A stretch of 60,369 nucleotides of DNA from Acidobacteriota bacterium (GTDB lineage Bacteria; Acidobacteriota; Terriglobia; Terriglobales; Acidobacteriaceae), in contig JAJYFB010000003.1 of assembly GCA_021785495.1 (NCBI GenBank), forward strand, positions 1 to 60,369. The letters are read 5' to 3'. Below, piece by piece: positions 1 to 60,369 of the stretch. Within the stretch, counting starts at the first letter, position 1, and the number at the start of each line of letters is the position of its first letter. Under the pieces are notes generated by a model. That model was not told the origin of the DNA and ran no database searches. It worked only from the letters and a program-made list of their open reading frames with translations. The translations under genes and the position numbers were made by a program.

Positions 1-62
1 CATGGAAAACCCCAGCATTCACAGGCGTTTTTCCAACTTTTTCCGGGGCGCACGAAAAAAAC

Positions 63-2909
<2,847 letters not shown>

Positions 2910-2918
2910 CCTTGCGTC

Positions 2919-3704
2919 ATGCCCTGCGCCTGTGAAAGCTGCGCGCAACACGCGCGCCTCCTCGGCCTGGAGCAAGCGCCCCGGACGCGCGCGGTTCTGC
3001 GCAACGCCTATCGCGCGGCGGCGCGGCTTTGGCATCCGGACCGGTTTGAGCGCGATCCGGTCAGGCGCATTGAGGCCGAAGAGCGCTTCAAGCGGATTCA
3101 GGTCGCCTGCCGCGAACTCACCGAGCACCTGGAAAATCCCGTCGCATGGCCCATGGAGCCAGTATCCGCCGCAGTCGGTGCGGTTGCGCCACGCTACACC
3201 GCGCCGGGTCACACCGCGCCCAGTCATGCCGCGACGGGCAGCGCCGATGCGCCGGCCATCTCCTTCGGCGGCGAGCCCGGCTGTTTTGTCGCGCCGGATT
3301 TTTCGCCTGTCGCCGATCGCATCATCGCCGCGCAGTTGCGCGACGCCGAGCGGGCCCTGGCCATCGTCGATCTCTCCGGCCGATACGCCGAGCCGGGCAG
3401 GTTTGCGCGCTTCCTTCTGCTGGCCGATTCCGGACTCTTTTTGCGGGATGAACGCGGTCTCGTCTGCTTGCTTCGGTATGACGATCTGGGCGCGGTGCGG
3501 CTGGTGGAGCGGAGCCGGCGCGGAGTAGCCGGCCTGTGGCGCATGCTCCTGGAGCGGCTTTCGGGCAGGGAGCAGCGATACCGGCTGGAAATCTGGCGAA
3601 ATAACGCAAGCCTCTTTTACACGATCGCCCACCAGACGAGCGACCGCGTCAAGCAAATTCTGTACGAATTCCTGGAGCGGAAGCGGCCGCGGCCCGAACT
3701 GTAA
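2919..3704 (+). CDS. J-domain-like (DnaJ-type) protein
   Basis: The first ~75 residues look like a J domain: a helix, then the diagnostic HPD tripeptide inside LWHPDRF, then a charged helix ending in FKRIQVACREL. J domains recruit and stimulate DnaK, so a co-chaperone role is inferred. The N-terminus begins with a Cys pair (CACESC). A Pro/Ala/His linker with small internal repeats (YTAPGHTAPSHA) leads to a C-terminal domain of about 140 residues that I do not recognise. No DnaJ zinc-finger or peptide-binding domains are present, so this is not canonical DnaJ. It starts 10 bases after valS stops and ends 10 bases before nadC, so cotranscription is likely. Confidence 0.75.
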   Translation: MPCACESCAQHARLLGLEQAPRTRAVLRNAYRAAARLWHPDRFERDPVRRIEAEERFKRIQVACRELTEHLENPVAWPMEPVSAAVGAVAPRYTAPGHTAPSHAATGSADAPAISFGGEPGCFVAPDFSPVADRIIAAQLRDAERALAIVDLSGRYAEPGRFARFLLLADSGLFLRDERGLVCLLRYDDLGAVRLVERSRRGVAGLWRMLLERLSGREQRYRLEIWRNNASLFYTIAHQTSDRVKQILYEFLERKRPRPEL

Positions 3705-3713
3705 GCTAGAAGC

Positions 3714-4604
3714 ATGGACTGGAAAACCCATCGCATCGACGCCCTGCTGGAGCAGGCTCTCGAAGAGGATCAGGCCGCGCGCGATACGACGACTCAACTG
3801 ACCGTCGATCCCGCGCTGCGCGCCAGCGCTTCGGTGATCGCCCGCGAAGACCTGGTCGTCGCCGGCCTGGGCGCGATTGCGCGCATTCTCGAAATCTATG
3901 CGCGGCTCGACAAGCGCTCCTCGGCGCACACCCGCTTCGAGGTCGTCAGCCATCCGGAGATCTTCGACGGCGTGCGCTTGCGCAAGGGCCAGGTGCTGGC
4001 CGTGATTCGGCACAATGCGCAGACGCTGCTCAGTTGCGAGCGCGTGATTTTGAACCTGCTGCAACACCTGAGCGGCATCGCCACGCTGACGCGCAAATAT
4101 GCCGACGCAATCGAGGGCACGCATGCCCGCGTGCTCGACACGCGCAAGACCGTGCCCGGAATGCGCCTTCTCGAAAAATACGCCGTGCTTTCGGGCGGCG
4201 GCGTGAACCATCGCATGGACCTGGCCGCGGCCATTCTCCTCAAGAACAATCACATCGCCCTTGGCGGCGGCATTCCGACCGTGCTTGAACGCGCGCTGGC
4301 GGGGCGCAGGCCGGGCCAGCGCGTGCAGGTGGAGGTGCGGACAACGCGCGAGCTCGACGAAGCGCTGGCGCACGGAGCCGAGTCCATCCTGCTCGACAAC
4401 ATGACGCCCGCCGAGGTGAAGGCCGCCGTCGAGCGCATTCATTCCAGCGGCCGCGCGATCCCGATCGAAGCCTCGGGCGGCATCGTGCTCGACAACATTC
4501 GCGCTTACGCCGAAGCCGGCGTCGATTTCATCAGCGTGGGCGCGCTGACGCACTCCGCGCGCGCCGTGGACATCTCCATGTCCATCGTTGCCCAATGGAA
4601 CTGA
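3714..4604 (+). CDS. nadC: Nicotinate-nucleotide pyrophosphorylase (quinolinate phosphoribosyltransferase)
   Basis: NadC converts quinolinate and PRPP to nicotinate mononucleotide, CO2 and PPi in de novo NAD synthesis. Its 296 residues match the family. Visible hallmarks are the TRKT motif followed by PGMRLLEKYAV, the GGGVNHRMDL substrate loop, the LLDNM stretch and the EASGGI phosphate-binding segment near the C-terminus. It sits 10 bases after the J-domain-like gene and 3 bases before birA. nadA and nadB are not in the window. A TAAGCT hexamer 6 bases upstream of the ATG coincides with the upstream stop codon and is probably not a promoter. Confidence 0.96.
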   Translation: MDWKTHRIDALLEQALEEDQAARDTTTQLTVDPALRASASVIAREDLVVAGLGAIARILEIYARLDKRSSAHTRFEVVSHPEIFDGVRLRKGQVLAVIRHNAQTLLSCERVILNLLQHLSGIATLTRKYADAIEGTHARVLDTRKTVPGMRLLEKYAVLSGGGVNHRMDLAAAILLKNNHIALGGGIPTVLERALAGRRPGQRVQVEVRTTRELDEALAHGAESILLDNMTPAEVKAAVERIHSSGRAIPIEASGGIVLDNIRAYAEAGVDFISVGALTHSARAVDISMSIVAQWN

Positions 4605-4607
4605 TCC

Positions 4608-5426
4608 GTGCTCGATTCCGTGTTCGATTCCATGTTCGATCTGGCCGCGCTCGACGCCGCGCTGGCCGGTACGATCTTCGCCGGCAAGCAGCAGTACGCG
4701 CGCGTGACCGGCTCAACGAACGCGGACGCGGTCGAGGCCGCTCGCCACGGTGCGCCGCACGGATCGGTCTACTTTGCCGATGAGCAACGGGCCGGGCGCG
4801 GGCGCGGCGATCATCGCTGGGAGTCGGCCGCCGGCGAAGGGCTCTACGTGAGCGTGCTGCTGCGGCCGAGATTTCCCGCCGCGCGTCTGCCGCTGCTGCC
4901 GCTGGCCGCAGGGCTGGCCGCGGCCGGGGCGATTCGCGCCGTCTGCGCGCTCACCGTCGATCTGCGCTGGCCGAACGATCTGCTGATCGGCGCGCGCAAG
5001 GTGGTCGGCATTCTGGCCGAGGCGATTCACGCCGCCAACAGTCCGCACCACGCCGTGGCGGTCGGGATCGGGATCAACGTGCATCAACGCGCGTTTTCGC
5101 CGGAGTTGGCCACGCCGGCCACTTCGCTCGATCTGGAATCGGGCCGGCGTATCGCGCGGCAAGAGCTTCTGGTGGCGCTGTTGCAATCGCTGGAGCGGGA
5201 GGCGCGCGCACTCGAAGAACCCGGAGCGGCAAGCAAGCTGATCGCGCGCGTCGAGGCGGCTTCGACATGGATGCGCGGCCGCGCGGTGGAAGTTCACGGC
5301 CCGCAGGCCTGCTCGGGCGTCACGGCCGGGCTCGACGAGAATGGATTTCTGCGCGTGACGACCGCGCAGGGAAGCGTCACCGTGCAGACAGGCGGCTTGC
5401 GCGCAAGCGGGGCGACGAACCGCTAG
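4608..5426 (+). CDS. birA: Biotin--[acetyl-CoA carboxylase] ligase
   Basis: The protein activates biotin as biotinyl-AMP and transfers it to the carrier protein of acetyl-CoA carboxylase. The biotin-binding signature appears as GSTNADA followed by the adenylate loop AGRGRGDHRWES, and then LRWPNDLLIGARKVVGILAE. The N-terminal helix-turn-helix of E. coli BirA is absent, so this is a ligase without repressor function. The GTG at 4608 is chosen because it lies 3 bases after the nadC stop. An ATG 24 bases downstream (MFDLAALDAAL) is a plausible alternative. It closes the valS-J-nadC-birA run. Confidence 0.93.
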   Translation: MLDSVFDSMFDLAALDAALAGTIFAGKQQYARVTGSTNADAVEAARHGAPHGSVYFADEQRAGRGRGDHRWESAAGEGLYVSVLLRPRFPAARLPLLPLAAGLAAAGAIRAVCALTVDLRWPNDLLIGARKVVGILAEAIHAANSPHHAVAVGIGINVHQRAFSPELATPATSLDLESGRRIARQELLVALLQSLEREARALEEPGAASKLIARVEAASTWMRGRAVEVHGPQACSGVTAGLDENGFLRVTTAQGSVTVQTGGLRASGATNR

Positions 5427-5580
5427 CGATCCATTCACGCAATCTGGCCATGCAGCTTGCGCTGCGAGGCGAGCGCGGACCGGAAGACCCGCGTCACAGC
5501 CGATGGATCGTCTCATCGAGAAAGATTGCTCCAGAAGGCACGGTCCGAAGACCCTGCGCGGCGGCGCGTCCTTGCGTCGA

Positions 5581-7671
5581 TCAGCAGCTTCGCAGGCCGT
5601 CGATGTCCTTGAAATCGACGATGCGGACCGCGCCGTCGGCGAGCACGATCTCGGCGCCGAGCACCGAGCCGGAAGGCATCACGTCGAAGATGCGGACGCT
5701 TTGGACAGGGCTCAGCTCCTCGGGCGTCCAGGCCGTGTCGTCGGTTTTGTGCAGCAGGGCCGTAATCATCAGATCCATCGACGGATTTTTCGCCATGCGC
5801 TTGCGGCGCACAAAGAGGACCGTGCTTTCGTCGGCCTCGGCGTTGAAGCCGCGATGCGTCTTGCTTGCGATCGCGTCCCAGCCGGAATAAGCGATCATCG
5901 CCGTCTGCCGGCCGGGGATCGCGGCCGCGATGCCCTGCCCGCCGGTAGTCGCAAAGGCGCGCGTGACGGCGCTCTGGCCGCCCATGTGCGGCAGGCCGAA
6001 GTGGCCGAGGGTGAGTTCGTGCTCGTAGGCGAGCCGGCTGCGATCGACGCGCACCACGCCGCCGGGGATCGTGATTTCAGCAAGGTCGATGATGTAGCCC
6101 ACGCCGTTGTTCGGCGGCTTGCGCAGGATCAGTTGCCGGTAGAGGACGCCGTCGCGCTCGCCGTTGAAGAGCGTGCTCTGCGCGCCCGTGAAGCCGGCCT
6201 CCTTCGCGGCCTGGTTATCGACGGCGCGGCCGGTGAGATAGAAGTTGATGTCCACGCCGCCGAGGTCGCGCGGGTCGAGCGAGCGGAAGGTGTACTCCTG
6301 CGCCGTGCCGCCCTCGGGGTCGCGATCCTCCCACGGAAAATGCGTGTTGAAGACCAGCTTGGCGTAGTTCGGATCGTCGTCGTAGATCTTGCCGGAGACG
6401 ATCTCCGAGCTGCCGCTGGAGCCGTGATTGACGAGCGCGAGACCGGGCTTGACAAGCACGGTGCGCTGCGATTGCCGGCCCAGCCCGGTCCACATGCCGT
6501 CGTTCTCCTGCGCTGTCCAGAAGGGCGAATCCTCCGGCAGGGCCAGCGCGATGAAGGGTAGAAACATGATGAACGGGCTGGCCGGGCAACTGTAGTTCTG
6601 GATGGCGAATTCGCGGTGGGGATAGAAGCCCAGGCTGGGAATGTCGTTGTCGTAAAAATCTTCGCGCGCGGTGAACTGCAGGATCGAGCCCGAGCAGAGA
6701 CGCCGCGCCCAGCCGGGATCGAGCGGCGGCGCGCCGGCGAGCAGAAACGAGACCGGAAAACCGCCCGCGATCCAGAGCCGGTAACAGATGCTGCGCGCCC
6801 ACATGTTGATGTAGCCGTTGCGCCCGAAGAATCGGGTGTACGTCTGGAACAATTCCTGAAAGCTGCGTTCGAGAACGGCGGCGATCTCCGGGTAATGCTC
6901 GCGGCCGAAGGCCCGGCTCCAGATGGTTCCGTACACCACGAAGAGGCTGATGGTGTAGTAGTTGTAGCTCTGTTCGAGGTACCAGCCATTGCCCGCGTGA
7001 TAGGAGGCGACCCACTGCAGATGACTCTTCAGCAGGTCATCGTCGATGGTGTAGCCGTTCATCTTCAGCAACGAGAGGGCGCAGATGTTGAAGACCCGCC
7101 AGTTGTTTTGCGTGGTGCGGTGGTGCACCCATTTGGAGATGGTGACGGCCATTTCGTCGCGCTGGTGCTGCGTAAAGTGCGGCCACAGAACGTCGGGCAG
7201 CAGCAGCAGGGTCTTGGCCAGCCCGCCGAACTCGCAGGTGAACTGGTAGGTCGCATCCGGCAGATCCTCGGGCATCGGCAGGCTGTTGGCGTGGCCGGGC
7301 GTCAAGGCGTTGTAAAAATGGTGGCAATAGTATTCGCGCAGCTTGATGCCGTTGAGGACGACCTCGGGATCGACGTGGATCAGCGGCGCGGCCAGATTGT
7401 AGGTGCGCTCCAGAGCCTCGAACTCATGCGAGCGATGCCGCCAGTCGGGGGCGTTCGGCTGGGGATAGGATTTGCCGGGAACCAGCGGAAAGACGATCGG
7501 CTGGTCGAAGGACTTCACGTGTCGAAAGGCGCGGCCGAGAACGTACTTCGCGCAGTCGATGTAGTGCTGGCGGGTCATGCCCGTCCGCGGGCTGCGCTCG
7601 AAGTCGGGATTCTGGACGAGATAAGCGCCGTGTGCGGGCGCGAGATCGGCGTGCGACGAGAACGAGGTCAT
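5581..7671 (-). CDS. DUF2264 family protein
   Basis: This is a cytosolic-looking protein of 696 residues without an obvious signal peptide. The N-terminal ~400 residues are rich in Trp, Tyr and His, including NNWRVFNICALSLLK and SYNYYTISLFVVYGTIWSRAFG, and resemble DUF2264. That family has an alpha/alpha-toroid-like fold and is often found near carbohydrate catabolism genes. The C-terminal third is beta-rich, reminiscent of polysaccharide lyase or heparinase-like C-terminal domains. The start at 7671 is preferred over the ORF start at 7758 because GAAGG lies about 8 bases upstream, and the longer form would overlap the neighbouring peptidase gene with an un-protein-like, basic extension. A glycan-related role is inferred; the substrate is unknown. 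Confidence 0.75.
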   Translation of the reverse strand: MTSFSSHADLAPAHGAYLVQNPDFERSPRTGMTRQHYIDCAKYVLGRAFRHVKSFDQPIVFPLVPGKSYPQPNAPDWRHRSHEFEALERTYNLAAPLIHVDPEVVLNGIKLREYYCHHFYNALTPGHANSLPMPEDLPDATYQFTCEFGGLAKTLLLLPDVLWPHFTQHQRDEMAVTISKWVHHRTTQNNWRVFNICALSLLKMNGYTIDDDLLKSHLQWVASYHAGNGWYLEQSYNYYTISLFVVYGTIWSRAFGREHYPEIAAVLERSFQELFQTYTRFFGRNGYINMWARSICYRLWIAGGFPVSFLLAGAPPLDPGWARRLCSGSILQFTAREDFYDNDIPSLGFYPHREFAIQNYSCPASPFIMFLPFIALALPEDSPFWTAQENDGMWTGLGRQSQRTVLVKPGLALVNHGSSGSSEIVSGKIYDDDPNYAKLVFNTHFPWEDRDPEGGTAQEYTFRSLDPRDLGGVDINFYLTGRAVDNQAAKEAGFTGAQSTLFNGERDGVLYRQLILRKPPNNGVGYIIDLAEITIPGGVVRVDRSRLAYEHELTLGHFGLPHMGGQSAVTRAFATTGGQGIAAAIPGRQTAMIAYSGWDAIASKTHRGFNAEADESTVLFVRRKRMAKNPSMDLMITALLHKTDDTAWTPEELSPVQSVRIFDVMPSGSVLGAEIVLADGAVRIVDFKDIDGLRSC

Positions 7672-7754
7672 GTGTCTGCCTTCGCGAGTCCGTTTTATCT
7701 GGACTAAATTGATTTTCCTATGGAAGAATAGCAAAGTTTTCTCGCCTTGCGCCC

Positions 7755-9914
7755 TCAACGGACCGATTGAAGAACGTGGGTGGCGCGGTTCAGCGCCGCG
7801 GCGAGCGCCTCCAACTGCTGCACGGCCAGGTTCCGATTCTGCGCGTCGATGGCTTCATTGACGCCGGGCAGGACGACGGCGGCATAGCCGGTTGCCTCGC
7901 CGGGCGCGAAGATCGTGTGTTTGTACCAGGGGCGGCCCGGCAGTCCGGCTTCGGTCAGCAGGGAGGTCTCCACCTTGCGCAAGGCCAGATTCAGCCGTTC
8001 GGGATCGCCCGACGGGGACGATTCGAGAGGAGTCACGCGCTGTGCCTCTGCCAGAAAGCGCGCCGCAGCAGCCTGCGCCGGAGCAAAGTCGAGCGCATCG
8101 AGTCCGGCCTCGGCGGCGCGCTGGCGGGCAGCCTCGAGTTGCGACGCGATCTGGCGCGCATAGGCGGTGTAATCGTACGGCAGCACGTCGGCGTCGGCCA
8201 TGCGCAGGACTTCGAGGCCCAGAATGCGCGCCATTTGCTGCAAATACAGAAAGTGCGGATCGGCGTTCGTCGTGAACCACGCGAAGTCGTCGAAGGCCGA
8301 GTGGTAGACGCCGTAGGGGCCGCTCGATTCAATGTCGGTGGAGGGCACGCCGGCGTGCTGCAGGAAGGGCGTATAGTCCGACCCAGAGCCGAGATTGCCC
8401 ACGGGGGGCTCATCCTTCGACACGGTCGAGCTGGCTGACTTTTGCCCTGAATTTTCCGTACGATTTCGGTTGCGCCAGACCTGGTACACCGAGCCGCCCA
8501 GCGGGCTGGGAACCGACCGGGTGACGCTACGCACGAATTCCTTGAGCGAGGGCACGGCGGCGGCGGAAAAATCCGGCCCGGAGACGGCAATATCGACATT
8601 GAAGTAGGCGACGGCATGGTCGAGGGCGCGATCCTGCTCTTCGACCCACTCGGTTGAGCCGATCAGACCCTGCTCTTCGGCGTCCCAACTGCAAAAAAGA
8701 ATCGTGCGCCGGGGCCTCCAGCCTGCGCGCAGAAGCGCGCCAAGGCCGCGTGCCGCTTCGAGCATCGCGGCCGTGCCACTCGATGGATCGACCGCGCCGT
8801 AAACCCACGCATCGCGATGATTGCCGGCGATCACCGACTCGTCCGGTTCGTCTGCGCCGGGAATTTTGCCGATCACGTTCCAGATGATGCGGCGCTTGGA
8901 CTCCTGCCGCGAGACCAGATGCACGCGCACGCCGCCCGGGCCCATGCGATAGGAAAAAGGCAGGCCGCCCTGCCAGCTTGCCGGCGTTTTGGGGCCCTGG
9001 AGCGCGCGCAGAATCGGTTCGGCGTCGTGAGCGCTGAGGGGGATCGAGACGATGTGCGGCTCATTGCCGCCGGGGCCGTCTGGATGGGCGATGCGCGCCG
9101 AATCGGGCAGATCAAGCGTCGAGGCGACGCCGGGCGTCTCCGGGTCGCCGGGATACTTGAAGAGATACTGCACGGAGCCGCCCTGCACCGCGGCTGCCGG
9201 CCGCCACGGGCCCTTTGGCCAGGTTTCTCCTCTGGTAAAACCATCGTCCCGCGGATCGGAATAAAGAATCACGCCCGCGGCGCCGCGCTGCTCGGCGAGA
9301 TAGACTTTGACGCCGCGAAAGTTCTCGCCGTAGCGGCAGAGTACGATCTTGCCGCGCACGTCGATGTGACGCGCGGCCAGCTCGTTGAAGTCCTCGCGGC
9401 GGCCATAGTTCGCGTAGACCACCTCGCCCGTCACATCGCCTGACCCCGATGAACCATTGAAAGGCATGGTGACGCGGGGATCGTCCGGGGCCGGGTCACC
9501 GGCGGCATGCTCGCGCGTGGGACCGCTGAGCAGCAGATGCCCCTTCGCGTCCCTGGCTTCGACGCGCTGGACAATTGGCCAGTTGAGCAGTACGCGATCG
9601 GGAACAATCTGCGTCTCAAAGCCGTCGGCGCGGAACTGGCTCGCCACGTACTCGGCGGTCTTCCCGTCTTCGGGCGTAGCGGCCAGGTGCGGCTCGGCGG
9701 TGAGCGTCTTCAGCTCCTCGCCTGCGCGCTGCGGGTTGGGAACCGCGAGAAATTTCGTTTCGAGCCTGGTCTCGGCGGCAAAGTTCGCGTACCCGATCGC
9801 ATCCGAACCGAAGTCATTCTGCGGCGGCGCGGTTTGTGCGCGCAGAAGGCCGCTGGCGAAGACGGTGGAAACAGCGGCCAGCAGCAGCGCGGCGCGCGGC
9901 GCGCGGAGGTTCAT
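7755..9914 (-). CDS. Secreted M28 peptidase, glutamate carboxypeptidase II-like
   Basis: The 719-residue protein has a cleavable signal peptide (LLLAAVSTVFASGLLRAQ). A protease-associated (PA) domain spans about residues 110-270, followed by the M28 zinc-peptidase domain and a TFR-type dimerisation domain. Zinc ligands can be read in AGNHRDAW, the catalytic DAEEQGLIGS, SGSDYTPF and YHSAFDDF. This order is that of glutamate carboxypeptidase II (NAALADase) relatives. It is expected to release C-terminal acidic or other amino acids from peptides outside the inner membrane. The ORF extends 50 residues further upstream, but the signal peptide and GGGAAG-like RBS support the ATG at 9914. DUF2264 follows on the same strand. 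Confidence 0.9.
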   Translation of the reverse strand: MNLRAPRAALLLAAVSTVFASGLLRAQTAPPQNDFGSDAIGYANFAAETRLETKFLAVPNPQRAGEELKTLTAEPHLAATPEDGKTAEYVASQFRADGFETQIVPDRVLLNWPIVQRVEARDAKGHLLLSGPTREHAAGDPAPDDPRVTMPFNGSSGSGDVTGEVVYANYGRREDFNELAARHIDVRGKIVLCRYGENFRGVKVYLAEQRGAAGVILYSDPRDDGFTRGETWPKGPWRPAAAVQGGSVQYLFKYPGDPETPGVASTLDLPDSARIAHPDGPGGNEPHIVSIPLSAHDAEPILRALQGPKTPASWQGGLPFSYRMGPGGVRVHLVSRQESKRRIIWNVIGKIPGADEPDESVIAGNHRDAWVYGAVDPSSGTAAMLEAARGLGALLRAGWRPRRTILFCSWDAEEQGLIGSTEWVEEQDRALDHAVAYFNVDIAVSGPDFSAAAVPSLKEFVRSVTRSVPSPLGGSVYQVWRNRNRTENSGQKSASSTVSKDEPPVGNLGSGSDYTPFLQHAGVPSTDIESSGPYGVYHSAFDDFAWFTTNADPHFLYLQQMARILGLEVLRMADADVLPYDYTAYARQIASQLEAARQRAAEAGLDALDFAPAQAAAARFLAEAQRVTPLESSPSGDPERLNLALRKVETSLLTEAGLPGRPWYKHTIFAPGEATGYAAVVLPGVNEAIDAQNRNLAVQQLEALAAALNRATHVLQSVR

Positions 9915-9946
9915 GCGGTCTTCCCTTTCTGTCGGACGGACTCCGT

Positions 9947-10351
<405 letters not shown>

Positions 10352-10452
10352 CGCTTCCTCCGGTACGGAACGATTTCGGCCGCCTCTGCGAAAAGACGCA
10401 GGATGCAGCGGCAATCTCCGCACTCAGCCATGCTACACGGCGGCGCGGGCAG

Positions 10453-11181
10453 TCATCGCGGTCTTACGATGAGAATTGCCTCCGTCTTCATTTGCACGAA
10501 CTGACAATCGTACCTGCTCTCCAGCACGGTGATGGCAACGCGCCAGATGTGGAAAAAGCAGGGCATGATGTCCTCGACAACCACCGCACCATTTTTCTTC
10601 AGCAGGGGCAAGGCAAAGCGAATCGTATTGAGGTTCGCCAAAGGCAGATGCAGGCCATCATCAATCACCAGATCGAGCGGAGGAAGTTTTGCCGCAAGCT
10701 CTTGGAACGTTTCCGGCTTTGTCTGGTCTACATAAAACGTCTGGATTCTGTCTTCGGCGAATAAGATGCTTTTGTCTATATCCGCACCATACAAATTGGC
10801 CTTGGGCGCCCAGTCTCTGAAGGCCCTTTCGGCAGCTCCTGGACTTCCACCGGTGCCCATGTTGGAATGAACGCGCGTGTGATTGGTTCCCAGACCAATT
10901 TCAAGAATGTTGAGCGGAATATCCCGTCGCAAGAGCGAGGCGTAGGCCACATCGTAATTATGCTTGCTGGATTTATCCGAGCCGTATTTGCGAAAAAGTT
11001 CCGCAAGACTTCGGGAGTCTTCCGTTTCAGAAAACATGCTTTCCCAGTTTTTCAGGTCGATTTGAGTGAAACCGTCCAGCACGGTGATGAATTCCGACTG
11101 GTCCTGAATCGGGATTCGTTTGACCTCAATACCCAAAAGGCCAAACAGCCACTTGATCGAAGCTTTCAGCGATGCCATCAT
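10453..11181 (-). CDS. Class I SAM-dependent methyltransferase
   Basis: The 242-residue protein has a Rossmann methyltransferase core. Motif I reads ILEIGLGTN, the acidic ribose-binding segment LYGADID, and motif IV-like DLVIDDGLH, preceded by a KYGSDKSSKH motif seen in sugar and macrolide O-methyltransferases of the MycE type. A glycan or secondary-metabolite substrate is inferred from that resemblance only. Base composition is clearly lower in GC than the flanking genes and synonymous AT-ending codons are common, which suggests recent acquisition. Two consecutive Met codons occur at the start; either could be used. A TATACT hexamer lies upstream (minus strand, about 11230-11235). A MITE-like repeat sits about 100 bases upstream. 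Confidence 0.8.
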   Translation of the reverse strand: MMASLKASIKWLFGLLGIEVKRIPIQDQSEFITVLDGFTQIDLKNWESMFSETEDSRSLAELFRKYGSDKSSKHNYDVAYASLLRRDIPLNILEIGLGTNHTRVHSNMGTGGSPGAAERAFRDWAPKANLYGADIDKSILFAEDRIQTFYVDQTKPETFQELAAKLPPLDLVIDDGLHLPLANLNTIRFALPLLKKNGAVVVEDIMPCFFHIWRVAITVLESRYDCQFVQMKTEAILIVRPR

Positions 11182-11562
11182 GCGTCTCGATCCTTGCCCA
11201 CGCTTTCGTTTTGAATCTCCGATTGAAAGAAGTATAAGCTGGCATCATGATTGCGTGGATGAGAAATCAAATTTCCAGTCAGGGCCAACGCATTTGGATT
11301 TCGCATTGCCGCCCGGAACAGCTTGGAAAGGGCACGGCTGAAGCCGTGCCCATTCCAAACAAAATCATCCCGCAAGCTGCAATGGGTTTGCCCTGCATTT
11401 CCAGTTTGATTGTATGGATACTTCCCCATCAAGCGATCGCCACGCGGCGGATGCGCCGGTTTTCGGTTTGGACTCGACAGCCCGTGGTTTCATTCATTGG
11501 CCGAGCGAAACCGCGGACGCATGGTGTCCCTGGGCAATGCGTCAATCCATCCGGGCGGAGCG
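11182..11562. other. Gene-free interval with a MITE-like repeat
   Basis: These 381 bases between the methyltransferase and the VirB10-like gene hold no convincing coding region. About a third is the 114-bp palindromic repeat described separately. The rest is of mixed composition. The short ORFs here on both strands are shadows of the repeat and of the neighbouring genes. Confidence 0.7.
11281..11394 (-). repeat. MITE/REP-like palindromic element, copy 1
   Basis: This is a 114-bp element. Its ends are imperfect inverted repeats (AGGGCCAACGCATTT and AATGGGTTTGCCCT), and its centre is a hairpin GGCACGGCTGAAGCCGTGCC. It is nearly identical, in the opposite orientation, to 38760-38873, which has the same length. 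The 9-bp direct repeat ATTTCCAGT flanks it at 11271-11279 and 11397-11405, as expected of a target-site duplication. No transposase is encoded, so it would have to be moved in trans. Confidence 0.85.
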
Positions 11563-12639
11563 CTAATTGCCCGCGTGCGCTTCGGGGGCCAGATTCAGAG
11601 GCTCGCTCAGGGTAAACAGCAGCACCGAGCCGTCATCGAGCGCCGCCTGCGGATGGTCCGCCAGCAGATGGACGGTGATCACACTGGCGCCGACAAGCGT
11701 TCCGGCCAGAGCGCCTCCGGGACCGGCCAGGAGCGCGCCCGTCACCGCGCCCGCGCCCACGGCCCCGCCGTACTCGATGCCATCCTTCCTGAAGCGCGAA
11801 CCGGCCAAGACCTTTCCTTCGTACCCGATCTTGTCTTTGGAGCCGGGTGCTTCGGAAAGCTGGGCGTAGAGCCGGAAGCGCGATCCGTCGGGCATCGTCA
11901 GCGTTTCGGGATGCAGGCGCATGGAACCTCGGCCCAGCGGGCGTCCGCTGGAAACCGCAAGGACTTTGCCCTCGATCATCGAGCCGGCGGGAATCAGCAC
12001 CTGACCGTCGCGCACGACGCCCGTGGCGACGCGGGCGCGGAACGGATCGCCTGGCCGATTCTCGGTTGTAGAAAGCCGGTCCAGAAGCCGGACGCGAATC
12101 GTCGTGCCCTCGGCCAGTTCCCCGGAGGGCAGCGGGGCCGGATGCACGATGTCGCCATCGGGATTGGGCGTTGCGTCGCGCCGGTGAAGTTCCGGATCCG
12201 GGCTGCTGCCGGCGGCAACCTCTACCAGGCCTGCGTCGGTTCCGTCGACAGGGCCGCAGTTTGCCGCAGCGTCTGCGGCCGTCGCGCGGGACGTCTCCTC
12301 TTCATGGGCCGGAACGGAGCTGGTCGCCGTGTCGTTGGCCGGAGCCGAAGAGGTCTCGCCGGGAACCGTCTCGGCGGCGTACGTCGGCGGCGCGGGCTGG
12401 GGCGCAGGTGCGGCGTTCGATTGCTGCGGCGCGGGCCTGGCGGCGTGATGACTTGGCGACGGTTTCGGTTTGGCCAGGGGCGCAGCCTGAGGCTGGTCCG
12501 CCGGCGCGGGCGTCGTGATGGCGCTGTCGGAAGGCGGGTTCGACGCGCCCTCGTACGGATTCGCCGGGGCCGACTCCTGCGCTCCCAGCGCGGCAGCCGC
12601 AGCCGCCAGCCATGCACACACAAGCAGCGTCCGTTTCAT
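11563..12639 (-). CDS. Secreted Pro/Ala-rich protein with VirB10-like barrel and glycine zipper
   Basis: The 358-residue protein begins with a signal peptide (MKRTLLVCAWLAAAAAALGAQ). A Pro/Ala/Thr-rich linker follows to about residue 175. The folded part has the pattern GTTIRVRLLDRLST, then VLIPAGSMIEGKV, which resembles the beta-barrel of TrbI/VirB10-type proteins. Near residues 300-330 a Gly/Ala-rich stretch (GAVGAGAVTGALLAG) looks like a glycine-zipper membrane segment. No type IV secretion genes are nearby, so an envelope role of unknown kind is the safest call. GAGAGGAG upstream of the ATG at 12639 supports the start. Confidence 0.7.
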   Translation of the reverse strand: MKRTLLVCAWLAAAAAALGAQESAPANPYEGASNPPSDSAITTPAPADQPQAAPLAKPKPSPSHHAARPAPQQSNAAPAPQPAPPTYAAETVPGETSSAPANDTATSSVPAHEEETSRATAADAAANCGPVDGTDAGLVEVAAGSSPDPELHRRDATPNPDGDIVHPAPLPSGELAEGTTIRVRLLDRLSTTENRPGDPFRARVATGVVRDGQVLIPAGSMIEGKVLAVSSGRPLGRGSMRLHPETLTMPDGSRFRLYAQLSEAPGSKDKIGYEGKVLAGSRFRKDGIEYGGAVGAGAVTGALLAGPGGALAGTLVGASVITVHLLADHPQAALDDGSVLLFTLSEPLNLAPEAHAGN

Positions 12640-12927
12640 GCCGATCTCCTCTCGAAGGGCCGGATTTCACCGCGGGTTGGCAGGAATCTCGCCGCGCGGC
12701 GAAAACCGTCCCCCGGCCGGGCCATGGCGAAAATCCGCCTACGATAAGCGTAAAGCGCAATCGGTCCCGCCGGGCGAACCATCCGTTTGACAGGAGCCTC
12801 GAAGGGCAAGAATCAAAAGAGTTACCGGAAGCGTCCGTTGGCGCGCTGGCGATGGACGCCGCCAGGCGGCGGGGATCGTCGCGAAAACCGTCTGCGCGGA
12901 GTCGCTGTGTGTATTTTTAGTTGTCGC

Positions 12928-13728
12928 TCAATGGAGCCAGCGCACGCCGGTGGCCGGCTGCGGAGGCAGAGGCAAAACGATGAAGCCCTCGCGCCAGTGG
13001 CCCTGCTCGCGCCGCGGAGGATGGCCCACGATGCGCAGCGCGCCCGGGTCGTGCTCTTCCAAAGCCAGACCCGGCAGCCCGCCGACGATGGCCTGCAACT
13101 GGTCGTGATTGGGAGGGCGATTGACGGTGAGGGGAACCACCGCGCGCAGAGCCGCAAAGGCTTCGGCCAGATCGCTGACGCGGGTGCGGCGCTTTGCGGG
13201 CAGCGGCTGCAGGCCGAGCGAGCGCCAGGCGGCGTGCGGAGAACTCTCCACGAGAACGCGCTCCTGCTGCGCGACGCCCGGATCGGGCGAAGCCGGTTGC
13301 GGCCGCGTCTCCAGCCGTCGCCAGCCGCGGCGGCAGAGCCCGTCGTAGACATCCATGCAAAACTCGGCGAAGTTGCGGCAGGTCGACGGCTTGACGCGGC
13401 CCGGCAGGCCGGTTTTGGCGGTGGTGTTCAGTTGCCGCTCGCTGACGCGCGCATGGTCGAGACCGCTTGCTTCCGACTTCCACGCCTGCGGCCCGTCGAG
13501 CATCAGCACGCGAATGCCGCGCACCGCGCAAAGATGGTTCAGGCGCCCGGCGAGATTTTCTGGATCGACGGGGCCGCAATCTCCCGCCGCATCCAGGCCG
13601 GGGGGATCGAAGGGAAGAATCTCGCAGGTGACCGCAGAAATAGAAAGACGCGAGGGCGCGTGGCTGAGAACCACCACGCCCAGATCGGACCAGCGCCGAA
13701 AGGCAAGATCGACAGAGAGCACGGCCAT
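12928..13728 (-). CDS. DUF429-like protein (predicted RNase H fold)
   Basis: The 266-residue product starts with MAVLSVDLAFRRWSDLG, an acidic first strand like that of RNase H-type folds. It continues with VLMLDGPQAW, an ERQL segment, VESSPHAAWRSLG and the C-terminal NHDQLQAIVGGLPGL. Together these follow the pattern of DUF429 proteins, which are predicted nucleases without firm experimental function. The ORF extends 61 residues further upstream with low-quality sequence, so the ATG at 13728 is preferred although its RBS is weak. Same strand as the TPR protein upstream, separated by 179 bases. Confidence 0.65.
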   Translation of the reverse strand: MAVLSVDLAFRRWSDLGVVVLSHAPSRLSISAVTCEILPFDPPGLDAAGDCGPVDPENLAGRLNHLCAVRGIRVLMLDGPQAWKSEASGLDHARVSERQLNTTAKTGLPGRVKPSTCRNFAEFCMDVYDGLCRRGWRRLETRPQPASPDPGVAQQERVLVESSPHAAWRSLGLQPLPAKRRTRVSDLAEAFAALRAVVPLTVNRPPNHDQLQAIVGGLPGLALEEHDPGALRIVGHPPRREQGHWREGFIVLPLPPQPATGVRWLH

Positions 13729-13907
13729 GACTTTTTCAACGTAGCGCAGAAACAGGCCGTGCGGGCGCAGAGAATGAGGGCGCAGGGACGATTCTGTCCT
13801 AATCTGAAACAGTCGTCGGAATGGGAACGGTTGGCTGTGCGCGGAAAGCCCATCTTGGCCGTGGTCGTTCACGGTCTCCGCTTGGTTCGGACCGAAATTT
13901 TGTCGCG

Positions 13908-15593
13908 TCAATCGCCGGTTTCCAGAAGCGCGCGCGCCTCATGCGCGCCCAGAGTGCGCAGTTTGCAGTCGGGTGTTTTCCCTGTCTGCGCCTCGCAATG
14001 GACCTCGACGCGCCGCACCACGCGCTCCGGGCCGGCGTCCGGCAGGGCAAAGCTCGATTTTTCCTGTTGCGCCACGATCGGGAGCAGCGTGCGCAACGGC
14101 TCCGCGCCACTGGCGAAGGCTGCCGTGGGGCTGCCGACTCCGGAAAAGTAGGTGAGGTCGAAGAAGGCCGATCCGGTGAGCTTGCCTGCGTTCGGAATCG
14201 TCTCTTCCGTGTCGTCCGTAGGCGCTGCGGAATCCCCAGCCAGCGCGGTGACCCGCTCGCGAAGCATCTCCTTCAGGTGGTCGCCCCCCTGGGCCTGCAG
14301 CGCGGCGCGATAAACGGCGACGGCATCGCCGGTGTCTCCGGCTTGTTCGAGAATTCTGCCCAGGTGGGAAGCGTAATACGCATGCGGATCGAGCTTCCAG
14401 GCGCTTTCGATATAACTTCTGGCGGTTTCGGTGTTCCCCTGCCGGTTGTAGACGGCGCCGAGCGTGTCCCAGTCGCGCGCCAGCGTAATTTCAGCGGTAA
14501 ATTGCGATCGCCCCGCGGGAGAAGCCGGCTGCGTTGCGCACTCGTGCTCGGCGCTTCCGACCGCCGTGCCGGCGAGCGAGAGCGCCTCGCTCATTCCCAC
14601 GTTGGCGCGTTCCAGACGGTAGGCCACGTCGTCCTTCAGGGCCGGATCGTCGCTGGCCTGCGCTTCTTTCACGAGCGCGGCGGCGGCCGTTTTCCGCTGC
14701 TCCCGGTCCGGCGAGGCCAGCATCGCAATGGCCTCCTGATGAGAGAGCGCCGTGGCATGCGCCAGATCCAGAGCCGCGTCTTCCTGGGCGACTTCATTGG
14801 CCGCTCCGGGCTGCCCCATCTCATGCACGGTGTACCCCGAGGGCATGTGAAAACGGGAAAGGTCCGGCTCGCCGGGATGAATCGAGACCAGTTCGTTGGT
14901 GCTTTCTCCGTGCGCTGGGTCGTCGCGAATCTCCAGCGCCTTCACCTGCAAGTCGTTGTCGATCCACCATTCATGGCGCGTAACGATGGGCGCGGCATTG
15001 CCCATTTTTCCGGCCGGGATGGTCTTCTGCACGCTGAAGCCGGCGCAGAGCAGGCCGGCAATTGTGCGATTTCCCAGAGAAACCGCGCCCTCATTCGGCG
15101 CGGGCGGCAACTTCCCGTTCAGCGGCAAAGGCGGCCGAGGCGGAAGATGAATGAGATTTCCCGTTTTCGACAGGCTGTTCCAGAGCAGCATAGTTCTTGC
15201 CGCGGGGTCGAACAGACTTTCGACGACGAAGTGAACCGGAGGTTTGCCGGAAGCCGCGGGAAGGTCGGTGTCGACCTCTTCGAGAACGCGGCCGCTGCTG
15301 TCGCGCGCTTCGCGGATCGAAAAGTCGTGGGTGGTGAATGTGCCGTCGGCGAGTGCGCGCCGCGTATTCAGGATGCGCTCCGCCTCGTAGGGCTTGCCTT
15401 GGACGACGGCATCCGTGCTGACGTCGGCTGGCTTCGAAACGATCTCGGCAGGTCGCGCAAGGGAAGAGCCGGAGTTGCTGTCACCGGCCCATGCTGGCCG
15501 GAGACCGATGGATAGAGAAAGAAAAATCCATGCCGCGGCTCGGAAACATCCTGCGGCTGCCATGCACCCAAACCGCGCCTGCCCTTGATTCAT
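13908..15593 (-). CDS. Exported TPR-containing protein, function unknown
   Basis: The 561-residue protein has an N-terminal signal sequence (AAWIFLSLSIGLRPAWA). A beta-rich middle region follows (WWIDNDLQVKALEIRDD), then a helical C-terminal part with a TPR-like unit around WDTLGAVYNRQGNTETARSYIESAWKLDP. A strong RBS (AGGAGG, 5 bases before the ATG at 15593) sets the start and removes 80 spurious upstream residues. It is divergent from rubrerythrin. Conserved cysteines occur near the C-terminus (VHCEAQTGKTPDC). I do not recognise a family. A periplasmic scaffold role would fit the TPRs but is only inferred. Confidence 0.7.
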   Translation of the reverse strand: MNQGQARFGCMAAAGCFRAAAWIFLSLSIGLRPAWAGDSNSGSSLARPAEIVSKPADVSTDAVVQGKPYEAERILNTRRALADGTFTTHDFSIREARDSSGRVLEEVDTDLPAASGKPPVHFVVESLFDPAARTMLLWNSLSKTGNLIHLPPRPPLPLNGKLPPAPNEGAVSLGNRTIAGLLCAGFSVQKTIPAGKMGNAAPIVTRHEWWIDNDLQVKALEIRDDPAHGESTNELVSIHPGEPDLSRFHMPSGYTVHEMGQPGAANEVAQEDAALDLAHATALSHQEAIAMLASPDREQRKTAAAALVKEAQASDDPALKDDVAYRLERANVGMSEALSLAGTAVGSAEHECATQPASPAGRSQFTAEITLARDWDTLGAVYNRQGNTETARSYIESAWKLDPHAYYASHLGRILEQAGDTGDAVAVYRAALQAQGGDHLKEMLRERVTALAGDSAAPTDDTEETIPNAGKLTGSAFFDLTYFSGVGSPTAAFASGAEPLRTLLPIVAQQEKSSFALPDAGPERVVRRVEVHCEAQTGKTPDCKLRTLGAHEARALLETGD

Positions 15594-15729
15594 GCGAGCC
15601 TCCTGCGGAATTGCGTTACGAAGCGTCATGCGATGGCCGTGACGCGGCCTGCACCGTCTTTTGTGCCGCCCGTCACAGCCTGCGCCGGCCACGCGCCCAT
15701 AGGCTGACTGCCGAAGAGGAGGAATGCCC

Positions 15730-16308
15730 ATGTCTTCTGTTGCCGCTGAGAACGCCAAGACCGTCGAGAACCTGCTGGCTGCCTTTGAAGGCGAGTCGAA
15801 TGCCAACGCAAAGTATACAGCCTTTGCGGCCAAGGCCGACGCCGAGGGCTGGCATGGCGCGGCCAGCCTCTTGCGCGCCGCCGCGCGGGCCGAGCAGATT
15901 CATGCCGCCAATCATGCCCGCGTCATCCAGCAGTTGGGCGGCGAGGCCAAGTGCGAGATTCATGCCGTCGCGGTGAAGGGCACGCTCGAAAATCTGAAGA
16001 CGGCTCTGGCCGGCGAGCAGTACGAGATCGACACCATGTATCCCGGCTTTCTGGCCGAAGCGACGGAGCGGAAGAACAACGCCGCCATCCGCACCTTCAC
16101 CGGCGCGCTGGAGGCCGAGAAGACGCACGCGCGGCTTTACGGCGAGGCGATTGCGCTCGTCGCAGCCGGAAAGAAGGACGCCTGGGTGGGCGCGGCGCGG
16201 CCGTTTTACGTCTGCCCGGTCTGCGGCTACACTTCGGAGACGCCCGAGGAGCACGATCGCTGCCCGGTCTGCAACTGCCCCTGGGACCGGTTCGAGACGA
16301 TTCAGTAA
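15730..16308 (+). CDS. Rubrerythrin
   Basis: Rubrerythrin is a non-haem diiron peroxidase protecting against peroxide. The 192-residue protein has the ferritin-like four-helix bundle with iron-ligand motifs (EGESNANAKY, EQIHAANH, EAEKTHARLY). A C-terminal rubredoxin domain with two CPVC knuckles feeds electrons to the diiron site. The second ATG (15730) is preferred because GAGGAGG ends 7 bases before it but abuts the first ATG at 15724. It is monocistronic here and divergent from the TPR gene, with a 136-bp shared upstream region. Confidence 0.95.
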   Translation: MSSVAAENAKTVENLLAAFEGESNANAKYTAFAAKADAEGWHGAASLLRAAARAEQIHAANHARVIQQLGGEAKCEIHAVAVKGTLENLKTALAGEQYEIDTMYPGFLAEATERKNNAAIRTFTGALEAEKTHARLYGEAIALVAAGKKDAWVGAARPFYVCPVCGYTSETPEEHDRCPVCNCPWDRFETIQ

Positions 16309-16469
16309 TCCGCATTGCGCCGAACGGGAAATCGCCCGGCGCGAAAGTGGCCGGATCGCCGCTTGTCATCGCGCAAGAGTGGGAGTGTGTCTTCGCGAGA
16401 GGAGGTCGCGAACTCAAAGACCGTGAGGAAGTCCGGATTGAAACTCGCGAAGCGGCGTATGGCGATCAA

Positions 16470-16727
16470 TTATGCCGCAAATGTGTTGTTGTTTTCGCTC
16501 TGGTCGCCTAGTCCGGCGAGCAGCCCCGCAATGGAGATGTCCTCATCCAGGGACTCCCAGTGCAAACCTCTGCTGGTGATCCTGACCTGCTCGCGCTGCT
16601 CCGGGGCTCCGCGCAACAGACGAGGAAACCAGGCGAGCGGAATCCCGATGGTTCGCCCGTCGCTCAGATCGATCCACATGCTGTTTGGATCGAACCGCAC
16701 CGCCTTTGCGCTAACCAAAGAACTCAT
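16470..16727 (-). CDS. DUF2442 family protein
   Basis: This small protein of 85 residues shows the DUF2442 pattern: a V-x-F-x-x-x-x-M-W-I-D-L start, DGRTIGIPLAWFPRLL, and a C-terminal WESLDEDISIAGLL motif. DUF2442 proteins are commonly encoded beside DUF4160 proteins and have been proposed as toxin-antitoxin-like partners. The start at 16727 is chosen for GAGAGG upstream and because it overlaps the end of the DUF4160 remnant by 17 bases, an arrangement usual for such pairs. Confidence 0.8.
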   Translation of the reverse strand: MSSLVSAKAVRFDPNSMWIDLSDGRTIGIPLAWFPRLLRGAPEQREQVRITSRGLHWESLDEDISIAGLLAGLGDQSENNNTFAA

Positions 16728-16836
16728 CCCATGCCCTCTCAATCCGGTTTCGGTTTGCCTCGACAATCTCCGTAAGCTCGCGAAGAGCGCGTGCGCTGTA
16801 GCCATCATTGTCATCGTACAGCCGATTACGCTCCAT
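16711..16836 (-). pseudogene. Truncated DUF4160-like remnant (C-terminal part only)
   Basis: The 41-residue reading frame contains YSARALRELTEIVEANRNRI and ends in AWDEFFG, which matches the last third of DUF4160-type proteins. The N-terminal strands that normally carry the PHFH-like motif are missing, because upstream sequence is the 3' end of the PfkB kinase gene in another frame. I therefore read it as a remnant whose 5' part was lost at the junction. It overlaps the DUF2442 start by 17 bases and the kinase stop by 11 bases. Confidence 0.6.
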
Positions 16837-17731
16837 TGCGCCTTTCGACTGGGTGGGAGAGCGAGAGGTCAATCGGATGCCGCATCCATTCTCTGGTTCC
16901 CGGCCAGCGGCAGGACTCCGAAGCGATCTTTGCCGCCTCGGCCAGAGCCTCCGCAAAGCCGCGCCCCATGGAGGCAAAGTAACAATAAGCGCCGTGGAGA
17001 AGATCGCCCGCGCCCATGGTGTCGACCGCGTCGACGCGCGGAACGGGCACGGTCGCCGTGGTGACTCCGCTCATGATGCGGATGGGCTCGCCGCCGCGGG
17101 TGATGGCGACGTTGCGGACACCCGCGTTCTTCAGGAAGCGAAAGACGTCGTCGGCCGAAGCGCATCCCGGCGGCAAAAAATCGGCCGAGCAGATGGCCGC
17201 GTCGACGCTCTTCAGCAGTTCTTCGGTTCCGCTCTTCCAACTGCCGCCATCGAGAACGACCGGCGTTGCGCAGGCGCGCGCCACGGCGGCCCACGCCTGG
17301 CAGGCGCTCATGAAGTGGCCATCGACCAGCAGCAGCCGCGCCTGCGCGCAGAGGCTGCGATCAGCCTCGGCCGGAGCCGCCGGAATGCGCACGGCGTTGG
17401 CCGAAACGATGTTGCGGTTGCCGGCCGGATCGACCGCAATCGACGAGACCGCCGGAAGGCCGTCGAACTCCGGATTCAGATCGACGAGGCGAATGGAAAA
17501 TTGCGCCAGTTCGGCGCGGAGGACTCCAGCGAGCGCATGGCGGCCGGCGACGGTCGCAAGCGTCGCCGCGCCGCCCAGGTGCGCGCAGGCGATGGCCGCA
17601 TTCGTGGCCGGCCCGCCCACGTAAATCCTTTGATCGAGCGCGGCGACTTTTGTATTGGCCGCGGGAAACTCCGCGACGCGATAGACGATGTCGAGGGTTG
17701 AGAGGCCGGCGAAGAGGACGTGCGTCATCAT
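16826..17731 (-). CDS. PfkB-family carbohydrate kinase
   Basis: This ribokinase-like kinase of 301 residues is expected to phosphorylate a sugar or nucleoside using ATP. The first signature reads YVGGPATNAAIACAHLGG, and the second, with the catalytic Asp and anion hole, reads DTMGAGDLLHGAYCY. The substrate cannot be read from sequence. It lies 53 bases downstream of rsmE on the same strand. Two adjacent ATGs (17731 and 17728) are possible starts, and neither has a strong RBS. Its 3' end overlaps the DUF4160 remnant. Confidence 0.9.
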   Translation of the reverse strand: MMTHVLFAGLSTLDIVYRVAEFPAANTKVAALDQRIYVGGPATNAAIACAHLGGAATLATVAGRHALAGVLRAELAQFSIRLVDLNPEFDGLPAVSSIAVDPAGNRNIVSANAVRIPAAPAEADRSLCAQARLLLVDGHFMSACQAWAAVARACATPVVLDGGSWKSGTEELLKSVDAAICSADFLPPGCASADDVFRFLKNAGVRNVAITRGGEPIRIMSGVTTATVPVPRVDAVDTMGAGDLLHGAYCYFASMGRGFAEALAEAAKIASESCRWPGTREWMRHPIDLSLSHPVERRNGA

Positions 17732-17784
17732 GAAGGTTGGGCGTAACGACCGCCTGCCGTCATTCTACTGTTCGACGCGGAGAG

Positions 17785-18528
17785 CTACTCCAAATGCGAG
17801 GCGACCACGGCCAATGCGGCGATGGCCGCGGTTTCAGCGCGCAGGATGCGCGGTCCGAGCGAGACGGAGCGCCATCCGTTGGCGTCGAAGAGCGCTTCTT
17901 CATTCGGCGCCCATCCGCCTTCGGGGCCGATGGCGATCTCGATCGCCGGCATCTCCGCACCGCTGGCCGCCAGCGCTTCAAGAATGGCGGCGCGCAGCGT
18001 GGTGGTGCGCTCCTGCTCGGCCAGCACGATGCGCGTGACGGCGGATTCAGCACGAACGCGGTTGGCGAGCGGAGTTGGATCGTCGATCGCGGGCACGTCC
18101 GCGCGGCGCGCCTGCTGCGCGGCCTCGTGCGCGATGCGCCGCCAGCGTTCCACGCGCTTGGCGGCGGCCTGCGCCAGATGCTTTTCGGTTCGCCGCGCGA
18201 CGACGGGCGCAATCGCGCGCACGCCGAGTTCGGTGGCCTTCTCGATGGCCCACTCCATGTGATCGAACTTGTAGATCGAGAGCACCAAAGTAACGGGCAG
18301 CGCGGGATCGGCCTCCAGTTCGGCGAGAAGGTTGAAGCGCACTTCGCGCGTGTCTCCGTCGAGCGCAACAGCAGCCACCTGCGCGTGAAAGACGCGCCCG
18401 CCGGCCACCACGTCGGCTTCCATGCCGGGCTCGGCGCGCAGCACGCGCGCCAGGTGCTCGGCCTGCGCGCCTTCGATGGTTGCGGTGGCTTCATCCCAAC
18501 GTTCGGCGATCCAGCGGCGGCGGGTCAT
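17785..18528 (-). CDS. rsmE: 16S rRNA (uracil(1498)-N3)-methyltransferase
   Basis: RsmE methylates N3 of U1498 in 16S rRNA of the assembled 30S subunit. The 247-residue protein has the N-terminal PUA-like domain (HLARVLRAEPGMEADVV) and the C-terminal SPOUT knot with IAIGPEGGWAPNEE and LGPRILRAETAAIAAL, both diagnostic. A good RBS (GAGGAG) precedes the ATG. An upstream perfect hairpin (18603-18640) separates it from the Lys/Ala peptide gene, so rsmE and the PfkB gene probably form their own unit. A TACACT hexamer just upstream could be a -10 element. Confidence 0.96.
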   Translation of the reverse strand: MTRRRWIAERWDEATATIEGAQAEHLARVLRAEPGMEADVVAGGRVFHAQVAAVALDGDTREVRFNLLAELEADPALPVTLVLSIYKFDHMEWAIEKATELGVRAIAPVVARRTEKHLAQAAAKRVERWRRIAHEAAQQARRADVPAIDDPTPLANRVRAESAVTRIVLAEQERTTTLRAAILEALAASGAEMPAIEIAIGPEGGWAPNEEALFDANGWRSVSLGPRILRAETAAIAALAVVASHLE

Positions 18529-18602
18529 CGTCTCCTCGCGGTGTGCTCCTTAGGAAGTGTACGGCCTGCGCCGGCCTTGCGCAGCGATGCCTGCGCGCAG
18601 AA

Positions 18603-18640
18603 ACGCCGGGGGGAACGCTTTGCAGCGTTCCCCCCGGCGT
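18603..18640 (-). terminator. Strong hairpin terminator of the Lys/Ala peptide gene
   Basis: A perfect 17-bp inverted repeat (ACGCCGGGGGGAACGCT and its complement) surrounds a 4-nt loop. It begins 23 bases after the stop codon of the 30-residue gene and lies before rsmE on the same strand. Only a short T run follows on the minus strand, so termination is likely but not certain. Confidence 0.8.
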
Positions 18641-18663
18641 TGCCTTTCGTGGTGTTCGATCCG

Positions 18664-18756
18664 CTACTTTTTCTTCGCGGTCTTCTTGGCGGCCGTCTTC
18701 TTCGCGGGCGCCTTCTTCGCAACTGCCTTCTTGGCGGGTGCCTTCTTGGTTGCCAT
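18664..18756 (-). CDS. 30-residue Lys/Ala/Pro-rich histone H1-like peptide
   Basis: The product MATKKAPAKKAVAKKAPAKK... consists almost only of Lys, Ala, Thr and Pro. It resembles the C-terminal tails of histone H1 and of bacterial H1-like nucleoid proteins. With about 15 lysines in 30 residues, nucleic-acid binding is likely but untested. The ATG has GGGAG 8-9 bases upstream. A consensus-like promoter (18821-18849) and a strong terminator (18603-18640) bracket it, giving a predicted transcript of roughly 210 nt. The longer 140-residue ORF in the track is a read-through artefact. It could also be the tail remnant of a larger protein, but its own RBS and promoter argue against that. Confidence 0.7.
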   Translation of the reverse strand: MATKKAPAKKAVAKKAPAKKTAAKKTAKKK

Positions 18757-19098
18757 TTGCCTATTCTCCCTTTTCGATGGGTTGCATCGATGCTGCAATC
18801 CGTAAACTGCAGTTGAAGAATGTATAGATTCAAGCGTCATCGATGTCAAGAAAAAAACGACGGAAACGCAAAAAAAATCTTCACCGCAGTTGCCGCGGGA
18901 ATTTCGCGCGGTGGAAATCGAAGACGAATTGCGGTGCGCGACAGAGTTTCGCGTTGCCGTTCGTCGCGCTTGCGCGCGCGGCGAGCACTGTTTTCGCAAC
19001 CTGCTTCGACAGTGCGGCTGCGCCGATCTTCGCTGCACAGCGACGTTGCGCATCGATTGGCGCGTCGATCGATCGGCAAAGCGCACGGCGGCGCGCCT
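18757..19098. other. Gene-free interval upstream of the Lys/Ala peptide
   Basis: These 342 bases separate sdaA from the mini-gene. They hold the promoter at 18821-18849, an A-rich tract (18851-18875), and a 7-bp inverted repeat GCACTGT/ACAGTGC (18984-19014) that might contribute to sdaA termination. No credible coding region was seen. Confidence 0.65.
18821..18849 (-). promoter_or_regulatory. Sigma-70-type promoter of the Lys/Ala peptide gene
   Basis: On the minus strand the sequence reads TTGACA, a 17-base spacer, then TATACA. The -35 box is the exact consensus and the -10 differs at one position. The inferred transcription start is near 18813, which leaves a 5' leader of about 57 nt. It is the best housekeeping promoter I found in the window. 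Confidence 0.8.
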
Positions 19099-20523
19099 TC
19101 AGCAGGCGATTGTGTTCAAGGCGAGGCCGGCGAGGCTGGTTTCCTTGTAGCGCGATTGCATATCGAGACCGGTCAGGTACATGGTGCGGACGATCTGGTC
19201 GAGCGAGACCTTGTGCGCCGACGGCTCGTTCATCGCCAGGCGCGCGGCCTGCACGGCCTTGGCCGCGGCCATGGCGTTGCGTTCGATGCAGGGAATCTGC
19301 ACCAGTCCGCCGATGGGATCGCAGGTCATGCCGAGGTTATGCTCCATGGCGACCTCGGCCGCGTGCTCGATCTGTCCGTCGTTGCCGCCCAAAGCCGAGA
19401 CCAAACCGGCCGCCGCCATTGAACAGGCAACGCCCACCTCGCCCTGGCAGCCCACCTCGGCGCCGCTGATCGACGCATTTTCCTTGTAGAGAATGCCGAT
19501 GGCCGCCGAAGCGAGAAAGAAGCGCGCAATTCCCTCGTCGCTGGCGTCCGCGACAAAGTTCCGGTAGTAGAGCGCAACGGCGGGAATCACGCCGGCGGCG
19601 CCGTTGGTCGGCGCGGTCACCACGCGCTGGCCGGCGGCATTCTCTTCGTTCACAGCCATCGCGTAAACGGTGATCCAGTCGAGAGGCGCCAGCGGATCGC
19701 GGCGCTCACCGCCTGCGTCGCGCGCGCGCAGACGCTCGGCCAGCCGATGCGCGCGCCGGCGCACCGCAAGGCCGCCGGGCAGAATGCCATCGGTCGCTAT
19801 GCCGCGCTCGACCGAAGACTGCATCGTGCGCCAGATCGCCGCGATGCCCGAACGCACGCGCGCCTCGCACGCAGCCTCGCTGGCCTCGGGATGCAGCGCC
19901 TGCTCGCGCGCACACTCATTGGCCAGCATGAGGCGATCGACGGTGAGCCCATGCGCTTCGGCGGTTTCAAGAAGTTCGACGGCGCTGCGAAAGGGATAGG
20001 GCAACCGCGCCTGCGGCGCGATCGACGGCCGGCCGGTCTCTCCGTCTTCGACGATAAAGCCGCCGCCGATGGAAAAATAGATGCGCTCGGCCAGCAGCGC
20101 CCCCTCGGCGTCGAAGGCCGCAAGGCGAAGACCGTTCGGATGCTGCGACTGCGCGCCGGGAGGGTGCATCTGGTCGCGATGAAAGACCAGATCGCGCGGC
20201 TCGTCGAAGCCGATCGGCTGTTTGCCCGCGAGCGCGAGACTGTGCGCGGCGCGGATCGCAGCCACCGTAGTCTCGATAGCCGCCGGCTCGATCGACGCCG
20301 GCTCGTTGCCGGCCAGTCCCAGCAGGATGGCGCGATCGGTCGCATGGCCCAGCCCGGTGAGCGCCAGCGATCCGTAGAGATCGGCCGCGACACGCGCCGT
20401 GCGCGCCAGCAGCCCTTCCTCGTCGAGACTGCGCGCAAAGCGGCAAGCCGCGCGCATCGGCCCCATGGTGTGCGAACTGGAGGGGCCGACGCCGATTTTA
20501 TAGAGATCGAAAAGGCTCGTCAC
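19099..20523 (-). CDS. sdaA: L-serine ammonia-lyase, iron-sulfur dependent
   Basis: The enzyme deaminates L-serine to pyruvate with a [4Fe-4S] cluster. The beta domain starts at [20 protein letters not shown]. The catalytic alpha domain follows in the same chain, with [22 protein letters not shown]-type cluster cysteines and [17 protein letters not shown]. The fused single-chain form of about 474 residues is typical. The GTG at 20523 is chosen to match family N-termini; the ORF's 44 upstream residues look non-coding. No clear RBS precedes it. TACAAT lies 7 bases upstream, so a leaderless mRNA is possible. A 17-bp inverted repeat lies 38 bases upstream. Confidence 0.94.
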
Positions 20524-20560
20524 AGATGGGATTGTAGCGAAAATCCATGAAACCCGGACA

Positions 20561-20577
20561 GACAATCGCCGATTGTC
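20561..20577. promoter_or_regulatory. Putative operator palindrome in the sdaA / glycosyltransferase divergent region
   Basis: GACAATC-GCC-GATTGTC is a perfect 7-bp inverted repeat with a 3-bp spacer, the size typical of a dimeric regulator's site. It lies 38-54 bases upstream of the sdaA start and about 185 bases upstream of the chosen glycosyltransferase start. The regulator is unknown. Confidence 0.4.
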
Positions 20578-20759
20578 ACAGCCCGCTTCAACGGGTGAAA
20601 AAACCTCTTGCCCGCGTCCGAAGCGAGGAAACTTTCGGGCGATTGCTCGCCGCAAATTCTTTTCATCAACCTGTAAAGCCCCGCGTGTCGAATGAAACGC
20701 AGCGGCGTTTCTTCCAACCGCGCCGCGCCCGGAGCAATGGGGCTACGGCCCTCGATTTC

Positions 20760-21992
20760 ATGCCTTCGCCAAGCCGCCCCTCACCGGAAGACACCGCCGA
20801 CGCCAACGCGCCCCCTCGCGTGGCCTACTTTCCCGACTCGTTTCACGAGGTCAACGGAGTAGCGCACACCAGCCGTCACTTCGAGGCCTTTGCGCGGCGG
20901 CGCGATCTTCCGTTTCTCTCTGTTCGCGCCGGCAGCCGCTCGCGGGCGCTCGTCGAAGAGGGCAACCAGTGGAGCCTCGAACTGTCGCGCAGCCGCTTCT
21001 CCATCCCGCTCGAAAAGGACCTGCGCTTCGATCCGGCCTTTGCGCGGCACCGTGCGCGTGTCGCCGATGCGCTCCGGCGCTTTCGGCCGGATTGGATTCA
21101 CATCACCGGCCCCAGCGAACTGGGATTGATGGGCGCATACTTTGCCCATCGCATGAAGTTGCCGCTGGCGGCAAGCTGGCACACGAACGTGCATGAGTAC
21201 GCTGCCCGCCGCGCGGAATGGCTGCTGCGGCCGTTGCCGAAGCCGCTGGCCGCCGCCGCCCGCCGCGGAATCGAGAGCCTGTCGCTGGCCGCCGCCGCCC
21301 GCTTCTATCGGCAGGCGAAGGTGCTCTTCGCGCCGAATCCCGATCTGTGTTCGCTGCTGGCGCACACGGCCGGCCGGCCCTGCTTCCTCATGCCGCGCGG
21401 CGTCGACGCCGAACTCTTCCATCCTGCCCGGCGCACGCGCCCAGCCGGCGATGCGGAGCGCATCCTCGGCTTTGTCGGCCGCCTCTCGATCGAAAAAAAC
21501 ATCAGGCTGCTGGTGGAGATTCAGAAGTCGCTCGATCCGGAGAAGGAAAAGTTTCTCATCGTGGGCCACGGCGGCGACGAGGCCTGGTTGCGCACGCGAT
21601 TGCATCGCGCGGAGTTCACCGGAGTCTTGCGCGGCGAAGCGCTGGCCTGCGCTTACGCCAAGATGGACCTCTTCGTTTTTCCATCGCACACGGACACGTT
21701 CGGCAACGTGGTGCTGGAGGCGCTGGCCAGCGGGGTTCCGGCCGTGGTGACGCCCGACGGCGGCCCCGCCTCGATTGTGCGCGACGGCCAGACCGGCAGC
21801 ATCGCGCGCGACGAGGAGTTTCCGTCGGCGATTCGCGCCATTCTCGACGATCCCGCCCGCCACGCCGCCATGCGCGAGGCCGCGCGCGCCTACGCCCTCA
21901 CCGCCAGTTGGGATGCGGTCTTCGAGGGCGTCTATAGCGGCTACCGCTCATGTTTTTCCGCGCACGGCGAAAGGCAGTCGTCTGAACGGTAA
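20760..21992 (+). CDS. Glycosyltransferase family 4 protein
   Basis: A GT-B fold retaining glycosyltransferase of about 410 residues. The N-terminal acceptor domain has PDSFHEVNGVAHTSRH, a GG-like loop. The C-terminal donor domain has RILGFVGRLSIEKN and the EX7E-like FPSHTDTFGNVVLEALASGVP, typical of mannosyl- or digalactosyl-diacylglycerol-type GT4 enzymes. The acceptor and sugar are unknown; lipid glycosylation would be a reasonable guess. The ATG at 20760 fits family N-termini; the ORF offers 71 further residues of poor quality. It is divergent from sdaA. Confidence 0.88.
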   Translation: MPSPSRPSPEDTADANAPPRVAYFPDSFHEVNGVAHTSRHFEAFARRRDLPFLSVRAGSRSRALVEEGNQWSLELSRSRFSIPLEKDLRFDPAFARHRARVADALRRFRPDWIHITGPSELGLMGAYFAHRMKLPLAASWHTNVHEYAARRAEWLLRPLPKPLAAAARRGIESLSLAAAARFYRQAKVLFAPNPDLCSLLAHTAGRPCFLMPRGVDAELFHPARRTRPAGDAERILGFVGRLSIEKNIRLLVEIQKSLDPEKEKFLIVGHGGDEAWLRTRLHRAEFTGVLRGEALACAYAKMDLFVFPSHTDTFGNVVLEALASGVPAVVTPDGGPASIVRDGQTGSIARDEEFPSAIRAILDDPARHAAMREAARAYALTASWDAVFEGVYSGYRSCFSAHGERQSSER

Positions 21993-22103
21993 AACCTTTG
22001 GCGGTTGATGCCGAAGCTGACACGCTTGGAGCGAAATGCTCAAAAAGGATTGTCGAGTTCATCCGCAACCGAACAAAGATCGCCGGGCGGCGTAACGCCA
22101 TCG

Positions 22104-22292
22104 TCACCATCGCCACCACCCCGCAGGAAAGATCCAGCCGGGGTGGGTGTGCAGAAGCCGCCAAAGGCAGACGATGCCCGCAAGAATCATGAGCCCGAAG
22201 ATCTGATTGCGCCGGAAGGCGCGCACCTGCCGCTGGCGTGCTGCGGCCTCTGCGGCCAGCTGGGAATACGGCTTGATGCGGACGGCGGCCAT
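22104..22292 (-). CDS. Small single-span membrane protein
   Basis: The 62-residue product has a basic, amphipathic N-terminal half (SQLAAEAAARQRQVRAFRRN). A hydrophobic helix (IFGLMILAGIVCLWRLL) follows, and a Trp-rich end (HPGWIFPAGWWRW). It lies 123 bases downstream of tamB on the same strand and could be the last gene of that operon. No family is recognised. The RBS is weak, so the call rests on the protein-like composition and operon position. Confidence 0.55.
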   Translation of the reverse strand: MAAVRIKPYSQLAAEAAARQRQVRAFRRNQIFGLMILAGIVCLWRLLHTHPGWIFPAGWWRW

Positions 22293-22415
22293 GTTTTCTG
22301 CGTTTCGGAGCAAGGAGCATGCAAGAAACAGTATAGGCGGTTCTGTGCCCTGCAGGCTTGGCCGTGCAGGCTCGCCGACGCGCGTTTCGAGCGTGAATGG
22401 CTTCCGGCCTGTGGC

Positions 22416-25400
22416 TCAGCGATAGCGCCGGGTATTTTTGATCACCATGGAAAAAACGCCGGACTCGTCGCGGGCGACGACGAGCGAAAGGTGACGATTG
22501 ATGGCGACTTCGGCCTGGAGCAACTGCTCGCTGGCGGTGTCCACGTCGGTGGCGAAGGTGAGCGTGACGATGCGGCCGATCTGCTCCTGCACGGTGATGC
22601 GCGAGGTGGAGTAGCCGAAGGCGCCGAGATAGTTGGGATCGACCTTGACCGAGCCGGCGCCGAAGAGCTTCTGGATGCGGCTGCTGACGGTGGCGTTGAG
22701 CGCGCCGCCGAGAATCGCGTCGGTGGGATTGGCGAGGGTCTGCTCTTGTTGCTGCTGCGTGTAAAGACGCTGCTGGCTGGCCGTGTGGCCAAGGGCCAGC
22801 AGCGAGACGACGTCGGCTTCGGGCAGCGGCGGATCGCTGCGATAGCTGATGGAGAGCTTCTGCGGCGATCCGTGCAGGCCCAGGGCGATGTCGTAGTCCT
22901 CGACGCGGGCGGTGGCGCTGAGATCGACGACGGGCTCGATACGCACCGGATTGGTGAAGGTAACGTCGCCGCGTTCGAGATCGTAGCGGGTTCCGGCGAT
23001 CAGGGCGCTGCCTTCGACAATCGAAACGCGGCCCAGCAGCGAAGGCGCGGCCAGTGTGCCGCGCAGATGCAGATCGACGTTGCCGGCCAGCTTGGCAAAG
23101 GCATTCTGAAAATTCAACTGCGGTGAAGAGGCGATGCGTACGTCGAGGCGCAGATGGTTGGACGGTGCGTCGGGAGGGGCGACGGCTTGTGTGGCCGCAC
23201 TCGCCTGATTGACCAGCGAGGCAAGGTCAAGATCGGGGCTGACCGAAAAGCGCGTGATGAGAACGTCGCCGCTCAGAAGCAGGTTATTTTGCGGACCGCG
23301 CAGATGGAGGGTCGCGTCGGCCAGAGAGCTGACGCCGTCTGGGTAACGAATGTGCACATCTTTGCCCGTAACCGAAAGGTCGGCAAAAATTCCCTGCCGA
23401 TAGGAGAGAAATCCGCCCACGCTCAGCAGGCCGCCGCCGCTCATCGCCGTGAGCGATTGCACCTCCAGCCGGTTCTGATTGAAGACGAGCGTGCCGTGCA
23501 GTTGGCTCAGTCCGTTGGGGAGATCGCCGAGCGAGAGCGCGCCGTTCGCACATTCGATGCGTCCTTGCAGAGTCGGGCGATCGAGCGGTCCATGCGCTTC
23601 CACCTGAAAAACCGTGGTTCCGCTGGCGGTCAGATCGGGATCGAGGGTTTCGGCCAGCTTGAGGTTGATGGCTCCTTGGGCGGCAAGATCGAGCCGCCGT
23701 TCGCCTTCGATCGACAGTGCGCCCTCCATGCGCAGATCGGTGTTTTCGCCGGTGACGTGCAGCGGGTCGAGATGAATGCGGCCATGGGCGAGCGTTGCAT
23801 GCAGCCCGCCTTCGCCCCGGAGCGCTACGCCGGAGAGGGTCAACGCAAGATCGCGAAGCTGAGCCTCACCGCGTAACTGGCTGGGATGCGCAAGTGGGCC
23901 GTCGATGGCGATCGTCCCGTCGAGCGCGGATTGACCGTTGAAGGCGTCCACATGCGCCATGCGCAGCACCGCGCCGAGATCGAAACGCGAAAAGGCAAGC
24001 TGCGCGCGAGTGGGATCGTCGCCGCGGAGAAGGGTTTCGCCACGCAGCGCGAGCACGGCCCTTTGCCGCTGTGTTGAAGCACTGTATTGAAGCGTGGGGC
24101 CGGCGGCGTGCGCGGTAAGGTGCAGCGTGCCGAAAGGCTCGCCACGAAAGGTCGGCTCCGTAATGGCGCCCTGGCCGTCGAGATGAGGATTGCTCAATGT
24201 ACCCGATCCGGTCAGCGTAAAGGCAAGTTTCCCTGCGGCTTCGAGCCCGCGCATGCAAGCGAAGCCCATTTGCGCAAGCTCGATTTTTTCTGCGTGCGCC
24301 GCGATCTGGAATTGACGGGTTTTGAAGTCGTAACTTCCCGACGCAGCGAGCTCGCCGCCGGCCACCTTCAGTGCAGCCGGCGAGAGCTTGAGCCGTTGGC
24401 CGTCGAACGCGCCCCGAAGATGCAGGCCGGAGACCGGTTCGCCGTTGAGAACGCCGTGCGCCATGGCGAGGGATCCAGAGACAAATGGCGCTTGCAGAGA
24501 GCCGTCGGCGTTGATCTGCGCGTTGAAGAGGCCGGAGAGCTGAAGCGGCTCGCCGACGCGCGCCGCGAGGAATGGTTCGACCTCCGCCGCGTCGAGATTG
24601 GTTCCATCAAAGCGCGCATGGAGCAGGGAATTTGCGCCGAACTCCGGCGAGCGGTTCGGAGCGGCGTCGAGTGCGCCCTCGATCGTGATGCGCGTGCCGC
24701 CGTGTAGAAGCTGCGCATGTCGAATTGTGATGCGGGCGGGCGAGTAGATGCCCTCGGCCGAGACGGAATCGAAGCGCAACTGCCGCAGCGGAGCGGAAGT
24801 TGCGGCGGTGGATGGCAGCGCCACCGAAAGCTGCGTGGCGGCAAGGATGCCTGCAATCTGTGGCCGGGCCAGCGAACCGGTCCATGCACCGTGAAAATCG
24901 GCCCGCCCCGCCAAGGCGACGGGCAGGGCCGCGATTCCGATTTTGCCGTTGCGCTGGAAACCAAGGCTGCGCAGGGCAGGATCGAATTCGGCCAGATTGC
25001 GCGAGTGAACATCGAGGGTAAGCGCCGAAGGGCCGTCCACGGGATAGGCGCCCAGCGCGCCATGGGCTTCCAGGTCGCTCGCCGGGGTGTGCAGTTCGAG
25101 CCTGCGCAGTTGCACGGCGCCATTGCGATGCGCGTAGCTGGCCTCGATCGCGCCGCTGGCGGGCACTTCGCCGGCGGGGGTCTGCCGCGAAGGGCTCAAC
25201 GCAAGCTGCGCATCGACGACGACGGTGCGGCCATCGCCGTGCGACCAGGCGGCGGCGGCCGATCCGTTCAGGCGCGTATCCAGCCCCAGCCTCCGGTAAG
25301 CGCGTGGGCTGACCATGTCGAGCAGCGAGTCGAGAGCGACGTTCTTGAAGTCGGCAGTGACCTTGCCGTTGACGGGAATCATCCAGTCCGGCGCACGCAC

Positions 25401-26675
25401 AAGAGCGTTGCGGTCGGTGGAAGGCGTTTGTGCCGGGCTTTTTTGCGGATGCGCGGAGGGATCGAGCGGCAGCCAGGGCGAAATCGCGAGCGATCCGTCG
25501 ATCTGGCCGCCCTGACGCAGACGGGCGGAGATCTGCGGAATCAGCAACTGCTTTTGATCGGCATGGACATGCGTCGCAAGCGCAATGTCTCTTGCATGGA
25601 TTCCCTCGCCGATATACGAACAGTCGTCGATGTGAACGCCGCCGTCGATCGTGAACGCGCTTCCTTCGCCGGAGGCGGTCAGGTCGAGATGCGCCAGACC
25701 CGCGGGCGCATCGGCATAGCCTGTCGCCGGCTCGATCAGCCGCAGATCGAGATCGCCCAGCAGGCGCGCATGCCAGCGTGGATGCGCGAAATCCTCGATA
25801 CCTCCCGTGACGTTGAGTGCGTGGGTCGCGCTGCCGCGTCTTGCGGCGGCAAGGCGCAGCGAACGCAAAACGACCCGCGAGCGCTCCAGGTCGAGCGTTG
25901 CCTGCATCGCGCCATGCACGGCGAGGCTTTTGCGCGGAACGGAGCGAGCCAGGTCAAGATCGGTGACGCCGACTTCGATGCGATACGAGGCCGGCATGCG
26001 CCACGGTCCGGCAACGTGGCGCATGGCGAGCGAGAGGTCGTCGGCGGCAAAGTCGAACGGAAGATAACGATCCTGATAATCGAACTCGGCGGCGCGAACG
26101 TCGTAGTGAATTCGTCCCTCTTCGATCGCGATGCGGCTGGCGTGCAAAGCAAACAGCGTATCGATGGACGGCCTGGACGAGGTTTTTCGTTGCTTCGGCG
26201 CCGGCAGGTTTGTCGTCCCGTTGGGATAGACGATCAGGTGCAGGCAGGGCCGGCCGATCTCCAGGCTGCGCAGGCGCACGGTGGGACTGAAGAGATTGCG
26301 CAGGCTCAACACCACGCGCAGGGTTTCGATCGTGGCCAGCGGCGCTTCGCCGGGATCTTCCAGACCGTGAATCGTTACGCCGCCGGCTTCGGCTTCCAGA
26401 TGGAGCAGATGCCAACGAAAGGATGCGATCTCAACCCGGCCTCCAGTCAGATCTTCTATCGACGCGGCCAGCCGCTTGCGGACCAGGTTTTCAAAACGCG
26501 CGGAACTGGCGGCGAAGTAAAGGCCCGTGACCGCAAGCGCCAGCAAAACCACGGCGCCTGCAACGGCCAGCGGAAGATGACGCAGGAAGAAGCGGCGCAG
26601 ACGGCGGCGCGCGCCACGCCGTGGAAGCGGCGGCAGGGCCGACCCGTTGTTCGCAGGATTTTCCCGATCGCTCAA
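22416..26675 (-). CDS. tamB: Translocation and assembly module subunit TamB-like protein (AsmA/DUF490 family)
   Basis: A large envelope protein of about 1419 residues with one N-terminal membrane anchor (LPLAVAGAVVLLALAVTGLYFA). A long repetitive beta-rich body follows, and the conserved DUF490 C-terminus carries SATARVEDYDIALGLHGSPQKLS and DPPLPEADVVSLLALG. Family members span the periplasm and help insert outer membrane proteins or move lipid. The start is read as TTG at 26675: it overlaps the TGA of the SurA-like gene (TTGA) and has AAGGAGG 6-7 bases upstream inside that gene. The ORF track's 40 extra residues would overlap the upstream gene by 124 bases. It is the third gene of the tamA/SurA-like/tamB run. 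Confidence 0.9.
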   Translation of the reverse strand: MSDRENPANNGSALPPLPRRGARRRLRRFFLRHLPLAVAGAVVLLALAVTGLYFAASSARFENLVRKRLAASIEDLTGGRVEIASFRWHLLHLEAEAGGVTIHGLEDPGEAPLATIETLRVVLSLRNLFSPTVRLRSLEIGRPCLHLIVYPNGTTNLPAPKQRKTSSRPSIDTLFALHASRIAIEEGRIHYDVRAAEFDYQDRYLPFDFAADDLSLAMRHVAGPWRMPASYRIEVGVTDLDLARSVPRKSLAVHGAMQATLDLERSRVVLRSLRLAAARRGSATHALNVTGGIEDFAHPRWHARLLGDLDLRLIEPATGYADAPAGLAHLDLTASGEGSAFTIDGGVHIDDCSYIGEGIHARDIALATHVHADQKQLLIPQISARLRQGGQIDGSLAISPWLPLDPSAHPQKSPAQTPSTDRNALVRAPDWMIPVNGKVTADFKNVALDSLLDMVSPRAYRRLGLDTRLNGSAAAAWSHGDGRTVVVDAQLALSPSRQTPAGEVPASGAIEASYAHRNGAVQLRRLELHTPASDLEAHGALGAYPVDGPSALTLDVHSRNLAEFDPALRSLGFQRNGKIGIAALPVALAGRADFHGAWTGSLARPQIAGILAATQLSVALPSTAATSAPLRQLRFDSVSAEGIYSPARITIRHAQLLHGGTRITIEGALDAAPNRSPEFGANSLLHARFDGTNLDAAEVEPFLAARVGEPLQLSGLFNAQINADGSLQAPFVSGSLAMAHGVLNGEPVSGLHLRGAFDGQRLKLSPAALKVAGGELAASGSYDFKTRQFQIAAHAEKIELAQMGFACMRGLEAAGKLAFTLTGSGTLSNPHLDGQGAITEPTFRGEPFGTLHLTAHAAGPTLQYSASTQRQRAVLALRGETLLRGDDPTRAQLAFSRFDLGAVLRMAHVDAFNGQSALDGTIAIDGPLAHPSQLRGEAQLRDLALTLSGVALRGEGGLHATLAHGRIHLDPLHVTGENTDLRMEGALSIEGERRLDLAAQGAINLKLAETLDPDLTASGTTVFQVEAHGPLDRPTLQGRIECANGALSLGDLPNGLSQLHGTLVFNQNRLEVQSLTAMSGGGLLSVGGFLSYRQGIFADLSVTGKDVHIRYPDGVSSLADATLHLRGPQNNLLLSGDVLITRFSVSPDLDLASLVNQASAATQAVAPPDAPSNHLRLDVRIASSPQLNFQNAFAKLAGNVDLHLRGTLAAPSLLGRVSIVEGSALIAGTRYDLERGDVTFTNPVRIEPVVDLSATARVEDYDIALGLHGSPQKLSISYRSDPPLPEADVVSLLALGHTASQQRLYTQQQQEQTLANPTDAILGGALNATVSSRIQKLFGAGSVKVDPNYLGAFGYSTSRITVQEQIGRIVTLTFATDVDTASEQLLQAEVAINRHLSLVVARDESGVFSMVIKNTRRYR

Positions 26676-27475
26676 CGGACGCCTCCTTGCATACGATCCG
26701 GCCCGGCCGCGGCTTGCGGCGCGGGCACAGGTCCGGTGGCGAGCGAGGGATCGAGAATCTCGACATTGCCCTGCTGGCGGAGATTGGCCAGCCAATTGTC
26801 AAAAAGATCATTGACCTGCTGCTCCAGCAGAATTTCGCGAATTCGCGCGGCCACTTCGTCGAGCGGCGGAACCGTTTCTCCAGGCGCGTACTGCGGCAGC
26901 ATGGTTTTGCGGTAGTACTGCTCGACCTGCTGCGGTTCGATCTGAATGCCCTGACGAAAACGCTGTTCGATGAAGCGCAGAATCTCCATCCGGGAGCGAA
27001 GATAGGCTTCGACGCGCTGCTCGGTTAGTCCCTGAGCGGCCAAAAATGCGCTCCAGCCTGCTGCGTTGGAGCAGTGCGCGCGTACGCAGGCCGGCAAATC
27101 CGTGCGCAGTTCGTGGAGCCGGCTTTCCACCTCTTTCTGTGCGGGTTCAATGGACGACATGTCCTCCTGACGCATCTGTTCTTCAACGAGCGTACGGCTG
27201 ACGAGTTTCGCGAGCGCCTGCGTGGGCGTGAGCGCTTGGGATGAATTGTTGCTCGGTTCGAGAATCGAGAGACGCATCTCGTCGTCGAGATCGCTGGCCA
27301 GAAGAACGCGCCTGTTGACGACGGCGACCACGCGGTCAAGCACGATGGACGAGCTGGCGGGTTGTTGTGCGAAGACCGCCGCAGCGCAGAGCGCGACCAT
27401 CGCCAGGGCGACGAACAGCCGCGTGCGCACGCCGTGCGATTTTTTCCATCGGGTTGTGACGCGCGTCGTCATCAA
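26672..27475 (-). CDS. SurA-N-like periplasmic chaperone
   Basis: The 267-residue protein has a signal peptide (LFVALAMVALCAAAVFAQ). A SurA N-terminal-type helical domain follows, opening with SIVLDRVVAVVNRRVLLASDLDDEM, the usual start of SurA/PpiD chaperone domains. No parvulin PPIase domain is present, so chaperone activity without isomerisation is expected. The C-terminus ends in a Pro/Ala tail. Its start overlaps the tamA stop by 4 bases (ATGA) and its stop overlaps the tamB TTG start. Translational coupling of all three is therefore likely, and the protein probably escorts substrates to the TamA barrel. Confidence 0.85.
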   Translation of the reverse strand: MMTTRVTTRWKKSHGVRTRLFVALAMVALCAAAVFAQQPASSSIVLDRVVAVVNRRVLLASDLDDEMRLSILEPSNNSSQALTPTQALAKLVSRTLVEEQMRQEDMSSIEPAQKEVESRLHELRTDLPACVRAHCSNAAGWSAFLAAQGLTEQRVEAYLRSRMEILRFIEQRFRQGIQIEPQQVEQYYRKTMLPQYAPGETVPPLDEVAARIREILLEQQVNDLFDNWLANLRQQGNVEILDPSLATGPVPAPQAAAGPDRMQGGVR

Positions 27476-30400
27476 AATGCCTGTCCCAGGCTGAAAAAGA
27501 AGTTGATGTGCGGCGCCTGATCCAAAAATGGAGCAGAATACGGGCCATATGGAGTCGCGCTCGCTTTGGGAATCGCATAGTTGATATTGACCGGGAAGAT
27601 GGGCGGATTCAAGTTGTAGCTGAAGTCGAAGCGAATGGGGCCGACCGGCGTGTGATAGCGCAGGCCAGCGCCGAGCGAGTGTGAGAAATCATTGTAGCTG
27701 CATGGACCTTGCTGACCGGTCGAAGTGACAGGCCCCGTGGGATTGTAGCCGCCGGCCGGGTATGCCACGCCCGGATCGGTAATGACCGCGCTTCGACATG
27801 CCGCGCTATCCGGCTGGCGCACGCGCAGCAGGCTGGCCCATGCGTCGCCGGCGTTAGTGAAGACGTTGCCCATGTCGTGAAAGAGAACGAAGCTCACTGT
27901 GTTGCCAAACCAGGGCAGCGTGGGTGGCGGCAGGCGCAGTTCGGTGCTGTTGATCAGAGCGCCCGCGCCGCCGATCTGATAGCCGGTTTCCGGGTCGCGC
28001 GGGCCTGCCGCATTTTGCGCAAAACCGCGCAGCGAAACGGGGCCGCCGGCGAAGAGCCGCTCGGGGAGCGGAATCAGCTCGCTGGATCCGTTGCCGAAGG
28101 CGCGAATCTGGCCATAGCGCGTGTTCCGCGCCACGACAAAGCGTTTTTTGTCGAAACTGTAGTAGCTGGAGTTCGATGTGTCAATGCGGTTAAACTCGGC
28201 CTGCGCGCCGAAGAGCCGGTCGGAGAGAAACTCCTGAAAGCTGGTGTATGTTCCGCGATGCGCGTCCAGCGGCACGTCGCGCGTATCGCGAATCCAGGTG
28301 AAGGCCGGTCCGCCGACGCGCGTTGCCGTCGAGAGCAAGGAGATCTCGCCGGGATAGACCTGCAAGCTGGGCGCGGCCACCTTCACTCTGCGGAAATCAA
28401 TCTCGTAAATGAAGGTGTTGGCGCGGGAGATCCACGAGCCGGGACGGTTGAAGTTTTCGGTCAGGCGGAACGAGCCTTCCAAACGCGACGCGACGTATGT
28501 CGAAACATCCTGGCTGTTGGCGTAACCGCCCGAAAAGGTAAGGCCGAAGTCGGGACTTCCCTGAAGGTGCGGAATCTGGTACTGAACGCCGATGCTCTGT
28601 TCGAGCAGACCGTAGGTGCCGCGCAGCGAAGCCGACTGTTCGCGGCCGAAGAGATTGTTGCGCGTGATGTCGGCCAGTACGCGCGGGCTGACGCCGGTTT
28701 TACCGTTGGGATTGCAGGGGACGCCAGCCGCGGAGGCGCCGGCGCAGTTGTTCTGCGGCTGGCCGGTCTGCGCCTCGAAGCCGAAGCCGTAGGTCAGCGT
28801 CCAGCGGCGCGCTTCGCTGGCCTGAAGCAGAACGGTCTTCTGCGCCGCGCCGCCGTTGGGATCGACGACCGCCGTGTTGACCTCGTTGAACAGCCCGAAT
28901 GCGTAAAGGTTGCTCTGCGTCGCCGTAAGCGCGTTCTGATTGAGCGGGTCGCCGGCATGAACCGCGATGGCCCGCGCCACGGTTTGCGGGCGTACCTCTT
29001 CGAGGCCTGTCAGCAGCACATTGCGTACGAAGGTTTGCGGTCCCTCGTCGATATGAAAGACGACATCGACCTTGCCGCGCCCAGCCGATTCCGGTTGTTG
29101 AACGGCTTGAACGGCCACCTGTTCAAAGCCCTGGCGCAAATATTGCGAAACGATGGCGTCGTGGTCGCCGGCGAGGCTGCGCGGCGAAAGCATCTGGCCG
29201 GGTTCGGTATTCAGCAGGGGAAGCAGCGCCGTGGCGGGCAGGTGCGCATTGCCCTCGATACGCACGGCGCCGACGCGGGTGGGCGATCCTTCGTCGATGC
29301 GATAGAGAACGCGCAGCGAAGCCGCATGACGCCGGCCGATCGTGCTCTGCGCCGTTTCGCGATGCGCCTGTCCGGCTGCGGTTCCGGTCTCGGCCGTCAC
29401 TTGGACCTGCGCAAAGCCGTTATTGCGATAGACGTTTTCGATCGCATGGATGTCGGCGGTGACCAGCGCCTGGCTGTACACACCGTGCGGATCGAGCAGA
29501 TCGGCCACGTGAACATTGAGCAGAACTTTGAGCGTGGCCGTCGAAAAATAGCGATTTCCCACGATGGAAACCTGCTCAACGCGACGCCGTTGGCCCAGTT
29601 CCACGTTGTAGACGATGGTCACTTCCTGGCCGCCGGTCGCGCGTAGCGTGTGCGCGATGCTTGCGTCGAAGTAGCCCAACCGCTGATAGTAGTCGCGCAG
29701 GCGGCGATTGCCCTCATTGAGCAGATCCTCGTCCACGCTACCCTCGCGATAGATGGGAACAAGGGCGCGAATACGCTCGGGATCGAGGCTGGCGCCGCGC
29801 ACTTCGACATGCACCACCGGACCGCGATGGGCGGTGAACCGGTAGTTGACGGCCCTTGCGGCGCGGTCGTAGGCGGACGATTCGAGTTTGACCTCGGCTT
29901 CGAGCCGGTCCTCTTTCTGGTAGAAGCGCAGTACCCCGTCCAGAGCGCGATTGACGGTGTCGCGGCTGACGTGACCGATTTTCCAGAGACGGGCGTGAAG
30001 ACGGAATTCGTCCACGGTCATTCCCGAATCGCCTTCCACGAGGACCTGGCCGACGTGCGCGCGCGGCCCGGAGACAACGCGAAATGCGACGTCGGCAAGC
30101 TGCTGGCGCGGGTGCGGCGTAACGGCAGGAGCAATCGTCGATTCGTAGTAGCCGCTTTGCTCGATTGTCGCGCGCATCTGCGCGATGGCCCTGCGCATTT
30201 TTTCCGCGGTCAGCCGGGTTCCGGCGTCGAGTTGGCTGGCGCGCTGCAACTGCATGTTCATGGCTGCGCCGGTAGCGCCGCTCACGCTCACGATTCCGAT
30301 GAAGGTGCGCGGCTGGCCGGCAAAGGTCAGCGCCACGCCGCCGTCGATCGGTGCGCCTTGTACCTCCAGCGTGTCATAGAGGCCCGTGGCGTACAGTTGG

Positions 30401-30753
30401 CGCAGACTCTGCTGTAGATCCTCTTCGCGGAGCGGTTTTTCTTCGGCCACAGGCAGATGACTGGCCAGCGGCTGCAGGCGATCGGCGGAAACACCCTCGA
30501 AGGCGATGCTGCGCACCGGCAGACCCTCCCAGCGAAAGATGCCGACGAGGGGCAAGGCCGTTCCGGCGGTTGCGCCCTGCCGAACGGCGGAGGTCGACGC
30601 CGTGGGCAACGAGGACAGATCCGGGCGCGGCTGCTGGCAGACGCCGGATTGCGCACCGCCGACCGCCCATACAGCGGATGCAAGCAAAACTCCGGCCCAC
30701 GCCGCTCGACGCGCAAGACGACGCCAACGGGGAAGGTGTCGATGCACGACCAT
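27472..30753 (-). CDS. tamA: Omp85-family outer membrane protein with POTRA domains (TamA/BamA-like)
   Basis: About 1093 residues with an N-terminal signal region (WAGVLLASAVWAVGG). A long series of POTRA-type repeats follows (for example GAVRIEGNAHLPATAL and VSIVGNRYFSTATLKVLL), then a C-terminal 16-strand barrel containing the Omp85 L6 signature SLRGF. It ends in aromatic residues as outer membrane proteins do. Pairing with tamB argues for TamA, while the number of POTRAs is closer to BamA than to three-POTRA TamA; the gene symbol is therefore tentative. The ATG at 30753 is preferred for the signal peptide, although an ATG at 30849 is possible. It is the first gene of the operon. Confidence 0.85.
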   Translation of the reverse strand: MVVHRHLPRWRRLARRAAWAGVLLASAVWAVGGAQSGVCQQPRPDLSSLPTASTSAVRQGATAGTALPLVGIFRWEGLPVRSIAFEGVSADRLQPLASHLPVAEEKPLREEDLQQSLRQLYATGLYDTLEVQGAPIDGGVALTFAGQPRTFIGIVSVSGATGAAMNMQLQRASQLDAGTRLTAEKMRRAIAQMRATIEQSGYYESTIAPAVTPHPRQQLADVAFRVVSGPRAHVGQVLVEGDSGMTVDEFRLHARLWKIGHVSRDTVNRALDGVLRFYQKEDRLEAEVKLESSAYDRAARAVNYRFTAHRGPVVHVEVRGASLDPERIRALVPIYREGSVDEDLLNEGNRRLRDYYQRLGYFDASIAHTLRATGGQEVTIVYNVELGQRRRVEQVSIVGNRYFSTATLKVLLNVHVADLLDPHGVYSQALVTADIHAIENVYRNNGFAQVQVTAETGTAAGQAHRETAQSTIGRRHAASLRVLYRIDEGSPTRVGAVRIEGNAHLPATALLPLLNTEPGQMLSPRSLAGDHDAIVSQYLRQGFEQVAVQAVQQPESAGRGKVDVVFHIDEGPQTFVRNVLLTGLEEVRPQTVARAIAVHAGDPLNQNALTATQSNLYAFGLFNEVNTAVVDPNGGAAQKTVLLQASEARRWTLTYGFGFEAQTGQPQNNCAGASAAGVPCNPNGKTGVSPRVLADITRNNLFGREQSASLRGTYGLLEQSIGVQYQIPHLQGSPDFGLTFSGGYANSQDVSTYVASRLEGSFRLTENFNRPGSWISRANTFIYEIDFRRVKVAAPSLQVYPGEISLLSTATRVGGPAFTWIRDTRDVPLDAHRGTYTSFQEFLSDRLFGAQAEFNRIDTSNSSYYSFDKKRFVVARNTRYGQIRAFGNGSSELIPLPERLFAGGPVSLRGFAQNAAGPRDPETGYQIGGAGALINSTELRLPPPTLPWFGNTVSFVLFHDMGNVFTNAGDAWASLLRVRQPDSAACRSAVITDPGVAYPAGGYNPTGPVTSTGQQGPCSYNDFSHSLGAGLRYHTPVGPIRFDFSYNLNPPIFPVNINYAIPKASATPYGPYSAPFLDQAPHINFFFSLGQAF

Positions 30754-31061
30754 TGGACGCGACAGACGAGAAGAAGGCTTCGATCGGGGCCTGCATCGGA
30801 AAGCCGGTTCGGCGCTGCTTCGTGCTCCCGGCTTTGTCCTCAAGTCCATATCTCAAAAAGTATGCGAGTCTTGAACGCTCAGAGGAATCCTGTCGCGCCT
30901 GAGTTGCCTGTTTCGGCTCGTTCGCCGCCGCCGAGCCCTGCCGCGGCCGTTCAGGTCCCCTTCAATCGCGTGAATCCTTCCTTTTTCCATACTAACGAGG
31001 AAAGAGTTTGGAGCGAAACCAGAGGGCCGCCAGCGTTTCTCCTTGCGCGCGAGAAGAAACC
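30754..31061. other. Intergenic region upstream of the tam operon
   Basis: These 308 bases lie between the tamA start and the end of the polysaccharide enzyme gene, both on the minus strand. They should hold the tam operon promoter. A CATACTTTTT stretch (minus strand, near 30855-30865) is the only AT-rich candidate. No gene was seen. Confidence 0.5.
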
Positions 31062-34000
31062 TTACGGCGCGGCCTCGGTCAAAGCCTCGGTTTGCTTGCT
31101 CATTTTCGCGGTGCGCTCGATCTTGTCCCAGTTGAAGGGCTTGCCGTCGATGGCGCGCTTGAGCGTTTTGGCAAGCACAATCGAAAAGACCTGCCGGTAC
31201 GCAAAGCGCTGCAACCAGATGTGGAAGAGCAGCCATCCATCGCCCTTGTTGGCCGGGTGACGGCGCTCCAGGCTGAAGGCCAGCGACGAAGTGACAAAGT
31301 CGATGACCAGGAAGCCGAGGAAGTACACGATGAGCTTTTCCAGGCTGGCCGTCGAGGCCGCCTCCGGGTGATAGTGGCGATTGATGAAATAGTTGCCCAC
31401 ACCGGCCAGGAACATGATGTCGATGAAGGGCGAAACCAGCGGCAGGAACATCTGGAAGATGAGAATGTTCGGCAGGGCGAACAGGCCCATCGCCAGGCTG
31501 CGGAAGAAGGCGGCGCGATGCTTCCAGACCGCCTGCAAGGTGCCGAAAGACCAGCGGAAACGCTGGCGCATGAGGCCGAGCATGTCGATCGGCGCTTCGG
31601 TGAAAGCCAGCGCGCGGTCCTCGTAATCGACCCTCCAGCCCTTTTCGAGCAGGCCCATGGTCAGGTCGGCGTCTTCGGCGACCGTATTGAGCGGATAGCC
31701 GCCGAGGGCTTTGACCGGAGCCGTGCGCCAGGCGCCGATGGCGCCGGGGACCACCGTAATAACGTGGAAAAGATCGAGGGCGCGGCGCTCGAAGTTCTGG
31801 CTGGTGATGTATTCGAGCGCCTGCCAGCGGGTCCAGAGGTTGACGCGGTTGCCCACCTTGGCGTTGCCGGCGATGGCGCCGATCGAGGGGTTCTGAAAGT
31901 GCGGAATCAGCCGCGAGATGGCGTCGGCGGCGATGACCGTGTCGGCGTCGATGCCGATGTAAATCTCCTCGTCGATGCGCGCGAGCGCGTAGTTGAGCGC
32001 CGCGGCCTTGCCGCCGTTGGGCTTGGTGAGCACTTGCAGGCGGCCCGAGGCGATCTCCTGGGCGTAGGCTGCGGCGGCCACCTCGGCGGTGCGGTCCGTC
32101 GATCCGTCGTCGATGACGATGGCGCGCAGGTTTTTGTAATCGGAGTTGAGCACCGAGCGGATGGTGCGCACGATGACTGTTTCTTCGTTATAGGCCGGGA
32201 TGAGCACGGCGACGTGCGGCGCGAACTCCGGCGAGCTGCGGTAGCGCGGCCGGCGCAGCCGATCGAGGATGGCGAAGACGCCGACGAGAATCAGACGCGC
32301 GCTCATCAAAATGTCGCCCACGAAGAAGACGAGAACGATAAAATTGGCGACCAGCTCGGCGATGGAAAAAGCGATCGAGTCGGGAAGGGTGCGCACGCGC
32401 TGCCAGAAGCCGAGCGGAGGCATGACCTGCGCGGTGGTTTTGCCCATCAGTGCGGAGACGGGAACGATGGTGTAGCCGTGGGCGCGCAGGGCGTCGATGA
32501 GCGGACCAAGCGACGCGACGGTCTCCGAGCGGTCACCTCCGCCGTCGTGCATGAGAATGACGGAACCGCGAAACTGCGGCTTGGTCTTCATCGTTTCCAG
32601 TTGATTGAAGACCGACTGGATAATTTCCGGGGTGGTTTTGCGCGGGTTTTCGTCCCAGTCGTTGGTGTCGATCTTGCTGCCGATGATGATGAGGCCGTCC
32701 TGCTGGATGCGCCAGGCGGGCGCGGCTTCGTCGTCCGTGTCCGGCTCTTCGTCGATGTCGTAGGGCGGACGGAAATAAAGCGGCTGCACGCCGAGCTTGC
32801 TCTCGAAGAGGCGCTCGGTCAGATTGACCTCCAGATCGAGCTGACGCCGGGAGATTTCGCTGATGTCCGGATGGGTCCAGGTGTGATTGCCGATCTCATT
32901 GCCTTCGCGGACGATGCGCTGCAGCAGCCCGATGTGTTCCGCAGCTTCCGAACCGATGGCCATGAAAGCCGCGTGAACGTGCTTGGCTTTGAGAATATCA
33001 AGAATCTTCGGCGTCCACTGGGGGTCCGGGCTGTCATCGAAGGTGAGCGCGACTTCGTTGGGATGGTAGCCGTACTGCTGGATGGTGTAGCTGTGCGGAT
33101 ACACATCCATGTGCTCGTCGACGATGAGCTTTTTGCGCGGGTCGGGCTCGTCGGTGTCCACCTCGACGGAGCGCTGGCCGGACTGCGGAAGGCCCGTAAT
33201 GCGAATGATGTCGCCTTCGCCCTCCGTATCCACGTCGTGGCCGGGTTGCACCGTGCCGAGCGCCGAGAGCGCCTCCGGGCTGCTGGGCTTATCCCAGATC
33301 TTCCACACCGAGCTGTCTTCCTCGCCCAGCCGCCAGATTGCGAAGGTTTGCAGACCGAGCTGCTGCGCGGCGCGCATCTCGTTGAGCACGGTGACGGCGT
33401 CGAGAAACCAGACGATGTGGCGCTGGTTGGCGTCCTCGTCGATGTACTCGTAGTGCGGATTGAGCGAATCGCTGTCGAGATCGAGATCGGCGCCGGCGTC
33501 GGAGGCGCGCTGCCAGGCGTCGGAGACCGCGAGATCCTCGGTATCGACCACCACCGGCTTGCGATGCGGACGGCCGTGCGGATCGGGGATGGTCAGCGTC
33601 CAGTCGTAGCCGTAATTGCCGACGGCGCAGATGATCTTGTTTTTGGGAACAATCTTGAGCACCCGCTGCAGATTGGCCACAAACCATCCCTGCGCGGCCA
33701 CTGGACCGGGATCGGAGGTGGTCTGGTGCTGATCGTAGTTCATCAGCACGATGCCGTCGGAGTTGGCGGCGATCGCCTTCAGATCGGCATCGCTGGCGGC
33801 GACGGCCACGTTCACAAAAAGCCGCCGGTTGTGCGCGTGCATCTGGGCGTAGAGCGCCTCGATGAAGGCGATATACGACGGATCGGCCGCGTCGGGAATG
33901 CTCTCAATGTCGAGCGACAACCCGCGATAGACCGGAAAGGCCAGCAGGAAGCGCAGGATCTGCTGGCGCAGCGCGGCGCTTTTGACTGGGTCCTGCAGCA

Positions 34001-34598
34001 CCGCGCCCATGCCCTCGTCCCAGCTTTGCGTGTGCGGATTGAAGTTGTTCAGATGCGGAAAAATGTCGGTCTCGACCGGCGGCGCCAGCACCACGTGCTT
34101 CACCTTGTTGAGGCTGTCGGGATCGTGAACGGTGTTGCCTTCGATGAGCGGGTACTCGCGCAGATTGTCGTCGCTCATGGCCATCAGCGCGCCATTGGGC
34201 GAGTCCACGTGCAGCCATTGCGGGAAGAGCAGGTCGATCTGGTGGATGTGCTCCTTGAGCGAGGTGTAGCTGGCGGCGTCGTCCTGCACATAGTAAGCAG
34301 CGCGCAATCCCTCGCCCGCGTTCAGCGGAATATCGGCCGGACGCCGGTTGGTCTTGCGCCGCGCGGGCCGCTGTTTTTGCGCCTTGGTCTTGTGGAGCAG
34401 GGTCGTGCGGTCGGGCAGGGCGTGGAAGTTGTGCCGGGGCACCGGCAGCAGAATCTCCGGCAGGCGCTGGCCGCGCAGAACGTTGAAGACAAAACCGGCC
34501 AGCACAAGCGTGGACAGCACCGCCGTAATATCGATGACACGGCGCAGGCGCTTCCAGCGCTTCCGCTCCGGGTCGTAAAAAATCTGCCGATCGGGCAT
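31062..34598 (-). CDS. Three-domain GH18-like / NodB deacetylase / GT2 polysaccharide synthase
   Basis: The 1178-residue membrane protein joins three enzymes. A membrane helix (20-40) is followed by a GH18-like barrel (about 95-470) keeping the DxE pair in GLSLDIES (D230, E232). A NodB deacetylase (about 515-730) has TFDDS, NHTWTH, RPPYD and LMHDGGG. After a membrane segment (742-778) comes a processive GT2 domain (795-1020) with IPAYNEE, DAD at 884-886, EDADLT and QRFRW, and then C-terminal membrane helices. By analogy with PgaC/PgaB and NodC/NodB it should build, de-N-acetylate and perhaps cut a beta-linked GlcNAc polymer. The polymer identity is inferred. It is divergent from the GT39-like gene. 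Confidence 0.9.
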   Translation of the reverse strand: MPDRQIFYDPERKRWKRLRRVIDITAVLSTLVLAGFVFNVLRGQRLPEILLPVPRHNFHALPDRTTLLHKTKAQKQRPARRKTNRRPADIPLNAGEGLRAAYYVQDDAASYTSLKEHIHQIDLLFPQWLHVDSPNGALMAMSDDNLREYPLIEGNTVHDPDSLNKVKHVVLAPPVETDIFPHLNNFNPHTQSWDEGMGAVLQDPVKSAALRQQILRFLLAFPVYRGLSLDIESIPDAADPSYIAFIEALYAQMHAHNRRLFVNVAVAASDADLKAIAANSDGIVLMNYDQHQTTSDPGPVAAQGWFVANLQRVLKIVPKNKIICAVGNYGYDWTLTIPDPHGRPHRKPVVVDTEDLAVSDAWQRASDAGADLDLDSDSLNPHYEYIDEDANQRHIVWFLDAVTVLNEMRAAQQLGLQTFAIWRLGEEDSSVWKIWDKPSSPEALSALGTVQPGHDVDTEGEGDIIRITGLPQSGQRSVEVDTDEPDPRKKLIVDEHMDVYPHSYTIQQYGYHPNEVALTFDDSPDPQWTPKILDILKAKHVHAAFMAIGSEAAEHIGLLQRIVREGNEIGNHTWTHPDISEISRRQLDLEVNLTERLFESKLGVQPLYFRPPYDIDEEPDTDDEAAPAWRIQQDGLIIIGSKIDTNDWDENPRKTTPEIIQSVFNQLETMKTKPQFRGSVILMHDGGGDRSETVASLGPLIDALRAHGYTIVPVSALMGKTTAQVMPPLGFWQRVRTLPDSIAFSIAELVANFIVLVFFVGDILMSARLILVGVFAILDRLRRPRYRSSPEFAPHVAVLIPAYNEETVIVRTIRSVLNSDYKNLRAIVIDDGSTDRTAEVAAAAYAQEIASGRLQVLTKPNGGKAAALNYALARIDEEIYIGIDADTVIAADAISRLIPHFQNPSIGAIAGNAKVGNRVNLWTRWQALEYITSQNFERRALDLFHVITVVPGAIGAWRTAPVKALGGYPLNTVAEDADLTMGLLEKGWRVDYEDRALAFTEAPIDMLGLMRQRFRWSFGTLQAVWKHRAAFFRSLAMGLFALPNILIFQMFLPLVSPFIDIMFLAGVGNYFINRHYHPEAASTASLEKLIVYFLGFLVIDFVTSSLAFSLERRHPANKGDGWLLFHIWLQRFAYRQVFSIVLAKTLKRAIDGKPFNWDKIERTAKMSKQTEALTEAAP

Positions 34599-34719
34599 CT
34601 GTCGTTCCTGTTCGCTCCAGTGTCAAAACGCGCAAACGCGCGCAATCCTGCCGAGGGCCACCGGAGCCAGTACCGGCAAAGTACACGCCCACCAGGGAAT
34701 GCTTTACAGTACAAATCGT

Positions 34720-36246
34720 ATGAAAGCCGAGCCAGAGAGTCAAACCGCCGTGCCGTGGCGCCATGCCGCCGTGCCGTGGCGCCGGATTGCGCCCGTGGCC
34801 CTGCCTTTGCTGGCAGGGCTTGTGCTGCGCCTGTGGCTGCTTGGCCCGGTCTTCAATGTCGATGGAGATTCGCTCATTTATGGCGGCATCGCCAAAAATC
34901 TTCTGCGGCAAGGCCGCTACGCTCTCGGCTCGCCCGGTGGCGCCGTCGATCCGACGCTGATCCGCCTGCCGGGCTATCCATTTTTTCTCGCTCTCTGCTT
35001 CCGGCTTTTCGGCATGGAAAACTACTTTGCCGCAGCGCTGGCGCAAATCGCGCTCGATCTGCTGGGTTGTTTGCTACTCGCCGCTTTCGTGCGCCGCATC
35101 GCGCCCGCGCCGTTCGGCCGCAGGGCTGCGCTGGCCGCGCTCTGGCTGGCCGCGCTTTGTCCGTTCACCGCCTCGTACGCGGCGATGCCGCTGGCCGAGA
35201 CGCCGACGCTCTTTGCGATTGCGCTGGCCCTGTGGTCGATGGCGCGATTTCAAGAGGATCCCCGCTGGGCGAATGCCCTTTGGTGGACTCTGGCGGTTAC
35301 CGCCGCCGCTTTGCTGCGCCCCGATGGCGCACTGCTGGCCATCGCGCTGGCTCCCGCATTTTTTGGGGGTCTGGAGCCGGTTTCGGGCCAGGGCGCATCT
35401 GCCCTGCGCGCGCGCCTTCGCATGGCTGCCGTCTGCCTCCTGCTGGCATTGCTGCCCTTTGCTGTCTGGACCCTGCGCAACTGGAGGGTCTTTCACGTCT
35501 TCGAGCCCTTGGCGCCGCGCCTGGCCAACGATCCCGGCGAACCGGCGAATTCCGGCTGGGAGCGATGGGTGGCGAGCTGGTGTCTTGATTTTCAATCCAC
35601 CGCGGAAGTCTACTGGAACGTTCCGGACAACAAACTCGACGTCCATGCGCTGCCCGCGCGCGCCTTCGATACTTCTGCCGAACGCGCTGCAACCATGGCG
35701 CTCGTCAGGGACTACAACCACAACGGCATGAAACTGACCCCGGCCATCGACGCGCGTTTTGGCCAGTTGGCCCGCCAGCGCATCGCCGCCCATCCCCTGC
35801 GTTTTTTTCTATGGCTGCCGCTGGGCCGCCTGGCCGACATGGGTCTGCGCCCACGCGTCGAGAACCTCGACATCGATCTCGACTGGTGGGTGTACGCGCA
35901 TCACTGGCAGGAGACCGTGTTTTGCTGGGCCTATGCGGGGCTGAATGCGCTGTATCTGCTGCTGGCCGTTGCGGGGCTCGCGATGCGGCCGCGGTTTGGG
36001 CGCGCGCTCCTTGTCTATCTGCTCTTGCGCAGCGCGCTTCTGCTGACCGTGTCCGCTCCGGAGACGCGCTACACGATCGAGTGCTTCCCGATGTTTTTTG
36101 CTCTGGGCGGGCTCGCCATCGGGCGATGGATGGACCGGCGCAATGCGGAGGAACACGCCGCATCGATGCCTGCATCCAGAGCGCGCCGGCTTTCGGCCGG
36201 CCTCACTTTGCGAAATCGAAGGCGGTCTTCGGCAGCGGGCGATTGA
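34720..36246 (+). CDS. GT39/ArnT-like membrane glycosyltransferase
   Basis: A polytopic GT-C fold enzyme of about 508 residues with some ten hydrophobic helices. The first periplasmic loop carries VFNVDGDSLIYGGIAKNLLR, the acidic-loop pattern of polyprenyl-phosphate-sugar dependent transferases (PMT, ArnT). It probably moves a sugar from a lipid carrier onto a periplasmic acceptor. The start is uncertain: ATG at 34720 (MKAEPES) or at 34699. A 21-bp near-perfect duplication near the 5' end gives TAVPWRHAAVPWRR. Its 3' end overlaps the convergent LolA-like gene by 44 bases. Confidence 0.8.
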   Translation: MKAEPESQTAVPWRHAAVPWRRIAPVALPLLAGLVLRLWLLGPVFNVDGDSLIYGGIAKNLLRQGRYALGSPGGAVDPTLIRLPGYPFFLALCFRLFGMENYFAAALAQIALDLLGCLLLAAFVRRIAPAPFGRRAALAALWLAALCPFTASYAAMPLAETPTLFAIALALWSMARFQEDPRWANALWWTLAVTAAALLRPDGALLAIALAPAFFGGLEPVSGQGASALRARLRMAAVCLLLALLPFAVWTLRNWRVFHVFEPLAPRLANDPGEPANSGWERWVASWCLDFQSTAEVYWNVPDNKLDVHALPARAFDTSAERAATMALVRDYNHNGMKLTPAIDARFGQLARQRIAAHPLRFFLWLPLGRLADMGLRPRVENLDIDLDWWVYAHHWQETVFCWAYAGLNALYLLLAVAGLAMRPRFGRALLVYLLLRSALLLTVSAPETRYTIECFPMFFALGGLAIGRWMDRRNAEEHAASMPASRARRLSAGLTLRNRRRSSAAGD

Positions 36247-36886
36247 CCTCGATGTGCGTATACAGGCAGACGCGCGATTGGCCCTCGCCCTCGTCGAAGA
36301 CCTGCTTGAGGCTGACGGCGCGCGCGGTGTCCATCCAGATGGTCACCTTGGGAAAGAGCTTGAGCACCTTCGGATCCCTGGCGATCAGCTCGAACTTGTC
36401 GGCAACGATGCCATCGATCTTTTCCTTGCCGCGATAGACGATCTTCCACTTCGCTTCCAGGTCTTTACCGCTGGCGCCAAAGCCGAGCATCAGGTAGCTT
36501 TCGTACTTGCTGGCTTCGTCGTAGGTCCGTGCGTCCTTTTCCTTGCCGGTGTCGGAGATGCGCAGCTTGCCCTGCGAGAAGATATACGCCCTTGCAGCCG
36601 GCCGGCCGTTGTGCGCGGCGATGTGCGCCGCCATCGCAAACCGGCCGCCGTTGCGCTCGTAGTACGCGACGCCGGTCATCGCGTCCTTGTCCGGAATCGG
36701 ATCGATCTGGATGCTGTCAAACTCGAAGTTCGCCGTCGCGGTGTGGAAGCTGGCGGCTGCGGCGTCGAGCCGGGCCAGCGCGCCCGCCTTCTCCGCGCTG
36801 ACTGGGTCCGCGGCCTGCGCGGTCCGGACGAAAAAAAACGCCGCCGCAACCAGCGCGAGCAATGCAAAAAATCTGCGTGCCTGCAT
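36203..36886 (-). CDS. LolA-like periplasmic protein
   Basis: A secreted protein of 227 residues with signal peptide RRFFALLALVAAAFFFVRTAQA. The mature part alternates beta strands of the LolA/LolB kind (FHTATANFEFDSIQ, GKLRISD, WKIVYRGKEKIDGIVADKFELI, VTIWMDTARAV). LolA relatives carry lipoproteins or other lipids across the periplasm. The typical outer-membrane lipoprotein box is absent. GAGGA upstream supports the ATG at 36886. It is downstream of the serS/membrane protein pair, with a 56-base gap. Confidence 0.7.
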   Translation of the reverse strand: MQARRFFALLALVAAAFFFVRTAQAADPVSAEKAGALARLDAAAASFHTATANFEFDSIQIDPIPDKDAMTGVAYYERNGGRFAMAAHIAAHNGRPAARAYIFSQGKLRISDTGKEKDARTYDEASKYESYLMLGFGASGKDLEAKWKIVYRGKEKIDGIVADKFELIARDPKVLKLFPKVTIWMDTARAVSLKQVFDEGEGQSRVCLYTHIEVNRPLPKTAFDFAK

Positions 36887-36942
36887 GAAATTCCTCATTG
36901 ATTGGACGCACGACAACATCGCGAAGACGCAAGAAAACGCGC

Positions 36943-37358
36943 CTAACGGTGCGCCCAGACCTTCCAGGCCAGATTGCCCTGGGCGTCACGCACCGTCTCC
37001 CATTTTTCGACATAGACGGCGTCGCCCATCACGGGCTCGATGGCTTTGCGCAGCGTCTGCTTCACCTGGCCTTCGGAGGCGTCGGCCGGAATCGCGACAT
37101 CGGCCGACGCAACGGTAACGATCACGCCCACGCCGCTCGGCTCGACCTGGAACGGATGCACGGAGCCGGCGACCGGCGAGGGCTTCGCGCCGTAGTCCCA
37201 CAGGCGCGGCGTGACGAAGAGAAACGCCAAAATCAGCGTCACCATCACGTCATAGTGAAACGATCCGCGCGGATAGGTCCAGTAGAAATAACTCTTCAGC
37301 ACCTGGCCAGCGCCAGGCCTGGCCGTGCTCGCCGCGCCACTCGATGAAATTGCCGCCA

Positions 37359-37359
<1 letters not shown>
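36943..37359 (-). CDS. Hypothetical protein with one membrane segment
   Basis: The 138-residue protein has an Ala/Ser-rich N-terminus and a hydrophobic helix at about residues 38-52 (DVMVTLILAFLFVTPRLW). A soluble C-terminal half follows with alternating beta and helix (VGVIVTVASADVAIPA, KQTLRKAIEPVMGDAVYVEKWET). Its ATG shares one base with the serS stop (TGATG), so it is translationally coupled to serS. No family is recognised. A membrane-anchored periplasmic domain is the natural reading. Confidence 0.7.
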
Positions 37360-38714
<1,355 letters not shown>

Positions 38715-38759
38715 TTACCCGATGGCCACATCGATCCGACCGTGCCGCTATGGATCGCC

Positions 38760-38873
38760 AGGGCAAACGCATTTCAGCTTGCGGGATGATTTTGTTTGGA
38801 AAGGGCACGGCTTCAGCCGTGCCCTTTCCAAGCTGTTTCGGGCGGCCATGCGAAATCCAAATGCGTTTGCCCT
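38760..38873 (+). repeat. MITE/REP-like palindromic element, copy 2
   Basis: A 114-bp element with perfect 15-bp terminal inverted repeats (AGGGCAAACGCATTT). Its centre is a perfect hairpin, TGGAAAGGGCACGGCT-TC-AGCCGTGCCCTTTCCA (38797-38830). It is nearly identical to copy 1 in opposite orientation and lies between the divergent serS and nuoB genes. No clear target-site duplication was seen here. Confidence 0.88.
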
Positions 38874-38928
38874 GACGAAAAAATTGGCTCGGGATCGTCC
38901 TGCCCCGTTGCTGGCGTAAAATGATGGC

Positions 38929-39504
38929 ATGGCGACCACTGTGGAGCGCGACCGCTATCTCTTCGGGGCTCTCGAAAGCAGCGCAAAAAACCGCCTCAAG
39001 GTGCGCGAGACCAACTACGGCATCGAGGCGCCCGAAGGCGTCATCCTGACCACCCTCGATTTCGCGATCAACTGGATTCGCAAGAACTCCGTCTGGCCGG
39101 TGACCTTCGGTCTGGCCTGCTGCGCCATCGAGATGATGTCCACCGGCGCCGCGCGTTACGACATCGCCCGCTTCGGCGCCGAGGTCTTCCGGCCCTCGCC
39201 GCGCCAGTCCGATCTGATGATCGTGGCCGGCCGCGTCTCGCAGAAGATGGCTCCGGTTCTGCGCCGGCTCTACGACCAGATGCCCGAACCCAAGTGGGTG
39301 ATCTCGATGGGCGCTTGCGCCACGTCAGGCGGCGTCTTCAACAACTACGCCGTCGTGCAGGGCGTCAATCAGGTCGTCCCCGTGGACGTGTACGTTCCCG
39401 GCTGCCCGCCCCGGCCCGAACAGCTTCTTTACGCCATCTCGCTCCTGCAGGAGAAGATGCAGCACGAACGGCGCAGCCTGCTGAAGACCCTCAACCTCGG
39501 TTGA
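38929..39504 (+). CDS. nuoB: NADH-quinone oxidoreductase subunit B
   Basis: NuoB carries cluster N2 of respiratory complex I, at the quinone site. The 191-residue protein has all four expected cysteines: the LACC pair, GACATSGG and VPGCPPRP. No other nuo gene is adjacent: upstream is serS on the other strand, downstream a putative barrel protein. It is therefore an isolated copy, either the only NuoB with the rest elsewhere or a paralogue. There is no recognisable RBS. TAAAAT ends 6 bases before the ATG, so a leaderless transcript is possible. Confidence 0.95.
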
Positions 39505-39696
39505 GCCGGCGCATCGCGCCTGCGCGCTAGAAGCGCCCCAACTGTGCGGCGTCTCTCCGGGGTGAGCGGGCGAACTTGCTGAAAGAACGCCTGGCGCGGA
39601 AAACTTTTTCGGCGCGGATGTGTCTACGCATCCAGTTCGTCTCGATTTCCGTCGTTTGAACGATCTCGTCTTCGCAATCAACGAAAGGAGAATGCG

Positions 39697-40413
39697 ATGC
39701 AAAGGGTTTCATTGCATTGGAGCCGCTCATGGACCCAGGCGATCGCTTGCGCCGCCCTGGCGGTGAGCGGCGGCGCGCTCGCTGCGGCGCAAACCACCGT
39801 GGCGGCCAGCCTCTATGGGGCGTTCAACCAATCGACCACCGGCAACGGCGCAGTGCAAAGCCCGGCCAACGCGGCCGGAGCGCTGCTGGAACTGCGGCGC
39901 ATCTCCAGCCCGCTCTTCGGCTACGAGGTGACGTACGCCTACAACCGGGCAAACCAGGGGCTTGCTTCGGCGAGCTTTGTCAGCCCCGTTGCTGGCTGCC
40001 CCACCTCCGGCTGCACCGCCAGTTTTTCGACGGCCGCCATCTCGTCGAACGCTCATGAGGTTACGGGCGACTGGGTGATTTCGGCGAAAATCGCCAACCT
40101 GCGGCCTTTTGTGCTGGCCGGCGGTGGACTTCTTCTCGACGTGCCTGCGGGCGGGACGGTAACGAACACGACTTGCCTTCCTTTAAGTCCGAGCTGTGCG
40201 CAGACCACCACGGCGGCCGCAACCCGCACTTCGACCCAGGGCGTCTTTGTCTACGGCGGCGGCCTGGACTGGGGCCTGCTGCCGCACATCGGCCTGCGCT
40301 TGCAGTACCGCGGCAATCTGTACAGGGCGCCGGCGCTTGCCAACGCATTCTCGTCCACCGGCGCGTTTACGCACACGGCCGAGCCGGCGATCGGCGTTTA
40401 TTTCCGCCTTTGA
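39697..40413 (+). CDS. Putative outer-membrane beta-barrel protein
   Basis: The 238-residue protein has a signal peptide (QAIACAALAVSGGALAAAQ). Alternating strands of the kind seen in small porin-like barrels follow (ASLYGAFNQS, YEVTYAYNRANQ, GLRLQYRGNLYRAP), ending in AIGVYFRL with the terminal hydrophobic/aromatic pattern of outer membrane proteins. Four cysteines occur in loops (CPTSGC, CLPLSPSC), probably forming disulfides. A good AAAGGAG site precedes the ATG. The GCGCAC/GTGCGC hairpin at 40428-40446 may act as a weak terminator. Confidence 0.65.
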   Translation: MQRVSLHWSRSWTQAIACAALAVSGGALAAAQTTVAASLYGAFNQSTTGNGAVQSPANAAGALLELRRISSPLFGYEVTYAYNRANQGLASASFVSPVAGCPTSGCTASFSTAAISSNAHEVTGDWVISAKIANLRPFVLAGGGLLLDVPAGGTVTNTTCLPLSPSCAQTTTAAATRTSTQGVFVYGGGLDWGLLPHIGLRLQYRGNLYRAPALANAFSSTGAFTHTAEPAIGVYFRL

Positions 40414-40595
40414 TGCGCAGCTTCGATGCGCACTTTTCATGTGCGCCCAAGCGCCTGGGGGGGACAAGTGCATGAGATTGCGGCGGCTCGCCGTTTTCAG
40501 TCCCCCACCGGCGTTTCCGCCCCGCAACGCATGAAGCGCCGCGGTTGCGGCTTGTGTTCGCTGTCCCCGATCGCTATTTTCCCGATCGCTATTTT

Positions 40596-41216
40596 TTAGA
40601 GTTGCACCGCTCGTCCCCACTCGGAAAAGACGATCTCGCCCAGCGCCTTGCGGCTGCGCGGCGCCAGTTCGCGCTCGATGAGCGTGGCGTCGCCTAATCC
40701 TTCAGGTTCACCCTGGTAGCCGAGCGCGATGGCGATCTCCGGCGTGTATTCGGCGGGAACGCCAAAGGCCTGGCGCGCGGCCTCACGGTCGAAGCCGGCC
40801 ATCTGGTGCGCTCCGAGTCCCAGCGCCGCCGCCTGCAAGACCAGGTGCGCGCTGGCCGCGCCCAGATCGTAGCTTGCGTAGGCATTCTCCGTTTCATTGT
40901 GGCTGAAGCGGACGCGGGCGACGCCCAGAATCAGCACCGGCGCCGACTGCGCCCACGTCTTGTTGAATCCGGCGAGCGTGGAAAGAATGTTGCTCCAGGT
41001 TGCATCGTCCTTGCGCCCCACCAGGAACCGCCACGGCTGCTCGTTAAAGGCCGAAGGCGCCCACCGCACCGCCTCAAACAGCTTCTTCAGCGTTTCGGCT
41101 CTCACCGCGCGCGCGGCAAACGCGCGCGGGCTCCAGCGCTCGTGAAAGGCCGGCAAAACCCCCTCGACCGGGGGCGCTTTCTTCAGTGCATTCACTTCGT
41201 TCGCAGTCAAACTCAT
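40596..41216 (-). CDS. Nitroreductase family protein
   Basis: An FMN-dependent oxidoreductase-like protein of 206 residues. RWSPRAFA near the start and VRWAPSAFNEQPWRF are the flavin-binding signature, and AAALGLGAHQMAGFD is the second conserved helix. Members reduce nitroaromatics, quinones or other acceptors with NAD(P)H; the substrate here is unknown. GGAG about 10 bases upstream supports the ATG at 41216. A 15-bp tandem duplication (CCCGATCGCTATTTT twice) touches its stop codon at 40566-40595. Confidence 0.88.
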   Translation of the reverse strand: MSLTANEVNALKKAPPVEGVLPAFHERWSPRAFAARAVRAETLKKLFEAVRWAPSAFNEQPWRFLVGRKDDATWSNILSTLAGFNKTWAQSAPVLILGVARVRFSHNETENAYASYDLGAASAHLVLQAAALGLGAHQMAGFDREAARQAFGVPAEYTPEIAIALGYQGEPEGLGDATLIERELAPRSRKALGEIVFSEWGRAVQL

Positions 41217-41436
41217 CGGGGTTCCGCTCCTCGGAGATCGCATCTCTTCGTCTTGTTCGATTCATCGGTCCGGCGCGTGGATTCGTCCGGCAGAAAAAAA
41301 TAGTTGTTGCAACAGGGAAATGGCGGATTCCATCGCAGATCGCCTGCGCCGCCCGAAGGGCAGCACGGCGCGCCAAAACTCCGTGCGATGGCCCTCGTGC
41401 GCGCACGTACTTCGCACGCATGCCCCGTGCACAGCC

Positions 41437-42438
41437 TCACCGCAGCAGCCGGGCCGCATCCTTGGCGAAGTAGGTCACGATGAAGTCGGCCCCGGCGCGG
41501 CGAATGCCCACCAGCGACTCGATCATGGTGCGGTTCGGGTCGAGCCAACCGCGCTCGAAGGCCGCGTGGAGCATCGAGTACTCGCCTGAAACCTGGTAGG
41601 CTCCCAGGGGCGCATCCACACGCTCACGCGCCGCGCGCACCACGTCGAGATAGGGCATGGCCGGCTTCATCAGGATCATGTCCGCGCCCTCGTCGAGGTC
41701 GAGCGCGATCTCGCGCATGGCCTCGCGGAGATTGGCCCCGTCCATCTGATAGCTGCGCCGGTCGCCGAACTGCGGCGCCGAATCGGCGGCCTCGCGGAAG
41801 GGTCCGTAAAACGCCGAGGCGAACTTCGAGGCGTAGCTGAGGATGGGCGTCTCGGCGCATCCCGCCGCGTCGAGCGCCTTGCGGATCGCCGCGACGCGCC
41901 CGTCCATCATGTCGCTGGGCGCGACCACGTCGGCTCCGGCGCGGGCCTGGCTGACGGCCGTCCGCGCCAGTAGTTCCAGGGTCGGATCGTTCGCCACGTC
42001 GAAGCTCGCATCGGGGCCGTCGCCGGATTGCGCGATCACGCCGCAGTGGCCGTGGCTCGTGTACTCGCAGAGGCAAACGTCGGCGATGAGCACCAGCTTT
42101 TTTGCCGCCGGCGAAGCCTTGAGCGCGCGCAGCGCCTGCTGCACGATGCCGTCCTCGGCCCATGCGCCCGTGCCCTGTGCATCCTTGGCTGCGGGCAAGC
42201 CGAAGACGAGCAGCCCGCCGATGCCGAGCGCGGCGGCCTCTTCGGCCTCGCGCACAGCTTCATCCACCGAGAGATTGAAGACGCCGGGCATGGAGCCGAC
42301 CGGCGTGCGCACGCCCTCGCCAGGACAGACAAAAAGCGGGTAAATCAGATCACCAGGCTCGATCGAGGTCTCGCGCACCAGCGCCCGCAACGGCTCGCTA
42401 CGCCTCAGCCGACGCATTCGCTGCACAGGAAAGCTCAT
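41437..42438 (-). CDS. hemB: Delta-aminolevulinic acid dehydratase (porphobilinogen synthase)
   Basis: HemB condenses two 5-aminolevulinate molecules to porphobilinogen in haem synthesis. The 333-residue protein has the metal-binding Cys cluster [14 protein letters not shown] and the two catalytic lysines in [15 protein letters not shown] and [28 protein letters not shown] is also characteristic. The ATG at 42438 ([13 protein letters not shown]) matches family starts; 85 extra ORF residues upstream come from the palindromic repeat region. The RBS is weak. Confidence 0.96.
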
Positions 42439-42544
42439 GGCTCGATTGTACGGCAGCGAACAGGAGCCAGGAGTCAGCCGATCGCAGGACGATCGCATGA
42501 ACGCAGCCTGGGAACACCATTCCCCGGCTTTTGATCGATCCGCC

Positions 42545-42660
42545 GGTTGCGTCCCGTAGGGACGCTGCGAAAGTAGCCCAGGGGGAAGCGCAACGGAACC
42601 CTGGAGGACGGAGCCCATCGACGTGTCCGCCCCGCAGGGGCGATGCGATCCCCTGGATAG
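42545..42660. repeat. Cluster of short palindromes (REP-like) between hemB and a membrane protein
   Basis: The tract contains GCGTCCCGTAGGGACGC (42550-42566), a CCCAGGG...CCCTGG pair, and CGCCCCGCAGGGGCG (42628-42642). Such CCG/CGG hairpin clusters are typical of interspersed extragenic palindromes. Both ORFs drawn across it are shadows. No second copy was found in this window. Confidence 0.6.
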
Positions 42661-42715
42661 AAATGAAAAAATCCTCTTGCGATGTCGCCGCAACCAATCG
42701 CGCCAGCGGCGCAGT

Positions 42716-43429
42716 TTAGTCGGAAACCATCAGCTCGCCGGGAACGATGGGGCGGGTGCGCGGCAGCCTGCCGCGCGCGGCCGCCCCGCCGAAGAGCGCG
42801 AGCGCCGCGGCAAAGGCCACGAGCTTGACGAGGCTGCCGGTCGCGTTCTCCGGCAGCGTCTTCCAGAGCACCAGCAGAACGGTTTGCCCTGCCGTAACAG
42901 CCCAGACCGATCCGTAAAAATAGCGTCGCTCCCACCCTTCGCCCTTGGTCGAGCGGCCGACCCGCGGCAGTTTGCCGAGCAGGCCGAGCAGCAGAATCAG
43001 CGCGCAGAGCGGGGCGTAGCCATAGAAATAAATCTGCTTCATCCGCCAGACGCCCGTGGCCACGGCGTAGACCAGCGCCGCCATGTTCAGCAGCGCGTAA
43101 CTCAGGATCGCGTTCCAGGCGAAGGTGTAACAAACGCGGCGATACAGCGGATTGGGCTTGTCCTCGTCGAAGCGCAAAATGTACGGGCGATGTTCGGAGC
43201 CGGGCAGTTGCGCGTGGTAGCAGGCAAGGCCGGTGCCGGCCAGCACCACGGCCAGCCACGCCCAGTTGAACCAGTGAAAGCCGCCGGAAAACAGGCTGAA
43301 CGTCAGCGGTCCCGGGGCCAGGAAAAACACCCAAATCCAGATGGGCCAGTGCGCAAGACGGTAGCGGCTGGTGTTCCGCTCCCGGATCTTGCGCTCTCCG
43401 GCGTATTCAAGCTTCCCGTTGTATCCCAT
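42716..43429 (-). CDS. Polytopic membrane protein, function unknown
   Basis: The 237-residue protein has about six hydrophobic helices (for example [72 protein letters not shown]). A polar loop between helices 2 and 3 reads [19 protein letters not shown]. No family is recognised. The ATG at 43429 removes 20 upstream residues that overlap a repeat remnant; its RBS is weak. Confidence 0.7.
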
Positions 43430-43482
43430 GGCCGGAGTCTCGCAAAACGGACGGGAAAGAGTCAAATAGGGACGCAGGGACC

Positions 43483-43545
43483 AGGGCAAACGCCTTTGGA
43501 TTTTGCATGGCTGGCAGGAACAGCCTTGAAAGGGAACAGCTTCGC
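43483..43545 (-). repeat. Degenerate partial copy of the MITE-like element
   Basis: Starting at AGGGCAAACGCCTTTGGATTTTGCATGG, about 60 bases match one half of the 114-bp element in the same orientation as copy 1, with several substitutions. The central hairpin is broken (AAAGGGAACAGCTTC) and the second half is missing. It looks like a decayed copy. Confidence 0.65.
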
Positions 43546-43669
43546 GCCGCGCCGAAAGAGAACGCGAGGCGCAAGGCCGATGGGGTCTTTGCTGGTCCGG
43601 TCTTCGGAGGAGATGCGGCGCTCGCGCTGGTTTGGCTGCGCTGCTCGCCGCCAGTTATGATGATGCTTC

Positions 43670-44170
43670 ATGGGAACCGCGCCGCCAATCGCGATGGCCA
43701 ACATCGGCATGGCCGATACGCTGATTCTAGCGGTGTTGGCGCTGGTGGTCTTCGGGCCGCGGCGGCTGCCGCAGATCGGCCGACAGCTCGGCCGGCTGAT
43801 GTACGAGTTCCGCAAGGCCTCGAACGACTTCAAATTCCAGATGGAAGAAGAGCTGCGTCAGGCCGAGGAGGCCGACCGCCGCAAGCGCGAGGAACTGGAG
43901 CAACTGCGAGCGCTGACGGCCCGGCCGGCGGCCGATTCCACAAGCGCAGCGGAGGCCGCGACGGAGTCGCCCGCGTTGCTTGCCGAGCCGTCCGATTCGC
44001 ACCCTGAGCCCTCCGCCGCCGCGCTGCCGGATGCGCCCGCCGCAAGTCCGTATCCCGGCGAACTGACCTATCCCAACCTTGCCGGCGAAAGCGCGCTGGC
44101 AGAAGACGCGCGGCAAAGCGCTGCCGCCCACCCGACAGAACCCGCCGAGCCGGCCGCCCACCATGGTTGA
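43670..44170 (+). CDS. tatB: Sec-independent protein translocase subunit TatA/TatB
   Basis: A single N-terminal membrane helix (TLILAVLALVVFGPRRLPQIGRQLG) followed by an amphipathic helix and a long Ala/Pro/Glu-rich tail, 166 residues in all. The FGP hinge and the length favour TatB over TatA, but in systems with one subunit the same protein may do both jobs. It is followed by tatC with an 8-base overlap, which fits a Tat operon. Later ATGs (43694, 43709) could be the true start because the first residues before the helix are unusual. Confidence 0.88.
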   Translation: MGTAPPIAMANIGMADTLILAVLALVVFGPRRLPQIGRQLGRLMYEFRKASNDFKFQMEEELRQAEEADRRKREELEQLRALTARPAADSTSAAEAATESPALLAEPSDSHPEPSAAALPDAPAASPYPGELTYPNLAGESALAEDARQSAAAHPTEPAEPAAHHG

Positions 44171-44954
44171 TCCCGAACAAGCCGTCGAAAAGGCCCGCAA
44201 GGCCGTCACCGAGCGCGTCGAGCTGCCGGGCATGACGCTCATGGAGCACCTCGAAGAGCTGCGCCGGCGCATCGTCCACTCGGCGATGTATCTGGCTGCC
44301 GGCTTTTTCGCCTGCTGGTTTTTTCGCCAGCACATCGTCGACTTTTTTCAGTCGCCGCTGAACCGGTTGGGCATCAAGCTGAGCTACACCCACCCGATGG
44401 ACCCGCTGAACTTCAACCTGCAGGTGGCGCTTTTGGGCGGAGCCATCGCCGCTTCGCCTTTCATCCTCTATCAGGTCTGGCTGTTCATCGCGCCGGGGCT
44501 GTATCAGCGGGAAAAGCGTTTCGTGATTCCGTTCATGGCGGCCACGGTGGGCCTGTTCCTCACCGGCGCCGGCTTCGGCTACTTTTATGTGCTGCCGGGC
44601 GCGCTCAAGATTCTCATCGTGCAGTTTGGCCACGGCTTCAACCCGATGGTCACCATCGAGGAGTACACGGGCTTCTTCCTGTCGATCATTCTGGGCCTGG
44701 GCATCAGCTTCGAGCTGCCCATTCTGATCTTTTTCCTGGCCTTGTTCGGCATCGTCAGCCCGCGTTTTCTCTGGAAGAACATTCGCTACGCCATTCTCGC
44801 CGTTTTTGTGGTGGCGGCGATCATCTGTCCCAGTCCCGATCCTTGGACGATGTGCATCTACGCCCTGCCGATGCTGGCCCTCTACATTCTGGGCATCGGC
44901 GTCGCCTGGTGGGTGCATCCCAACCGCAAGAAGAAAAAGGAGGCGGCCGGTTGA
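44163..44954 (+). CDS. tatC: Sec-independent protein translocase subunit TatC
   Basis: TatC recognises twin-arginine signal peptides and forms the translocase core. The 263-residue protein has six membrane helices and the conserved LMEHLEELRRRI N-terminus. FIAPGLYQREKRFVIPF and IISFELPILIFFL-like segments (GISFELPILIFFLALFGI) match the family. Its ATG lies inside the end of tatB (ATGGTTGA), so translation is coupled. The glutaminyl-cyclase-like gene follows 32 bases later. Confidence 0.96.
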   Translation: MVDPEQAVEKARKAVTERVELPGMTLMEHLEELRRRIVHSAMYLAAGFFACWFFRQHIVDFFQSPLNRLGIKLSYTHPMDPLNFNLQVALLGGAIAASPFILYQVWLFIAPGLYQREKRFVIPFMAATVGLFLTGAGFGYFYVLPGALKILIVQFGHGFNPMVTIEEYTGFFLSIILGLGISFELPILIFFLALFGIVSPRFLWKNIRYAILAVFVVAAIICPSPDPWTMCIYALPMLALYILGIGVAWWVHPNRKKKKEAAG

Positions 44955-44986
44955 TTTTTTTCTGGTTTTGGAAGAGAGTTGCGGTG

Positions 44987-45886
44987 ATGAAGAGAGTTGC
45001 GGTGATTTTGCTGGTCGTTGCGCCGATTGCCGCGCAGGCCCAGCATTTTCCCGGCGCGCGCGCCTATGAATACGCGCGCCAGTTTGCCGCCATCGGTCCG
45101 CGCTGGCCCACCGGCCCCGGCCACGTGAAGGCCGAGGAGTTCCTCCGCGGGCATTTTCTGGCGGCGCACGACGCGCTCGAAGAGGACAGCTTCACCGCCG
45201 ATACGCCCATCGGCCCCGTGCTGATGCACAACTTCATCGTGCGCTATCCGGGGACAAAGCCGGGCGTCATCGTCCTCGGCACGCACTACGAGACGAATTA
45301 CCCCTTGCGCACGATCCATTTCGTTGGCGCCAACGACGGCGCCTCGACGACGGGTCTGCTGATGGCCATCGGCGACGAACTGCGCACGCAGGCCAGTCAT
45401 TCGCCCACGAACAAACTCAACGGCTATTCGGTCTGGCTGGTCTTTTTCGATGGCGAGGAGGCCATCGATCAGTGGTCGCAATCCGACTCGACCTACGGCA
45501 GCCGCCATCTGGCCGCCAAGTGGGGACGCGAGGGCGTTCTCAGCCAGATCAAGGCCTATCTCCTCGCCGACATGATCGGCGACCGGGATCTCGACATTCA
45601 GCGCGACACCAACTCCACGGCCTGGCTCGTCGATCTGGTCGCGCAGGCGGCCAAAAAGTCTGGCGATCAGCGCTACTTCTTCAAGCAGCAGATGGACATT
45701 GAAGACGATCAGTTGGCCTTTGTCCATCGCGGCGTGCCCTCGATCGACATCATCGACCTCGACTACGGGCCGAACAACAGCTATCACCACACCGCGCAGG
45801 ATACGATGGATAAAATCAGCGCCCACAGCCTGACCATCGACGGCGATGTCTTTATGGAATCGATCAGAATGATCGATCAGCGATAA
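44987..45886 (+). CDS. Glutaminyl cyclase-like M28 family protein
   Basis: The 299-residue secreted protein (signal VILLVVAPIAAQAQ) resembles glutaminyl-peptide cyclotransferases, which convert N-terminal Gln to pyroglutamate using zinc. Matching landmarks are GTHYETN, GANDGAS (zinc Asp), VFFDGEEAIDQWSQSDSTYG (zinc Glu), RHLAAKWG, the IEDDQLAFVHRGVPS loop and YHHTAQDTMDKI (zinc His). Start choice: ATG at 44987. An 18-bp tandem duplication spanning it gives KRVAVM then KRVAVI, so an upstream in-frame codon might also be used. It sits directly after tatC. Confidence 0.85.
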   Translation: MKRVAVILLVVAPIAAQAQHFPGARAYEYARQFAAIGPRWPTGPGHVKAEEFLRGHFLAAHDALEEDSFTADTPIGPVLMHNFIVRYPGTKPGVIVLGTHYETNYPLRTIHFVGANDGASTTGLLMAIGDELRTQASHSPTNKLNGYSVWLVFFDGEEAIDQWSQSDSTYGSRHLAAKWGREGVLSQIKAYLLADMIGDRDLDIQRDTNSTAWLVDLVAQAAKKSGDQRYFFKQQMDIEDDQLAFVHRGVPSIDIIDLDYGPNNSYHHTAQDTMDKISAHSLTIDGDVFMESIRMIDQR

Positions 45887-45890
45887 AGAG

Positions 45891-45998
45891 TAGCTTTCAG
45901 CTTCTAGCTCCTAGCTTCTAGCTTTGCATCGCGGCGCCCTGATAAGGTCTCCTCGGTAAGAACAAGCTAGAGGCTGGAAGCTAGCAGCTAGAGGCTTG
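45891..45998. repeat. Imperfect inverted repeats of AGCTTCTAGC units
   Basis: Between the cyclase and mtnP genes, several AGCTTCTAG/CTAGAGGCT units form a long imperfect hairpin (arms near 45899-45926 and 45963-45998, loop about 40 nt). It may terminate the tat operon or be an interspersed repeat. The sequence is built from near-tandem CTAGCTTCTAGC-type units. Confidence 0.5.
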
Positions 45999-46019
45999 CG
46001 GTAATTGAAGGAGCATGAT

Positions 46020-46892
<873 letters not shown>

Positions 46893-46919
46893 GGCGCGCG
46901 GTCGCGCTTCTTGTATCAT

Positions 46920-46964
46920 CGTAGAGGCCCCTTCCTTGTTGTTGCCGCGACGAGGGCCTCTACG
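46920..46964 (+). promoter_or_regulatory. 11-bp inverted repeat in the ychF leader
   Basis: CGTAGAGGCCC and GGGCCTCTACG form a hairpin with a 23-nt loop, ending 8 bases before the ychF ATG. The GAGGG that could serve as RBS lies in the second arm. It could terminate mtnP transcription or affect ychF translation. No T run follows. Confidence 0.45.
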
Positions 46965-46972
46965 GATCGACG

Positions 46973-48058
46973 ATGAAAACCGGAATTATCGGCCTGCCGC
47001 AGGTGGGCAAGACTTCGCTGTTCAAAATTCTGACCAAAGCGCGGATCGAGGAGCACGGCTTCTCGAATCCCCGCGAGGCCCACATCGGCGTGGCGCGCGT
47101 GCCGGACGAGCGGCTGGACAAGCTCTCCGCGCTCTACGCACCGAAGAAGACCACCTACGCCGCGGTGGAGTACGTGGACGTGGCCGCGGTTGGGCAGGAA
47201 TCGCTGAAAGAAACCGCCTTTTTGACCAACCTGCGCAACGTGGATGCGCTCATTCACGTGCTGCGCGTCTTCGACAACGACGCCGTGCCGCACGTCGGCC
47301 CGATCGATCCGCTGCGCGATGCAAAGAACGTCGATTTCGACCTGATCGTCAGCGACCTGGGGCAGGTGGAGAAACGCATCGAGCGCGTCGAAAAAGACCT
47401 GAAGAAGGCGCGCACAGCCGATCTGGAGCGCGAACACGCGCTTCTGCTGCGCTCAAAGGAGTGCCTCGAAAAAGAGACGCCGCTGCGCGAGCTGGAGATG
47501 ACGCCCGAGGAGAAGAAACTCCTCCGTGGCTTCATGTTCCTTTCGCAAAAGCCCATTCTCTACGCGCTCAACCTGAGCGAAAGCACGACGCTCGGCGACG
47601 ATCTGGACTCCGCCGTCAGCCGTTTCCATCTCGACGAAATCGCCGGCAGGCCGAACGCCGGAGCCACGGCGATCTGCGGCAAGGTCGAGGCCGAGCTGGC
47701 CGAGATGGACGACGCAGAGGCCGCCGATTTTCTGGAAAGCTACGGATTGCGCGAGAGCGGCCTGGTGCGGCTGATCCGCAAGAGCTACGAGCTGCTGGGG
47801 CTGATCAGCTTCTTTACGGCGGGCGAGGACGAGTGCCGCGCCTGGACGGTGCCGCTCGGCTCGAAGGCCCCGCAGGCGGCCGGCGCGATTCACTCCGATC
47901 TGGAGCATCACTTCATCCGCGCCGAGACCATTCGCTGGGACGAGCTGCTCGACGCCGGCTCCGAGGCCGCCGCCCGTTCGCGCGGCACGCTGCGCCTGGA
48001 AGGCAAGGAATACATCGTGAAGGATGGCGACGTGATGCACATTCGCCACAGCGGATGA
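46973..48058 (+). CDS. ychF: Redox-regulated ATPase YchF
   Basis: An Obg-family P-loop protein of 361 residues that binds ATP better than GTP, linked in other bacteria to ribosomes and the oxidative stress response. The P-loop reads GLPQVGKTS; a central coiled coil covers about residues 130-170 (VEKRIERVEKDLKKARTADLE). The C-terminal TGS domain (FTAGEDECRAWTVPLGSKAPQAAG, GKEYIVKDGDVMHIRHS) is diagnostic. The gene starts 80 bases after mtnP; the intergenic hairpin is listed separately. Confidence 0.96.
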   Translation: MKTGIIGLPQVGKTSLFKILTKARIEEHGFSNPREAHIGVARVPDERLDKLSALYAPKKTTYAAVEYVDVAAVGQESLKETAFLTNLRNVDALIHVLRVFDNDAVPHVGPIDPLRDAKNVDFDLIVSDLGQVEKRIERVEKDLKKARTADLEREHALLLRSKECLEKETPLRELEMTPEEKKLLRGFMFLSQKPILYALNLSESTTLGDDLDSAVSRFHLDEIAGRPNAGATAICGKVEAELAEMDDAEAADFLESYGLRESGLVRLIRKSYELLGLISFFTAGEDECRAWTVPLGSKAPQAAGAIHSDLEHHFIRAETIRWDELLDAGSEAAARSRGTLRLEGKEYIVKDGDVMHIRHSG

Positions 48059-48163
48059 CGAGATCAGCCACGATGGGCCGCCGATAGGCCACCGATGGGC
48101 GCGGTTCGTTCGGGTGATGCTGCCGCGTTGCTTGCGCTTGCCACTCAAATCCTCGCTGCGCGC

Positions 48164-48976
48164 CTACCAACTGTGCAGCCATGCGGCGTCGTGGCCGATG
48201 CGCACCGGCGTGCGAAACAGCTCGCTCAGCCGCGCCTCGGTGAGCAGCTCTTCGCGCGGGCCATCGGCGACGATACGGCCGTCGCGCATCAGCACGATGC
48301 GCTCGATCTCCGGCAGAATGTCGCCCAGGTGATGCGTGACCATCACGAGGCCGGTGCCTTCGCGCGCCAGGCCGCGCAGGGTCTCGCGCAGTTCGCGCTG
48401 CGCGGCCAGATCGAGCGCGTTCGAGGGCTCGTCGAGAAGCAGTTGCCGCGGCCGGTGCACGAGGGCGCGCGCGATGAGGATGCGCCGTTTTTCGCCGGCC
48501 GACATGGCGCCGACAAGCTGCGCGGCCAGTCGCGTCGCCTCCATGCGTTCGAGCGCCTCCCAGGCGCGTGCGCGCATCTCCTCGGTCACGTGCAGATTCG
48601 GCCAGAGCGAGGAGGCGGAAAAGAAGCCGGCAATCACAGCGTCCAGACCGGTTGTCACCGCGGTGCGCTCGCCGGGCAGTTCGTTGCCGAGCGGTCCGCC
48701 GCTCACCACGCCGAAGTGACGGCGCAGTTCCGTCAGATCCCACCGCTGCCGGCCGAAGATGCGCACCGTGGCGCCGGGCTCGGCAATGGGATAAATCTGG
48801 CAGGTCATGGCGAGGATCAGCGTGGATTTGCCGCAGCCGTTGGGGCCGAGAATGGCGAGATGCTCGCCGGTGCGGATGTCGAGGTTCACATCGTGCAGCA
48901 CCACGCGGTCGCAGCGCGCGACGCTGGCATGGCGCAGGACAAGAAATTCCGTAGTGGAGGATTCGTTTTGTAACAT
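48164..48976 (-). CDS. ABC transporter ATP-binding protein (stand-alone)
   Basis: A 270-residue ABC ATPase with Walker A GPNGCGKST, signature MSAGEKRR, Walker B RQLLLDEPSNALD and the H-loop VTHHLGD. No permease or binding protein is next to it, so it may serve transporters encoded elsewhere or act like the cytosolic ModF/YlmA type. The signature motif is a slight variant (SAGE for SGGQ). The ATG at 48976 is preferred over 49003. It is divergent from argJ with a 119-base gap. Confidence 0.9.
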   Translation of the reverse strand: MLQNESSTTEFLVLRHASVARCDRVVLHDVNLDIRTGEHLAILGPNGCGKSTLILAMTCQIYPIAEPGATVRIFGRQRWDLTELRRHFGVVSGGPLGNELPGERTAVTTGLDAVIAGFFSASSLWPNLHVTEEMRARAWEALERMEATRLAAQLVGAMSAGEKRRILIARALVHRPRQLLLDEPSNALDLAAQRELRETLRGLAREGTGLVMVTHHLGDILPEIERIVLMRDGRIVADGPREELLTEARLSELFRTPVRIGHDAAWLHSW

Positions 48977-49095
48977 GGGCTCGCCGGTTTGCCTTCCAGG
49001 CACAGTGCGGTGATCGCCGCATCCTTGTTTGGAATCGTTGGGCCGAAGCGCGTCTCTGCACGCGCCCTAGCTGTTAGAGTAATTGCATTCACGTC

Positions 49096-50307
49096 ATGAG
49101 CGAACTGACTCCACTCAGCATCCCTCGCGGATTCCGTTTTGCGGCAGGCACGGCGGGCCTGAAGGCCAGCGGGCGGCCAGACCTGGCCCTCATCGTCGCT
49201 GACCAGCCGGCCAGCGCGGCTGCGGCCTTCACGTCGAACCGCGTCACGGCTGCGCCGCTGATCGTTGACAAAGAGCATCTGAGCGCAACCGGCGGGCGCG
49301 TGCGCGTGGTCGCCGCCAACGCGGGCAACGCCAACTGCGCCGCGGGCGCGGCCGGACTGGCCGCCGCGCGCGCCACCTGCGAGGCCGCCGCGCGCGCCTT
49401 CGGCTGCCGCGCCGAAGAGGTTTTCCCTTCCTCCACCGGCGTCATCGGCGTGCCGCTGCCGGCGGAAAAGATTGCCGCCGTGCTGCCCGCTCTGGCCGGG
49501 GCGATTGGCGCCGGGCCGGATCACTTCCACGCCGCCGCACGGGCCATCCTGACTACGGACACGGTCGAGAAGGTCGCCTGCGCGCGCCTGGAATCGGATG
49601 GCCGCACGGTGCGCATTGCCGCCTTCGGCAAAGGCTCGGGCATGATTCATCCGCAGCTTGTGCCGCACGCGACGATGCTCGTCTACGTGCTCACGGATGC
49701 TGCGATCACGCCTGCCGATCTCAAAACCTATCTCGGCCCCGCCGTCGAAATCAGCTTCAACCGCATCTCCGTCGACGGCGACACCTCAACGAACGACACG
49801 GTTCTGCTGCTGGCCTCGGGCGCGAGCGGCGCGCGCATCGGCGCCGGCGACACCGCCTTTGCCGCGGCCCTCGCCGAGGTCTGCACCTCGCTGGCGCGGC
49901 AGGTGGTCGCCGACGGCGAAGGACTCACGCACGTGGTCGAGCTGCGCATCGCGGGCGCGGCCAGCGATGCCGATGCCTTGCGCGTGGCCAAGGCCATCGC
50001 CCACTCGCCGCTGGTCAAAACGGCGTGGGCTGGCTGCGATCCCAACTGGGGACGGCTGGCCGCGGCCATCGGCTACTCGGGCGCGGCCATCGATCCTGGC
50101 CGCATCGACATCGACTTCGGCTCCCTGCCCATCTGCCGCGACGGCGGACGCGCGCCGGAGTTCGACAAGGACGCCGCCCACGCCTACGTCTCGCAACGCG
50201 AGTTTTCGATCGCGATCCAGTTGCACCAGGGCGCGGGCTCGTGCGTCTTCTGGACCACCGACCTGACGCACGAATACATTCACATCAACGCGGATTATTC
50301 GACCTAG
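49096..50307 (+). CDS. argJ: Bifunctional glutamate N-acetyltransferase / amino-acid N-acetyltransferase
   Basis: ArgJ recycles the acetyl group from N-acetylornithine to glutamate in arginine synthesis. The 403-residue precursor self-cleaves before a Thr: HATMLV places the nucleophile at about T193. The beta-subunit continues with DGDTSTNDT and AGCDPNWGR, and the alpha-subunit has VVAANAGNANC and PSSTGVIG. Whether it is mono- or bifunctional cannot be told from sequence. The next gene starts 17 bases later with a TTG. Confidence 0.95.
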   Translation: MSELTPLSIPRGFRFAAGTAGLKASGRPDLALIVADQPASAAAAFTSNRVTAAPLIVDKEHLSATGGRVRVVAANAGNANCAAGAAGLAAARATCEAAARAFGCRAEEVFPSSTGVIGVPLPAEKIAAVLPALAGAIGAGPDHFHAAARAILTTDTVEKVACARLESDGRTVRIAAFGKGSGMIHPQLVPHATMLVYVLTDAAITPADLKTYLGPAVEISFNRISVDGDTSTNDTVLLLASGASGARIGAGDTAFAAALAEVCTSLARQVVADGEGLTHVVELRIAGAASDADALRVAKAIAHSPLVKTAWAGCDPNWGRLAAAIGYSGAAIDPGRIDIDFGSLPICRDGGRAPEFDKDAAHAYVSQREFSIAIQLHQGAGSCVFWTTDLTHEYIHINADYST

Positions 50308-50324
50308 CGAAAGAGGCTCTTCCC

Positions 50325-51029
50325 TTGAGCGCCACGCGAGTGCGTCGATCAAAGACCACGCCAAAGCAAAGACGGCGCAGCGGCCGCAGCGTTGCACCCA
50401 AACGCCGGCGGCTGCGCTGGAGATGGCGTGCGCTGCTGGTCTGCGCGGCCATGGCGGCTGGCCTGCTGGGATGGGCGGCAGCCGAGCGCGCGCTTGCGCC
50501 CCCGGCCAACACCGCGCAGCACCGCTTCGACGCCCTCATCGTGCTCGGCAGTCCGGCCGACAGCGACGGCAATCCCCGCCCGGCGGCGCTGGCCCGCGTC
50601 ACCGAGGCCGTTCGCGAATACGAGCGGGGCGCAGCGTCGCGCATCGTCTTCACCGGCGGCGCGGTGAGAAACCGCTTTGTGGAGGCTTCGGCGATGGCGC
50701 GCACCGCCGAGGCGCAGGGGATTCCGTCCTCGGCCGTCTTCGAGGACCGCTCGTCGCGCAGCACCGTCGAGAACACCTGCAATGCCTTCGGCATCCTGCG
50801 CCGCCACGGCTGGCAGTCGGCCGAGGTGATCTCTAGCGCCAGCCAGTTGCCGCGTGCGGCGCTCATCCTGAGCCGATTGCCGCTGCGCTGGCGCGTCCAC
50901 GCAGCTCCCTCGCTCGAACCCGTTGGCGCGGCCACGAGCGCCTACCGCACTGCGGAAGAGATTCTCAAGACGGCCTACTACCTGACCTGGACGCGGCAGA
51001 TGGAGCCCTGCGCAAGCGCGAATCGCTGA
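50325..51029 (+). CDS. YdcF/ElyC-like (DUF218) membrane protein
   Basis: A 234-residue protein with a very basic N-terminus (RRSKTTPKQRRRSGRSV), one membrane helix (ALLVCAAMAAGLLGWAAA) and a periplasmic DUF218 domain: DALIVLGSPADSDGNPR, SRIVFTGGAV and the SRSTVENTCNAF motif. DUF218 proteins such as ElyC affect peptidoglycan or lipid carriers. The start is a TTG at 50325 with AGAGG 8 bases upstream; a GTG at 50340 is possible. The ORF track's frame through argJ is a shadow. Confidence 0.8.
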   Translation: MSATRVRRSKTTPKQRRRSGRSVAPKRRRLRWRWRALLVCAAMAAGLLGWAAAERALAPPANTAQHRFDALIVLGSPADSDGNPRPAALARVTEAVREYERGAASRIVFTGGAVRNRFVEASAMARTAEAQGIPSSAVFEDRSSRSTVENTCNAFGILRRHGWQSAEVISSASQLPRAALILSRLPLRWRVHAAPSLEPVGAATSAYRTAEEILKTAYYLTWTRQMEPCASANR

Positions 51030-51593
51030 CCTGCACGGGCCATTCGGTCCTGCGTTTTCCTGTTGTTTCCTGCGGCGGCGCCGTTTTTGGGGTTCGTGCG
51101 TCTTCAGATCGGGCCTCTGGCGCTGGATCAATCTCCCGAAGAGCGGCACGGTCCATTGATTCTGGCATTCTGATCTGGCCCAGCAGTGGCATCCACCATT
51201 CCCGGTTTTCTGAAGAGCCACTTGCAAAATTCGATAGACGTGCGCAGGAATTAAAAGGGCACGACTTGAGTCGTGCCGTAAGTCGCCTGGAATGAATGAG
51301 GGCTTTAGCCCCTGAGGGATGATCTTCTGCTTGCGGATGCGCCGGCACGGAATTTTGCAAGTGGCTCTGAAGGTCAGAGATATGTCGAAAAGATCGATCG
51401 ATCGAGTCGGCTTCACCCGCCCCGCATTTGAATTCAACGTGCTGTCGCATGGATCGTCCGGTGTACAATTCGAGACAACCTTGCACGGCGGCACATTGCC
51501 GGCAGGAATGCGACGCTTGCCTTGAGGCTTCGGAACCATAGCAAAAAAGCAGGTTGGCGCAGCCGGAACGAATCGAACAAACAAAGGAGAATC
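51030..51593. other. Gene-free interval with a second MITE-like repeat
   Basis: These 564 bases lie between the DUF218 gene and a secreted-protein gene. About 155 bases form the inverted-repeat element at 51214-51368. The rest has no convincing reading frame; ORFs on the minus strand here are fragments in unlikely codon use. The TACAAT at 51463-51468 could be part of a promoter for the secreted-protein gene. Confidence 0.6.
51214..51368. repeat. Second MITE-like element with 19-bp terminal inverted repeats
   Basis: AGAGCCACTTGCAAAATTC (51214-51232) is matched by its exact reverse complement at 51350-51368. Inside are two smaller hairpins, GGGCACGACTTGAGTCGTGCC and GGGCTTTAGCCC. TCTGAAG overlaps both ends as a direct repeat. 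No coding capacity. Confidence 0.8.
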
Positions 51594-52145
51594 ATGCGAA
51601 CCCTTGCGATCGGTTGGAGCGCCTGTCTTGGCGCCATGCTTGCTGTTGGCAGCGCCTGCCAGGCGCAGATGTCAGCCTCGATGCAGCCCGGTCCGATCCC
51701 TCCGGCTCTCACCACGGCAAAAACCGTCTTCGTCTCGAACGCCGGCGGCGACAGCGGACTCTTTACCGAGCCGTTTTTCCTCAGCAGGGAGTACTTTAGC
51801 GGAGATTCCAGCCGCGCCTATACCGAATTCTTTGCGGCGCTCCAATCCACCCGGAAATTTACGCTGGTCGCCGATCCCTCCCAGGCCGATCTGGTGGCCC
51901 AGATCAGCGTCATCACCGGCCGCAGCCTGGACTTCGATTATCTGCCCACCTTTCGCCTGGTGATTTACGACGCCAAGACACGTTACATCCTCTGGACGAT
52001 CAACCGGTCCATCAAGCCCGCCAACCTGCGTCACACGGCGGACAAAAACTTCGACGAGGCTCTCCACGACACGCTGCACCGGTTTTTGCAGATCACCGGC
52101 AGGGAGACGGTCTCTTCCGCGCCTGTCTTTCCTCGCAGCCGCTGA
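51594..52145 (+). CDS. Secreted protein, function unknown
   Basis: The 183-residue protein has a signal peptide (AIGWSACLGAMLAVGSACQAQ). A mixed alpha/beta domain follows, containing AAKTVFVSNAGG-like (TTAKTVFVSNAGGDS), ADLVAQISVI and FRLVIYDAKTRYILWTINRSI. This layout resembles short periplasmic proteins with a curli-like CsgG/LPP20-type nucleotide-free fold, but no family can be assigned with confidence. AAAGGAG precedes the ATG. The inverted repeat GCGCGGAACC/GGTTCCGCGC (52159-52201) downstream may terminate it. Confidence 0.7.
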   Translation: MRTLAIGWSACLGAMLAVGSACQAQMSASMQPGPIPPALTTAKTVFVSNAGGDSGLFTEPFFLSREYFSGDSSRAYTEFFAALQSTRKFTLVADPSQADLVAQISVITGRSLDFDYLPTFRLVIYDAKTRYILWTINRSIKPANLRHTADKNFDEALHDTLHRFLQITGRETVSSAPVFPRSR

Positions 52146-52605
52146 GCCTTGCGCAGCAGCGCGGAACCCCGCTGCGTCAGGACGCCGGAGCGGTTCCGCG
52201 CGGGGAGCCGCCCGTTTCTCCGCAGAGGTGTCAAGCCCCCGCGGGGCAAACCGTCTCGGAGAGAGAAATGCGCGCGCAAAATCGATAAAGATCGCATTTT
52301 CTATGACTTTCATTGCGACCGATCGGCCGCATTCCTCTCTGCGCCACCCCGTTTGCACCTGATTTTCCAGCGTTTTCCGGCGGCCGGGGTTAAACTTGTT
52401 TGTAACCCGGTTTTCAACTCCTCGTAACCGGGAAAACAGCCGTGAGCGACTGCGGTTGTTGAGGTTTTATGAGCGTCTTTTTCTCCGGCTCGTCTCTCTT
52501 CAAACAGCAGCCATCCTTATTTCCATCGACAATTCAAGCAGATCTCGTTCCCGCAAGGAGGTCCAGGCGGACACGGAATGGTTCCGGCCGCACTGGAGAA
52601 CTCTG
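52146..52605. other. Long leader region of the phosphate transporter gene
   Basis: 460 bases without a gene. It holds a GC-rich inverted repeat (52159-52168 with 52192-52201) just after the upstream gene, an AT-rich patch (52281-52310), and the GTAACC-containing hairpin at 52406-52432. A promoter for the transporter is expected here but I cannot place it. The longer transporter ORF reading back to 52396 is not favoured. Confidence 0.55.
52406..52432. promoter_or_regulatory. Inverted and direct repeat upstream of the PiT gene
   Basis: CCCGGTT (52406-52412) and AACCGGG (52426-52432) form a 7-bp inverted repeat. GTAACC also occurs twice, 22 bases apart (52402 and 52424). Spacing of two helical turns would suit a regulator site, but no known box is matched. 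Confidence 0.3.
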
Positions 52606-54225
52606 ATGGCCGATCTTGCGACGGCAGTTCCCGTCATTTCCACCGGCCGCACGACCCGGCTTGAGCAGCGGCAAAGAGGCCGCCGCAGCCGGGTGGGGCG
52701 CTGGGTCTTCCTGCTGGCGCTGGCGGTCGGCCTCGCTTACATTGGCGTCCACCTGGCCAACGACCTCGACAGCGCCACCATCCGCGGTGTATGGCCCTAT
52801 TTTCTGCTGGGCTTGGCGCTGACGATCGCGCTCGGCTTCGAGTTTGTGAACGGCTTTCACGATACGGCCAACGCCGTAGCCACGGTGATCTATACCAACT
52901 CGCTTTCGCCGCACAGCGCCGTGGTCTGGTCGGGATTTTGCAATCTGGCCGGCGTGCTGCTTTCCTCGGGCACGGTGGCCTTCGCCGTGGTCGCGCTGCT
53001 GCCTATCGACATGATTCTCAAGGTCAGCTCAGGCACGGGCTTCGCCATGGTCTTTGCGCTGCTGATCGCCGCCATTCTGTGGAACCTGGGCACCTGGTGG
53101 TTCGGGCTGCCGGCGTCGAGCTCGCACACGATGGTCGGTTCCATCCTCGGCGTGGGGCTGGCCAGCCAGCTGATGAACGCGCACAGCGCCGCTTCCGGCC
53201 TCGATTGGAAACAGGTGCGCACGGTTCTCGAAGCCCTGTTCTTTTCTCCGCTGCTGGGATTTTTCCTGGCGGCTTTTTTATTGCTGCTGTTGCGGCGGCT
53301 GGCGCGTTACCCGCAGCTTTTTCAGGCGCCCGTTGGCAATGAGCGGCCGCCGTGGCCGATTCGCCTGCTCATGATCGGCACCTGCACCGGCGTCAGCTAC
53401 TTTCACGGGTCGAACGACGGGCAAAAGGGCATGGGCCTGATCATGCTGATTCTGATCGGCACGGTGCCCACGGCCTACGCGCTCAATCACGGCGCGAGCC
53501 AGGCCGAAGTACGGAGTTTCGTCGCGGCCTCCGCCCAGGCGGGACAGATTCTTGGCCGCCACGTGCCGGCGAAGACGTCGGATCCGGAGCCGCGCGCCGA
53601 GGTGACCCGCTACATCGAGACCGGTCAGCTGCGGCCAACGACGCTTCCGGCCCTGAGCCAGTTGGTCGACGAGCTGAACCGCGAAGTCTCCGCGTATCAA
53701 ACGCTGCGGGAGATTCCGGCGCAAAAGCAGGTTGCCATCCGCAACGACATGTACATGGCCGGCCGCGCGCTGCGCGCCCTGAATCCGGCTCACGACCCGG
53801 CCTACACCCCCGAAGAGCGGGTTACGCTGGTGGAGTATGAACGCCGTCTCGACAAGGCCACCAAGTTCATTCCCGACTGGGTGAAGGTGGCCGTGGCGCT
53901 GGCGCTGGGACTGGGCACGATGGTCGGTTGGAGGCGCATCGTCGTCACCGTCGGCGAGCGGATCGGCAAGGAAGACATGACCTACGCCCAGGGCGCCGCC
54001 GCGGGTCTGGTCACGATGGCGACCATCTTTGCCGCCGACGCCTGGAGCCTGCCGGTCTCGACCACGCACATCCTCAGCTCGGGCGTGGCGGGAACCATGG
54101 CCGCCAACGGCAGCGGCCTGCGCCTGGCAACCGTGCGCAACATCGCCGCCGGGTGGATTTTCACGCTGCCGGCAGCGGCGCTGCTTTCTGGGCTGCTCTA
54201 CATCCTCTTTCACGCAATCGCCTAG
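52606..54225 (+). CDS. PiT-family inorganic phosphate transporter
   Basis: A low-affinity, ion-coupled phosphate permease of 539 residues. The two internally homologous halves carry the family signatures GFEFVNGFHDTANAVATVIYT near the N-terminus and SYFHGSNDGQKGMG after the middle. SLPVSTTHILSSG near the C-terminus is also typical. About ten membrane helices flank a hydrophilic central loop of roughly 130 residues (about 300-435). GGAG 8 bases before the ATG at 52606 supports this start. There is no adjacent phoU-like gene. Confidence 0.93.
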   Translation: MADLATAVPVISTGRTTRLEQRQRGRRSRVGRWVFLLALAVGLAYIGVHLANDLDSATIRGVWPYFLLGLALTIALGFEFVNGFHDTANAVATVIYTNSLSPHSAVVWSGFCNLAGVLLSSGTVAFAVVALLPIDMILKVSSGTGFAMVFALLIAAILWNLGTWWFGLPASSSHTMVGSILGVGLASQLMNAHSAASGLDWKQVRTVLEALFFSPLLGFFLAAFLLLLLRRLARYPQLFQAPVGNERPPWPIRLLMIGTCTGVSYFHGSNDGQKGMGLIMLILIGTVPTAYALNHGASQAEVRSFVAASAQAGQILGRHVPAKTSDPEPRAEVTRYIETGQLRPTTLPALSQLVDELNREVSAYQTLREIPAQKQVAIRNDMYMAGRALRALNPAHDPAYTPEERVTLVEYERRLDKATKFIPDWVKVAVALALGLGTMVGWRRIVVTVGERIGKEDMTYAQGAAAGLVTMATIFAADAWSLPVSTTHILSSGVAGTMAANGSGLRLATVRNIAAGWIFTLPAAALLSGLLYILFHAIA

Positions 54226-54415
54226 CGCAGCCGCCCGGATGGACCGGGCCGGGAGACGAGACCTGCTGCGCGTTCTTGCGCATGCACGTAGAATCCTGTC
54301 GAGCAAACGGCTTCGCCCAAAATAACCCTCCCGCGGCGTGCGCCTTGTTGCGGCGAACAAAACGAGCGAACTGGCGCGCGTTTCCGCTACCATACAGACT
54401 GGTGCCGAGCAAAGA

Positions 54416-55519
54416 ATGAGCCTGAAAGCGAAGCTGGAAGCTGTAATTTATGCCGCCGAGGAGCCGGTCTCCCTGGCGCAACTGGCCACCTTGTTTGCCG
54501 AGGAGGCTTGGGAGTGGAAGGCAGAACAGACGGTTGTCGAACCGATGGAGGCCGCGTCTGCCGAGACGGTTGAACCTGCGACGCCGCTGCAGGAGGTGCT
54601 GCCCGATCTGACTGCGCCGACTGCCGGGGCGAACGGCGTGACCGCAGTGCCCGAAGACGGAGCGGGGAACGTGGAGACAGATGGCCCCGCGGCGGGCGAA
54701 AGTGAAGCCGACGCTGCCGAACCCTCCGGCGCGGAAGTTGCCGAGCCCGATCCTGCGCAGGCTGAGGCCGAGGTCCGGCGGCTGGCGCGGCAGCGCGAGC
54801 GCGAGGCCCGCGACGCGATCAAGAGCCTGCTGGATGAGTTGATCGCCGACTATGCCGCCGACAGCCGGGGCATCGAGATTCGCGAGATCGCCGGCGGCTA
54901 TCGCATGGCGACCAAACCCGAGTGTCATGACGCGGTTCGCGCCTTCATCAAAGGGCAAAAGCCGCCGCTCAAGCTCTCGCTGCCCGCCCTGGAAACGCTG
55001 GCCGTGATCGCCTACAAGCAGCCGATCACCGCGCCCGAGGTGAACGAGATTCGCGGCGTGGACTCTTCGGGCGTCTTCGGCTCGCTTCTGGCGCGGAAGC
55101 TGATCGCGACCGCCGGCCGCAAGCAGGTGCTCGGCCGGCCGATTCTCTACAAGACGACGCGCGAGTTTTTGCTGCGTTTCGGCCTCAAGGATGTCTCCGA
55201 GCTGCCGTCGATGGAGGAGTTCGAAAAGATGGCGGCAAGCGAACTGGAGGAGCCGGAGGCCGCAAGCGAAGGGAGCGCAATTGGCGCGGCGGAGTTCAAT
55301 CCCGACCCGAGCGTGGAGAACGACGAAAACGAAGCGGAGGCTGGCGACAAAACAGAATCGACGGCCGCGGCAGAGCCGTTGTCTACTCAGGATCCGGAAC
55401 CATCGCCGGAGATTCAGCCTGCAACCGAGCCCGAATCCAGAGCCGAATCCGAATCCGAACGCGCACCCGAACCGGCGGCTGATGCCGCTTCCGCAACGCC
55501 GCATCGCGGCGCGGAGTAA
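54416..55519 (+). CDS. scpB: Segregation and condensation protein B
   Basis: ScpB partners with SMC and ScpA in chromosome organisation. Two winged-helix domains are readable: the first starts LKAKLEAVIYAAEEPVSL, the second includes LPALETLAVIAYKQPITAPEVNEIRG and GRPILYKTTREFL, typical of ScpB. About 85 residues rich in Glu, Ala and Pro (roughly residues 33-118) interrupt the first domain, and an acidic tail of about 110 residues follows the second. The start at 54416 fits the family. rluB follows after 14 bases, a common scpB-rluB pairing. scpA is not in the window. Confidence 0.92.
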   Translation: MSLKAKLEAVIYAAEEPVSLAQLATLFAEEAWEWKAEQTVVEPMEAASAETVEPATPLQEVLPDLTAPTAGANGVTAVPEDGAGNVETDGPAAGESEADAAEPSGAEVAEPDPAQAEAEVRRLARQREREARDAIKSLLDELIADYAADSRGIEIREIAGGYRMATKPECHDAVRAFIKGQKPPLKLSLPALETLAVIAYKQPITAPEVNEIRGVDSSGVFGSLLARKLIATAGRKQVLGRPILYKTTREFLLRFGLKDVSELPSMEEFEKMAASELEEPEAASEGSAIGAAEFNPDPSVENDENEAEAGDKTESTAAAEPLSTQDPEPSPEIQPATEPESRAESESERAPEPAADAASATPHRGAE

Positions 55520-55533
55520 AGAGAGGTTTCCCC

Positions 55534-57858
55534 ATGGCGATAAAAAAGACGGCAAAAACGGCGGCTGCGAGCGAATCCGCAGCGAAGACAAAAAAGACAA
55601 AAACGACCGTGGTTACGGAAAAACCGGCTGCGGCCAGAAGCAAGAAAAATGCCGCTGGCGAAGAAACCGTTGCGAAAGCGGCCCGGCGGAGCGCGGCCAA
55701 AACGCCGGCGAAAACCACACTGAAGACGACAGCGAAAACGTCGAAGGACGCCGCCAGCAAAGCAAAGGCCGCCACAAAGGCGAAGACCGCGAAACCGCGC
55801 AAAGCCAAGGCGAAGATCGAAGAGCCTGCCGAAGTGGAGGCGATTGCGACTGGCGAGGCTGCGGCCGAAGATCCATCGTTGCTGCGCGAAGCTGTGAACT
55901 CTGGCGCAATCGATCAAGCGGAAGACGACGTGATTCTCGCGAGCGAAGACGCCGAGGAGGACTTCGACGACGAGGCGAGCGACGAAGAGGATGTGGACGA
56001 CTCTGCTGGACTCGAAGAGGAAGCGGACGCCGCACTCGACGAAGAGGACGGCGGCGAAGCGGAAGAGGATGAGGCCGCGCCGCGTCCCGCAGCAAAGCTC
56101 GAACGTTTGCAGAAGATTCTTTCGCAGGCGGGCATCGCCAGCCGCCGCCACGCCGAGGAGTTGATCGCCGCCGGCCACGTGATGGTGAATGGCCAGATCG
56201 TGACAGCGCTCGGCTCGAAGGCCGATCCCGCGCGCGATCACATCCGCGTGGACGGCAAGCTGTTGCACGGAGCCGAGCGGCATCGCTACTTCCTGCTGAA
56301 CAAACCACGCGGCTACGTGACCACGCTGAACGATCCCGAGGGACGGCCCACGGTGATGCAGTTCTTCGCCGGTGCGCGCGAGCGCGTCTACCCCGTCGGG
56401 CGGCTCGACTTCCAGAGCGAGGGCCTGCTGCTGCTGACGAATGACGGCGAGCTGGCCAACCAGCTTACCCGCGCCGGATCGGGCGTTGAAAAAACCTACC
56501 TGGTGAAGGTGGCCGGCCAGCCCAGTGAGGAGCAACTGGAAAAACTGCGCGCGGGTGTGGCCATTGAAAAGGGTGCGCCCGGATCGGCGCGTGTGCGCAC
56601 GGCGCCGGCCGTCATCCGCCAGGTGCGCGCGGGCGAGAATCCCTGGTTCGAGGTGGTGCTCATCGAGGGCCGCAACCGCGAGTTGCGCAAGATGTTCTCG
56701 GCCATCGGCCACTTTGCCGAGAAGATTCGCCGCGTGGGCTACGGGCCGCTCGCGCTCGATGTGGAGCCGGGCAAGATGCGCGAGCTGACGGCCGAAGAGG
56801 TCGAGGCGCTGCGTCGCACCGCCGCCGGCAAGATGAAGCCGCGCCGCCTCAAGACCACGCTGATGCTTCCGAAGGAGGCCGGCATTCCGGCCGAGATGCG
56901 CGCACAGTCGCGCACGGAGAAACGCGGCCGTCGCGACTTTGCCCGCCGCGAATCCGGCCGTTCTTTCGACCGGCCCGCTCCACGCGAAGACCGCGGCGAA
57001 GGCCGTTCCGAGCGGCCCTTTGCGGGCAATCGGGAGTTTCGCGGCGGCGGCAAGGCCCGCCCGGAGTTTGGCGGCAACAAGCCGTTTGGGCGCGGAAAGC
57101 CCGGCTTTGAGCGGCGCGATCGCGGCCCCTTCCAGCCGCGCAACGAGGAATTTGGAAGAGAGTCGAAGGGCCGCAATGCGTTTGGCGGCGAGCGGCGGCA
57201 GAACTTCGGCGAACGGCGGCCGAGCCCTGGAGACAGACCCCGGCGCGAAGGCGGCGAACAACGATTCGACAGAGGCTCACGCCCGCCCTTCAAGCCCAGC
57301 GGCCAGCGGCCGGCATGGAAACGGAACGGCGAGGCGCGGCCGCAAGGCGAGTTCAAGCCGCGTGGTGAATTCCGTCCACGCAGCGAGTTTCCACCGCGTG
57401 GAGAGTCCCGCGCGCGCGAGGACTTCAAACCGCGAAGTGAATTCAAACCGCGCAGGGACTTCAAACCGCGTGGTGAATTTCAACCGCGCAATGCGGCGAA
57501 GCCACGCGGAGAATTTCCGCCTCGTGACGACTTCAAGGCGCGCAGCGAGTTCAAGCCGCGTGAGAATTTCAAGCCGCGCCGTGAGCCCGATGGCCGGCCG
57601 GAAGGCGCACGCGGCGCAGGCTTCGGCAAGAGCGGTTCTTTCGGCAAGAGCAGCGGCTTCGGCGGCGGTAAGCCGCCCTTCGGAAGCAAACCTTCCTTCG
57701 GCGGAAGGCCAGGCTCTTCGGCTAAACCGGGCTTCCAAAGCAAGCCGGGCTTCAAGCGGAAGCCAGGAGGCTCTGGAAACTTCGGCGGCAAAGGCGGTGG
57801 GGCAAAACGCGGCTTCTCGCGGCCCGGAGCGCAACGCGGCGGCTGGAAGCGCAGTTGA
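55534..57858 (+). CDS. rluB: 23S rRNA pseudouridine synthase (RluB type) with long low-complexity tails
   Basis: The enzyme makes pseudouridine in 23S rRNA (position 2605 in E. coli). The core is normal: an S4 domain (about 188-248, KILSQAGIASRRHAEELI), then the catalytic YPVGRLDFQSEG with Asp292, and EGRNRELRKMF. An unusual Lys/Ala-rich and then acidic N-terminal extension covers residues 1-187. From about residue 430 on, an Arg/Gly/Phe-rich C-terminal tail of some 340 residues ends in KRS. GAGAGG precedes the ATG. 774 residues is more than twice the usual length. The 57867-57908 inverted repeat probably terminates the transcript. Confidence 0.9.
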   Translation: MAIKKTAKTAAASESAAKTKKTKTTVVTEKPAAARSKKNAAGEETVAKAARRSAAKTPAKTTLKTTAKTSKDAASKAKAATKAKTAKPRKAKAKIEEPAEVEAIATGEAAAEDPSLLREAVNSGAIDQAEDDVILASEDAEEDFDDEASDEEDVDDSAGLEEEADAALDEEDGGEAEEDEAAPRPAAKLERLQKILSQAGIASRRHAEELIAAGHVMVNGQIVTALGSKADPARDHIRVDGKLLHGAERHRYFLLNKPRGYVTTLNDPEGRPTVMQFFAGARERVYPVGRLDFQSEGLLLLTNDGELANQLTRAGSGVEKTYLVKVAGQPSEEQLEKLRAGVAIEKGAPGSARVRTAPAVIRQVRAGENPWFEVVLIEGRNRELRKMFSAIGHFAEKIRRVGYGPLALDVEPGKMRELTAEEVEALRRTAAGKMKPRRLKTTLMLPKEAGIPAEMRAQSRTEKRGRRDFARRESGRSFDRPAPREDRGEGRSERPFAGNREFRGGGKARPEFGGNKPFGRGKPGFERRDRGPFQPRNEEFGRESKGRNAFGGERRQNFGERRPSPGDRPRREGGEQRFDRGSRPPFKPSGQRPAWKRNGEARPQGEFKPRGEFRPRSEFPPRGESRAREDFKPRSEFKPRRDFKPRGEFQPRNAAKPRGEFPPRDDFKARSEFKPRENFKPRREPDGRPEGARGAGFGKSGSFGKSSGFGGGKPPFGSKPSFGGRPGSSAKPGFQSKPGFKRKPGGSGNFGGKGGGAKRGFSRPGAQRGGWKRS
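57349..57600 (+). repeat. Tandem coding repeats of an 18-bp FKPRGE-type unit in the rluB tail
   Basis: About 13 degenerate copies of a six-residue unit (FKPRGE, FRPRSE, FKPRRD, FQPRNA and similar) run head to tail. Codon wobble keeps the frame. Each unit supplies one aromatic and two or three charged residues. Confidence 0.8.
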
Positions 57859-58267
57859 GCCAAACTCCGAGCGCTCCACGCTTCTGAGTCGGGACGTGGA
57901 GCGCTCGGCACGATCGTCTTCGCCCGTTGATGCCTCCGGCCAGTAAATCCCAGTAAATCCTGGACAGTGCCGGGTTCTCTCATCGCCTCCATGCGGCGCC
58001 CTCCGAGCAGGAAGCGTTGATGTGTGCGGTGTTTTGTGTCTTCCCTCTGGCGGCGGAGAATCATTCTCCGTTGGCACGGGAGCGCGTCAGACTGGAGAAA
58101 TTCCGGCTGGGCCGCGCGCAGCGTACAGGCCACGATCCGTTCCGAAGGCGGCTGGGCGGAATTCATGGTGCGCAGCCAACTGCGGAACAAGCGCCGGGCC
58201 TGGGCGGTGTGATGCAAGGCCAGGCGCTGAAACGGCGATAGCCTGCCGATCCAATCCAGGTTTGACG
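57859..58267. other. Gene-free interval after rluB
   Basis: 409 bases between convergent rluB and the TPR gene. It contains the rluB terminator, a near-tandem CCAGTAAATC duplication (57938-57960), and a CGGAGAAT-CATTCTCCG hairpin near 58055-58071. ORFs drawn here on both strands have no family resemblance. Confidence 0.6.
57867..57908 (+). terminator. Inverted repeat downstream of rluB
   Basis: CCGAGCGCTCCACG (57867-57880) is perfectly complementary to CGTGGAGCGCTCGG (57895-57908), with a 14-nt loop, starting 8 bases after the rluB stop. A short T run is absent, so it may be bidirectional or Rho-assisted. Confidence 0.65.
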
Positions 58268-60369
58268 CTACTTCGTGTTTTGCGCCGGGGTTGCAGCCGC
58301 GTCCGCGCTCATCGCCTTCAGCCGCATCTGCGCCAGTTTCCACGTTGAGGTCGGCAGCGCGACCGGATTTTTCGGCTTTGTGAGCTTGCCGTAGTCGGCC
58401 AGGGCGATCTCGCGCGCGCCGTACTGCTCGGCGATACGTCCGAGCACGTACCAAACTTCGTCGTTCGGCTCGTCCAGATTCCAAAGGTCCATGGCGCGCA
58501 ACAGCACCGCGCGCGCATCCCGCGTGTTGCCCGCTTCGGCGTAGAGACAGGCCAGCGTATGCAGAATCGACGGCGCATCCTTGCGCAGTTCGGTGGCGCG
58601 GATGGCGATGGCGATGTCGTCCTGATCGACCTTGCCGCTGAACAGCGCGTACCACGCTTCGTTATTCAGCATCATGGCGTCTTCCTTGCCCATGCCGGCC
58701 AGCTTCTGCGTCAGGGCGCGGGCCGCGGCGAAGTCGCCGCGATTGGCCTCGACCTGAATCTTCATCTGGAGCGCGTCGGTGTCGTTTTCGAGCAGCTTCA
58801 ACCGCGCATCGGCCAGCGCCTGCGCTGGTGCGTAGCGGTTCAGTCCCATCAGCGCCAGCACGTTGTCGATAAAGGCCGTGCGCGACTCCGGCTCCTCCTT
58901 GAGCAGCGCTGAAGAAACCGCGAGCAGGCCCGCGTAGTTTTGCTGAATTGCGTAGCCGGCCGTGAGCGCGAGCTGGATGTTCGTGCGTTCGCGGCCGCTC
59001 GTCGCGGTTTTGAGCGCTTTCTGCAAGATCGACACACCCTCAGCCGCCGTGGGCTTCGACCCGGCGAGGATCGCGGCGGCGGCCAGCTTCATCCGGTGCG
59101 CGGCGGGCGCTTCGCCGCGGGTCCAGAAGCGCGGAAAGACCGGCCCGCCCAGCGGATCGTCGCCGCCCTCCATGTGTACATCCTCGCGCAGCCAGTCGAG
59201 CAGCGCTTTGGCGCCGCGCAGGTTGCCGGCCGCAATGCGATCGAGCATCTCCAGCGCAATGGCGTTCGGCCGCTCCTCGGTGTCGAGCAGCTTGTATTGC
59301 CCGTTCTCCTTGACGACGAAGACAGTCAACGTGCTTCCGCCTAGCGTCTGCACGCGCTCGCGGTAGCCGTTCTGGTCGTCGCCCTCGCCTTTGGGGTCGA
59401 GAGCCTGCAAGACGAGATCTTCGGTCACGTTGAGCGAACTGCCCTGGCGGGCAAGCTGGCTGTTCATCTTCTTGCCGCCCTCAAACACCTCTTTCTGCTC
59501 GTCAGCGTCCATCGCGTTCAGCACCTGGAGGCCGTTGCGGCTGAACAGGGCGACAAGGTTTTCCTTGGTCAGATTGAGATCGAAGGGGACGAGCACGAAG
59601 CGCTTGACCACATCAGCTGGTGTGTTGGCGAAATGCACATCCTCGTGACGCCGTGCGCTACGCAGCATGTTGGCCAGGCTGAGGGAGCGCGTGGCGTCGT
59701 CGCCGCCGGCGCCGGCCTGGAAAAACTCCGCCGCCTGCGGATACTGCCGCAGATTCATCAGCATCTGGCCGGCGATACGCGCGGTTTCCTTGAAGCTGGC
59801 GTCGTCGGTGGCGCTGCGATTGGCCTCGGCCAGGCCGGCTTTACTGCCTTGCATCCGGGCCATCGCCGCCGCCATCAGCGCCCTGGGCTGCGGGTCGAGC
59901 GCCTGCGCGGCTTGATAAGCGCCTGCATCATCGCCGCCGTAGAAAAGCGCGAAGGCGAGATTGTTCGCCAGCCCCATTTCGGCGAGCTTGTCCTGGCCAA
60001 TCGCTTTGTACTCGGCGATCGCCTCCTTCATGTGCGCTTGGCTGCCATAGCGGCGTCCCACGGAATCGTATTCGAGCAGGATGGCCAGATTGGCCTTGGT
60101 CGAGTCGTCGTCGGGATCGAGCTGAATGGCCGCGCGGTAGGCCGCGGCCGCGCCTGTCCAATCGCTGCCCGCGCGCAGTTCGCGGCCGACGATGTCATGC
60201 TTGAGAATCTCCGCCAGCGTCTTTTCGGCGAGAGCGGATTTGGGATCGAGCTGAACGGCCAGCCCTTCGGCGAGGTCGACCCGGGCCAAGACATGAGCTT
60301 CGACTTCGGGACCTTGATCGCCCATGCGGCGAAGACGCGGAGCCTCTCCGCCGGCTCGATCGTCGGCTC
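58268..60369 (-). CDS. Large TPR-repeat protein, 5' end outside the window
   Basis: At least 685 residues of helical repeat sequence, with TPR-like units throughout (GAAAAYRAAIQLDPDDDSTKANLAILL, NIQLALTAGYAIQQNYAGLLAVSSALL, DAPSILHTLACLYAEAGNTRDARAVLLRAMDLW). A beta-rich segment sits in the middle (STLTVFVVKENGQYKLLDTEE). No membrane or signal segment is visible in this part. The frame stays open upstream of the first ATG to the window edge (60369), so the true start and any signal peptide are probably beyond it. Function unknown; TPRs suggest protein binding. Confidence 0.8.
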   Translation of the reverse strand, partial: ADDRAGGEAPRLRRMGDQGPEVEAHVLARVDLAEGLAVQLDPKSALAEKTLAEILKHDIVGRELRAGSDWTGAAAAYRAAIQLDPDDDSTKANLAILLEYDSVGRRYGSQAHMKEAIAEYKAIGQDKLAEMGLANNLAFALFYGGDDAGAYQAAQALDPQPRALMAAAMARMQGSKAGLAEANRSATDDASFKETARIAGQMLMNLRQYPQAAEFFQAGAGGDDATRSLSLANMLRSARRHEDVHFANTPADVVKRFVLVPFDLNLTKENLVALFSRNGLQVLNAMDADEQKEVFEGGKKMNSQLARQGSSLNVTEDLVLQALDPKGEGDDQNGYRERVQTLGGSTLTVFVVKENGQYKLLDTEERPNAIALEMLDRIAAGNLRGAKALLDWLREDVHMEGGDDPLGGPVFPRFWTRGEAPAAHRMKLAAAAILAGSKPTAAEGVSILQKALKTATSGRERTNIQLALTAGYAIQQNYAGLLAVSSALLKEEPESRTAFIDNVLALMGLNRYAPAQALADARLKLLENDTDALQMKIQVEANRGDFAAARALTQKLAGMGKEDAMMLNNEAWYALFSGKVDQDDIAIAIRATELRKDAPSILHTLACLYAEAGNTRDARAVLLRAMDLWNLDEPNDEVWYVLGRIAEQYGAREIALADYGKLTKPKNPVALPTSTWKLAQMRLKAMSADAAATPAQNTK

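Follow-up and report, generated by a model that had tools for sequence, protein, structure and literature searches.

A GH18–NodB–GT2 protein conserved in Acidobacteriota and its proposed role in making a partly deacetylated amino-sugar polymer

The trifunctional gene and its protein

The window, a stretch of 60,369 nucleotides from an Acidobacteriota bacterium (GCA_021785495.1, contig JAJYFB010000003.1), carries on its minus strand, at 31062–34598, an ATG-initiated reading frame that runs uninterrupted in the ORF listing and translation through 1178 residues, with a membrane segment, a GH18 domain, a NodB (CE4) domain, a second membrane segment, a GT2 domain and further membrane segments in that order. 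Each domain exceeds its Pfam gathering score: Glyco_hydro_18 at residues 199–426 (39.6 bits, cut-off 29.6), Polysacc_deac_1 at residues 513–613 (98.2 bits, cut-off 23.1) and Glyco_tranf_2_3 at residues 794–1019 (108 bits, cut-off 27). A preliminary description of this DNA had read the motifs of all three domains as intact within one chain, and this holds, D230/E232 belonging to GH18, TFDDS (519–523) and NHTWTH (571–576) to NodB, and DAD (884–886), EDADLT (975–980) and QRFRW (1012–1016) to GT2. An overlapping plus-strand ORF of 1526 aa is best read as a shadow ORF of GC-rich DNA. Divergent from the trifunctional gene, across an intergenic region of 100 bp common to both (34599–34698), lies a plus-strand gene of 515 aa (34699–36246) for a GT-C fold glycosyltransferase (PMT_2). 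The trifunctional gene is real and conserved and, judging by its sequence, probably functional.

The N-terminal region, whose GH18 likeness had been proposed from motifs, belongs to GH18 by sequence (Pfam) as well as by fold. The domain spans residues 98–440 (33279–34307, minus strand, as for all features of the gene), and in a Foldseek search with the structure model its best matches are 4wiw, SleL (4s3k) and 5jh8, with a TIM-barrel TM-score of 0.85 by target length to 5jh8. The active-site residues D230, E232, Y288, D289 and W422 are all present, the DxE motif D230-I-E232 (33903–33911) retaining D and E in 48 of 49 rows each in alignment A1. The NodB/CE4 de-N-acetylase domain (residues 510–720; 32439–33071) matches 5o6y and 4l1g in the PDB, has PgdA, PdaB and NodB as its nearest models, and possesses the D-H-H metal triad and catalytic motifs of CE4 (D521, D522, H572, H576, R610, W648, H684). 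In an alignment of the window protein with 121 distinct homologues, the catalytic/metal Asp pair of motif 1, D521-D522 (33033–33038), and the metal histidines of motif 2, H572 and H576 (32871–32885), are invariant in all 122 rows, as are R610 and H684. The processive GT2 domain (residues 790–1035; 31494–32231) combines the DxD, ED and Q/RxxRW motifs with membrane helices; these motif residues are unchanged in each homologue row that spans them, including Q, R and W of the QRFRW motif (31551–31565) in 121 of 121 covering rows. The identities of the domains and the intactness of their active sites are thus established.

Hydropathy places hydrophobic segments at residues 18–44, 737–782 and 1029–1111. 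The first is an N-terminal membrane anchor (34467–34547; model helix 13–42) preceded by a basic stretch, an arrangement of the N-in type; the second is a crossing helix between NodB and GT2 (residues 738–780; 32259–32387), continuous in the model at a low pLDDT of about 50–61 and followed by RLRRPRYR; the third belongs to a set of C-terminal interfacial and transmembrane helices seen in model and hydropathy (residues 1035–1150; 31149–31496). The AlphaFold2 model, built from 49 sequences, has a mean pLDDT of 74.5 and a pTM of 0.61, the GH18 and NodB domains being well modelled and the membrane parts poorly, and beyond the GH18 enzymes its Foldseek matches include the deacetylase Bc1960 and hyaluronan synthase. 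The basic N-terminus, the one segment before GH18 and the crossing helix are consistent with GH18 and NodB lying outside and GT2 inside. The predicted topology, whose helices have low model confidence, thereby agrees with the orientation put forward earlier.

Distribution and the GT-C partner

A contig scan matched 55 loci, all from Acidobacteriota, at 51–85% identity and mostly with one unbroken frame. The gene occurs in 69 of 396 sampled Acidobacteriota genomes, one copy per genome, and almost every member sampled from the Acidobacteriaceae, the family of the window, carries it. Full-length relatives about 32–38% identical are found on replicons of Novosphingobium, Sphingobium, Sphingomonas, Deinococcus, Prevotella and Sulfitobacter, so that orthologues extend to Sphingomonadaceae, Deinococcus, Prevotella and Rhodobacterales, and the GH18–NodB–GT2 fusion to Pseudomonadota, Deinococcota and Bacteroidota beside Acidobacteriota; occurrence outside Acidobacteriota was judged from plasmid and chromid records, with uneven sampling of phyla. 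NodB–GT2 proteins lacking GH18 are present in Kocuria and Streptomyces, and in Kocuria a separate chitinase-annotated gene, weakly GH18-like and under the Pfam cut-off, adjoins the NodB–GT2 gene. The impression given earlier that such a fusion is exceptional is corrected by this spread and by MatB, a NodB–GT2 fusion already in print. The architecture is already widespread, and the window gene is an instance of an experimentally uncharacterised family. To our knowledge, GH18–NodB–GT2 proteins are listed in CDD as uncharacterised, and a literature search by CDD identifiers (cd06549 and cd10962, which we take to be the entries for these 'trifunctional' proteins) gave a single hit, in whose text the term did not appear, and among the papers searched no functional study of them was found.

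The idea that the long ORF fuses separate genes through an error of sequencing or assembly finds some support in a few copies: the MAG copies of L026/L068 and L030 are broken, these being fragmented assemblies, and a Sulfitobacter copy has an in-frame stop. The unbroken ORF nevertheless recurs in most of the 55 loci and in many independent assemblies and phyla, and the joining of genes by a frameshift, which had been named as a possible refutation, is ruled out by this recurrence; an artefact is very nearly inconceivable. The Sulfitobacter copy (Sulfitobacter sp. OXR-159, L100, 4590–8003) carries its single stop within NodB, and its annotation splits it into two genes. Sphingomonas bisphenolicum has an ORF (L102, 3945–6191) whose GT2 is a close relative; neither GH18 nor NodB was detected in it, and its N-terminal region has no identified domain.

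The association with the GT-C gene, to which attention had been drawn from the window alone, is conserved and its linkage is established. This gene scores 37.6 bits for PMT_2 (cut-off 26.1), and its model (pLDDT 88.7) has ArnT, the enzyme that transfers Ara4N to lipid A, as the nearest solved fold (E 6.7e-6) at a TM-score of only 0.38, a likeness that, as modelled, is one of fold class only. The two genes are neighbours in 53 of the 55 loci; in one of the others they lie about 7 kb apart, and in the last the GT-C gene was not seen. Among 20 more Acidobacteriota loci (34–54% identity), at least nine have a GT-C gene next to, or within one gene of, the trifunctional gene. Its orientation varies, being divergent in L134, L139, L141, L152 and L153, same-strand and directly upstream in L136, and same-strand and downstream in L140, L147 and L148. 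As PMT_2 genes number only about eight in the window's genome, the recurrence of this linkage in altered orientations is probably not due to chance or to gene order simply inherited.

Other neighbours are more variable. A conserved gene downstream of the trifunctional gene was looked for and not found. Next to the GT-C gene, two window genes (36203–36919 and 36943–37359) have no Pfam or NCBIfam match and belong to a block (36203–38705) ended by a seryl-tRNA synthetase-like gene, which lies beside the GT-C gene in many relatives. In one genome (L138) a TnpB-like (Cas12f1-like/OrfB) transposon gene (11201–12685) is close to the trifunctional gene. A DUF3131 gene follows the trifunctional gene on the Rhodobacterales plasmids L096 and L101, and a diguanylate cyclase gene (L093, 9594–11129) lies directly downstream of the Deinococcus copy, suggesting control of that copy by c-di-GMP. 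In sphingomonads of three genera (replicons L091, L092 and L094), genes for the lysyl-phosphatidylglycerol synthase MprF, a VirJ-family (VirJ/AcvB-type) hydrolase and a two-component system lie near the trifunctional gene in varying order.

The polymer and the part played by GH18

From its sequence, the protein probably makes and exports a partly de-N-acetylated poly-GlcNAc. The cytoplasmic GT2 domain would polymerise GlcNAc from UDP-GlcNAc and push the chain out through the membrane helices, the outward NodB domain, tethered near the exit, would strip some N-acetyl groups and leave a polycationic chain, and the GH18 domain, farther out, may cut or bind the chain and thereby set its length or release, as an optional step. 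Synthesis, deacetylation and trimming would thus be coupled in one protein, and the GT-C partner probably has this same polymer, or its acceptor, as its target. We infer the sugar, linkage, topology and coupling, as well as all activity of the trifunctional protein. A precedent for deacetylation plus limited hydrolysis is offered by PgaB, whose deacetylase and hydrolase domains act in PNAG export.

Among curated models, the GT2 domain ranks PgaC_IcaA (TIGR03937) first at 170.6 bits and NodC (TIGR04242) second at 98.9 bits, falling short of both equivalog cut-offs (at least 422.3 bits for PgaC/IcaA, which the E. coli PgaC control passes at 648, and at least 550 for NodC), so that neither linkage nor GlcNAc specificity is fixed by these scores. 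Its identity is 43–45% to NodB–GT2 bifunctional proteins and 26–35% to PgaC/IcaA, a related Levilactobacillus GT2 and NodC taken together. A tree of GT2 domains, with 12 forks left open, recovers PgaC/IcaA in one supported group and NodC in a second; the trifunctional sequences fall alongside the bifunctional ones of MatB type, outside either group.

The GH18 domain argues for a beta-1,4 linkage, and the kinship with PgaC and MatB for beta-1,6. A beta-1,4 product of the chitin/chitosan kind, or a short chito-oligosaccharide, cut by GH18 and standing in place of beta-1,6 PNAG, is given appreciable weight but held to be less likely than not. GH18 enzymes act on beta-1,4 GlcNAc links and the third domain here is a true GH18, the PgaB-type GHL13/GH153 model (PF14883) finding its E. 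coli control and nothing in this genome; PgdA, PdaB and NodB are the closest models for the deacetylase domain, and the GT2 domain is about as far from NodC (30–31%) as from PgaC (29–34%). The higher PgaC_IcaA model score tells against such a product, as do the lineages without the GH18 acid, and MatB, with the same PgdA/NodB-like esterase, makes PNAG (PMC5972031).

The losses of that acid bear on whether GH18 trims the poly-GlcNAc chain. In the 122-row alignment D230 is kept in 120 rows and E232 in 114, some exceptions being proteins without a GH18 domain; the real exceptions at E232 are Sulfitobacter (DAT), Limimaricola (DFS) and a Granulicella pair, L070 (NFQ) and L131 (DFQ). The members of this pair are 78% identical to each other, and their nearest relatives keep DFE. 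L070 (Granulicella mallensis X5P3) and L131 are sister copies in which the catalytic Glu has become Gln and the rest of the protein is intact, L070 having in addition Asp to Asn and Trp to Phe changes; in Rhodobacterales the catalytic Glu is lost on the plasmids L096 and L101. By sequence, the Granulicella pair represents natural GH18-dead variants and the acid has been lost at least twice, in two lineages. As these lineages keep the rest of the protein, hydrolysis or trimming would be usual and dispensable, with synthesis and deacetylation retained. For the trimming proposed earlier, the window protein has an intact DxE motif, but such a step would not be universal. The same lineages offer a ready natural knock-out test of what trimming adds.

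Two other roles for GH18 were weighed. It might, in many hosts, be a carbohydrate-binding or export scaffold and no hydrolase, as would suit the retention of a domain in which the Granulicella mallensis/G170 pair and Rhodobacterales have Q, T or S for the catalytic E; since D230 and E232 persist almost throughout the remaining homologues with a GH18 domain, even those with an overall identity of about 32–38%, this is improbable. Comparably unlikely is that GH18 cleaves peptidoglycan rather than the polymer and opens the wall locally to let the chain pass. Its best fold and sequence matches do include the spore-cortex enzymes SleL and YdhD, which are peptidoglycan cleavers; the chitinases 5jh8 and 4q6t match equally closely, however, and lineages with a dead GH18 retain the rest of the protein.

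Export, surface context and known systems

For the outer-membrane step of the proposed export, no real match to the PgaA porin, only TPR noise, was found in the window's genome, and PgaA is uncommon across the phylum (1 of 119 Acidobacteriota examined). Downstream of the trifunctional gene, at 22416–30849 on the same (minus) strand, TamB, SurA-like and Omp85 genes lie in a row, the Omp85 being BamA/TamA-like with three POTRA stretches; they were considered as an export route and rejected, none being found in the flanking DNA available for the other 55 loci.

Acidobacteria are abundant in soil, and their surface polymers are little known; elsewhere, partly deacetylated amino-sugar polymers support biofilm formation and adhesion. 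If the poly-GlcNAc proposal is true, many acidobacteria have a one-protein machine for such a polymer. The sphingomonad copies beside MprF and VirJ/AcvB-type genes fit a cationic envelope product, and this MprF context suggests that the product may make the envelope more positively charged. Two Granulicella strains have as their exopolysaccharide a Man/Glc/Gal/Xyl heteropolymer in which NMR showed no acetate groups, amino sugars lying outside the standards used, and Granulicella exopolysaccharides are described as neutral and acidic heteropolysaccharides (PMC5259719), so that an aminopolymer, if made, would be distinct from these or make up a minor part of the surface. Three features stand out as unusual: the conservation of the GT-C partner, the natural loss of GH18 function in some lineages, and the missing porin. 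A speculative and rather doubtful extension is that the trifunctional protein and GT-C gene constitute a separate, undescribed envelope system of Acidobacteriota, in which a self-processing cationic aminopolysaccharide is further glycosylated by GT-C and gets to the cell surface, or builds it, without a PgaA-type porin.

Among the closest known counterparts is MatB (SCO2962), a CE4–GT2 fusion that Streptomyces lividans needs for PNAG (PMC5972031; PMC4391728). Like MatB, the window protein is predicted to have NodB outside, GT2 inside and one membrane link, in the same order; the GT2 of both is nearest to PgaC, and the window protein is MatB-like in joining NodB and GT2 in one chain, their GT2s grouping together in the tree. 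MatB, in contrast, has no GH18, works with MatA in a monoderm host, and its product is PNAG by antibody and dispersin B. In E. coli, PgaB and PgaC likewise supply a synthase, a deacetylase and a hydrolase that serve a single poly-GlcNAc, PgaB coupling deacetylation with limited hydrolysis by its GH153 domain during PNAG export (PMC5933820). They differ in being separate proteins, in a GH153/GHL13 hydrolase that is C-terminal to the deacetylase, and in needing PgaD and PgaA, the latter not found in the window's genome. The window protein thus appears to reach a PgaB-like set of functions through another hydrolase family and domain order. Rhizobial NodB and NodC, whose equivalog cut-offs are both missed by the window protein, also pair a CE4 deacetylase with a GT2 GlcNAc polymerase, but do so as separate proteins with a short oligosaccharide product.
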